A stretch of DNA of 36,249 nucleotides. It comes from a virus. Position numbers and translations under genes: made by a program. This document shows, piece by piece, positions 1-36,249 of the stretch (position 1 is the first letter of the stretch; each line of letters opens with the position of its first letter). The stretch spans positions 1 through 36,249 of the IMG/VR virus record IMGVR_UViG_3300050021_000093, one strand, 5' to 3'. A model generated the notes under the pieces. It saw nothing but the letters and a program-made list of their open reading frames with translations, ran no database searches and had not been told where the DNA came from.

Positions 1-118
1 GGAAATAACGTCGGTTAGGATTGGCGGCGGCAAGTTGTTGCGCGTTTCCCCCCGAAGAGATCGTACCGCTCCGGTCAATTAAGATACCTTGATGGGTGAT
101 TCTTGAACTTTCTCCCAT
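1..118 (-). CDS. Partial phage structural protein (N-terminus only)
   Basis: An ATG at 118 opens a frame that stays open to the left window edge, giving 39 visible residues. A GGGGGAAA ribosome site lies a few bases upstream, just past the TAG stop of the preceding gene. The visible segment AAANPNRRYF resembles the start of small phage head or fibre proteins in which an ANPNRRY motif precedes a beta-sandwich. It lies downstream of the capsid gene among other small beta-rich proteins, so a virion surface role is inferred. The C-terminal part is outside the window. Confidence 0.6.
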   Translation of the reverse strand, partial: MGESSRITHQGILIDRSGTISSGGNAQQLAAANPNRRYF

Positions 119-119
119 T

Positions 120-332
120 CTATTTCCCCCTCAGCCAAGCGAAGAATCGGCAGAAGATACATTTCGGCTCTGGTATATTGATGATCGGATTGACTTCGAT
201 GATCGGTTTTAATTCGATGATCGGTGATTTCTCATTGAGTTGTTTCAACTGCTGCAAGGTAAGCCAAGCAAGACTCTGATCGACGGTGCCCTTCATCTGC
301 TGCTCAATCTGCTCTTCAGTTAGACAAGACAT
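120..332 (-). CDS. Small hypothetical protein with PII hexapeptide repeats
   Basis: A 70-residue protein with ATG start and a GGGGG ribosome site. The N-terminal 35 residues look helical and share a pattern (D-Q-S-L-A-W-L-T-L-Q-Q-L-K) with the protein at 633-839, so the two appear to be related. A short run of three six-residue repeats beginning P-I-I follows (near residues 37-53), then a Cys-containing tail CIFCRFFAWLRGK. It belongs to the string of small genes after the capsid gene. No known family is recognised; a virion or assembly role is inferred only from position. Confidence 0.6.
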   Translation of the reverse strand: MSCLTEEQIEQQMKGTVDQSLAWLTLQQLKQLNEKSPIIELKPIIEVNPIINIPEPKCIFCRFFAWLRGK

Positions 333-335
333 AAT

Positions 336-632
336 TTACCCCCATAAAACAGTGATGTCGGGAGGCGTACCCGTTCCTGATGTTACGATGGTGATCCCGT
401 TCTTCATCTGCGCATCGTATATAATCTGACCAATACCACTCGCAGTAGCGTCGATTATTGCCATCGTCCCCGCGTTAGTCGATCCGTTGGAGTTGTCATA
501 GATCCCGATCTGCGAGGTGGTCGTTCCGCGGGTGTTTATAGCCACCGTGTGCAGAAGCCCCGGAACGAGCTTCACATTGGTCGTTGCGTTGGTGGTTATA
601 TGCGTGTAAATCCACCGGTTCAAAGTTGCCAA
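336..632 (-). CDS. Small beta-rich phage structural protein
   Basis: A 98-residue protein rich in Thr, Gly, Ile and Asn, with no charged clusters and strongly alternating beta pattern (for example GLLHTVAINTRGTTTSQIGI). The start is TTG at 632, placed after an AAGGTGAAATAA ribosome site and directly behind the TAA of the upstream gene. Proteins of this kind after a capsid gene are commonly head decoration or fibre-like proteins. No specific family is recognised, so the structural role rests on composition and location. Confidence 0.65.
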   Translation of the reverse strand: MATLNRWIYTHITTNATTNVKLVPGLLHTVAINTRGTTTSQIGIYDNSNGSTNAGTMAIIDATASGIGQIIYDAQMKNGITIVTSGTGTPPDITVLWG

Positions 633-839
633 TTATTTCACCTTCCTTTTGCGCTTAGGTAATGCCTTCTTCGGTTCCTTCTTCGGTTCTTTCTTCGGTT
701 CCAATAGATTGACAATGGTCATGCCATCGCGGATCTCTTTCAATTCCTGGTAAATCAGCCATTGGATGCTGCGATCCAGATCGGGAACGGGGCCGGAGTT
801 AAGCCTTGATTCGACTTCCGCTTCGTTTAATATTTTCAT
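633..839 (-). CDS. Small helical protein with Lys-rich EPKK repeat tail
   Basis: A 68-residue protein with an ATG start and AAGGAG site. Residues 1-38 form a predicted helical segment (DRSIQWLIYQELKEI) matching the helix of the 120-332 protein. The tail holds three EPKK units from a 12-base DNA repeat (about 668-703) and ends in a very basic stretch PKRKRKVK. The basic tail could bind nucleic acid or a phosphate-rich surface, which is inference. A hairpin at 851-885 separates it from the gene upstream. Confidence 0.6.
   Translation of the reverse strand: MKILNEAEVESRLNSGPVPDLDRSIQWLIYQELKEIRDGMTIVNLLEPKKEPKKEPKKALPKRKRKVK
668..703 (-). repeat. Three 12-base direct repeats coding EPKK
   Basis: The plus strand shows three near-identical copies of ttcttcggttcc arranged head to tail. 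They encode EPKK three times in the tail of the 68-residue protein. The unit is in frame, so copy-number change would lengthen or shorten the basic tail without breaking the gene. Confidence 0.7.
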
Positions 840-850
840 TGTTCTCCTTG

Positions 851-885
851 AAAGAGTAGGGAGGGCCGAAACCCTCCCCTCTTTT
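851..885. terminator. Hairpin terminator or attenuator downstream of the capsid genes
   Basis: The perfect stem GGGAGGG (859-865) and CCCTCCC (872-878) encloses a six-base loop. It is extended by AAAGAG (851-856) pairing with CTCTTT (880-885). It is nearly symmetric and carries T-rich flanks on both sides, so it could act in either direction. On the minus strand it sits after the 132-residue gene and could reduce expression of the small genes beyond it. Confidence 0.65.
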
Positions 886-1283
886 TACCAGTTGGCGATC
901 ATGAACCAGTTTACTCCGTCACATCCAAGCATGGTCAGATGCGGACCGGTCGTCCCCTGAGTCCCCGCGGAGAATCCTTGAATCGCGGACCCGCCAAAGG
1001 TTAGGGTCGCGGTGAGGCCGCTGGAATAGACCAAGAGCGTCTCGCATCCGCCCGATGCCGCAAACGACGCGGAGGTCGGTAGGGTGATGGTGGTAGTCCC
1101 TGCTCCGATTACACGGATCTCGTAATCGGACACCAAAGCGGTGTAGCCCGCAAGCGCGACCGCCGTGCTGATCGCTGTCACGTTGCCGTCGCTCTTGTTG
1201 ATCAGTGTGTCCGCGCTCTTAGGGGTGGCGATGGTGTCCTGGGTCAGATGATCTTCCAAAGTAACGTGATCGTAAGTTGACAT
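885..1283 (-). CDS. Small phage structural (fibre or decoration-like) protein
   Basis: The chosen ATG at 1283 has an AGGGGGTG site just upstream and does not overlap the capsid gene; a longer frame reaching 1388 would lie inside the capsid gene and is rejected. The 132-residue product is Thr/Ser/Gly-rich with a beta pattern (GAGTTTITLPTSASF, then GLTATLTFGGSAIQGF) and ends in NWFMIANW. Such sequences are seen in phage head-fibre and tail-fibre modules. It lies directly behind the capsid gene. The exact role is not recognisable. Confidence 0.7.
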   Translation of the reverse strand: MSTYDHVTLEDHLTQDTIATPKSADTLINKSDGNVTAISTAVALAGYTALVSDYEIRVIGAGTTTITLPTSASFAASGGCETLLVYSSGLTATLTFGGSAIQGFSAGTQGTTGPHLTMLGCDGVNWFMIANW

Positions 1284-1293
1284 AAAGCACCCC

Positions 1294-2304
1294 CTACGTC
1301 GGGTAGACCATGAAGAGGGAAACCGGCTTGACTGCCCCGGCTCCGAATCTTGCACGGCCACCGAATACGTTGTTGCCAGTGTTCTCATCGATCCATGACC
1401 TTACCCTGAGACCGACGCGGTCGATCCAGATCAGGCCGTCTCGCTGGCACCTCTTGGAGTCCATGACCCACCAGGGCATGCCGTTGGCGGATGTTCCACC
1501 CGTGGGCACGGTCAACTGGTTCCATACGACCACGTTCCATCTTTCCGCGTGGTAGTTGAAACCGGCGTCGGTAGTGCCGGGCTTCTTCCCGTCGCCGTCG
1601 GTGAAGACAGCGTCAGCGACAGCTTTCTTTATGACGGGGTCGTTGGGGATGATGATCGTGTCGGGCTGGATGTTCAGGATGTTGCCGTCGTGATCGGTGA
1701 ACTTCTGCATCTTGTTCTCGATTGACGCGAGGTTGTCATATGAGAACACGTAGGAAGACCCGGTCAGGTAGTTGGTGTTGACTGCCGCCGAGAAGTTCGA
1801 GTTGCCCGTAGCGCTCGTGTGAGCCGCGGAGAACAGGGCGACAGTGTCGTTGGCGGTGTAGGGATAGGTCTGGCCGTTCCACACGAACGACGTCGCGTTG
1901 CCGTTGATCAGGAACTGCGACCCGAATTGATCCCTCGTCCTGTAGTATGACTGGATGAAGTCGGCTGCCTCGGACTTGATGTTGAACATCTTGGCATCCT
2001 CGATCATCGTCTCGGTGACTTCAAACGAGAGCTTCCATTCGGACGGCGTCACAACCTGTTCGTAGCCGACCTGCTGGGAGGTGCGGGGATAGTTGCCGCC
2101 TTCTCCCACATTCTGGAAGTTTCCCTTGCTGGTCAGTTCTGAGAATTTCTCAGCGTACTTATCAGAGTCCATGACGTTGAAGATCAGGTTCAGAGGAGAT
2201 TTATACCCCTCTTCCTCTTCCTGGAGGAATGCCCTGATCGGGTCCTGGCTCTTACCGAAAATACTGTTGTTCAGTCCACTGGTTTTACTAAATACTAACG
2301 GCAT
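1294..2304 (-). CDS. Major capsid protein (HK97-type fold)
   Basis: A 336-residue protein between the decoration and scaffold genes in the classical order scaffold, decoration, capsid. The sequence has features usual for Mu gpT-like or related HK97-fold capsids. Helical segments precede the phrase VTETMIEDAKMF (near residue 95) and a long central domain holds LINGNATSFVWNGQTYPY. The C-terminal part is RVGLRVRSWIDENTGNNVFG followed by a P-domain-like strand end. ATG at 2304 follows AAGGAG. It assembles the procapsid shell around the scaffold. No protease gene is seen beside it. Confidence 0.88.
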   Translation of the reverse strand: MPLVFSKTSGLNNSIFGKSQDPIRAFLQEEEEGYKSPLNLIFNVMDSDKYAEKFSELTSKGNFQNVGEGGNYPRTSQQVGYEQVVTPSEWKLSFEVTETMIEDAKMFNIKSEAADFIQSYYRTRDQFGSQFLINGNATSFVWNGQTYPYTANDTVALFSAAHTSATGNSNFSAAVNTNYLTGSSYVFSYDNLASIENKMQKFTDHDGNILNIQPDTIIIPNDPVIKKAVADAVFTDGDGKKPGTTDAGFNYHAERWNVVVWNQLTVPTGGTSANGMPWWVMDSKRCQRDGLIWIDRVGLRVRSWIDENTGNNVFGGRARFGAGAVKPVSLFMVYPT

Positions 2305-2328
2305 TCAGTTTCACTCCTTTATCAGTTT

Positions 2329-2778
2329 TTACAGCACGTCGAAGCGTCCGGTCACTACACCACCGAGAGTCGCAGTAAGGCTGGTCGTTGTCAGGACGTG
2401 GAAATACAGGCCGACAGTCGCGGCCACGGTCGCCACACCCGCGTCAACGTAGACGGCGTTGGTAGCGTCGATGGCGTAGAACGGGAAGGCCAGGGATGCG
2501 TTCGTGATCGCCGCGGAGCAGGCAGTCTGCCAGATCTGCGTCGGGTCTACGAGGACAATGGGCACCTGCGCAGCAGAGGCAACCGCAGCCACCGTCGCTA
2601 TCGCCGCCTGGCATACTCCCAGGATGGGGCCAAGCAGAGAAGTCGCCGGAGCCAGGCAGCCGGAAGCGTTGACGTACACGACGCTATCGATGGCAAGGCC
2701 GGTATTGGATGCTACGGAGTAGTTGTAGTTAAGCGGCGCGCTCGCGCCACTCAAAGATTGAATCAGCTTAAAAGCCAC
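2329..2778 (-). CDS. Capsid decoration-like protein
   Basis: A GTG at 2778 is preferred over the GTG at 2787 because AAGGAG lies eight bases before it. The product of 149 residues is small-residue rich (Ala, Val, Thr, Ser) with very few charges. Its central stretch is LGVCQAAIATVAAVASAAQV, and a beta-rich C-terminus ends VVTGRFDVL. Position between scaffold and capsid genes is typical for head decoration (capsid-stabilising) proteins such as the DUF2190 type; the family match is not certain. Confidence 0.65.
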   Translation of the reverse strand: MAFKLIQSLSGASAPLNYNYSVASNTGLAIDSVVYVNASGCLAPATSLLGPILGVCQAAIATVAAVASAAQVPIVLVDPTQIWQTACSAAITNASLAFPFYAIDATNAVYVDAGVATVAATVGLYFHVLTTTSLTATLGGVVTGRFDVL

Positions 2779-2793
2779 TTGTCTCACTCCTTC

Positions 2794-3651
2794 TTAACGA
2801 GTTCTTGGATTGTTTTTCCTGTCTTCAGCGATACATTTTGCCTTAAACTCCATGATCTTTTCATCCGTCCAGGTCGGGTTCATTGCCTTGAAGCGGGCAA
2901 ATTCATCCGCGTCGATCTGAATATGCTCGAGATCGTTGGTCGTCGCGGCTCCCTCCGATTTGACGGAGGACCTGCCCTGGATTGAGTTTAAGGTAGCCTG
3001 CTTCGCTTTCTCGGCCCTCTTTGAAGCGAGGGCAGTACGGTTCGCGCTCTCGTAGGCGTCGAGTATCGAATAGCCTTTCTGCTTCAAGGAGAGCATCTTG
3101 GAATAAACTTCATCCCCGACGATCCCCTTGATTTTCTGGTCGGCAGCCTGGTCGGTAGACGATTTCACCTGCAAGCTGGTAAACTCAGGCCATTCTTCTC
3201 CCAACGCGGAGAGCTCGGCGTTGAAATCGGTTACGTGGGCGCGCTCTGACTCCGCTTTCTTTGTTTCTTCCAGCGCCCGCTTTATGGATTGGAACTCAGG
3301 ATCGGTCCTGATGATGTCCCTGATCGTCTGGGGATCCCAACCGGCGTCCTTGTATTCCTGAAGTTTCTTTTCCATCTCGGCCTGCTGCTCGATTGTTTTC
3401 TGAGCATTGGCGGCCTCTTTCCACTGATCCAGCTCTGCCTTTAACCTTGCCGTCTCTTCTTCAGCCCTTCTTGCCTTGGCGAAGGCGGCGTCCAGATCAG
3501 GACTCTGCTTGCTGGTCCGTTCGGCGGCTTCGGACTCGCTAGTTTCAGCGACGGTTTCGCCTCCGTTTTCGTTTTCAAATTCATCCTCGGCAGGTTCGCC
3601 GGGGAAGAGGACGGCGGGCTCCTCTATTGCGCCGCTAATCGGATCTGGCAT
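2794..3651 (-). CDS. Capsid scaffolding protein
   Basis: A 285-residue, highly charged protein with an acidic N-terminal region (about residues 1-50). A long coiled coil follows (about residues 55-130, with ARRAEEETARLKAELDQWKE), then a basic C-terminal part containing a FKAMNPTWTDEKIMEFKAKC segment that could contact the coat. This acidic, helical, basic-tailed layout and its place just before the capsid genes are the hallmark of internal scaffolds. ATG at 3651 follows AAGGAG. Confidence 0.82.
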   Translation of the reverse strand: MPDPISGAIEEPAVLFPGEPAEDEFENENGGETVAETSESEAAERTSKQSPDLDAAFAKARRAEEETARLKAELDQWKEAANAQKTIEQQAEMEKKLQEYKDAGWDPQTIRDIIRTDPEFQSIKRALEETKKAESERAHVTDFNAELSALGEEWPEFTSLQVKSSTDQAADQKIKGIVGDEVYSKMLSLKQKGYSILDAYESANRTALASKRAEKAKQATLNSIQGRSSVKSEGAATTNDLEHIQIDADEFARFKAMNPTWTDEKIMEFKAKCIAEDRKNNPRTR

Positions 3652-3702
3652 ATCTTTGCTCCTTGCGGTTTACCCTCCGCATCGGGAAATCACCCGAAGG
3701 CG

Positions 3703-3876
3703 TTATTTCTTGCTGGAATCTCCGTAGCGCAGATCCTCGCCCATGATGTACTTGGGTCCTACTGAATCCCGCTCGATCTTCGCACCTATGCGATTTACTG
3801 AAGATTTGTTCGGAAAGCCCTCGTTCTGCTTACGGGTCTGTGTTCCGCTCTTGCCGCGTTGCCTGCCGTCCTGCAC
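3703..3876 (-). CDS. Small basic hypothetical protein
   Basis: GTG at 3876 follows a full AAGGAGG site at good spacing, giving 57 residues; the GTG at 3885 lies inside the ribosome site and is less likely. The product is polar and basic (GRQRGKSGTQTRKQNEGF) without predicted membrane segments. It is the first gene after the terminator at 3898-3932 and lies just before the scaffold gene. No family is recognised. Confidence 0.55.
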   Translation of the reverse strand: MQDGRQRGKSGTQTRKQNEGFPNKSSVNRIGAKIERDSVGPKYIMGEDLRYGDSSKK

Positions 3877-3897
3877 GTTTGTCACCTCCTTAACGTG

Positions 3898-3932
3898 AAA
3901 AAGGGGAGCCTGTGGTTTCCCACTAGCCCCCC
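3898..3932 (-). terminator. Rho-independent terminator, minus strand
   Basis: Read on the minus strand, a GGGG...CCCC stem encloses an inner GTGG/CCAC hairpin with a GAAA loop and is followed by TTTTTC. It lies between the DUF2292 gene and the 57-residue gene, so it could separate the portal-side transcript from the scaffold and capsid genes. Confidence 0.6.
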
Positions 3933-3955
3933 GTCTGGTTGTTCCTGATCGGAGT

Positions 3956-4096
3956 TTACTTATTCAGTTTTAGGGTCTCCAGCTTTTCTACGAGCACGAT
4001 CATACTGTCCTGGATGGTGATCGTGATCTTCCCCCATTGGATCTCTTTCAGGGCGTTGATAATCCGCTCGTCGGTAAATAACAGCGACGCTTGCAC
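3956..4096 (-). CDS. YezD/DUF2292-family small protein
   Basis: A 46-residue frame starting at GTG 4096 overlaps the upstream stop as TAGTG, a typical coupled junction. The core IINALKEIQWGKITITIQD followed by a hydrophobic strand and a charged tail matches the pattern of DUF2292 (YezD), small cellular and phage proteins with an Ile/Leu-K-x-I-x-x-G-x-I/V-x-I-x-x-x-D signature. The molecular role of that family is not established. There is no strong separate ribosome site, so translation probably depends on the upstream gene. Confidence 0.6.
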   Translation of the reverse strand: MQASLLFTDERIINALKEIQWGKITITIQDSMIVLVEKLETLKLNK

Positions 4097-4338
4097 TACT
4101 TGGTGTGCGGGTTGATGATGGTCTTGCGCTTCTTCGGCTTCGGCGGCTCCACCAGGTGATCCAGGTTGCCGCCCTTGCGCGGGCCGACTGCCGGTTTCTT
4201 TACCATGCTCTGCTTGGTTGCCATCTCGCTTTTTCTACCTCCTAGTATTTTTGGCTTGTCGAGACTTTGAACTCCGTCATACTGCTTTTTGCTCGCGTTG
4301 GGCATGGGACCTTTCTCAAGCTTCTTCTTCTTAGCCAT
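4096..4338 (-). CDS. Small Lys-rich basic protein
   Basis: An 80-residue protein with ATG at 4338 after AAGGAG. Its sequence is strongly basic from end to end (MAKKKKLEKG at the start, PPKPKKRKTI near the end), with Gly and Pro breaks and no hydrophobic core. It is one of three adjacent Lys-rich proteins between portal and scaffold. Binding to DNA or to an acidic protein is plausible, but no family is recognised. Confidence 0.6.
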   Translation of the reverse strand: MAKKKKLEKGPMPNASKKQYDGVQSLDKPKILGGRKSEMATKQSMVKKPAVGPRKGGNLDHLVEPPKPKKRKTIINPHTK

Positions 4339-4359
4339 CTCACCACTCCTTATTTTTCT

Positions 4360-4533
4360 CTACGCGAAGGGCATTTTGGGATTGTTCAACGAGGGGCCAG
4401 CCGCCTTCTTGGGCGGCATCATCGGCTTCTTCATCTTGGCCGCCGCTTTGGAGACAACCTTCTTTACCGCCTTGGGCATCTTCTTCTTGGTCTTAGAAAC
4501 AACCGCGCTTTGCTTGAGCATCTTTTTGGTCAT
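4360..4533 (-). CDS. Small histone-like Lys/Ala/Met-rich protein
   Basis: A 57-residue frame with ATG at 4533 overlaps the upstream stop as ATGA and ends at TAG 4360. Composition resembles bacterial H1-like tails: repeated KK and AAA blocks (SKTKKKMPKAVKKVVSKAA, then KMKKPMMPPKKAAG). It lies in a run of similarly basic proteins after the portal. A DNA-condensing or capsid-internal role is an inference from composition; no specific family is recognised. Confidence 0.6.
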   Translation of the reverse strand: MTKKMLKQSAVVSKTKKKMPKAVKKVVSKAAAKMKKPMMPPKKAAGPSLNNPKMPFA

Positions 4534-4715
4534 CCTTTCTTTTCGCCAGTTTTGCGGTAGCTTATAGCGACTGCCTGTTTAATTGCCGCCTTCTTCGACT
4601 TCGGCTTCGATGTACCGATCTTGCCTTTCTTCTTGTAGGTATCAACAAGTTCTTTAACATTCTTACCCCGGACCTTGTTGGACTTGCCCTTGAGGAGCGG
4701 CACCCTGATCACCAC
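4530..4715 (-). CDS. Small basic protein with KQAxAIxxRK motif
   Basis: A 61-residue protein whose start overlaps the portal C-terminus by about 50 bases. GTG 4715 is right against a GGAGG site, and GTG 4703 is an alternative with 11-base spacing. The end KSKKAAIKQAVAISYRK resembles the KQAIAIALS motif of small basic phage proteins (DUF6496-like). The reading frame and the overlap with the portal argue for a coupled late gene. Function unknown. Confidence 0.55.
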   Translation of the reverse strand: MVIRVPLLKGKSNKVRGKNVKELVDTYKKKGKIGTSKPKSKKAAIKQAVAISYRKTGEKKG

Positions 4716-6750
4716 CTCCTTCGAACTCAGCGAAGATCTGCTGGAGCGCTTCAGGAGGCTGCTTCATCATGGATGTCACGATGTTCATCTGCTCGTCCTG
4801 GGGAAGCGTGGCGAGCTTCTGCCTCACAGCCTGCGGCAGAGAGGTGATAAATTGTTGGATGTCTCCCTGGTTCGGCATTCCCTGCTGTCCGGGCTGCGCT
4901 TGCTGCTGTCCAGGTTGTCCCTGACCTTGGGGCGGCGCCTGCTGCTGTTGGGCTTGCTGGGCTTGTTGCTGTGCCTGTTGCTTCTGCTGTTCGATCAATT
5001 GTTCTTTGACCATCGTCGCCTCGGGGAAGTCTATCGATTCCATGATCGTCCAGAACGAGACCGGATCGATCTCCTTCATCTTGGCGAGGTTGATCAACGT
5101 GTTGGTGAGCCAGACCTTGTCTCTCGGTAAAGAGTCCTTCATGTTGGTGTCAAAGGTGAAATCAGTGTTGTAATACCAATCACCGTTGGCGTCCTGCCTC
5201 AAAAACTCATACTTGTTGAACTGGCCCCAATCGTCCTGGTTGTTCTCGTTCTTCGAGAGGAACGGTCTTGGCTCATCGTAATAGGCCAGTTTGAACTCGA
5301 ACATCAATTGATACAGTTGTTTGAAGGCAATGTACTTGTTCTGCACCTTAGACTGGATTCTTCCAGAACTCTGGTTGATCTGCTGCTGCTTGGCGACACC
5401 GCTCTTAGCTGAAGAATCCTCCTTGCCCATGAAAGCGTTAGTAATTCCTAAGGTGTTCTGCGCCCATTGATAGAGCATACTGGCAAACTCCAGATCCTGC
5501 GATACGTTGGCCTGCAGATCAACCACGTCGAAAACCTGAAGCTCGGCCGCGTTTCCTCTCACCACTTCGTAGAGCTCATTCTTGAGATTGAGCCTCATCG
5601 TGTCTAAAGTCTTTATGATCACGCCGCCGGTCAGTAGTTTATCTTCGATGGTGGAGACGATCTTCTTCAGGGCGTCCTGCTGATCGCGGATCACATCGAC
5701 ATCGCTTTGTCCGCCGAATTGGAAGTTGACCGGGACGTTCCTCCTGACGATGATCGGATAGTTCGATGGCTGAAAATAGGGAACTTTCGTTCCCTTGGGA
5801 ATCTTCGTCCCGTTGGCTAGAACAATATCCTCCGTGATCTCTTCCTCATCCTGGATCACTTCTTTGAACCTTTTTGAACCGCACTCGCACTCATCGGAAG
5901 GTCCTTGCGGCAGACCACAGTCTTTGCAGACCTGAAGTCTCCTGTGATAGAACTTCTCGATATTCTCCAGCGGGACGGTCCTTGTCCAGACAAATTTATT
6001 TATGTCGCCGTCAGTGTCCTTGTACCAGCACTCGACTAGAGTAACCTTACCAGGCCAGTTCTGCGTTCCATGGAAGGCATTCATCTGCGGATATTCGTCT
6101 GAGTCACCGGGGCCTATATCGACGTTATACCGCCGCTCGGCGTATCTCTTGGTGACAGAGAACATGATAAAGAAATAATCCATATCTTTGATGCGGTAGA
6201 CTCCTGGTTGCGGGATGAAAGCCTTAGGATGCGGGTTTTTCACTTGCAACTCGCCGCGCCATAGATGATGCTTCACGTCGGGATTCCACATGATTTCAAA
6301 GAGAGAGAATCCCTGGATCGTCGTCGTCCTCTCGTTCTCATCCAGCATTTCCCCAAAGTCAGGGATTACCTTGATATCATCCTTCGCGGAATCTTCGATC
6401 ATCTGGGCAAGGTACTCGAATCCCCGGTGCCTTGACTTCACAGTAGGAACGGGGACCGTGTTGTCCACTTCGGACTCCAGAAACTCATAGACGATGTTGA
6501 CCACGTTCTTTGAGAGCTTCCCTGACTTGGATCTGGTGTCGGGATCGTCGTCCACATCGATTGTCCCGTTGTAGATCATCTCACGGTCGTTGAAAAGAGT
6601 CTCGGGATAGTTGTTCGCCTTGGAAAGCGCGCTCTTCAACTTCTCGTCCCAGTATTTCAACTTTGCCATGAGTTCCTGATCTGATTGGCGGTCTGCTAAA
6701 GTATCTGCCACTTTTTTAATCACCTTCCGAAACGGTTTCAATAAGTCCAT
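4663..6750 (-). CDS. Portal protein
   Basis: A 695-residue protein beginning MDLLKPFRKVIKKVADTLAD with ATG after GAGGTGATTAA. The helical N-terminus is followed by a portal core, with phrases such as RRNVPVNFQFGGQSDVDVI and DQQDALKKIVSTIEDKLL that fit the stem and clip of large (P22-like) portals. A Cys4 segment CKDCGLPQGPSDECECG near residue 280 looks like a zinc ribbon inserted in the wing. The C-terminal 100 residues are Gln-rich. It forms the dodecameric vertex through which DNA is packaged. The usual terL neighbour is here 8 kb away, separated by the glycan cassette. Confidence 0.88.
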   Translation of the reverse strand: MDLLKPFRKVIKKVADTLADRQSDQELMAKLKYWDEKLKSALSKANNYPETLFNDREMIYNGTIDVDDDPDTRSKSGKLSKNVVNIVYEFLESEVDNTVPVPTVKSRHRGFEYLAQMIEDSAKDDIKVIPDFGEMLDENERTTTIQGFSLFEIMWNPDVKHHLWRGELQVKNPHPKAFIPQPGVYRIKDMDYFFIMFSVTKRYAERRYNVDIGPGDSDEYPQMNAFHGTQNWPGKVTLVECWYKDTDGDINKFVWTRTVPLENIEKFYHRRLQVCKDCGLPQGPSDECECGSKRFKEVIQDEEEITEDIVLANGTKIPKGTKVPYFQPSNYPIIVRRNVPVNFQFGGQSDVDVIRDQQDALKKIVSTIEDKLLTGGVIIKTLDTMRLNLKNELYEVVRGNAAELQVFDVVDLQANVSQDLEFASMLYQWAQNTLGITNAFMGKEDSSAKSGVAKQQQINQSSGRIQSKVQNKYIAFKQLYQLMFEFKLAYYDEPRPFLSKNENNQDDWGQFNKYEFLRQDANGDWYYNTDFTFDTNMKDSLPRDKVWLTNTLINLAKMKEIDPVSFWTIMESIDFPEATMVKEQLIEQQKQQAQQQAQQAQQQQAPPQGQGQPGQQQAQPGQQGMPNQGDIQQFITSLPQAVRQKLATLPQDEQMNIVTSMMKQPPEALQQIFAEFEGGGDQGAAPQGQVQQGPG

Positions 6751-6767
6751 TTAATCACCTCAGCCTG

Positions 6768-6965
6768 CTAGATAGGCATCGCGGATGTAGCGCTTCCTGC
6801 CTGCTGCGTATGTTGATATTGATACCTTTGGCAGTTGCTAAACTTAGAGCACAACGCTTCCGCACTGAACAGCGTTACGTTATCAGGCAACGTACTCTCA
6901 AATTTTTCTCTGTCCCTCATGTGTCTGCAAACCTCTTTATGATCGCAATCAACGCACTTGTTCAT
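6768..6965 (-). CDS. Small Cys-rich protein, possible zinc binder
   Basis: A 65-residue protein with ATG at 6965 and a GGAGG site inside the end of the phosphatase gene, which it overlaps by 17 bases. The N-terminus CVDCDHKEVCRH has a Cys-x2-Cys-x5-Cys-x-His arrangement that could bind a metal, and two further Cys follow near residues 39 and 45. It is the last gene of the cassette before the portal. No family is recognised. Confidence 0.6.
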   Translation of the reverse strand: MNKCVDCDHKEVCRHMRDREKFESTLPDNVTLFSAEALCSKFSNCQRYQYQHTQQAGSATSAMPI

Positions 6966-7404
6966 TCCACACCTCCGCTAAGAATTGATCAATGCCTGCT
7001 GCCATGTTCAACGGCGGGTATAATTGTTTGAACTTCGCTTTGGCCTCGTCGTAATCATCCGGCAGGGAGTTTCGCATCGCCAGCATCGCCACTCCTGGCC
7101 CGCGTGACTCGCCTCGATTGCAGTGCACTAAGACCTTCACGCCGCACTTCAAGGCTTGTTTGATAGCGTCTAATGCCGGCTGAATCAGGCGCATCGAAAA
7201 GAACTCAGCAGGGGCATCCACCATGTTCAGGATGATCCTGGTTGGCCGGTAAGCGACTAGATACTCAGGGTGATCCTTGGCGCATTGCTTAGCGTAGCCC
7301 ACGGCATTGCGATGGAAGGGGTACTTGGCACACTGGACGAGGTAAAAACCTTCAGCGATGTCATCCTGGCTGCCGACATAAAGATTGGGATAAACTTCGA
7401 TCAT
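6949..7404 (-). CDS. Dual-specificity (tyrosine-type) protein phosphatase
   Basis: ATG 7404 follows AGGTGATTAAC and gives 151 residues; a GTG nine bases upstream is less favoured. Residues 94-101 read HCNRGESR, the Cys-x5-Arg loop of Cys-based phosphatases, with C95 as nucleophile and R101 binding phosphate. An Asp at 63 in NMVDAPAEF is placed like the general acid. The fold order (strand-turn N-terminus YPNLYVGSQDD, helix, P-loop) matches dual-specificity phosphatases. It could act on phosphoproteins, or possibly on a sugar phosphate of the neighbouring pathway. The gene is coupled to the small membrane protein upstream (stop and start two bases apart). Confidence 0.85.
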   Translation of the reverse strand: MIEVYPNLYVGSQDDIAEGFYLVQCAKYPFHRNAVGYAKQCAKDHPEYLVAYRPTRIILNMVDAPAEFFSMRLIQPALDAIKQALKCGVKVLVHCNRGESRGPGVAMLAMRNSLPDDYDEAKAKFKQLYPPLNMAAGIDQFLAEVWNEQVR

Positions 7405-7405
7405 G

Positions 7406-7555
7406 TTAATCACCTATTTCTAGAGAGTTAAAGATTGCGATAGTTACCAAAGTAAATATTATTCCATCTATCAACCAGCACCAACCATAAGGAGGCGTTG
7501 TCCTGATTGTTAAATATATCAGAACTAATGTCAGGACTGTAAGTAGTATTCTCAT
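7406..7555 (-). CDS. Small two-segment membrane protein
   Basis: A 49-residue frame with ATG at 7555 and stop at 7406, fitting exactly between the DUF115 and phosphatase genes. It has two hydrophobic segments (about residues 2-17 and 32-44) joined by RTTPPYGWCW. The ribosome site is weak. It could anchor or position cassette enzymes at the membrane, but this is inference. A second small membrane protein (11923-12078) lies in the same cassette. Confidence 0.55.
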   Translation of the reverse strand: MRILLTVLTLVLIYLTIRTTPPYGWCWLIDGIIFTLVTIAIFNSLEIGD

Positions 7556-7562
7556 TTTCCAG

Positions 7563-8918
7563 TCATCCCCTTATCTCCCCCACTGATTGCTGCAGGTAAA
7601 CAATCAATTTGTTTATCTGATCTATCCCCGCGTTTACTGCCACTGACCAGACATCGGTTTCCGTATTGTAAGCGTAGAGAAGGATCTGATCGAATCCTTC
7701 CTTGTTCAACTTAGAGAAATCGACCAGAGAATTCAGGTCAACGTCATTCTTCGCCTTCAACCTCTTCTCAACTAGGAATATGAGGTTGTCCAGGGCAGCC
7801 ATGCAGTAGGCGCAAATCTTTTCCTGTATTCTGAACCTCTGCTTCTTCTCATCATCCACCACTTGCACCAGAACCATATTCTGAATCGAGGGATAGATCA
7901 TGTCGAAGTATAACTTATTGGAATACAGTTCCTCTTCGACACGTTTGATCTCCGGGATGAAATGTTCATTGTTCTCGCAGATACGAAGAAGGGATCGCTT
8001 ATACCCGATCTTCTCCTTGATCCAACGTGCGTCATCCAATAGTTGACCGAAGAACTCGGACTGGTCGATTCTCTCAGGTTCGATAATTTCATGATGAACG
8101 AAATCGACATCATCCGTCATCCATTCCTGGCATACCTCCTTGAACGGTCTATTCTCCGCTCCCTCTACTCCCAAACCGCCCTCGGTGCAGTTGACAACCA
8201 CGCCGTAAGACTGCGAAGCGATATTGTCTAAACAGTATTTCATCGCCTGGAAGACCTCATCCGTGTTCACATCTTCCCCGTTGATGTCCTTAATTGGTAT
8301 AGGATGAGAATTATACTTTTGCTTGAACACTCCGAAGGCATGAGACTTATCGCCGTAATAACAAAGATCCTGACCGATCAGAATCACAGGCGCGCACCCT
8401 AGATTGAAAGCGATCTGGATAGCCTGGCCTGTCACCGTCACTGTATCGCCCATGCAGGGAGCATCCTTGTAAAAACGCTTGGAAAGAAATTCTCCCTCTC
8501 CGAGGAAACGATACTGATTGCCTTTGAAAAGATTTAATATGTCCGGGTGTGTTCTCAGGTTCGTTATCATGGGCACTTTATTGATCCAGGGCTTGCAGTA
8601 GTTGATATTCTCGTAGATAGGATCGACGCACATGATATACGTTGGCGTGATCCCTTTGACGTGTAGCGATAAAGCGGCTGTCCCACACGCGATGATCACT
8701 GCCTTGCCCTGCGCCTCTCTTAGCGTGTCGATCTGCTTCTCTAAACTGGGTCCTCCTGCTACGATGATCGCCGGGCAAGAGTATTTGCCGTAAAGCTCGC
8801 TGACCCATCTTTCCTTGCTCAATAGATTGATCAGCTGATGGTCTGCCCATTGAGTGAAGAAACGGTTTTCCGTTCCCGCTGATACGAGCAACGCGTTCTT
8901 AACCGCCTCGTCCATCAT
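7563..8918 (-). CDS. DUF115/Maf-type glycosyltransferase
   Basis: ATG 8918 overlaps the upstream stop as ATGA with AAGGT upstream, giving 451 residues; starts as far as 8996 would run into the neighbour. Motifs follow the DUF115 (6-hydroxymethylpterin pyrophosphokinase MptE-like, Maf) order: AIIVAGGPSL (50-59), IACGTAAL (76-83), YIMCVDP (94-100), LIGQDLCYYGDKSHA (180-194) and VVNCTEGGLG (241-250). In bacteria, Maf proteins transfer pseudaminic or legionaminic acid to flagellin Ser/Thr. Beside sugar-biosynthesis genes it is the natural candidate for the transferase. Acceptor and sugar are unknown. Confidence 0.8.
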   Translation of the reverse strand: MMDEAVKNALLVSAGTENRFFTQWADHQLINLLSKERWVSELYGKYSCPAIIVAGGPSLEKQIDTLREAQGKAVIIACGTAALSLHVKGITPTYIMCVDPIYENINYCKPWINKVPMITNLRTHPDILNLFKGNQYRFLGEGEFLSKRFYKDAPCMGDTVTVTGQAIQIAFNLGCAPVILIGQDLCYYGDKSHAFGVFKQKYNSHPIPIKDINGEDVNTDEVFQAMKYCLDNIASQSYGVVVNCTEGGLGVEGAENRPFKEVCQEWMTDDVDFVHHEIIEPERIDQSEFFGQLLDDARWIKEKIGYKRSLLRICENNEHFIPEIKRVEEELYSNKLYFDMIYPSIQNMVLVQVVDDEKKQRFRIQEKICAYCMAALDNLIFLVEKRLKAKNDVDLNSLVDFSKLNKEGFDQILLYAYNTETDVWSVAVNAGIDQINKLIVYLQQSVGEIRG

Positions 8919-9268
8919 GAAAGTACCTTGAATTTCGTAGTGTCTATGGTTATAGGCTTCCATTCTTTCATTTGTGGTAATCTCCATTTGAAACATTCGT
9001 AATTCACGAGTTCACCAGGCTTCAAAAAGGTATCTTCTATAAGAGCCCTGGTTATTATCATTCGACCTTCTTTAGGTCTAAAGCGTCTTACCTTTGCCAC
9101 CCTGATTATTCTAATACGGATAGCAACCGCGTCCGATATTTCAAAGGCTTCCTCCCGGCTTGTAACAACATTAGAAACATTAGGGAATAACTCTTTGATG
9201 CTATCAGCCACGCGGTCAGCCAATTTTTTGTTATCAGATATTACTCCAATACATCTACAATAGATCAT
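8915..9268 (-). CDS. Unrecognised 117-residue cassette protein
   Basis: ATG 9268 overlaps the aminotransferase stop as ATGA and has AGGTGAG just upstream. The product starts with an alpha/beta pattern (MIYCRCIGVISDNKKLADRV) and has a beta-rich middle (AIRIRIIRVAKVRRFRPKEG). It may carry substrate or contact the DUF115 enzyme, with which it is translationally coupled. No family is recognised. Confidence 0.6.
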   Translation of the reverse strand: MIYCRCIGVISDNKKLADRVADSIKELFPNVSNVVTSREEAFEISDAVAIRIRIIRVAKVRRFRPKEGRMIITRALIEDTFLKPGELVNYECFKWRLPQMKEWKPITIDTTKFKVLS

Positions 9269-10425
9269 GCTCTCACCTGAAATGATGGAACAGGCCACGT
9301 CGGTTTCGTATCGTTTTTGCTGAACATCGCACTGTATAGTTTGCTAAATATCCAATCAGCAGAATTGTCAATGCAATAATTCAGCGTGTCCATTATTAAA
9401 AGGCCATTCTTGAAACAGCATTGACGGAAGAACTGCCTCTGCCCAGGGCTTTCCCAGATAAAATGAGGCCAAGCGGGATGCCCACTGAACTTGATCGGGA
9501 AGAAGCAATGCCCGATCCCCTCTTCGATTCTTCTTGTCATCCACTCAAACTCTTTGGATATGTCCTGCCGGGCGATTATCTCCAGCGTCTTTTCCGCAGC
9601 CGCAAGCGCGACGCAGTCTCCTGAGAAGGTGAATGAGTAATGAACCCTGGTCATATACTCCATATACTCTTTCTTACCGGCGATAGCGGAAAGAGGATAG
9701 CCGTTGGCCAAGGCTTTGCCCAGACAGACGAGATCGGCGTCCACTCCGTAACACTCCTGCGCGCCCCCCTTGGCGATGCGGAAACCGGTAACTACTTCAT
9801 CAAGGATGAACAGGGCGTTGTTCTTGTGGCAGAGATTCTTGACGGCGTTCAGGAAATCGTCCTTCGGTTCCTCTTTATTGACAGGCTCCATGATCACGCA
9901 AGCGATCTGGTTAGGGTATAGATCGAAGATGGCCTCCAGGCTTGCGAGGTTGTTGTATTTGAAGGGGTGCGTCAATTCTGATACTCCAGACGGTACGCCG
10001 AGATTTCGCCCCGCTACGCCTATGCTCCAGTCCTGCCAGCCGTGGTAGCCACACTGGGCGATGTGGTCCCTTCCCGTGATCGCTCTCGCCAGTCTCACCG
10101 CGCCGCTGGTTGCATCCGAGCCGTTCTTGCCAAAGCGGACCATCTCCGCGTTGGGCACCATCTGACAAATTCTTTCAGCGACGGTCTCTTCAAGCTCTGA
10201 CGGCAGGGTGAAGATTGATCCCTTGTCGATCTGCCTCTTTACCGCGTCGTCTACTTCTTCGTTGCAGTAACCCAATATGACAGGCGTCAGCCCCATGACG
10301 AGATCGATGTATTCCTTGCCGTCAATCCAAAGCTTGCAGCCTTTGCCTCTCTCTGCTTTGCCGACACCAGGCCACTGAGTGGGCCCCTTGCTGAACGTCC
10401 CGGTTGTTCCAGGTATCCTGTTCAT
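9265..10425 (-). CDS. Class III PLP aminotransferase (glutamate-1-semialdehyde aminomutase-like)
   Basis: A 386-residue fold-type I, class III enzyme, somewhat shorter than typical GSA aminomutases. The cofactor-binding set is present: KNGSDATSGAVRLAR (100-114), LDEVVTGFR (208-216, Asp binding the pyridine N) and LGKALANGYP (235-244) with K237 as the Schiff-base lysine. Such enzymes recur in surface-sugar clusters next to SpsF cytidylyltransferases. Here one could aminate the keto sugar made by the 4,6-dehydratase, replacing the PseC/DegT aminotransferase, which is absent. This role is inferred. It overlaps both neighbours by ATGA junctions. Confidence 0.85.
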   Translation of the reverse strand: MNRIPGTTGTFSKGPTQWPGVGKAERGKGCKLWIDGKEYIDLVMGLTPVILGYCNEEVDDAVKRQIDKGSIFTLPSELEETVAERICQMVPNAEMVRFGKNGSDATSGAVRLARAITGRDHIAQCGYHGWQDWSIGVAGRNLGVPSGVSELTHPFKYNNLASLEAIFDLYPNQIACVIMEPVNKEEPKDDFLNAVKNLCHKNNALFILDEVVTGFRIAKGGAQECYGVDADLVCLGKALANGYPLSAIAGKKEYMEYMTRVHYSFTFSGDCVALAAAEKTLEIIARQDISKEFEWMTRRIEEGIGHCFFPIKFSGHPAWPHFIWESPGQRQFFRQCCFKNGLLIMDTLNYCIDNSADWIFSKLYSAMFSKNDTKPTWPVPSFQVRA

Positions 10426-11135
10426 TTGCCCTCCGTCTTTTCATTCCTGTGATGCCCCGAATTGATCGCCCTCACTTCAGGATGCTCTCTCAGATAGCGA
10501 AGAATATGAAACAGGGTAAAGTTCTCCGGCATGGCATCCCATATTGTTCTTACTGCCTGATAATCTTCGATGTAATCAACAGTGAGACGATAATTAGAAA
10601 GTTCCCTCCAACATTCAACATTTCTTCTCATGCAGAGTTCCTCGTTGTATATTGCGGTGCCGACATGCTCACGCTCTGTTGATACTTTCCAAGCCTTTTC
10701 CAACATCTCAAACGAAAAGACTTCAACATCCATTCCGTCAGGGAAAGTCTCAGGGTGAACATTACTGCAATAATCAAAGTCCTCGCTATCATCGATCACC
10801 ATATCAATCACGTTCGGGTCAATCAGCGGGCAGTCGGCGGTAAGGCGGACGATATGATCGGCTCCAACAAGATTTGCAACATGATAATATCTATCCAAAA
10901 CATCTTCCTCGCTGCCGCACATACAGGCAATACCGTTGTCAACCAGCACGTCGCAAAGTTCTGTCGGCCTGTCGGGTATCGGTATCGCCACCCACACTTC
11001 ATCCACCAGCGCAGCCCGCTTCACTCGCTCCACCATCTGCACGATCATCGGCTTACCACCGAGCGGGAGAAGAACCTTGCCGGGTAATCTCGTCGAACCC
11101 ATGCGCGCCTGGATGATCGCTACTACTTTGCCCAT
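10422..11135 (-). CDS. SpsF-type cytidylyltransferase (nonulosonate CMP-transferase)
   Basis: A 237-residue protein. The N-terminal QARMGSTRLPGK (residues 9-20) is the nucleotide-binding loop of the CMP-KDO/CMP-neuraminate synthetase superfamily. RLTADCPLIDP near residue 97 carries the metal-binding Asp. SpsF/PseF-like enzymes make CMP-activated sugars for transfer. In this cassette it would activate the product of the mini-NeuB synthase. It overlaps the reductase upstream by 13 bases and the aminotransferase downstream by ATGA. Full length for the family. Confidence 0.85.
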   Translation of the reverse strand: MGKVVAIIQARMGSTRLPGKVLLPLGGKPMIVQMVERVKRAALVDEVWVAIPIPDRPTELCDVLVDNGIACMCGSEEDVLDRYYHVANLVGADHIVRLTADCPLIDPNVIDMVIDDSEDFDYCSNVHPETFPDGMDVEVFSFEMLEKAWKVSTEREHVGTAIYNEELCMRRNVECWRELSNYRLTVDYIEDYQAVRTIWDAMPENFTLFHILRYLREHPEVRAINSGHHRNEKTEGK

Positions 11136-11923
11136 AGTGAATTGAACATTAGATCGCAGTGTCCTAGCTCCTTCCTGATCCGTTTGTAGAGCTTCGGGTT
11201 CTTCGGTATCTCTGCCAGGTCCTCTTCAAGTTGTTTCATTGTCTCGCAGCCAAATACTACGTTGTCGTAGTTTGACAAAGCATAGCCTAGGGCGCCTTGG
11301 ACGGGCGTCGCTCCGTACTGACGGCAGAGTTCCCTGAACTGAACAGCCGGCGGAAACTGTGTGAACACTGCGCCCTGAGTGAATGGGGCGCGAGCAAATT
11401 CCTTAATATCACCTTTGTACCAATCGGGTATTTCTTTCATTCGCTGATCTAAAACACCAAACGGGAATTGAACAAAATTATAAGCCATCCTCATTGTGTG
11501 TAGTGCTTCGTCTGTACCGTAAACGCTTACACCTATATTTTTAGTCAGTCCTGCTTCTCTGGCAGTAAACATCGCTTCGTATATTTCATGGTCACTTGCA
11601 TATCTCGGAGTGTGCAACAGATACCCCTCGACCTGATCCAGCTTCAACCTCTTGAGCGATCCTTCGAGGTGTTCCCTGACCGCCGTTTTTACGTCGCTGA
11701 CTCCATCCAGACAATTGGGCAACAGCTTGGTGATGACCTTCTTCCCCTTCATACCGGACTCGCCAAGGATCTCTTCGCTGCCGTATGCCTCGGCGGTGTC
11801 GAACCAGTCGATCCTTTCCTTGGCGTAGGCCAGCATTTCAAGTGCTTCCTTGCGCGAGGGCTGGCCGGTCTTGTTGTTGCAGCCATAGGGCATACCGAGT
11901 TGAACCGTGCCTAAAAATAACAT
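11123..11923 (-). CDS. Aldo/keto reductase
   Basis: A 266-residue TIM-barrel oxidoreductase. The start LFLGTVQLGMPYG fits family strand 1. The catalytic tetrad is recognisable as Asp and Tyr in WFDTAEAYGSEE (near residues 37-48), Lys in VITKLLPN and His in YLLHTPRY. The C-terminal VFGCETMKQLEEDL is the usual NAD(P)H-binding end. It would reduce a keto group of a sugar, a step found in several nonulosonate and deoxysugar clusters but absent from the textbook PseBCHGIF route. The start is TGATG-coupled to the small membrane protein. Confidence 0.85.
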   Translation of the reverse strand: MLFLGTVQLGMPYGCNNKTGQPSRKEALEMLAYAKERIDWFDTAEAYGSEEILGESGMKGKKVITKLLPNCLDGVSDVKTAVREHLEGSLKRLKLDQVEGYLLHTPRYASDHEIYEAMFTAREAGLTKNIGVSVYGTDEALHTMRMAYNFVQFPFGVLDQRMKEIPDWYKGDIKEFARAPFTQGAVFTQFPPAVQFRELCRQYGATPVQGALGYALSNYDNVVFGCETMKQLEEDLAEIPKNPKLYKRIRKELGHCDLMFNSLWAK

Positions 11924-12078
11924 CAGTATGTACCAGATATTAAAACCACTAAACAGAAAGAAACAGCAACCCCGGCTGGTACATAGAGAAACAACTGATT
12001 TCCAGTCGCAAGTGCCAGCATCTCACCAATGAACACCAATATAACCAGCTTTATGATATTGGCAAAGTTAGAATCCAT
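11923..12078 (-). CDS. Small two-segment membrane protein
   Basis: ATG 12078 overlaps the PseB stop as TAATG, with GGGGGGAAG upstream inside the PseB end; 51 residues. Two hydrophobic stretches are evident (KLVILVFIGEMLALA at about 10-24 and LYVPAGVAVSFCLVVLIS at about 31-48). It ends in TGATG coupling to the reductase. This fixes it as a real cassette gene rather than a chance frame. Function unknown. Confidence 0.6.
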   Translation of the reverse strand: MDSNFANIIKLVILVFIGEMLALATGNQLFLYVPAGVAVSFCLVVLISGTY

Positions 12079-13007
12079 TATAATCTTCCCCCCATGTCTT
12101 TCACTGTCAGCCATTCTGTATTTTTATCGCTCGACAGTTCATAGCCTCCCATTGGTTTATCGTAGTGCCTACCCCATTCGGGGTATTCAGGAAGGATGAT
12201 GTACTCTTGGTCTTCGATAGTGTGTCTCGCCTCGTCCTCGGTGATCAGGGTCTCATGGAGCTTCTCGCCTGGTCTGATGCCGGTCACTTTTACTTTGCAT
12301 CCAGGAGCGATTGCTTTAGCTAAGTCCGTTATCTTCATGCTCGGTATCTTCGGGACAAAGATCTCCCCGCCGTGCATACGGAGAAGAGAGGCGTGGACAA
12401 ATCTTACGGCCTCATCCAGTGTGATCCAGAACCGCGTCATTCTTTCCGAGGTCAGGGTGATCGTTCCGGTCTCTCTCTGTTTCAAGAACAAGGGAATCAC
12501 AGACCCCCGCGATGAGACTACGTTGCCATAGCGTGTAACAGCAAAACGGGTCTGCATCGAACCAGCATAATTGTTCCCGGCAACGAAAAGAGATTCCATT
12601 AGTGCTTTTGACTTGCCGTAAGTATTCACAGGGGCGCAGGCTTTGTCCGTGCTCAACGCGATCACTTTCTTGACTTTGCATTCTATCGCCGCCTCTATGA
12701 TGTTCTGTGCTCCCAGGACGTTTGTCTTTACGGCTTCGAAGGGATTGTACTCGCAAGACTCTACTTGCTTCATGGCGGCCGCGTGGATGACGTAATCGAC
12801 ACCCCTGAACGCAGCGAGCAGTCTTTCCTTGTCTCTTATGTCGCCGATGAAGAATCTCAGCCGCTCGTCCTGGATCTCCTGCTGCATCTCGTACTGTTTT
12901 AATTCGTCCCGGGAGAACACGATCACGCGGGCCGGATTCTGCGTCAGTATGTATTTGGTGAAAAATCTGCCAAATGATCCCGTTCCCCCGGTGATGAGTA
13001 TATTCAT
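12078..13007 (-). CDS. UDP-GlcNAc 4,6-dehydratase, PseB/FlaA1-type
   Basis: A 309-residue extended short-chain dehydrogenase. GGTGSFGRF (7-15) is the NAD(P)-binding loop. STDKACAPVNTYGKSK (119-134) places the catalytic Asp121, Lys122, Tyr130 and Lys134 of the PseB/CapD family. GIRPGEKLHETLI near the C-terminus is the family's substrate-binding phrase. It would convert UDP-GlcNAc to a UDP-4-keto-6-deoxy sugar, the first step toward pseudaminic-type sugars. The short, soluble length argues for PseB rather than membrane CapD. Whether it inverts C5 cannot be decided from the sequence. Confidence 0.88.
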   Translation of the reverse strand: MNILITGGTGSFGRFFTKYILTQNPARVIVFSRDELKQYEMQQEIQDERLRFFIGDIRDKERLLAAFRGVDYVIHAAAMKQVESCEYNPFEAVKTNVLGAQNIIEAAIECKVKKVIALSTDKACAPVNTYGKSKALMESLFVAGNNYAGSMQTRFAVTRYGNVVSSRGSVIPLFLKQRETGTITLTSERMTRFWITLDEAVRFVHASLLRMHGGEIFVPKIPSMKITDLAKAIAPGCKVKVTGIRPGEKLHETLITEDEARHTIEDQEYIILPEYPEWGRHYDKPMGGYELSSDKNTEWLTVKDMGGRL

Positions 13008-13366
13008 TCTCTCTCCTTGCAGATAAACGCATCATCGTACTCCAACTCGTGCATGACGTTCTGGGCGATCCCAGTCATGGCAACTGAGTCATAATAGGTA
13101 AAGCAGTCATAGATCGTCGTGGTGACGCTATTACTCATGCGGGCGACAAAAACAAACTGATCGATGTTGTGGAAGTTATCTTCGATCCACTTAATCAAAG
13201 CGGTCTTATTGTCTGGGCAGATGCGCTTAATATTGCTCATAGGTTCCCACGCGCTATGGTTCTCACATTCTCGGTAGCGTCTTTTGTTTACTGTTCCATC
13301 GTCATTGCATATTGTTGGGCCACAATCGATTCCGATATGTTTGCATAGGTCGCATCGTTTTTTCAT
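13004..13366 (-). CDS. Unrecognised cassette protein with Cys-rich N-terminus
   Basis: A 120-residue protein, ATGA-coupled at both ends (start 13366, end 13004). It opens with CDLCKHIGIDCGPTIC followed by ECENH at about residue 34, a likely metal site. The rest is an alpha/beta segment of about 75 residues (DQFVFVARMSNSVTTTIYDC). It lies between the synthase and dehydratase. No family is recognised. Confidence 0.6.
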   Translation of the reverse strand: MKKRCDLCKHIGIDCGPTICNDDGTVNKRRYRECENHSAWEPMSNIKRICPDNKTALIKWIEDNFHNIDQFVFVARMSNSVTTTIYDCFTYYDSVAMTGIAQNVMHELEYDDAFICKERE

Positions 13367-13941
13367 AAAATCTCCTTGAGCATTTCAGGAGTGCGACTGA
13401 AGTCTCCCGCGTCCAGACCAATTGAATCCTCAAGTTTGTAGTGACACTCATAGAGCAACGGACTGTAGCGATGCCATAGGGTAAAGTCTGTCGTGTGGTC
13501 GCTGATGCCCTGGTGAAGCTGATCCGGTGCGTATCTCCATTCGTACTGCTCGACTGTAGCCGGATACTCCGAGACGCAGCAGAGATCTCTTCCTGATACG
13601 ATTACCTTGACCTTGCGCGGCACCTCGCCTACCAGCCAGTCCAATTCTCTTCTGTTGGCGATTTTCACAAACGGCACGTCATACTTGAGCAGGAAGTGAA
13701 GAGATGATTGATCGAACACGCTCGCCGTTGTTCTGTAACCAAGTTTCGCTGCGTACTCATAGGCGATGTCAAAGATGGTGTGGTTCAGCAGAAGATTCTC
13801 CCCTGCATGGATAAACAATTGCCATTTGATTACGATTTCGTGTTTGCCTGTGTCCACGGCCTTGAGCTCGTCTATCATCCGCTTAACGATGTCAACGTCG
13901 TTCTGGCAGGTATTGCCTGAGCCGAAGTCCAGTATGATCAT
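13363..13941 (-). CDS. Miniature NeuB/PseI-type nonulosonate synthase
   Basis: A 192-residue protein matching the catalytic barrel of sialic/pseudaminic acid synthases in order: LDFGSGN (4-10, where NeuB usually has AEIG), VIKWQLF (37-43, PEP-binding Lys39), TTASVFDQSS (71-80), FVKIAN (91-96, Lys93), CCVSEYPATVEQ (121-132), GISDHT (145-150, metal His149), YECHYKL (164-170, Glu165 and His167) and LDAGDFS (176-182). Typical enzymes are about 340 residues and end in a SAF antifreeze domain, which is absent here. It would condense PEP with a six-carbon amino sugar. Alternative: a barrel of altered substrate. The start is ATGA-coupled to the acetyltransferase. Confidence 0.72.
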   Translation of the reverse strand: MIILDFGSGNTCQNDVDIVKRMIDELKAVDTGKHEIVIKWQLFIHAGENLLLNHTIFDIAYEYAAKLGYRTTASVFDQSSLHFLLKYDVPFVKIANRRELDWLVGEVPRKVKVIVSGRDLCCVSEYPATVEQYEWRYAPDQLHQGISDHTTDFTLWHRYSPLLYECHYKLEDSIGLDAGDFSRTPEMLKEIL

Positions 13942-14477
13942 GGCGCATCAATGGAAAAATACAGCGAATCATAGAATAGGCCGTTGCGGAATTTCCTGTT
14001 TGGCAATTTCGTCGAATAGATTTCACTCCGCGATCTCCCATCCGCCTCGATGTACTTCTTCCAGAAATTGATCCCTGCGGCGTTGCAGTAATAGCACTCG
14101 CCGTAAACCGTCTTCAAACCCATGCTGCGAAATCCCTCGTTGAGAATGAGATCAGCGGCGGATGATCCGATGTTCTTGTATCTCTCACCAGGAGCGAGGA
14201 TCAAACTGATCTCCGCGATACGATTCTCCCACTGGATGTTAGTCAAACCGCCCATGCCGATAGTCTTGCCGTTCTCCACCAGCGCCCAGTAGCGGGTATC
14301 GGGGCGGTTGCAGACGTCTTTGTAAAATGATTCCTGCATCTCCCTCGTCAACGGATACGGCGTCCGTAAAGTCTCCAGGCAGCCGTTCCTCCACTGGCGT
14401 ATTAATTCCATGTCCGATAAATCCAAGGCTCGAAGTTCTATTGTCTGCTCCTCCTCTCTTCGGTTGACCCATACCAC
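13938..14477 (-). CDS. GNAT N-acetyltransferase, PseH-like
   Basis: A 179-residue protein. The segment IELRALDLSDMELIRQWRN is the usual opening of PseH/RimJ-type acetyltransferases. AEISLILAPGERYKNIGSSA (about residues 88-107) is the acetyl-CoA loop, here with GERYKNIGSSA instead of the common R/Q-x-x-G-x-G. In pseudaminic acid synthesis PseH acetylates the 4-amino group of the aminated sugar. The ATG at 14477 has a weak GGGGCGTGG site and the N-terminus overlaps another frame (14239-14526). The neighbours support a sugar-acetylating role. Confidence 0.8.
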   Translation of the reverse strand: MVWVNRREEEQTIELRALDLSDMELIRQWRNGCLETLRTPYPLTREMQESFYKDVCNRPDTRYWALVENGKTIGMGGLTNIQWENRIAEISLILAPGERYKNIGSSAADLILNEGFRSMGLKTVYGECYYCNAAGINFWKKYIEADGRSRSEIYSTKLPNRKFRNGLFYDSLYFSIDAP

Positions 14478-14526
14478 GCCCCAGCACGAAACCGATCAAC
14501 ATGCCCATGAGGATGCCCCCAAACAT
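14239..14526 (-). CDS. Overlapping frame with N-terminal membrane segment
   Basis: ATG 14526 overlaps the terL stop as TAATG and has GGAGGGTGA upstream, a better start signal than that of the acetyltransferase. The first 18 residues are a hydrophobic Gly/Met/Leu-rich segment (MFGGILMGMLIGFVLGRG) followed by a polar stretch. From 14477 onward it lies entirely inside the acetyltransferase in another frame, so only the first part is likely to be meaningful. It may be a short membrane peptide that couples the acetyltransferase to terL. Confidence 0.35.
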   Translation of the reverse strand: MFGGILMGMLIGFVLGRGMGQPKRGGADNRTSSLGFIGHGINTPVEERLPGDFTDAVSVDEGDAGIILQRRLQPPRYPLLGAGGERQDYRHGRFD

Positions 14527-16010
14527 TACACTCTCACCCTCCATCGCTTTAACAACTCTTGTCTGGTCTCTGCGCTCGCGCTCCAATAATCTTCCTGCAA
14601 GTCCTGATCCAGCTCGTCCAATCGCTTGCCGCCCTCTTCCTTCGGTAGGTCGAAGGAGGCCTGATCCCGGATGTAGTGAGCTATTGCTAGAGACATGATC
14701 AGATCGTCGTTCTTGCCGCCCTGAGCCTCGGCCTTCCCTTTCTCGTTGCGAACGAACGTCAACATTTCCTCTAGCGTGGGGATGTCGTTGATCGTCTCTA
14801 TGTGTTCCCGAACCACTTTTACCAGATGGCTGATTGCTGCTGGCCTGGTAAGTTTATCGGTGTGAAAGCCGTAACGATTGCTAAGTTTCCCAGTGAAGGC
14901 GTCTGGTGTCTGTTCCCTGACGTATTGGCGAGGGTAAGACAGACGCTCCAATTCTTTGACAGGGTAAGTGCTGAAGTTCGCCTCAATGCCAACGAGGGCT
15001 TGATTGTAGTGCATCCCCAAACAAAAGATTTGCCTGGAAAACAGGTCCTCGTCAAACTGGTGATGCAGGACAGCCACTTGTGATCCCGTAGTATTATCCA
15101 GCACCTGCGCCGCAAAGTAGTCTGATCCTTCTCCGGCTGTGTCTGCTCCGATGACATACGGTAATCCTTTCCGTGGCTCGCTGTAGAGCCGTATGTAGCC
15201 ATCATCCTCACTCTGCCATTTCTGTTTTTCGGTGAACCAGTCATTGTCCCAGCCGTATATAAACAACCCCTTCTTCGGGATGATTGTCCTCAGTTCTGCT
15301 ATCCTGGCTGTAACGATTGCGGCGGGGAAGATCGTCTTTCCGGTGACTCCCCATTCGCCAAGGCCATAGACGCTGTAGTAATAATCGTCTACGCCCTTGA
15401 AGGATTCAATGAGCCTGGTATATTCGGCGTCGATAAAACGGTTGTCTTTATACGTAGAGTGATGGGCGGTTGTATCTTGACTCTGCTTATCAACCAGAGC
15501 CTTGAGCCAATGGGTAACGGAGACCGGATTGAAGCTTTGAATAATCTGCTTGTAGTGCTTGCTTTGGCCTCGGAGCCGTAGGTCAAGCTGCTTGTGATCT
15601 GTGTCATCTAATTCGCTGGCCTCCTCTTCCCAGACTCCCGTGATGCCGTGAATCGATTTTAATTTCTCGACATCATCGCAGCCGGCAAAGATGATCGTGT
15701 TCCCGTTGGCGCATCTTATTTCCATGTCTGTCTTGTTGACGGTGAAGAAGGCGGATAGATCCCAGGTCGATATGATGTTCAAGATCTCAGCGAAGCATGA
15801 TTGACGGATCGTCTTGGCGACTTTGCGAACAACGAGGAACCGATGACCTTTCTCAGCCAGAGTTCTAACGACGATCTTTTGCGAGGCGAATACACTCTTG
15901 CCACTTCCGGCGCCGCCCCATAAAATCAGGTAGCGGGACTTGTTTGTGTAGAGCGGGTAGAAAACATCGTTGGTAAGCGTCGGTAAGGATGTCAGGTCTA
16001 TTGTCGGCAT
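14526..16010 (-). CDS. terL: Terminase large subunit
   Basis: A 494-residue two-domain packaging motor. The ATPase domain has Walker A WGGAGSGKSV (31-40) and Walker B GVWEEEASEL (125-134). A motor coupling segment IQSFNPVSVTHWL follows near 157. The nuclease domain carries VIGADTAGEGSDY (287-298, metal Asp290) and a late GKLSNRYGF and GGKNDDLIMSLA segment (final Asp cluster). The pattern fits the PBSX/Terminase_3-6 group. It packages DNA into the procapsid through the portal. ATG 16010 follows GAGGTTTT, and the end is TAATG-coupled to the first cassette frame. Confidence 0.9.
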   Translation of the reverse strand: MPTIDLTSLPTLTNDVFYPLYTNKSRYLILWGGAGSGKSVFASQKIVVRTLAEKGHRFLVVRKVAKTIRQSCFAEILNIISTWDLSAFFTVNKTDMEIRCANGNTIIFAGCDDVEKLKSIHGITGVWEEEASELDDTDHKQLDLRLRGQSKHYKQIIQSFNPVSVTHWLKALVDKQSQDTTAHHSTYKDNRFIDAEYTRLIESFKGVDDYYYSVYGLGEWGVTGKTIFPAAIVTARIAELRTIIPKKGLFIYGWDNDWFTEKQKWQSEDDGYIRLYSEPRKGLPYVIGADTAGEGSDYFAAQVLDNTTGSQVAVLHHQFDEDLFSRQIFCLGMHYNQALVGIEANFSTYPVKELERLSYPRQYVREQTPDAFTGKLSNRYGFHTDKLTRPAAISHLVKVVREHIETINDIPTLEEMLTFVRNEKGKAEAQGGKNDDLIMSLAIAHYIRDQASFDLPKEEGGKRLDELDQDLQEDYWSASAETRQELLKRWRVRV

Positions 16011-16088
16011 AAAACCTCGCTTCAGGATGCCTCAGGACACGCGATAACAAAGGCGGTGGTATGAAACTACGTGGCAATATTGCGGGGG

Positions 16089-16436
16089 TTACTTCGTTTC
16101 TCTCATATTCTCGGGCAACCTTACGGTGATGGACAGATCGGCGGTGTGGTCATGCTTGTCTGTCCAACCCAATTGCTTGAGCGAGAAGATTGCCATCGAC
16201 GTGTTGCAGTTGTTCTTCAGGGCTAACCGTTCAAGGCCGGCCTCTTTCTTTTGGACACATTTTTTTAATAGAGTGGAGAAATCTGGCTGATCGTATAACC
16301 AATCCCGCAAAATCCCGGTCTGTGAAGCGAACTCAGCGACAATGGGAACCTTCTCCCGGGCAATATAACTCTCGAACTTCAGCAGCAATTCTGCTTTCTG
16401 GGCTGCATATTTGTTCGGCCTGCCTCGCTGCGCCAT
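16089..16436 (-). CDS. terS: Terminase small subunit
   Basis: A 115-residue DNA-recognition subunit. ATG 16436 is chosen over the upstream GTG run because the GGTGGTGGTG lies just before it. The start AQRGRPNKY and the segments IVAEFASQTGILRDWLYD and FSLKQLGWTDKHDH match P22 gp3-like and related small terminases (helix-turn-helix domain, then an oligomerisation part). It selects the packaging start for the large subunit encoded next. It is the first minus-strand late gene and faces the plus-strand pair across a 120-base gap. Confidence 0.75.
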   Translation of the reverse strand: MAQRGRPNKYAAQKAELLLKFESYIAREKVPIVAEFASQTGILRDWLYDQPDFSTLLKKCVQKKEAGLERLALKNNCNTSMAIFSLKQLGWTDKHDHTADLSITVRLPENMRETK

Positions 16437-16504
16437 CGTCACCACCACCAAAATAATTTAATTGTTTGCCCAATAGTCCTATATACAGCCTAAGCGATTA
16501 GATT

Positions 16505-16510
16505 TATACT
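16505..16510 (+). promoter_or_regulatory. Weak candidate -10 element for the plus-strand pair
   Basis: TATACT lies 50 bases before the first plus-strand gene, without a clear -35 box at 16-18 bases. The 108-base gap 16452-16559 holds this element, a second TATATA-like box near 16480 and the hairpin described next. No convincing consensus promoter for the minus-strand terS was seen in it. Confidence 0.3.
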
Positions 16511-16527
16511 GATAGTAGATAGAGGGG

Positions 16528-16559
16528 GCCGGTCAACCCGGCAGAGGAGGCAAAATAAA
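16528..16559 (+). promoter_or_regulatory. Hairpin leader 1 before ribosome site
   Basis: GCCGG (16528-16532) pairs with CCGGC (16538-16542) over a five-base loop, followed at once by CAGAGGAGG and AAAATAAA before the ATG at 16560. The same arrangement recurs before the second plus-strand gene, which makes a shared translational or RNA-protein control plausible. Confidence 0.55.
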
Positions 16560-16973
16560 ATGGCAGTAGTTCTGGAGTTCCCGAATCAGCAACAGAGCAT
16601 GAGCCGCAACGATGTTATCGCCACCATCAAGAACGCATTGCAGAATAGATCAGGCAAGACGTGGAGCGTGACCGGCGGTAAGGGTACTGCTCACGGTTGG
16701 CTAAAGATTGACGCTCCGCCCAAACGCTGCACCTGGCACTTTGAACCACGCCTGAACCTCAATGACGAATACACAGAGTACGAGGACGCCAGCAAACCTT
16801 TTGGCCACATGTCACCGAGCGACCAGGAAGAATTAAAAAACCTGCTCGGGCTAGAAAGACGCGTACACCACCAGGGTATACAAATCCCGTCAGGCTATGA
16901 CTACTACCGGGAATATATTGCCAGGGCTAAAGGACACACGCCGACAACATACGGCACTCCGTACTGGGATTAA
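16560..16973 (+). CDS. Conserved hypothetical protein (SGKTWSVTGG family)
   Basis: A 137-residue protein with ATG 16560 after AGAGGAGG. It shows phrases I recall from an uncharacterised family: DVIATIKNALQNRSGKTWSV, GKGTAHGWLKIDAPP and the ending GTPYWD, with a middle HMSPSDQEELKNLLGLE. The family has no known function to me. It is one of only two plus-strand genes in the window and lies between the early and late modules, a common place for regulatory genes. Confidence 0.65.
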   Translation: MAVVLEFPNQQQSMSRNDVIATIKNALQNRSGKTWSVTGGKGTAHGWLKIDAPPKRCTWHFEPRLNLNDEYTEYEDASKPFGHMSPSDQEELKNLLGLERRVHHQGIQIPSGYDYYREYIARAKGHTPTTYGTPYWD

Positions 16974-16985
16974 CATAATCGGCCA

Positions 16986-17020
16986 GCCGGGAGCCTTATC
17001 CCGGCAGAGAGGGGAATAAA
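16986..17020 (+). promoter_or_regulatory. Hairpin leader 2 before ribosome site
   Basis: GCCGGGA (16986-16992) pairs perfectly with TCCCGGC (16999-17005). It is followed by AGAGAGGGG and AATAAA before the ATG at 17021. The stem and spacing copy leader 1 although the loops differ, so the structure rather than the sequence appears conserved. Confidence 0.55.
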
Positions 17021-17317
17021 ATGCAAGTTGAACAGTGGACAATAATGGGCGAAAATACCCGCTCCCAACTTATTAAAAGCTACGCCGCCAAGTTCCGCGC
17101 TGACCAGGCGCATGATACCAGTGATGCCGGGCTGATGAAAACCTTCGCCAACTGTGTTCTGCCGCCCAAGCCCTTTATGCTCCCGGCCATCCGTGAGGAG
17201 ATTGAAACCTCTGCTGCTGCTGCTACCCTCGGTCGCAAGGGCGGATCGTCCAAGTCTCTCGCCAAACAGGTTGCCTCTCGCACTAACGGCAAACTGGGTG
17301 GCCGGCACAAAAAATAA
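17021..17317 (+). CDS. Small basic hypothetical protein with LGRKGGSSKS tail
   Basis: A 98-residue protein with ATG 17021 after AGAGAGGGG. The C-terminal 30 residues (LGRKGGSSKSLAKQVASRTN followed by GKLGGRHKK) form a basic glycine-rich tail seen in other small phage or bacterial proteins, while the N-terminal two-thirds are not recognised. It is read with the gene before it and ends at a hairpin 20 bases later. A nucleic-acid-binding role is possible. Confidence 0.6.
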   Translation: MQVEQWTIMGENTRSQLIKSYAAKFRADQAHDTSDAGLMKTFANCVLPPKPFMLPAIREEIETSAAAATLGRKGGSSKSLAKQVASRTNGKLGGRHKK

Positions 17318-17327
17318 ATAAATTTCT

Positions 17328-17411
17328 ACAAAAAGATACCCGCTCATCACAAGGCGGGTATTGTCTTTGCGCGGTAATTATTGGCAAACCAGAAAAATGC
17401 ATAAAGATCTC
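17328..17411 (-). ncRNA. Candidate small RNA between promoter and terminator
   Basis: A consensus promoter at 17418-17446 would start a leftward transcript near 17411. About 50 bases on it meets the hairpin 17336-17361 followed by CTTTTTG. The product would be about 80 bases. It does not overlap the coding part of the plus-strand genes but runs antisense to the 3' end of their transcript. The predicted ends come only from sequence. Confidence 0.45.
17336..17361. terminator. Convergent hairpin terminator
   Basis: ATACCCGC (17336-17343) and GCGGGTAT (17354-17361) form a perfect 8-pair stem. On the minus strand it is followed by CTTTTTG, a good terminator. On the plus strand only TTGTCTTT follows, so termination there is weaker. 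It separates plus-strand genes from the leftward early operon. Confidence 0.7.
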
Positions 17412-17417
17412 AAGTTC

Positions 17418-17446
17418 AGTATAAAAAATTTCGGAGTGTTTGTCAA
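17418..17446 (-). promoter_or_regulatory. Consensus sigma-70 promoter, leftward
   Basis: TTGACA (17441-17446) and TATACT (17418-17423) with an exact 17-base spacer. The spacer carries CTCCGAAATT, also found in the promoter-like site at 29093-29121. No protein gene starts directly after it on the minus strand before the terminator. The 150-base gap 17318-17466 holds only this promoter and terminator. Confidence 0.7.
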
Positions 17447-17466
17447 TACTTTTCCTGAAATATTTT

Positions 17467-17712
17467 TCATTCTATCCGATACCTCCAGTCGTAGTCAGCT
17501 TTTACTTTCTTCCCGCCGTATCTCTTGGACTTCTGGCTCTGTCCTCCAAAGCTCGTGATGTGGTAATGCATCATGTCGAGAGTCTTCCGCCAGCGCGCCG
17601 TAACTCTTAGATCCTCAGGGTAGTGAGTGTACAGTCCGCAACCGCATTGCCACACCTTTCCATCCGGTCCCATCTCACCACATGCCGGGCAGATCACCGG
17701 GAACATTGACAT
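17467..17712 (-). CDS. Zinc-ribbon hypothetical protein
   Basis: ATG 17712 follows GAGGAAAGAGGC, giving 81 residues; a longer start at 17748 lies deep in the neighbour. A Cys-x2-Cys (CPACG, near residue 8) and CGCG (near residue 23) form a likely zinc ribbon. The C-terminal half is basic and aromatic (SKRYGGKKVKADYDWRYRI). It is the last gene of the early operon. No family is recognised. Confidence 0.55.
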   Translation of the reverse strand: MSMFPVICPACGEMGPDGKVWQCGCGLYTHYPEDLRVTARWRKTLDMMHYHITSFGGQSQKSKRYGGKKVKADYDWRYRIE

Positions 17713-17972
17713 GCCTCTTTCCTCAACCTGTTGATCTTCGCAAGCCATCGCAGCGGATCAGGTGTGTAGAACTTCAACGTCTGCTCGATTTGCTTGGCCC
17801 GCGCCGTGTCCATCTTGGCGAAACATTTGCCATAGGTCGCGTAGAGATGTCTGGGGTCGGTGTAGACCCGGCAGGTACTCACTCCATCGCGGCAACACCC
17901 ATGGCACATCTCGTAGATCGTCTCCTGAACGAAAGCCCTGTCATCTCTTTTGTCCTGCACTGACTGTGGCAT
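17694..17972 (-). CDS. Small Cys-containing hypothetical protein
   Basis: A 92-residue protein with ATG 17972 after GAGAGGGTATAAA. It has CHGCC and further Cys (CRVY, GKCF, CQC) and a helical second half (TARAKQIEQTLKFY). It overlaps the next gene by 19 bases and lies beside VRR-NUC. No family is recognised; a redox or metal-binding role cannot be decided. Confidence 0.55.
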   Translation of the reverse strand: MPQSVQDKRDDRAFVQETIYEMCHGCCRDGVSTCRVYTDPRHLYATYGKCFAKMDTARAKQIEQTLKFYTPDPLRWLAKINRLRKEACQCSR

Positions 17973-17973
17973 T

Positions 17974-18267
17974 TTATACCCTCTCTTTCAGTTTCTCGAT
18001 TAGCTCGTCGATGCTCTCGGCCAGAATATAGTGGCCGCCGTGTCTCTCAATCTCGCTTTGGAATGTTTTCTGCTTCTCCGACTGTTTGCCGCCGGGTCTT
18101 TTGAACTCGATCCATACCTCGATCCCGTTCTTGATCGCGTACCTGTCAGGGATACCATGATAACTGCCCATGCCCTGCATGATCGGGAATGTAAACCAAC
18201 CTGTCAGCAGAAGGTAATCACGGGCGGCACCCTTGATGTCTGATTCTAGCATCGGCAATTTGCTCAT
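17974..18267 (-). CDS. VRR-NUC-type nuclease
   Basis: A 97-residue minimal PD-(D/E)xK nuclease of the VRR-NUC family, typical phage length. Conserved features are ESDIKGAARDYL, GIPDRYA (about residue 40, catalytic Asp), VWIEFKRPGGKQSEKQ (catalytic Glu and Lys) and a C-terminal ILAESIDELIE helix. Stand-alone VRR-NUC proteins act on branched DNA or in phage recombination. The start overlaps the methyltransferase by ATGA. Confidence 0.85.
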   Translation of the reverse strand: MSKLPMLESDIKGAARDYLLLTGWFTFPIMQGMGSYHGIPDRYAIKNGIEVWIEFKRPGGKQSEKQKTFQSEIERHGGHYILAESIDELIEKLKERV

Positions 18268-19025
18268 ACGAACATCCTCTCTTGGGCTGTCTCCTGCGCG
18301 ATGCGCTTTCTTGCTAGAGTTGCCATTTCGGGGTCTTTCTCTATGCCGATGAAGTTGCGGCCTGAGTTTATCGCCACGATTCCTGTTGTGCCTGATCCGA
18401 TGCAGTTATCTAATATGGTGTCGCCCTCGTTGGTGTAGGTGCGGATCAGATATTCAAAGAGCGCAACGGGCTTTTGGGTAGGATGGACATTGAGCGCATT
18501 TAATACCCTATCAAAATATAAGGTACTATTCGGATATTTTTGATTACCCGTTTCTTTACCTGCATAAGCGACATCAAATTTACCATAGCAATTATTCTCA
18601 GCAGTTCCTTTCGTTCCCCGCTTATGCGTTCTTTGGCCTTGCTCCATTTGTGGATTATATTTTGGCAAGTTTTCATAGAATACACAAATATCTTCATGGA
18701 TTCGCAAGGGCATCCTTTGGGCATTAAGAAAGCCTGTACTTCGATTCTTGATCCATACTAGGTTATATCGATGCCACTTTTCATTTGAGAGCATTAATCT
18801 TGCAGTAAATTTATCTTGTCCAAATAGCACTATCGCCCCGTTGTCCTTGATCAGCCGCTTATATTCCTTCCACAACGGCTCAAACGGAATGATCGTGTCC
18901 CACTTGCAAGCCGTTGTCCCGTAGGGGAGATCGCAGAGAATCATATCGATGGAGCGATCCGGCAGTTCAGGCATGATCGTGAGGCAATCCCCGCATATTA
19001 CTTTGTTCAGCCAGCGATCCATCAT
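18264..19025 (-). CDS. DNA N4/N6-amino methyltransferase, beta class
   Basis: ATG 19025 overlaps the previous stop as ATGA, giving 253 residues; a longer frame to 19166 is not needed. Catalytic motif IV DLPYGTT (32-38) precedes motif I DNCIGSGTTGI (206-216), the circularly permuted order of beta-class enzymes. HPTQKPVALFEYL (181-193) is motif X-like. It modifies adenine or N4-cytosine and could protect phage DNA from host restriction. No partner nuclease with a matching specificity is visible; the adjacent VRR-NUC is not a restriction enzyme. Confidence 0.85.
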   Translation of the reverse strand: MMDRWLNKVICGDCLTIMPELPDRSIDMILCDLPYGTTACKWDTIIPFEPLWKEYKRLIKDNGAIVLFGQDKFTARLMLSNEKWHRYNLVWIKNRSTGFLNAQRMPLRIHEDICVFYENLPKYNPQMEQGQRTHKRGTKGTAENNCYGKFDVAYAGKETGNQKYPNSTLYFDRVLNALNVHPTQKPVALFEYLIRTYTNEGDTILDNCIGSGTTGIVAINSGRNFIGIEKDPEMATLARKRIAQETAQERMFV

Positions 19026-19180
19026 CCGGCCCTCCTTCTCGGCTGCCAGAGAACGCGGGCCGTGCCGCGCGTGTAGTCGATCTGGAGTAATCTGCCGCAA
19101 TGCGTACAGAGCTTGACAGGCTGGCCGCAGTGACGGACTGTGATCGTCGATGAACCGCAGGGGCAAATCGTTTTAATCAC
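19022..19180 (-). CDS. Small zinc-ribbon protein
   Basis: The preferred GTG 19180 overlaps the DnaC-like stop as GTGA, leaving 52 residues; an ATG at 19222 would embed it in that gene. Cys pairs CPCG and CTHCG, separated by about 15 residues, make a likely zinc ribbon, and a basic tail ends WQPRRRAG. Such small ribbons are common beside phage methyltransferases and helicases. No family is recognised. Confidence 0.5.
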   Translation of the reverse strand: MIKTICPCGSSTITVRHCGQPVKLCTHCGRLLQIDYTRGTARVLWQPRRRAG

Positions 19181-19944
19181 CTCTTCCGCCAATTGTCGCC
19201 GACCATTCTCAGGCCGTCGCATATCTCCACCAGGCGAGAGACAATATACGGGCCGACTTCGTAACGCTTCTTGAGATCCGTCAAGCTGAAGTTGCTGGTT
19301 ATGATCATCGGTTTCAGATTCTCATAGCGGTTGTTGATCACGTAGTAGAGCATCTGCTCCGTCCACTGTGTGACCTTCTCTTTGCCGAGATCGTCGAGGA
19401 TCAAAAGGTCAACATCGGTCAGTTTGTCTATGGCCTGCTCTTCCGATTCGCCGCTGTCGTTTTTATAGGTGTCCTTGATCCTTCCAAGCAGAGAGATGAC
19501 GTTACCGAACGTGACGCCGATCTTTTTTTGCAGCAGTAAGTTACAGCAAGCCCCCGCTAAATAGGTTTTACCCTCGCCGGCCTCGCCCGTGATGAATAAA
19601 GACTTCTCCGGGACTGTCGCTTTGTTGCCATGTCTCTTGTTCGGAATGAAGGTGAATAGATCACAATAGGCAAAGGCTTTGTCGTAGGCCTCCCGGTTGT
19701 GGCTGGTTCTTTTGGCATTCTCAAAGGTTGCCTCATGGTAGCGGGCAGGGAGCCGCGACCTTTCCAGGGCATAGCCGAGCATTGTTTTTGCTCTAGCTCC
19801 TGGACAGCTGCACTCTTCATAGTAGGGTCTATGGCAGAACTCACACTCAGGAATAGATTCGCTTCTCCCATTCTTCCATTTCCCCGCAGCCTGTTGCGCT
19901 CCCTGTACCAGATCCGATATTTGCCTTACCTCTCCCATTGCCAT
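19177..19944 (-). CDS. DnaC/IstB-like replicative helicase loader
   Basis: ATG 19944 follows AAAGGTGGCA, giving 255 residues. Walker A ITGEAGEGKTYL (about 118-129), Walker B VDLLILDDLGKEK (about 178-190) and sensor PMIITSNFSL identify an AAA+ loader of the DnaC/DnaI type. An N-terminal zinc-like cluster CEFCHRPYYEECSC (about 34-47) is usual in DnaI-type proteins. It would load the host or phage helicase at the origin, with the DnaD-like protein encoded just upstream. Confidence 0.85.
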   Translation of the reverse strand: MAMGEVRQISDLVQGAQQAAGKWKNGRSESIPECEFCHRPYYEECSCPGARAKTMLGYALERSRLPARYHEATFENAKRTSHNREAYDKAFAYCDLFTFIPNKRHGNKATVPEKSLFITGEAGEGKTYLAGACCNLLLQKKIGVTFGNVISLLGRIKDTYKNDSGESEEQAIDKLTDVDLLILDDLGKEKVTQWTEQMLYYVINNRYENLKPMIITSNFSLTDLKKRYEVGPYIVSRLVEICDGLRMVGDNWRKR

Positions 19945-20641
19945 TGCCACCTTTCGCTAATTTTTCAAAGTCATTGAAGCACCATCGCCTAAATTGTGAT
20001 CGGGGATTCGATTTCTTCTCTAGAGGCTTGTCCAGTTTATAGACAGCCCATGCCTTAGCCTCGGCAAGCAAATCCAAGCCCGGGAATTCGCCGGCAATGG
20101 TGACAAGATATTTAACATCTGCCGTAGGTTCAAATGGATAGCCGTTGATATTTTTTAACACGGCAAGAATAGGCAAGATTTCTGGCGCGGACGTATTAGG
20201 TACTTGATCTGTATCTGTATCTGTATCTGTATCTGTATCTGGGGGTGTTACATAGTCGTTACACTTCTGTTTCAGTAACGTTTCTGAAACGTTTCCTGCT
20301 CTATGTTTCTGAACCCTGGGAGTACTGTCATCGCTAATATATTGCCTTTTATTATGGTTGGTTAGGTGCATCGTAGGTTGCCCATCAAGATCAACCACTT
20401 CGATCATCAAAAGAATCGTAAACCGTTCGTAAAAATTCCTAGCGTGATCGTAACGAATCCTAGCCTTTCTTGCTACGCTCTTAAGTGTGTATGGAACTCC
20501 TTCGCCCATGAGTAAATAACCGCGCCGGGGTGATTTGTTTGCAAGGCACATTATGACTACCCAAAACCAGGAAGCGATAGGAGGCATATCCTCTAATTTT
20601 GGCTCATCCGGCAGCTCGGTGTAGCACCTGAACCAGTCCAT
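19847..20641 (-). CDS. DnaD-like replication initiator
   Basis: ATG 20641 follows GGAGGG at nine bases, giving 264 residues. The start MDWFRCYTELPDEPKLEDM and a winged-helix-like first domain (about 1-100) resemble phage replisome organisers. A hexanucleotide-repeat linker (TD)5 near residue 137 joins it to a helical second domain with FRRWCFNDFEKLAKG, a DnaD C-terminal-like phrase. It overlaps the DnaC-like loader by about 100 bases. Together they look like the phage initiation pair. Confidence 0.7.
   Translation of the reverse strand: MDWFRCYTELPDEPKLEDMPPIASWFWVVIMCLANKSPRRGYLLMGEGVPYTLKSVARKARIRYDHARNFYERFTILLMIEVVDLDGQPTMHLTNHNKRQYISDDSTPRVQKHRAGNVSETLLKQKCNDYVTPPDTDTDTDTDTDQVPNTSAPEILPILAVLKNINGYPFEPTADVKYLVTIAGEFPGLDLLAEAKAWAVYKLDKPLEKKSNPRSQFRRWCFNDFEKLAKGGNGNGRGKANIGSGTGSATGCGEMEEWEKRIYS
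20211..20240 (-). repeat. Five-copy hexanucleotide repeat
   Basis: Five perfect copies of gtatct on the plus strand (AGATAC on the coding strand) encode alternating Asp and Thr in the initiator linker. A partial copy precedes it. The six-base unit keeps the frame, so copy change alters linker length without stopping translation. Confidence 0.85.
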
Positions 20642-20693
20642 TCCAGCAACCCTCCAACGTAGGAACATTTTTCCAACATACGGGTAAAAAAAA

Positions 20694-21338
20694 TTAGGCA
20701 GTAGTATTCCCACTGTCGAACAGGATCTCTTCCGACAACCCTAACGCCTCAGCGATCTTCTTGCGATAACCAGGGTAAAGCGGTATGCGCATGGATGCTT
20801 CAAGGATAGAGACAGCGGCATGAAAGTCCATGATGGTATCATATAAATAATCTGTGTCGCCGTCGTCTGCCTGACTCGCAAACCATGCAGCCAGAAACGT
20901 AGCATCAAAAGCAGCCAGCCGTTTAATACCAGCCTCAGCCTTCTTCAGCCGGTCAAGTAGAGATGCGCCAGCGGTGGTAGAAAGCGCGGCTTCAGCACCT
21001 TCGATTATGCCCCAGTTCGGTTTGATATACGTTTCTGCCAGCATGACCTTGATTTCATGGGATTTTGGGTTATAGTCACGTAATTTAACTATGATTGCCA
21101 GACACTCTTCCAGCGCCAGTCGCATCCCCGCCGCCTCCGCCTGCAGCCGCTCAACCTCGGCTTTCAGCCTCTCGATCTCCATCGTCCAGCCGTTGTCTAT
21201 TGGTGGCGTAACAGATAGCCCTTCTGGATTGCCGGTTATGGTGCTGACGGTTTCTGTTGACCTATACACCACGCCGTTCTCCTGCCTTATCGTGGTAGCT
21301 ATTTCGTCTGGTCTTGGTGCGTAGCCATACTCATTCAT
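20694..21338 (-). CDS. Coiled-coil hypothetical protein
   Basis: A 214-residue protein, ATGA-coupled to the gene upstream. A heptad coiled coil spans about residues 53-85 (EIERLKAEVERLQAEAAGMR). A helical domain of about 100 residues follows with a conserved-looking C-terminal end GYRKKIAEALGLSEEIL. No family is recognised; early-operon location only. Confidence 0.6.
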   Translation of the reverse strand: MNEYGYAPRPDEIATTIRQENGVVYRSTETVSTITGNPEGLSVTPPIDNGWTMEIERLKAEVERLQAEAAGMRLALEECLAIIVKLRDYNPKSHEIKVMLAETYIKPNWGIIEGAEAALSTTAGASLLDRLKKAEAGIKRLAAFDATFLAAWFASQADDGDTDYLYDTIMDFHAAVSILEASMRIPLYPGYRKKIAEALGLSEEILFDSGNTTA

Positions 21339-21778
21339 CGCTCACTCACTCCTTCCAGGGCTTGCCTTGCAATCTCTCCTTTGCAATCACCCTCTACAGG
21401 GCAACCCTTGCACTTGCAATCAGGATCACAGAACCAGTTCGTAAACGGCTCCAGCGCATCCCGCAGCCTCTTTTCCCGCTCCTTGCTGGCCGCGTCAAAC
21501 ACCTTCGCGTTGCTCTTGAGCGCCTCGATGGTCTGGCGCAAGGATCTGATTTCCTGCTGCATGGCCTTAATTGTCTCGGACTCCATGATCGCCCGCGCAT
21601 TTTCCATCGCAGTTTGCATTATGCGATCCTGCAGTTCGGCGTTCTCCTGCCGCAGCCGGATGTTATCTGCAAGCCACTCGGCGGTATGATCTGGTGGATC
21701 TATCGGGTTGCCATACCCATCAAACCAACGCTGGTATGGCGCTACTGTGCTACTTCCATTGCGGGTGTCATCTGTCAA
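21335..21778 (-). CDS. Coiled-coil protein with Cys cluster
   Basis: A 147-residue protein starting at TTG 21778 after GGGAG (8 bases). Residues about 40-110 form a coiled coil. A Cys-rich cluster CDPDCKCKGCPVEGDC follows near 117-132, likely metal binding. It overlaps the next upstream gene by 11 bases. Function unknown; both neighbours are small early proteins. Confidence 0.55.
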   Translation of the reverse strand: MTDDTRNGSSTVAPYQRWFDGYGNPIDPPDHTAEWLADNIRLRQENAELQDRIMQTAMENARAIMESETIKAMQQEIRSLRQTIEALKSNAKVFDAASKEREKRLRDALEPFTNWFCDPDCKCKGCPVEGDCKGEIARQALEGVSER

Positions 21779-21998
21779 TTGTCTCTCCCCCTTTTTTTCC
21801 GCATGTCACGCAGCATCCTCCGCCTTGGCAGGCACGATCATCGACCAGCAGGACACGGTATTTGTTGCCGTCCTTGTCGGTGACGGTGGTAATCTCCTCG
21901 GCGCTATGGAGCGGATAATGATTCCAGACTCTTACTCTATCCGCTGCTGCAATTAGCTGTTGTCTGCGACACTTAGCGCCTATGACAAACAGTTTCAC
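21768..21998 (-). CDS. Small hypothetical protein
   Basis: A 76-residue protein with GTG at 21998 after GGGGGAGAGCGC. It has a short alternating pattern at the start (KLFVIGAKCR), a turn DKDGNKYRVLLVDDRAC in the middle and a Cys cluster CQGGGCCVTCG. No family is recognised. Confidence 0.5.
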   Translation of the reverse strand: MKLFVIGAKCRRQQLIAAADRVRVWNHYPLHSAEEITTVTDKDGNKYRVLLVDDRACQGGGCCVTCGKKGGETIDR

Positions 21999-22013
21999 GC
22001 GCTCTCCCCCTTC

Positions 22014-22220
22014 TTAGTCGTATCTGTGCGCAGGCCAATTTTCGTTTATCTGCTCCATCTGGCGACTGATGCGGTCAATTCTCTCCACGTTGTGCTTGAA
22101 GCACCAGTGCGGCCCCCAGCCTGTTCCCGCTGGTTCGTTGCAGCCGGGTTCTATGCACGGCTTACCCGTGTGATACTTGGCGCTATTGCCCTCGGCGTTC
22201 GGATCTTTGTAGCCTGGCAT
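22014..22220 (-). CDS. Small zinc-binding hypothetical phage protein
   Basis: A 68-residue protein with ATG 22220 after AAGGGAGAGA. The pattern CIEPGCNEPAGTGWGPHWCF with a following KHNVERIDRI resembles short zinc-finger proteins found in other phage early regions. It may bind nucleic acid. Otherwise unknown. Confidence 0.55.
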   Translation of the reverse strand: MPGYKDPNAEGNSAKYHTGKPCIEPGCNEPAGTGWGPHWCFKHNVERIDRISRQMEQINENWPAHRYD

Positions 22221-22236
22221 CGGTCTCTCTCCCTTC

Positions 22237-22431
22237 TTATTCGAATAACTGATCCTGCTTCGTCCTCTTCCTCAGCGTCGGAATCGCCTCATACCGTTGG
22301 CCGTCCGTTCCGGTGATGTCGTTGACCTCGATGATCACTCTGTATTTGCCTCGCAGTTCTTTGGCATCAGGAGCGGCCACAACATCGATCATCAGCGACT
22401 CGGGCTTCTCCTTGCAGATGTACAATTTCAT
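22237..22431 (-). CDS. Small hypothetical protein
   Basis: A 64-residue protein, ATGA-coupled at its start. It is beta-patterned (KYRVIIEVNDITGTDGQ) with a basic C-terminal end (LRKRTKQDQ). No recognised family. Confidence 0.5.
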   Translation of the reverse strand: MKLYICKEKPESLMIDVVAAPDAKELRGKYRVIIEVNDITGTDGQRYEAIPTLRKRTKQDQLFE

Positions 22432-22619
22432 GCTTGCGCCTCCCCGCGCAGGGTTTGCCTGGTCTTGTTTCTATCAGCAGCGCGTTCTGCTTTTATTTCT
22501 TTAATCGCGGTTCGTGATGCAGAAATTACTAAACGATAACAGGCTTCACAATAGTGCCCGTTGAACTCAGTAGATGCGGTGTGCTTTACTTCTTCAAGGC
22601 AAAACTCACACTGTGTCAT
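22428..22619 (-). CDS. Small two-CxxC zinc-ribbon protein
   Basis: ATG 22619 follows GGAGGCGCAAGG and overlaps the upstream stop as ATGA, giving 63 residues. CEFC (residues 4-7) and CEAC (about 24-27) make a treble-clef-like ribbon. A basic helix follows (AIKEIKAERAADRNKTRQTL). Small ribbons of this type are frequent in phage early regions; specific function unknown. Confidence 0.55.
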   Translation of the reverse strand: MTQCEFCLEEVKHTASTEFNGHYCEACYRLVISASRTAIKEIKAERAADRNKTRQTLRGEAQA

Positions 22620-22831
22620 CCTTGCGCCTCCATCCAAAACGCTTCAAATTCTGTCGCTGGGTAGCGGATCACGTCAAGCGGCACCACATACTTGATCCCG
22701 TAATTCGCACAGGTCTGCTCGACGTGCCTCTCGTTGACCGGCAGGCCATCGTGATAGTAGCCGGCGTAGAATGCGCGTACGTCATCGGCAGTAATGAAAC
22801 GGGTGCGGATGGTCTCAATGGTCTCGGTCAC
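22616..22831 (-). CDS. Small hypothetical protein
   Basis: GTG 22831 has GAGGT six bases upstream and leaves a 22-base gap after the previous gene, so 71 residues are preferred. A TTG at 22894 would give 92 residues but has a poor ribosome site and overlaps the neighbour. Content: TIRTRFITADDVRAFYAGYY, then a conserved-looking C-terminal FEAFWMEAQG. No family is recognised. Confidence 0.45.
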   Translation of the reverse strand: MTETIETIRTRFITADDVRAFYAGYYHDGLPVNERHVEQTCANYGIKYVVPLDVIRYPATEFEAFWMEAQG

Positions 22832-22853
22832 GATGTACCTCGCATCTCCACGA

Positions 22854-23408
22854 TCATTCTGCCGCACCCCATTGATCTGCCATCGCGTCTGCAATTCCCT
22901 GATACGTGATGCTTCGTAGCAATCCCCTGTCTCTTGTCTGGCTCATTTTGTGGATTCGATTCTCTCTACCTATAACAATGTTCGTTGGTTTCAGGAGCGG
23001 GAGATTCTTCAGCCAGAGACAGGTTGTCTTGGTCTCGCCGTGTCCAAACCACCACGGGTGAATTATCTGATCCGGGGCTCCGATCTTGGTTGAAATGATA
23101 CCGACAGGGTTCTCGATGCAGATTCTCTCTATTGGAGCGTTCATCATACACCGGACAAATAGCAGAGCGAACCCCTGCTCATACTGTCTGTCTTTCCACC
23201 ACCTTGCTCCTGACGAGCAGAGGTAGGTACATGGCGGGAAGGCGATCATCATGTCCCAGCCATCACTCAAGATGTCCAAAACATTGCACCGAAGATGCGG
23301 TCCTGGTGAGAGCGAAGGTAAAAAGTCACAGCTTATGGCGTCGTGGCCTCTCTTGATGAAAGCGTCTCGAACTCTGCCGGACATTTCACAAGCAACTAGG
23401 ATTCTCAC
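22854..23408 (-). CDS. DNA cytosine-methyltransferase-like protein
   Basis: A 184-residue protein with GTG 23408 (GTGA-coupled). The start RILVACEMSGRVRDAFIKRG is the SAM-binding first strand of C5-methyltransferases. FPPCTYLCSSG (about 58-68) corresponds to the PCQ catalytic-Cys motif. RICIENPVG is the ENV-like motif IV-VI strand and ITYQGIADAMADQWG the C-terminal motif. It is much shorter than typical enzymes and has no obvious target-recognition domain. Short relatives occur in many phages, so activity is uncertain. Confidence 0.7.
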   Translation of the reverse strand: MRILVACEMSGRVRDAFIKRGHDAISCDFLPSLSPGPHLRCNVLDILSDGWDMMIAFPPCTYLCSSGARWWKDRQYEQGFALLFVRCMMNAPIERICIENPVGIISTKIGAPDQIIHPWWFGHGETKTTCLWLKNLPLLKPTNIVIGRENRIHKMSQTRDRGLLRSITYQGIADAMADQWGAAE

Positions 23409-23755
23409 TTCTCCACCTCTACCTCAACTTCTCGCCGGCCGAAACTTATGGCCTCATGCCTGGATGCGACGAACAGGTCCAACCTGTTCCCCTGGATCGC
23501 CCCGCCGGTATCCTCTGCCACGTACCTGTGGCCGTCTACCACGACGATGGAACCTAGCGGGATGATACTCTTGTCCACTGCGACCGTCCGTCCAACCTGG
23601 GGCATCCTGCCGCTTCTGGTGGGGTTCCCCGTGGCGACGTACGCGGTGGCCAGGAATGTTTGCGCCGTGCTCATTTTGCCGGCGCCGGGCAGATGATCGA
23701 CGGCGAGCGGATGTGGGTAGATCAGGAGCAGGAGGGCCAGGATCAGGGCGCGCAT
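23405..23755 (-). CDS. Exported 3D-domain cell-wall protein
   Basis: ATG 23755 overlaps the repeat-protein stop as TAATG, giving 116 residues; longer frames are rejected. A signal-peptide-like segment MRALILALLLLIYPHPLA comes first. The 3D domain (MltA/YabE/Rpf2-like) follows: ATAYVATGNPTRSGRMPQVG, then VAVDKSIIPLGSIVVVDG and DTGGAIQGNRLDLFV, with the conserved Asp residues (VAVD, AEDTGG, RLDLFV). Such domains act on peptidoglycan in Bacillota. It lies in the early operon, not among lysis genes. Confidence 0.78.
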   Translation of the reverse strand: MRALILALLLLIYPHPLAVDHLPGAGKMSTAQTFLATAYVATGNPTRSGRMPQVGRTVAVDKSIIPLGSIVVVDGHRYVAEDTGGAIQGNRLDLFVASRHEAISFGRREVEVEVEK

Positions 23756-25062
23756 TAAGCAACGCCCTCCGGCTTCCACCGCTTGGCCAGGATGCGGCCG
23801 TACAATCCCCACTCCTCGGCCGGCACCTCCCGCAGTACCGTCAGTTCCGGCGTCCTCACTTTGCCGTCGCACTCGCTGGGCAGCACGATGGCGCTGATGG
23901 GCACGGCGATTTCGATAACCCTGAACGGCTTCCCGTCAGTGGCGCTTCTGCCGAAATCTAGCGCCCAGGCGAGATGTGAGACATGAAGACCTACGGAGCA
24001 GTTTCTGCTCACATCCGGGTCGCAGTCCTGGCGGACGGTCTCACCGATCACGTACTGCACCCGCGGGCCTGAATGGAAGGAGCAGAGATCGGGGCGTACA
24101 GACTTGTACAGCGTGGCGATGCCGTCTTTGTGTGCGATGCCATGCAGGTCCAGGTATTCCTCGATGCTCTGCGGGTATCCGTTGACGATCCGGGCGTTGC
24201 CGGCGATGGTAAGCTTGGCAGTATCCGAAAATTTGACGATCTGAACATTGGCTTGGGCATCAACGCTGCTGTTCTCCCGGGCCACAACGCTGCTGTTCTC
24301 CCTGGCCACAACGCTGCTGTGCTCCCTGGCCTCAACGCTGCTGTTCTCCCAGGCCTCAACGCTGCTGTTCCCCCTGGCCACAACGCTGCTGTGCTCCCAG
24401 GCCACAACGCTGCTGTGCTCCCTGGCCTCAACGCTGCTGTGCTCCCTGGCCTCAACGCTGCTGTTCTCCCAGGCCACAACGCTGCTGTTCCCCCAGGCCA
24501 CAACGCTGCTGTGCTCCCTGGCCTCAACGCTGCTGTTCTCCCAGGCCACAACGCTGCTGTTCACCCAGGCCACAACGCTGCTGTTCCCCCTGGCCTCAAC
24601 GCTGCTGTTCCCCCAGGCCACAACGCTGCTGTTCTCCCAGGCCTCAACGCTGCTGTTCTCCCAGGCCTCAACGCTGCTGTTCCCCCTGGCCACAACGCTG
24701 CTGTTCTCCCAGGCCACAACGCTGCTGTGCTCCCAGGCCTCAACGCTGCTGTGCTCCCTGGCCTCAACGCTGCTGTTCTCCCAGGCCACAACGCTGCTGT
24801 TCCCCCAGGCCACAACGCTGCTGTTCCCCCAGGCCACAACGCTGCTGTTCTCCCAGGCCTCAACGCTGCTGTTCTCCCAGGCCTCAACGCTGCTGTTCCC
24901 CCTGGCCACAACGCTGCTGTGCTCCCTGGCCTCAACGCGAAATCCCTTTCGCTGGGCGATCACGATCCGGGACTCCGGGGATGATTTGAGATAGATCCAA
25001 TCCTGCGAATCTGCCGGGATACGGTCCCAGTCTTCTTGACAAGTAACAATGATGTCAGACAT
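23755..25062 (-). CDS. Tandem 8-residue repeat protein with DUF7666-like C-terminus
   Basis: A 435-residue protein, ATG 25062 after GAGAGGAGC. Residues 1-42 form a short domain with DWIYLKSSPESRIVI. Residues 43-266 are 28 tandem copies of the 8-residue unit V-V/E-A-W/R-E/G-N/H-S-S, plus one degenerate copy. A beta-helix-like stack is likely for repeats with alternating Val and Ser. The C-terminal 130 residues (from YKSVRPDLCSFHSGP through EVPAEEWGLYG) resemble DUF7666. The repeats may form a rigid rod presenting the end domain. Cell location is unknown; no signal peptide is seen. Confidence 0.7.
   Translation of the reverse strand: MSDIIVTCQEDWDRIPADSQDWIYLKSSPESRIVIAQRKGFRVEAREHSSVVARGNSSVEAWENSSVEAWENSSVVAWGNSSVVAWGNSSVVAWENSSVEAREHSSVEAWEHSSVVAWENSSVVARGNSSVEAWENSSVEAWENSSVVAWGNSSVEARGNSSVVAWVNSSVVAWENSSVEAREHSSVVAWGNSSVVAWENSSVEAREHSSVEAREHSSVVAWEHSSVVARGNSSVEAWENSSVEAREHSSVVARENSSVVARENSSVDAQANVQIVKFSDTAKLTIAGNARIVNGYPQSIEEYLDLHGIAHKDGIATLYKSVRPDLCSFHSGPRVQYVIGETVRQDCDPDVSRNCSVGLHVSHLAWALDFGRSATDGKPFRVIEIAVPISAIVLPSECDGKVRTPELTVLREVPAEEWGLYGRILAKRWKPEGVA
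24265..24936 (-). repeat. 28 tandem 24-base repeats with four two-state positions
   Basis: 28 complete units of 24 bases, one degenerate unit beyond (24241-24264). Only four codons vary in almost all units: GTG/GAG, TGG/AGG, GAG/GGG and AAC/CAC; one unit has GTG in place of GAG or GGG. No indel disturbs the frame. The period is a multiple of three and lacks stops in most frames, so long shadow frames occur on both strands. Confidence 0.95.
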
Positions 25063-25119
25063 TCTTTTTTGCTCCTCTCAAATTTGCTGTGCCAGTCTAG
25101 CTGGCCGCCCCCGCAACAT

Positions 25120-25359
25120 CTATTTCAGGCTCTTGAGTACGCTCTGCAATGCGCTTCTACGCTCTTTGAGCAGTTTTAAGCGTAGCTTGTCCACCTCAAA
25201 ATCTGCTCTGGCCTGCTGGAACTCCTTGTTCTTCGCTTCAAGCCGTGGCATCAGTTCGACCGTCTGCCGCTCGATGTCGAGGATCTCACGCTGGATCGCC
25301 TCAGGTGCTCTCTCGGCTCTTTCCTGGGCTGTCATGCCGTATTCTTGTTGATTTTCCAT
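25120..25359 (-). CDS. Small coiled-coil protein
   Basis: A 79-residue protein with AGGAGGCTAAATAAC before ATG 25359. It is almost entirely heptad helical (ILDIERQTVELMPRLEAKNK, then ADFEVDKLRLKLLKERRSAL). It follows the 119-residue gene with its stop two bases before the ATG. Likely dimerises; role unknown. Confidence 0.55.
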   Translation of the reverse strand: MENQQEYGMTAQERAERAPEAIQREILDIERQTVELMPRLEAKNKEFQQARADFEVDKLRLKLLKERRSALQSVLKSLK

Positions 25360-25360
25360 G

Positions 25361-25720
25361 TTATTTAGCCTCCTGAATTAGAATGTCTTCCGGCTGTACT
25401 CTCACCAATCTTGCGTAGTTTATGGCAACAAGGTAAACATCCACATGCCTCGTAGCGCACCAATAAGGCGGGTCCTGGTAGCCTGTCTCAAAGTCAGCCG
25501 TATCCTGTTTTATGCGGCCCTCCTGCAATACCCGGACACCGCAGATCATGCCTTCGGTAACGATGCCGCCAGGTCCGAAACACTTACGCTTGACAACCTC
25601 CCGACGGTTTTGATTTCGCCGTGTCCGGTAATCCCACTCTTCATCCGGGCGGTGCCAAACGGATTCTGATATTGCCGTGAACTCAACCCTTGTTCCCAGC
25701 GGGATTTTATTCTTGATCAT
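25361..25720 (-). CDS. Hypothetical early protein
   Basis: ATG 25720 has GGAGG five bases upstream and is preferred over ATG 25732; 119 residues. It opens with a beta motif (PLGTRVEFTAISESVWHRPD), has the basic stretch YRTRRNQNRREVVKRKCFG and ends in a beta-rich part (ARLVRVQPEDILIQEA). It overlaps the HNH gene by about 14 bases. No family is recognised. Confidence 0.5.
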   Translation of the reverse strand: MIKNKIPLGTRVEFTAISESVWHRPDEEWDYRTRRNQNRREVVKRKCFGPGGIVTEGMICGVRVLQEGRIKQDTADFETGYQDPPYWCATRHVDVYLVAINYARLVRVQPEDILIQEAK

Positions 25721-25970
25721 GATGTCCTCCATCCTCTCTTTGCCGGACTATCTCTCGCAGGGTTTCCTTGCTGATCTGCCCGGTGTGAACTCTGGTATGA
25801 TCACCGGCGCATAGCTGGACCATGTTCTCCGGAACGTCATCACCTCCGCTGCCAACGCTCTTGATGTGGTGTGGCTCTCCGTAAGCCGGACGACCGCAAA
25901 GCTCGCAGTAGGGTTTTCTCGCTTTCTCTATGGCCTTGCGGTCAGCGATGCGATGCGGGGTCGTGATCAT
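25707..25970 (-). CDS. HNH endonuclease
   Basis: An 87-residue minimal HNH protein. CELC (22-25) with CAGDH (54-58) forms the zinc pair. The HNH set is PHHIKSVGSGG (His34-His35), Asn49 in PENMVQLC and His58/His62 in DHTRVH. Typical free-standing phage HNH nucleases of this size act on DNA or in packaging. The start is TAATG-coupled to the annealing protein. Confidence 0.85.
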   Translation of the reverse strand: MITTPHRIADRKAIEKARKPYCELCGRPAYGEPHHIKSVGSGGDDVPENMVQLCAGDHTRVHTGQISKETLREIVRQREDGGHHDQE

Positions 25971-26953
25971 TAGAACGGTGGGTGGGCGTCATCCCACTCT
26001 GGGATATCAGGACCCGGATGGTTCTGACTATTCACCACGGCGGTGATGGTCTGATCCAGCAGGTCAAGCGATCCCTGGTTTTTGATCACGTCTGTCAATT
26101 TGTCAATCGCCACATTAAATAGAGTGGCGGCCTGGGCGTGGATCGTCTCTTTCCCTTCCGGCGAATCGAGGCCAAGATCCCGCATGTGCAGCCAGAAGGA
26201 TGACCAGGTTAGCGGGGCCGGAACGACAGGTTGCGCCGCCAGAAAAGCGAGGGCGATTGACTGCATCTTTTCGCTGTTGGCCTTTCCATCTTTCGATCCG
26301 GCGAGCCACTTGACATAGTCAGGACGATCCGCGTAGACATCGGCGAGAGTCTCTCCGTTGTGCTTGCCGAACGACAGGACGGTATTTGCGCCGGGGATCG
26401 GAGCGCCCTGAGTGGGAACGGTTGCCGGAGAACCTTGCGCGGCTCCTGGGGCAGTTGTGGGCTTCTGAGTGGATTCCTTTGCGGCCTGGAGCCTTGCCTC
26501 TTGAACGGGGCTGTGGCCGTTCTTTTTCTCGCTGTCATCTTCGGGGTCGTCGCCGGTGGGGATCATATTGGACTGAGCCAGCCAGTATTTGAATGAGCCG
26601 GCCAGGGCTTTATATATCGCCTTGTCGCCAGCGTCAAACCCTGATCCTGCGGATGATCCTGAGAGACTCTCGCCGGTTTCCGAATCGTAGACCGTGTACT
26701 TTACGATCACGTCGGAATAGTGCATTACGGTTCCGCTTCCGGTGGTCCCGTCATAGTTGTTGCGTTCTTGTATCTCCGGGATGATCACTAAACCTTTGTT
26801 GTAGAACGGCCCGCGAACCTCTCGCTTAAAGTCGGCCTCTTTAGCGTAGTCGTATTTCTGTTTTTCGTTATAGCCAGCCTTGGCGACGCTTGAAACTTCT
26901 TTACCAACCTCGGCTAATTTGCGGAGCAGAATTATTAAGTCTTTGTTTGCCAT
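25970..26953 (-). CDS. ERF-family single-strand annealing protein
   Basis: A 327-residue protein with GGAGGTGATCTGAG before ATG 26953. The ERF core is residues 1-140, with GDKAIYKALAGSFKYWLAQS (109-128) and IPTGDDPED (131-139), the signature of ERF/RecT-like annealing proteins. A Gln/Thr/Pro linker leads to a C-terminal domain with SFGKHNGETLADVYADRPDY, a DUF3820/ExoX-like fragment. It would anneal complementary strands in phage recombination. The Gam-like protein upstream fits a recombination module. Confidence 0.85.
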   Translation of the reverse strand: MANKDLIILLRKLAEVGKEVSSVAKAGYNEKQKYDYAKEADFKREVRGPFYNKGLVIIPEIQERNNYDGTTGSGTVMHYSDVIVKYTVYDSETGESLSGSSAGSGFDAGDKAIYKALAGSFKYWLAQSNMIPTGDDPEDDSEKKNGHSPVQEARLQAAKESTQKPTTAPGAAQGSPATVPTQGAPIPGANTVLSFGKHNGETLADVYADRPDYVKWLAGSKDGKANSEKMQSIALAFLAAQPVVPAPLTWSSFWLHMRDLGLDSPEGKETIHAQAATLFNVAIDKLTDVIKNQGSLDLLDQTITAVVNSQNHPGPDIPEWDDAHPPF

Positions 26954-26954
26954 C

Positions 26955-27512
26955 TCAGATCACCTCCACGGAGAATTTATCCGGCCTGTCAGTAATGGTT
27001 ATACCGTCCGGGATCTCCCCGGTGGTCTTGAGCCAATCCTTGGCGATTTGTTTCGGGAACGACTCTTTGACGATGATTGAGCTGGGCATAACCTTGCGCG
27101 CCCATTCCAGTAGCGCCTCTTCGTCGTAGGTGAACTCCGGTTGTTGCGCCCGCATCTTGAGGCTGCCATGGGGAAGCTTGATTGTCTTGACGGCGGGATC
27201 AGCCTGGCGCTCCTGCTGCATATAGCCCATGAGCAGGTACTCGAAGAAGTTGAGACTCCCCTGCAGCTTGGCGTTCTCGCTGATCCGCCAGTCCATGATC
27301 CGCTTGATCTCGATGTCGGCGGCCAGGGCGTTCTCATTCACTTCGGCCTGAATCTTGCTCATCTTGCGGAGGGCCCATGCTGCTTGGTCTTTCGTAGCGA
27401 TCTGGAATTGGTCGCATTGTGTGGCCGCAACCATTTGCTCTTCATCCGGCCAGATGCCGGCTGCTTCGTAATCCTCCACTGCTTCGATAAGTTCTTGTGT
27501 TCCTAGTGGCAT
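26955..27512 (-). CDS. Gam-like host-nuclease inhibitor
   Basis: A 185-residue protein, GGGGAAA before ATG 27512. Its central helix pair (WALRKMSKIQAEVNENALAA) and the segment TIKLPHGSLKMRAQQPEF are family phrases of the Gam-like host-nuclease inhibitors of phages, resembling Mu Gam. Such proteins bind DNA ends and block RecBCD or AddAB. The neighbour is ERF, so this is a recombination pair. The family match is by eye; length agrees. Confidence 0.72.
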   Translation of the reverse strand: MPLGTQELIEAVEDYEAAGIWPDEEQMVAATQCDQFQIATKDQAAWALRKMSKIQAEVNENALAADIEIKRIMDWRISENAKLQGSLNFFEYLLMGYMQQERQADPAVKTIKLPHGSLKMRAQQPEFTYDEEALLEWARKVMPSSIIVKESFPKQIAKDWLKTTGEIPDGITITDRPDKFSVEVI

Positions 27513-27540
27513 TGTATTTCCCCGCTTTCTGCCCTATAAT
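27512..27540 (+). promoter_or_regulatory. Candidate plus-strand promoter opposing the early operon
   Basis: TATAAT (27535-27540) is a perfect -10 and TTGTAT (27512-27517) lies 17 bases before it, a partial -35. The next plus-strand feature is a terminator 22 bases away, so any transcript would be very short. Within the 73-base gap between the Gam and 94-residue genes. Confidence 0.35.
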
Positions 27541-27561
27541 GGGGCTTAAGTAGTTTGATTG

Positions 27562-27586
27562 GCCGCCTTCTTTTAGGCGGTTTTTC
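27562..27586 (+). terminator. Rho-independent terminator on the plus strand
   Basis: Stem GCCGCC (27562-27567) and GGCGGT (27576-27581) around TTCTTTTA, then TTTTTCT. The T-run follows the stem on the plus strand only, opposite to all surrounding genes. On the minus strand there is only a hairpin without a T-run. Confidence 0.65.
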
Positions 27587-27870
27587 TATTGCCTGTACAT
27601 CTTCAGCGCAGCATCATCGCACGGGACACATCCTTTGATGCTCTTCGGGTTGTGCATCTTGTCACCACATTGCATATTCTGCTCTTGCGGTGCCTGACCT
27701 GCTGGGGCGTAGTAGATCGCCCAATCATGGATACCACCTCGGACAGCAACGTAATCAATCAGCATTTCCTTAGTTGAATCCCAGTAATCTTCAACGAATG
27801 CTTTCCCTGATTTGATTACGGTGTGCGGTGCCATCTCTTTCAACATTTCCAATGTCAGCGTCTTATCCAT
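27586..27870 (-). CDS. Small hypothetical early protein
   Basis: A 94-residue protein with AAGGGGGCG before ATG 27870, overlapping the upstream stop by eight bases. It has a KTLTLEMLKEMAP helical start, a phrase VRGGIHDWAIYYA and a Cys-containing end GCVPCDDAALKMYRQ. No family is recognised. Confidence 0.5.
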   Translation of the reverse strand: MDKTLTLEMLKEMAPHTVIKSGKAFVEDYWDSTKEMLIDYVAVRGGIHDWAIYYAPAGQAPQEQNMQCGDKMHNPKSIKGCVPCDDAALKMYRQ

Positions 27871-28474
27871 ACTTAACGCCCCCTTCCATTTCGTTGATTG
27901 CCTTGTCTAACGTTTCATGTAACTTCGCTAATTCTTCGTGCGGCAACGCCACCCGATCATAGGGGTCAAGCTCAAAAAACACTCCGCCTTCGTCGCCATA
28001 GCTGCCTTGAGTGCATATCTCGCACTCGCCTTTGTCCTCAAGAAACGTCAGCAAGTTCGTTGCGGCCTCGACCAGGCAGGGAACCTTTTTATCGACGGTC
28101 TCCTGGTCAACATGGATCAGTTCAAGCGCTTGCAGCAGTCCCCGTTCCCGCTCCATGCGGGTGGCCAAACTGTTGCCCAGTACGTTGCATTCGGCTTCAA
28201 GTTCCTTGATCCGGGCATCCTTGGCAGAGATCTCGTTTTCTGCTCTCTTCTGAAGAGCAATGAAAGCCGTATTGAGTCTCAAGGGACCGCCCTCACACTC
28301 ATAACCACACCAGACCAGTTGATCTACGATTTCTTGCAGAGTCTTATATTCGGGATACTCTCTCGGTTCAAAGTTAGTACCGCCGTTCTCGTCAGGGTGA
28401 CAAGGGAGACAGGGTTCTGCACCGAGAAAAACCGAAGCGTGGACGCAGATATGGCAATCACAGCTTTTATTCAT
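27863..28474 (-). CDS. Cys-rich coiled-coil hypothetical protein
   Basis: ATG 28474 has GGGAGG eight bases upstream, giving 203 residues; the longer start to 28498 is not favoured. The N-terminal CDCHICVHASVFLGAEPCLPC (residues 5-25) is Cys-rich and typical of some phage proteins. A coiled coil follows (about 80-115), then a helical part with KVPCLVEAATNLLTFLEDKG. Early-operon gene of unknown role. Confidence 0.55.
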   Translation of the reverse strand: MNKSCDCHICVHASVFLGAEPCLPCHPDENGGTNFEPREYPEYKTLQEIVDQLVWCGYECEGGPLRLNTAFIALQKRAENEISAKDARIKELEAECNVLGNSLATRMERERGLLQALELIHVDQETVDKKVPCLVEAATNLLTFLEDKGECEICTQGSYGDEGGVFFELDPYDRVALPHEELAKLHETLDKAINEMEGGVKYG

Positions 28475-28658
28475 GGTCGCAACCTCCCCTTCGCACACAC
28501 TGATCGTAGTAAGTCACGCTGCCGTATTCCTGCCCTGCCGGGTAATCCACTACGTCCTGGAGATCCGGGCACTCACGGCATTTCAACGGCGGCTCCTGGT
28601 TCTCCAGCGCCCGATCAACCGCATCCAGCGCCGCGCACATCAGTTTGAACTCGCTCAT
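28467..28658 (-). CDS. Small hypothetical protein
   Basis: A 63-residue protein with AGGAGGGG before ATG 28658, ATGA-coupled to the small membrane gene upstream. Cys pair CREC near residue 27 and two more near the C-terminus suggest metal binding. The start SEFKLMCAALDAVDRALEN is helical. No family is recognised. Confidence 0.5.
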   Translation of the reverse strand: MSEFKLMCAALDAVDRALENQEPPLKCRECPDLQDVVDYPAGQEYGSVTYYDQCVRRGGCDHE

Positions 28659-28783
28659 TTCTTTTTTCCCCTCCTCATTATGTCTACCTCGTCATCCGGC
28701 AGGAGCAGCGGACCTAGCATGATGGCTAGAACGATGGCACCGCAAAATCCGATTCCAAAAAGGTTTAGATGCGTCCAAACCAT
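28655..28783 (-). CDS. Small single-segment membrane protein
   Basis: A 42-residue frame with ATG 28783 (TGATG overlap with the regulator) and AAGGAGGTG five bases upstream, a strong start signal. It has one hydrophobic segment (about residues 9-27: FGIGFCGAIVLAIMLGPLL) and a basic C-terminal end MRRGKKK. Second gene of the early operon. Such early membrane peptides can interfere with host functions; this is not shown here. Confidence 0.55.
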   Translation of the reverse strand: MVWTHLNLFGIGFCGAIVLAIMLGPLLLPDDEVDIMRRGKKK

Positions 28784-28935
28784 CAAACCACCTCCTTGCG
28801 CTTTTCCTTCGCCACGTACTCGACGATCAGTCTTCGAGTCGCCGCCTCAATACTCTCCTTCTTCTTTGCGCAAACTATTTTGAAGCGGGTGTGATCCTCT
28901 GCATCTAAAAACGTCTGGACTGAAATCATTTTCAT
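28783..28935 (-). CDS. Ribbon-helix-helix-like small regulator
   Basis: A 50-residue frame with GGAGG eight bases before ATG 28935, first gene of the early operon. The pattern of a short N-terminal strand (ISVQTFLDAEDHTRFK) followed by two helices (IVCAKKKESIEAATRR, then LIVEYVAKEK) fits the Arc/CopG/ParD ribbon-helix-helix fold. It lies directly behind the promoter at 28959-28986, which has an inverted repeat in its spacer, so it could control its own operon. The fold is inferred from pattern. Confidence 0.55.
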   Translation of the reverse strand: MKMISVQTFLDAEDHTRFKIVCAKKKESIEAATRRLIVEYVAKEKRKEVV

Positions 28936-28958
28936 TCAACTCGCCTCCTTCTATTGCC

Positions 28959-28986
28959 ATGATACCATAGAGTATATGGATGTCAA
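28959..28986 (-). promoter_or_regulatory. Early-operon promoter with spacer inverted repeat
   Basis: TTGACA (28981-28986) and TATCAT (28959-28964) with a 16-base spacer. CCATA (28965-28969) and TATGG (28975-28979) form an inverted repeat inside the spacer, an operator-like site. The first gene starts about 24 bases downstream. Between 28936 and 29030 there is otherwise AT-rich sequence without a gene. Confidence 0.7.
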
Positions 28987-29030
28987 GGGGGTAAATGAAA
29001 ATATATTTTTAATTATTTTTAAGCGCGAAT

Positions 29031-29062
29031 AAAAAGACCCGGGTGGTCAGCCCGGGCCTTTT
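29031..29062. terminator. Terminator closing the lysis-side block
   Basis: AAAAG (29032-29036) plus CCCGGG pairs with CCCGGG plus CTTTT (29058-29062) with one mismatch, around a TGGTCAG loop. The minus strand continues with TCTTTTTATT, a strong terminator for the block 29096-36249; the plus strand has a weaker TTTTC. Confidence 0.75.
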
Positions 29063-29092
29063 CGAGGAGGGGAGGAAAACTTAGTTAAGTTT

Positions 29093-29121
29093 AGTTTACG
29101 ACAATTTCGGAGAATTGTCAA
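29093..29121 (-). promoter_or_regulatory. Promoter-like site overlapping the holin-like gene end
   Basis: TTGACA (29116-29121) and TAAACT (29093-29098) with a 17-base spacer. GACAATT (29100-29106) and AATTGTC (29113-29119) form a perfect inverted repeat across it. It shares CTCCGAAATT with the promoter at 17418-17446. The transcript would meet the terminator 29031-29062 within 50 bases. Confidence 0.5.
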
Positions 29122-29335
29122 CTACCGGAGTAGCGAGAACTTGCTTGACCAGGCTTGTTGTCGTTGCAGATGGTATTTGTTTGCCGGTCAAGAGTAATAC
29201 GAAACTGCCGAGCAGGTCGAGCACCGTGCCGATGTTGGTCGTGTTCCCTGCATAGAGCATCACGGCGGCGAGCACGACGAAGATCAGGACGATGGCCGCC
29301 AAAACAGTGTCAAGCGCATCGAAGTCCCAGGTCAT
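29096..29335 (-). CDS. Small membrane protein, possible holin
   Basis: A 79-residue protein with GGAGGTTTTACT before ATG 29335. Two hydrophobic segments (about residues 10-28: TVLAAIVLIFVVLAAVML; and 38-50: VLDLLGSFVLLLTG) and a short polar tail fit the size and layout of class II holins. It lies at the end of the block containing the amidase. No family signature is visible, so holin is a position-based guess. Confidence 0.55.
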   Translation of the reverse strand: MTWDFDALDTVLAAIVLIFVVLAAVMLYAGNTTNIGTVLDLLGSFVLLLTGKQIPSATTTSLVKQVLATPVVDNSPKLS

Positions 29336-29352
29336 AGTAAAACCTCCTTTCT

Positions 29353-29613
29353 TTAGCTGAGGGTAGGGGTTCCGCTGATCACGCCCGCTGAATCGATGGT
29401 CAGACCCAAAGGGAGTCCTTCCGCGGTGAAAACATAGGGCGGAGTACCACCTTCCGCGGTGACCGTCTCGCTGTAGGTTTCTCCTACTTTACCATCCGGC
29501 AGGGTCGTGGTGCCAAACTTCAGATCCTCGTCGTTAATGTTCAGGGTCATGGTCTCGGCAACGATTGCTCCGAGGGAATCAGTGACGGTGACAGTTACGT
29601 TAACGGTAGTCAT
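29353..29613 (-). CDS. Stand-alone Ig-like (He_PIG) domain protein
   Basis: An 86-residue single domain with AAGGAG before ATG 29613. The second half matches the He_PIG type: GKVGETYSETVTAEGGTPPY, then AEGLPLGLTIDSAGVISGTP. In phages such domains are usually fused to virion proteins and bind carbohydrate surfaces; a free domain next to the amidase and holin-like genes is less usual. Confidence 0.75.
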   Translation of the reverse strand: MTTVNVTVTVTDSLGAIVAETMTLNINDEDLKFGTTTLPDGKVGETYSETVTAEGGTPPYVFTAEGLPLGLTIDSAGVISGTPTLS

Positions 29614-29647
29614 AGTTTTCTCCTTCTGACAGATAGGATGTCAGCCG

Positions 29648-30364
29648 TTAATTGATCGTCAGCGTTTCCGTTGCGGCGTTCCAATTGTAAAGCGCGTGCC
29701 CAAACAACCCTGCCGCGTCAGTCGCCTTTACCCACAGGTGACCGTCGGCCAGGACTTGGCCGGTGATTCTGCTCCCGGCATAGGTCATACCTGGGATCGT
29801 AGTAATATTGAAGTAAGCGCAGATCCCCTGGGCGATAGCCTGGGCAATCTTCGCCTGAGCCGCCGGGCTTCTCAGCATCGCCTCCTCCGCCGGGTCAGAA
29901 ATGAAGGCTGTCTCCACCAGGGCAGCCGGCATGGACGTATTCCGTAGCACCTCATAATTTGCAGCAGCCACACCCCGATTGACGGTGCCGATGGCGGCCA
30001 CCAGCGGAGTAAGCACATCTCCCGCCAGGACCTGCCCTTTGCCGCCGAGCGCATAGCAGAAACTCTCGCTTCCGTGAGCAGTGTGGTCATCTGACGCATT
30101 GCAGTGGATGCTGAGGAACGCATCGGCCTTGGCGTTGTTGGCGATGTCGCACCGCATCTGCAAATCAGCGTTCACGTTTGCCGGCCAGGGAACTTGATCG
30201 CTTGTGCGGGTATAGATCACCTGAATTCCTGCCGCCGTGAGAATGGGGCCTACAAGTAGGGCAACCGCCAACGTAACGTTCTTCTCCTGAAGACCGGTGG
30301 GGCCTACAGCCCCGGAATCATATCCGCCGTGCTAGTGCCCAGGGTCAATCGCGATCTTAGACAC
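29648..30364 (-). CDS. N-acetylmuramoyl-L-alanine amidase interrupted by in-frame TAG
   Basis: GTG 30364 with AGAGGTG upstream starts a frame of 239 codons including the stop. Codon 11 (30332-30334) is TAG between IDPGH and HGGYDSGAVG. Without the stop the product is a complete Amidase_3: zinc His10, Glu27 in GLQEKNVTL, the FLSIHCNASDDHT His and Glu in ALVETAFISDPAE. A C-terminal beta domain (about residues 190-238) could bind the wall. Any start after the TAG loses the first zinc ligand. TAG ends at least five other genes here, so general recoding is unlikely. Suppression, a true mutation or a base error remain. Confidence 0.75.
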
Positions 30365-30367
30365 TGG

Positions 30368-30589
30368 TCAACACCTCTCTTCCTTAACTTCATCATTTAA
30401 TGCCTGTCGTAGCCCTGCCTCGTTGCGATGCTCTCTGAAGCATAAATAAACGAATCGCTTCCCCGTCCAGAAGTCGCTCGACCGGGGAATACGTGCCCCG
30501 CAGTACGTTGCCGTTCCACAGATCGCACAGGGGCCGAGCGTAAATGTAGTGTCGTATTCTGCCTGGCCGATCAGTTTTTCAATGTCCAC
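30368..30589 (-). CDS. Small hypothetical protein with CxxC
   Basis: A 73-residue protein with GTG 30589 after GAGGCGATCCCAT. A CAIC pair (residues 21-24) and Cys30 with Cys50-His54 could form a zinc site. It ends just before the amidase start (three bases between stop and GTG). No family is recognised. Confidence 0.55.
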   Translation of the reverse strand: MDIEKLIGQAEYDTTFTLGPCAICGTATYCGARIPRSSDFWTGKRFVYLCFREHRNEAGLRQALNDEVKEERC

Positions 30590-30602
30590 ATGGGATCGCC
30601 TC

Positions 30603-31133
30603 TTATTTAAATATGGCTACTAACACGGCTCCTACTGCAATCACGGCCATCACGACGGCAAGAACGCGAGACCAGTCCGTGTCATGCGACGTATCCCTGC
30701 CCTGCGTCTGGTATTGCGCCTTCTCCAACAGAGCGATTCGATCCGATTGGGTTTTCTCGATCAGAGTGATCCGCTCGGTCATTTGGCCCCTCTCCTGCTG
30801 TTGCTGAGTTGCTGTAGCTGCTGCGGTTGTAGCCACAAGAGACCGGAGCGTATCTGCCGATTGCACCACATTGCCTGCCAGGAGAGAGGCTTGTGATGTT
30901 GCCCGCTCGTTCGCCATCTCTACGCCTTTCACGTCTAATGCGCGCATGGCATCGATTCTCTTGGCCTCGGCATCGGACAGGCGCTGGATGTAGTTGAAAT
31001 GAACGTTCAATAGATCCTGGGTATGCTTATCCTGCTGCTGCCTCAAGTCGTCCTGCCGCTTCATGGCGGCTTCGACGAGTTGCAGCACGTTTGCAGTAGG
31101 ATCAAGATACGGTGGTGCTTCACGCTCAGCCAA
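30603..31133 (-). CDS. Coiled-coil protein with C-terminal membrane anchor
   Basis: TTG 31133 after GAGAGGTG at six bases is preferred over GTG 31142, which has no spaced ribosome site; 176 residues. A long coiled coil (about residues 20-75) and a Gln/Thr/Ala-rich centre lead to a C-terminal hydrophobic helix (VLAVVMAVIAVGAVLVAIF) ending in Lys. It resembles tail-anchored proteins near phage lysis genes. Role unknown. Confidence 0.6.
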   Translation of the reverse strand: MAEREAPPYLDPTANVLQLVEAAMKRQDDLRQQQDKHTQDLLNVHFNYIQRLSDAEAKRIDAMRALDVKGVEMANERATSQASLLAGNVVQSADTLRSLVATTAAATATQQQQERGQMTERITLIEKTQSDRIALLEKAQYQTQGRDTSHDTDWSRVLAVVMAVIAVGAVLVAIFK

Positions 31134-31151
31134 ATTAAACACCTCTCATTT

Positions 31152-31319
31152 TCAGGCTCTCATTACTCCAAGCAGAGACAACAACCACAGAAGCAGACAG
31201 ACGATGATCAACACGTCGATGATTGTCTTGAGCGGCTGTTGAATCGGAAGCATGTTGATCAGGTATAGCACGATCCCCACGATGATCAGGACGATGATGA
31301 TGCTAATTAGGATGGACAT
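31152..31319 (-). CDS. Thivi_2564-like small membrane protein
   Basis: A 55-residue frame with GGAGGTGA eight bases before ATG 31319, directly behind the TAA of the decarboxylase. Two hydrophobic helices (SIIIVLIIVGIVLYLINMLP, and TIIDVLIIVCLLLWLLSLLG) joined by IQQPLK match the Thivi_2564 family pattern (LYLIN, LKTIID, WLL). The family is membrane-bound and functionally undefined. Confidence 0.7.
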   Translation of the reverse strand: MSILISIIIVLIIVGIVLYLINMLPIQQPLKTIIDVLIIVCLLLWLLSLLGVMRA

Positions 31320-31703
31320 TTATTTGTCACCTCCCACCGGGAGGCCGCGTTCAAATGCGACCACTCTCGTTTCCTTAGGCTTCAGTTTCTCTATAAGCAG
31401 TTCAACAGCCTTGTGAGCCTTCTCAGGAGGGCCACAGGTAAATAGATCGATGCATGTCAAATTGTCAAACTCCGGCCAAGTATGAAGGCAGCAATGGCTC
31501 TCCGTTAAAGGTATGATCAGCGTCATCACGGACACCCCGGAGTTGGATGCAAAGCGCGCCTTCGGGAATAGTTCAGAGACAGAATGAACGGGGCGCATCC
31601 CCGCCGTAGTGACAGCTTCGATTATGGTGTTGAAGGATTCCAAAGACTTGTCGATCAGCGTCTGACACCCGAACAAATCAGCGTAGATCACATATCCTTT
31701 CAA
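31320..31703 (-). CDS. S-adenosylmethionine decarboxylase (SpeD-like)
   Basis: TTG 31703 has GGAGG at eight bases and yields MKGYVIYADLFGC, the usual start; a GTG at 31712 sits in the ribosome site. 127 residues, normal for the bacterial prokaryote-type class. LTESHCCLHTWPEFDN (66-81) contains Ser69, the self-cleaving Ser that becomes the pyruvoyl group, and His74; Cys90 in CIDLFTCG is the third active-site residue. It would make decarboxylated SAM for spermidine synthesis, though some relatives decarboxylate other amino acids. It lies between unusual metabolic genes in a phage. Confidence 0.85.
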   Translation of the reverse strand: MKGYVIYADLFGCQTLIDKSLESFNTIIEAVTTAGMRPVHSVSELFPKARFASNSGVSVMTLIIPLTESHCCLHTWPEFDNLTCIDLFTCGPPEKAHKAVELLIEKLKPKETRVVAFERGLPVGGDK

Positions 31704-31719
31704 TACAACCACCTCCGCG

Positions 31720-32121
31720 CTAAGTATCCTTCAATAGCTCCACACATGCCTTCTCGTATTCGTTCCAATCCACATCAAGAGAGACAGCCGCCAAATACTC
31801 GATGGCAGAAGAGATCTGGTGCTGTTTGTAATACGGACTTCGGTGATCATCGCCGGGCTCGTCGTCTGCCGTGTGCTTGCCTTCTTTTCGTTCCTTCTCG
31901 AACTTCAGATCGAAGGCCATGATCTCCGGTTCCGGGATGCCCTTCCTCTGTGTGGCGTATATTTCTATGAGCTCGTGGACGGTAATCAGGAACGAGTGAT
32001 CCGGGTTCTCCATCTCCGATACGGCTATGTGCCAATCGCCGTTCTCATCAACCCAATAATCTCCGATGAGACAAGAATACCTTTGCTGTTCATGCGGAAT
32101 TGTTTCAAGAATGATTCTCAT
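31720..32121 (-). CDS. Conserved phage protein with HELIE motif
   Basis: A 133-residue protein with ATG 32121 immediately behind a TAG stop. It has VSEMENPDHSFLITVHELIE with HELIE at about residues 49-53, then EPGDDHRSPYYKQHQ near 88 and a C-terminal helical end. I recall related phage proteins with the sequence order (H)E, EPGDD, PY, H; function is not known to me. A metal-binding role is plausible, as HE and distal H lie in place, but a protease is not established. Confidence 0.55.
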   Translation of the reverse strand: MRIILETIPHEQQRYSCLIGDYWVDENGDWHIAVSEMENPDHSFLITVHELIEIYATQRKGIPEPEIMAFDLKFEKERKEGKHTADDEPGDDHRSPYYKQHQISSAIEYLAAVSLDVDWNEYEKACVELLKDT

Positions 32122-33429
32122 CTAAATCCATCCCCACCCTTTCAGTTTATCAAAGCTGTCTTGAGCCTTATCGTGGGCATCCGTCCTGATCTTGCAGAAC
32201 GGAATGATCTTGATCTGTTTTGCCCGCTTGTAGCATAACTCTGAAGCGCTCTCGATGGTCTTTCCCTTTGCGGTGAAGGTGCAGGTATTCCCGATCTCTC
32301 CGGCTGCCCTTATCTTATCCCCTTCCATCCTGATCTCATAAGGCCAGGTATGCTTGAGATCGCATTTATCCAGATCGAGGATCATCGCCTTCTTATTGTC
32401 CTTCTTATGCTCGAACGGAAACGTTCCCGATGCTACAACAACATTCGTGATCCAGCCGCTTGTGTGTTTGACCTCCTTGGTATCTTTTGCGATAACATTC
32501 TCAAAGAAGTCTCCCACATTCCCAATACCTTCGAAGAACGAGAACGCGGTAGGTAAACCGTTCCTCGTTGTGGCTTCCAATGGAACGATCTTGTTTTCGG
32601 TGACGATGCAGTTTATATCCACCCAATCAAGGTAATCCTTTCCCAGGAGGGGAGCGATCTTCGCTATCGTCCTCTCGTACAGCTCGGAATTATCCAGGAA
32701 TTTGCCGACCTCTCCGACCTGGCCGGAAGAGGGTCCGTAATTGTCATTGCCCATCTTCTTCGTTTCCTGGTTATAATAGACAGTCCCCGGAATGACCTCT
32801 CCGTTCTTGACGAAACCCGTAACCGCTATCTCTACCCCTTTTGCCGCCTGCTGGAAAATGAAATGAACAGGCATGTTCTGTGTCTCTTCTCCCCATATCT
32901 CCTCCAGCCAATCTATAAAACTGAGCATTTGTTCAGGTTCATAGAATACGCAGTTGAGATCACGCGGGGACTGGCCACAGTGCTTTATGGCCCACGCTCC
33001 CCCTTCTTTCTCGATGTACTTCCGGCCGGCGTTCCAGGTGTGAAATTCGACGACGGGAACAACGTCCATGTCTGCCTTCTTAAATACGGCCTGCGCGAAG
33101 AGGCGATCATTCTCCAGCTTGTCGCCGTAGGTGTTCCCTCCAATTACAGGGACGCCGAACTTCCTGAATTGCTCCGCTAATTCCCCGCCTCCATAAATCC
33201 CATCCTGGATCGTGATCTTCTGCTTCGTGGCGTCAAGGTAGACCAGATCATATTTCTTAGCCGTTCGCTTACATTCATCGAGAGAGCCGATCCTTTTGAC
33301 TTTGAATCCTTCGCCGACATCCTTGTATCCTTTACACTGAATGAACATGGCGGGATCATGGCCCTCATCCAACAGATGAAGAGCAAGAGGGAAAGATTCT
33401 CCGAACGCTGATATGAATAATATTTTTAT
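32122..33429 (-). CDS. PurD-like ATP-grasp ligase with unusual start
   Basis: A 435-residue frame read from ATA 33429 (overlapping the stop of the upstream gene) to TAG 32122. KILFISAFGESFPLALHLLD (residues 2-21) is the N-terminal strand of PurD-like proteins, which relatives start with MKILF. The ATP-grasp core has VPVIGGNTYGDKLENDR, GVEIAVTGFVKNGEVIPG and VDINCIVTENKIVPLEATTR (Glu and Asn of the metal site). The first conventional start, TTG 33372, would lose that strand. It would ligate a carboxylate to an amine using ATP. Not adjacent to other purine genes. Confidence 0.75.
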   Translation of the reverse strand: MKILFISAFGESFPLALHLLDEGHDPAMFIQCKGYKDVGEGFKVKRIGSLDECKRTAKKYDLVYLDATKQKITIQDGIYGGGELAEQFRKFGVPVIGGNTYGDKLENDRLFAQAVFKKADMDVVPVVEFHTWNAGRKYIEKEGGAWAIKHCGQSPRDLNCVFYEPEQMLSFIDWLEEIWGEETQNMPVHFIFQQAAKGVEIAVTGFVKNGEVIPGTVYYNQETKKMGNDNYGPSSGQVGEVGKFLDNSELYERTIAKIAPLLGKDYLDWVDINCIVTENKIVPLEATTRNGLPTAFSFFEGIGNVGDFFENVIAKDTKEVKHTSGWITNVVVASGTFPFEHKKDNKKAMILDLDKCDLKHTWPYEIRMEGDKIRAAGEIGNTCTFTAKGKTIESASELCYKRAKQIKIIPFCKIRTDAHDKAQDSFDKLKGWGWI

Positions 33430-36249
33430 AGTTTCTTCAACCCCTTCATTCCGCTTATTCCCTTGAATCCCGTTAAACCGCTCTTGCTTTTCTTAGCAGG
33501 CGCCTTATAGGTGCTGAGCTCCTGTTGTAGCAGAGATTGTTGATCCGGCGATAGCGAGGCCATAAACTGCGTTCTTTTCGGCGCGGACAGACCAAGGTAC
33601 GACTTCGCCAGAGGGCTCAGGTTCGCTTCGGCCAGGGCTTGGGCAGAAGGCGCCTTGGACTTCCCCGCTGCCCTTAACTGCTGTAATTGAGACTGGGCTT
33701 GCTGGCCGATCCCGGTGGACTCTTGTCCCTTAGCCGGAGGCGAGTACTTCGCTACCCCTGCGCCTACAGCTAGACGAGATAGCCACGATTGCCCAGTGTT
33801 TCCCTTTCCCGTAGACACCAACTGCTTCAGGTTGATGTTTCCCGCAGCTCCTATGGGGATCGGAGTCAGATCCTCCGCTGCGGTTTCAGCCGCGCTGACC
33901 GTACCTTTTACCGGTCCCTGCTTATTGCTGGTCTCCTTGTAGTACAGATCGAACAGCGTAGAAGGAATAGGGGCCGCCTTACTGATCAGCTCTTGCACCG
34001 CTGCGTAGCCCAAGCCTTTCTGTCTTATGTCGTTGACTATGGTTAGAGCGTCATCCACATCGGCAGGGAAGAAATCGAAGAGTGTGTTCATGGCGATCTC
34101 CACCGAGCCCCATTTCCCGCTAGGGTTCTCATTGGTAAAATGTCCCGTAGCGATCAGACTTAAGCCTTCGTTCAATATAGCACCCGCGACGAGAGCTGAT
34201 CCCAATCTCTGCCGTGAAAGTGATCCTGTCAGGCCGGAATCGGTAAAGGCGTATTTGTACTGCATGAACTTCGCCGCGCACCAGTCGGGAGATAAAATCG
34301 CCAGGTTCAAGGCGTTCTTGACAGTAGGAGAGACACCGAGCGCGCCCCAGTTCATACCCCCCTGGGCTGAGTTCTGGAATCTGGCAATAGACCTCATGGC
34401 CTGCGTCGTATCTTCCTGCGTCGCGTTCGGGTGTTTGCCTTGCCAATCGATCAGTTTTAATTCAGAATCGATCAGTTTGATATGACTCTGAACGCCTTGG
34501 AAAGTAAAGTCTCTGATCCCCTCTGACACATTGAAAAACTGCTTGATAACCGGCAGACGCGAGACCTTACTAAGGAAGTCATCGCCCTTCGTGAGTTCGT
34601 CCATCACGTCGATGTCGGTGTCGATGTGGGTATCCATCTGGCCCGCTCTCGTCCACTTCAGAAGAAGATTGTCCTTCATCTCCTGAGATCCCAATATCTT
34701 CCCTATATCTCCGGCGTGAGCGACGAGATCGAATCCGCCCTTGCTCGATCCTAGTTCGGACTTGAAGAGGTTCCATAAATGGAAGGCAGAGAATGACGTG
34801 ATCCCGGTCTTAATTCTCCCCTGCACTTTCATAACGCCTTTTTGCACATCGCCGGGTTGAGAGACTTCGGTTAAAACTTTCATGGCATCCGCTAGTCTTG
34901 TCGGAGCGACGATTCTCTTATTGCCGAAAGACATGACTGTTTTCCAATCCTGAGAAGTAACAGCATCATTGGAGATGGTTTCTGCCCCGGCTTTCTTAAC
35001 CAGAAAATCCCCCAGGAGTCTCATGTTGTTGGCGCGGCTCATCTCTCCTGCGTGGGTTCTCATAAGCTCACCGAGATCCATTGTGGACGGCAGGAAGCCG
35101 TTTTTGATTCCTAGATCGAGAGTTGGGAACACTCTCGGCTTAGCGTGGGATGTAAACGGCGTCATGCCCTTCTGCTCGTAAGGAGTTTTTAACTTCGCCG
35201 TAGAATCCGTAGGGGTTAATTGATTCTCGTTGAACATCGTATTTTTTATATCGGCGAATCGCTGGCTCCAATTCTTCTTCGGTATCTTGTACTTCTTGAA
35301 AATATCTTCTATTTCAGATTTGTCCGCCCTAGAGAAGCGATCCTTTGATCGAATGATGTCCTTCATCTCATCGACCATTTTTATTCCCTTAACAGTGTCC
35401 ATCCAACGCGGCTGAACATAAGCTCCGCCTGTTTCTCTCTTCTCCCAGATACGATTCGCGTAATTGTCTCTCACGTCTTTGGTTGCGCCGGTCTCCATAG
35501 CGTACTTGCCGGCTTCGTCGTAATACGGCTGCGCGAGTTCCTTAACAGCGTCCTGCGCTCCCTGTGAGAGATTGAGAGCCTTGATATAGGCGTCCCTGAT
35601 CGTATAGTCCCTGCCCTCTACTTTCTGATCGAGGGAAGGATCTTGATCGGCTGCAACCTCTCTGATCGCGTCCATGTTTCCGCCCTTGTCAACATAGACG
35701 TAAGCGGCATCGCGCTCTATCTGATCGGGAATAAGTTTGTTGATATCGCGCTGTAGGAGGTATCCCTCTGCTTTGTCCCTGTTCAACCTTCCGGTAAACT
35801 CCGCCTGAATGTCTTTCAGTGAAGCCTTGCTCTGCGGATCATCCGGGTTGATCTTGGCATCGAACGGTGTCTCATCCACGAAGCGGGCGCGGTACAGATC
35901 AGCGCCGACAGATTGAGTTGGCTTGCCCGCCTGATCAAGCGCAGGGGTCTCCGGTGGTTGCGCGGGCCCTGGGGCAGTCTGATCGGGTTGCGCGGCTCCG
36001 GCGATCTTCTCCGCATCGCCAGGCTTCAGCGCAGGGTTGAAAGGGGCTGCGTTCGTTGCCTGGGTAGGCGTATCTACCTGCGCGGGGGGTTGCTCTGCTC
36101 CTGGGGCAATCTGTGGCGTCTGAGGGACTTCTGAAGGCGTAGCCGCGTCCTCCGCTGTAGGTACACTGCCTTTCATCCCCTTGAGCGCTTCTATCCCGGT
36201 TCCGGCGGCCTCCATGCCTATGCCGAGTATGGGCACGACGGAGCCGAGC
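33426..36249 (-). CDS. Large virion-type protein, 5' end outside window
   Basis: At least 936 residues (from GTG 36236) and the frame is open to the edge, so the start may be further right. The first 110 residues are Pro/Ala/Gln-rich. The middle is helical with phrases SRLPVIKQFFNVSEGIRDF and RSIARFQNSAQGGMNWGALG (near residue 620) and several Gly/Ala hydrophobic helices. The C-terminus has low-complexity Lys/Gly (KKSKSGLTGFKGISGMKGLK). Such length, helices and low-complexity ends fit internal virion or ejection proteins or polyvalent proteins of phages. No catalytic motif was recognised. Confidence 0.6.
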   Translation of the reverse strand, partial: LGSVVPILGIGMEAAGTGIEALKGMKGSVPTAEDAATPSEVPQTPQIAPGAEQPPAQVDTPTQATNAAPFNPALKPGDAEKIAGAAQPDQTAPGPAQPPETPALDQAGKPTQSVGADLYRARFVDETPFDAKINPDDPQSKASLKDIQAEFTGRLNRDKAEGYLLQRDINKLIPDQIERDAAYVYVDKGGNMDAIREVAADQDPSLDQKVEGRDYTIRDAYIKALNLSQGAQDAVKELAQPYYDEAGKYAMETGATKDVRDNYANRIWEKRETGGAYVQPRWMDTVKGIKMVDEMKDIIRSKDRFSRADKSEIEDIFKKYKIPKKNWSQRFADIKNTMFNENQLTPTDSTAKLKTPYEQKGMTPFTSHAKPRVFPTLDLGIKNGFLPSTMDLGELMRTHAGEMSRANNMRLLGDFLVKKAGAETISNDAVTSQDWKTVMSFGNKRIVAPTRLADAMKVLTEVSQPGDVQKGVMKVQGRIKTGITSFSAFHLWNLFKSELGSSKGGFDLVAHAGDIGKILGSQEMKDNLLLKWTRAGQMDTHIDTDIDVMDELTKGDDFLSKVSRLPVIKQFFNVSEGIRDFTFQGVQSHIKLIDSELKLIDWQGKHPNATQEDTTQAMRSIARFQNSAQGGMNWGALGVSPTVKNALNLAILSPDWCAAKFMQYKYAFTDSGLTGSLSRQRLGSALVAGAILNEGLSLIATGHFTNENPSGKWGSVEIAMNTLFDFFPADVDDALTIVNDIRQKGLGYAAVQELISKAAPIPSTLFDLYYKETSNKQGPVKGTVSAAETAAEDLTPIPIGAAGNINLKQLVSTGKGNTGQSWLSRLAVGAGVAKYSPPAKGQESTGIGQQAQSQLQQLRAAGKSKAPSAQALAEANLSPLAKSYLGLSAPKRTQFMASLSPDQQSLLQQELSTYKAPAKKSKSGLTGFKGISGMKGLKKL

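Follow-up and report, generated by a model that had tools for sequence, protein, structure and literature searches.

A putative antitermination gate between a near-consensus promoter and the packaging genes of a phage

Introduction

Processive antiterminators have arisen again and again with no sequence similarity to one another, which makes them difficult to detect from the protein alone. Two promoters that have spacer bases in common and both run into terminators form a signature at the DNA level from which a new antiterminator might be recognised.

The closest described systems show different parts of such an arrangement. In phage 21 the Q binding element lies between the -35 and -10 elements, and Q takes RNA polymerase (RNAP) through tR' (PMC6606751). 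AlpA has two targets, which carry a common spacer element and terminators before their first genes; it was by these shared bases and the downstream terminators that the targets came to be identified, and AlpA ignores the sequence of the terminator (PMC7969949). P7 of phage Xp10 acts at terminators preceding late genes (PMC6624301), and IsrK of Gifsy-1 is a terminated phage RNA with a role of its own (PMC4825925).

Here we analyse a virus record of 36,249 bases (the window, taken over its full length), in which a promoter, a short leader and an intrinsic terminator stand ahead of the terminase genes. We favour the reading that this locus is a variant of the late gate layout known from lambdoid phages, with a putative factor for which no Q-family protein is at hand in the window.

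Results

Nearly all genes of the window are oriented leftward. In that direction a large possible tail gene, an amidase gene, a putative holin gene (our reading of a short hydrophobic ORF), a terminator and the early promoter (28986) are followed by a small Arc-like gene, by Gam, Erf, DnaD/DnaC-like and methylase genes and a VRR-NUC nuclease gene, and then by two small genes for proteins of 92 and 93 aa, the promoter P_late, terS, terL, the portal gene and the head genes (Table 1). Because of this gene order, P_late stands at the border between the early/replication operon and the late operon, and the next genes on its strand are terS and terL. The region has no DNA match in named phages, and a search of bacterial genomes returned a single weak relative of terL. 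Elsewhere in the window, a tandem repeat with a 24-base period (24256-24938, minus strand) lies within a large ORF (23755-25062), and the relatives' contigs break there.

Table 1. Positions of the features discussed in the text, in window coordinates
Feature	Position	Strand	Description and basis
terL, terminase large subunit	14526..16010	-	PHROG terminase large subunit, E 8e-67
terS, terminase small subunit, divergent allele	16089..16436	-	weak GP3_package match; precedes terL; first late gene downstream of P_late
Possible cassette promoter	16482..16510	+	TATACA-17-TATACT; promoter match, 9/12
Cassette gene 1, 137 aa	16560..16973	+	function not assigned; absent from six relatives
Cassette gene 2, 98 aa	17021..17317	+	function not assigned; absent from relatives at this site
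Leader terminator	17330..17361	-	hairpin 17361-17336 + CTTTTT; not homologous to the relatives' leader terminator
Predicted short leader RNA, about 82 nt	17330..17411	-	start inferred about 7 nt past -10; end = T-run
Left breakpoint of replaced block	17371..17372		blastn; homology to relatives stops at 17372, inside leader
P_late, TTGACA-17-TATACT	17418..17446	-	11/12 match; -35 17446-17441, -10 17423-17418, spacer 17 bases; same DNA in six relatives
Shared spacer element CTCCGAAATT (about -25 to -16)	17427..17436	-	also in P2 spacer
93-aa Zn-ribbon-like protein (CPxCG...CGCG)	17467..17748	-	directly upstream of P_late; 95% identical in six relatives
P_early, TTGACA-16-TATCAT	28959..28986	-	11/12; downstream of P2 terminator, before early genes
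P2 leader, about 56 nt	29031..29086	-	strong intrinsic terminator at end (hairpin 29058-29036, T-run 29035-29031)
P2, TTGACA-17-TAAACT	29093..29121	-	CTCCGAAATT in spacer (29112-29103); alignment to P_late; identical in G001

P_late, which a first-pass annotation of this DNA had already read as a consensus promoter, is present as claimed, and only two sites matching at 11/12 positions or better occur on the two strands of the window, P_late and the one at 28986 (minus strand). A single spacer base in one relative (L009) is the only difference from P_late noted among the six. The spacer element is found twice in the window and twice in the most complete relative (G001, 42,880 bp), each time inside a promoter spacer, at an expectation of 0.06 copies per window. 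About ten independent promoters with this spacer type were found in unrelated viral contigs; as this is near a rough chance expectation and none of them has the same context, we left them out as evidence. In one unrelated viral contig (L115, 1493-2529), three small genes each have their own promoter with a TTGACAGACTCCGAAATT-type spacer or a variant of it, and the three promoters are nearly identical. Among the first transcribed bases of P_late no clear -10-like pause element is seen, the best candidates by eye matching at 3/6 positions (GATCTT and TAAGTT, near +3 to +9).

Downstream of P_late, the hairpin ATACCCGC...GCGGGTAT, with 8 pairs and followed by CTTTTTG (17335-17329), begins 57 bases past the -10 element, and there is no ORF between promoter and hairpin; the earlier description of the site (an 8-pair hairpin within about 60 bases, with no gene in between) was accurate in both respects. 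The predicted leader RNA would be about 82 nt long here (17411 to about 17330) and about 60 nt long in the relatives. By a d'Aubenton-Carafa-type score the hairpin of the window is a middling terminator, because of the C between stem and T-run. The leader RNA folds slightly better than its shuffles (z = -1.45), and we therefore ascribe its stability to the terminator hairpin. An Rfam covariance search with the leader RNA gave no match at gathering level, and membership in an Rfam small-RNA or leader family was rejected, the matches being sub-threshold and of the kind expected by chance.

Six IMG/VR contigs are close relatives, with a 93-aa protein 95% identical and a terL 97% identical to those of the window; searches for wider relatives with the 92-, 93- and 137-aa proteins returned the same six contigs or none. 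In all six, the plus-strand genes are absent at this site, and promoter and leader are kept. As the relatives are so close (about 96% identical to the window), conservation of the leader by itself carries little weight. In the relatives P_late lies directly before terS, and the leader has its own hairpin and T-run (TACCGTC...GGCGGTA-TTTTT; score +6 on the same type of scale, a clear terminator), with 16 nt between its end and the start codon of terS. Since 16 nt leave no room for another promoter, P_late appears as the obvious promoter of terS in the relatives, and since the terminator lies between the two, terS transcripts from P_late must cross it.

Past the breakpoint the relatives continue with ACCGTCCATTGAGGCGGTATTTTTG, which is followed by terS. 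A block of about 16160-17371, made up of the plus-strand cassette and the divergent terS, has replaced the ancestral sequence including its terminator: the ancestral hairpin is destroyed in this phage, its first arm ACCG alone remaining, and the other hairpin came with the block, so that the leader RNAs of this phage and of the relatives differ in their 3' halves. The terS gene can be aligned to those of the relatives near its start and end only; its divergence between flanks that are 95-97% identical (terL and the 93-aa gene) delimits a recombination block. No minus-strand promoter of at least 9/12 is listed between the cassette and terS. The 137-aa cassette protein had no match in a family search, and the 98-aa protein has partial homologues elsewhere in L002-L006. 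Ahead of each cassette gene stands a CCGG..CCCGGCAGAGG hairpin with a Shine-Dalgarno-like stretch behind it (16525-16560 and 16985-17020, plus strand), and the same hairpin leader occurs on the minus strand of L017 near 662 and 237, before oppositely oriented genes beside terS; given this second occurrence next to terS, the leader may be a marker of an exchangeable small-gene cassette family.

The second copy of the spacer element lies in P2, whose terminator is reached within 60 nt, with P_early directly next. The similarity of P_late and P2 takes in the flanks as well as the spacer: their alignment reaches from -40 to the start site, about 40 columns in all, and 0.06% of null pairs of resampled sequences score as high (fraction 0.0006). 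In only 20 of 200,000 pairs of shuffled spacers was there a match as good as the 10 spacer bases that the two have in common. The P2 terminator is clear (score +23, dG -14.7), and the P2 leader folds with z = -2.84. In G001 the three best promoters in coding direction are again P_late, P_early and P2, and a terminator scan of that genome gave four clear coding-strand terminators: one in each of the P_late and P2 leaders, one that closes the lysis genes just ahead of P2, and a fourth. There, P2 is flanked by two terminators with no gene between them, so that the P2 terminator is not needed for ending the lysis operon.

P2 also contains a perfect dyad (GACAATT-CTCCGA-AATTGTC), which is missing in its full form at P_late, and the first early gene (28783-28935) encodes a ribbon-helix-helix/Arc-like protein; for these two reasons the shared bases could be a repressor site. 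The P2 RNA includes a single-stranded C-rich UUUUCCUCCCCUCCUC stretch, and because this stretch could pair with Shine-Dalgarno sequences (for instance over 10 nt at 28676), a small-RNA role for P2 is conceivable. Ahead of the P2 terminator hairpin lies a GTTTTCCTCC(C)CTC stretch (29063-29086, minus strand), and ahead of the lysis-operon terminator of G001 a similar GTTTTCCTCCTCTT stretch (near 38985-39010), either of which could pair with Shine-Dalgarno sequences. From 28472 to 29122 the window and G001 are 99.85% identical over 651 bp; the identity starts exactly at the -35 element of P2, and the adjoining holin-like genes are unrelated.

Searches of Pfam, PHROGs, NCBIfam and PDB with the 93-aa protein gave nothing informative, and a structure prediction was equally uninformative as to its identity; by position alone it is a candidate late regulator. 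The Q families PF06530 and PF03589 have no match at E<=1 in the window or in G001, and the ORF scans gave no match to an antiterminator. Two distant relatives (L018 and L034) have a homologue of a RinA/sigma-like regulator directly upstream of terS; the 93-aa protein, directly upstream of P_late, shows no match of that kind. A terminator before terS is common in distant terL relatives, usually directly behind the preceding gene. Over 41 terminators of terL relatives, promoter scores were alike upstream, downstream and in shuffled sequence, and a promoter before the terminator was rejected as a general trait of terL relatives. With promoters no stronger upstream of those terminators, the promoter-terminator arrangement is a feature of this phage group and not of the whole terL family.

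Discussion

We propose, with a probability of roughly 0.55, that P_late is a late promoter controlled by antitermination, that its short RNA is the terminated leader, and that an inferred phage factor acts as antiterminator. P_late would serve the late (packaging and head) operon as its sigma-70-type promoter; when the phage factor is absent, RNAP would halt at the intrinsic terminator 60-80 nt downstream and release a short leader RNA. The antiterminator would be loaded at the promoter via the spacer element; the modified polymerase would then run past the leader terminator, and in this phage also past some 900 bp of convergent genes, into terS, terL and the remaining late genes. P2 would be a second copy of this promoter-terminator module, placed before the early operon, and the factor would work there too. 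The possibility raised by the first-pass annotation that the terminator is an antitermination point for the late genes thus gains support from comparison of the sequences, namely from the 16-nt gap before terS in the relatives and from P2 with its spacer element and leader terminator.

The insertion in this phage amounts to a natural test of the proposal: ahead of its late genes the phage seems to tolerate a terminator of unrelated sequence and two genes in opposite orientation, as would be expected if the polymerase were blind to terminators, and independence from the sequence of the terminator would explain why they could be inserted at all. In a more specific version, which we regard as doubtful, a single antiterminator of an unrecognised kind, perhaps the 93-aa Zn-ribbon protein, would switch both the late and the early module through the spacer element and be processive enough to tolerate the insertion of a terminator and two convergent genes into the leader.

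The short RNA had also been proposed to act in antisense on the plus-strand transcript. The plus-strand operon does end at the same hairpin, and the 3' ends of the two transcripts overlap; this overlap, however, hardly extends beyond the self-complementary terminator hairpin, and the six relatives keep promoter and leader without the plus-strand genes. We therefore rejected antisense regulation of these genes, to which we give almost no credence, and the short RNA is probably a by-product of a late-gene gate. Equally hard to credit is a chance promoter match without transcription: dinucleotide shuffles hold 0.28 sites of 11/12 per window and at least one in 23% of cases, but P_late is placed exactly before the late operon, is kept in six relatives and has spacer bases in common with P2. 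That the P_late and P2 RNAs are functional small RNAs acting in trans, with promoters co-regulated through the spacer element, strikes us as improbable. IsrK is a precedent for such a role (PMC4825925), the anatomy of promoter, short RNA and terminator is present twice, and the P2 RNA has its C-rich stretch and a fold better than its shuffles; yet the 3' half of the P_late RNA is not alike in this phage and its relatives, its fold is not notable beyond the terminator (z -1.45 and -0.71), it belongs to no Rfam family, and late transcription in the relatives must still cross the terminator.

A further possibility, unlikely in our view but deserving more weight than the other rivals of the antitermination reading, is that a leaky terminator mainly ends the early operon and P_late drives the late genes by partial readthrough. 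There would then be no dedicated antiterminator, and the shared spacer bases would form an operator at which some regulator, for instance the Arc-like protein, binds. The frequent terminators right behind the gene upstream of terS in distant terL relatives are consistent with this, as are the Arc-like first early gene and the dyad at P2, which is perfect as for a repressor operator. Leakiness is difficult to reconcile with the good terminator scores in the relatives and at P2, however, and the lysis genes of G001 are already ended by a separate terminator ahead of P2; an operator, in turn, does not fit the lack of the full dyad at P_late.

Under the proposed antitermination control, the locus shares some features with each of several known systems. 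As with IsrK of Gifsy-1, one phage promoter would give both a terminated short RNA and a readthrough mRNA; IsrK differs in being trans-acting and in having an antiterminator gene upstream, whereas the P_late RNA has no supported trans target. The RinA regulators of Gram-positive phages offer a parallel in genomic position, the order being VRR-NUC gene, regulator, terS and terL: Thermoanaerobacterium phage THSA-485A has VRR-NUC, two small genes, RinA, a small gene, terS and terL. The same phage also has a TTTACA-17-TATCAT promoter together with a hairpin past rinA, but here the likeness is weak, as three bases separate the stem of the hairpin from the T-run close by. The 93-aa protein is, however, not RinA-like by sequence. 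Xp10 P7 resembles the proposed factor as a phage protein that lets host RNAP through terminators ahead of late genes; no P7 homologue was detected here, and we know of no use of a promoter-spacer site by P7.

The AlpA promoters of Pseudomonas aeruginosa, alpB and PA0807, are alike in that there are two per genome, with a common spacer element and intrinsic terminators before the first gene, although no AlpA relative was identified here and the target here is a phage late operon. Compared with pR'-tR' of lambda and phage 21, we found no Q homologue and recognised no clear pause element, the shared element lacks the direct-repeat form of the element in phage 21, and a second module lies before the early operon. 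The likeness to lambda and 21 nevertheless extends to the promoter before the late operon, the short untranslated leader, the intrinsic terminator at its end, the candidate protein site between -35 and -10, and the small gene directly upstream, in the position of Q.
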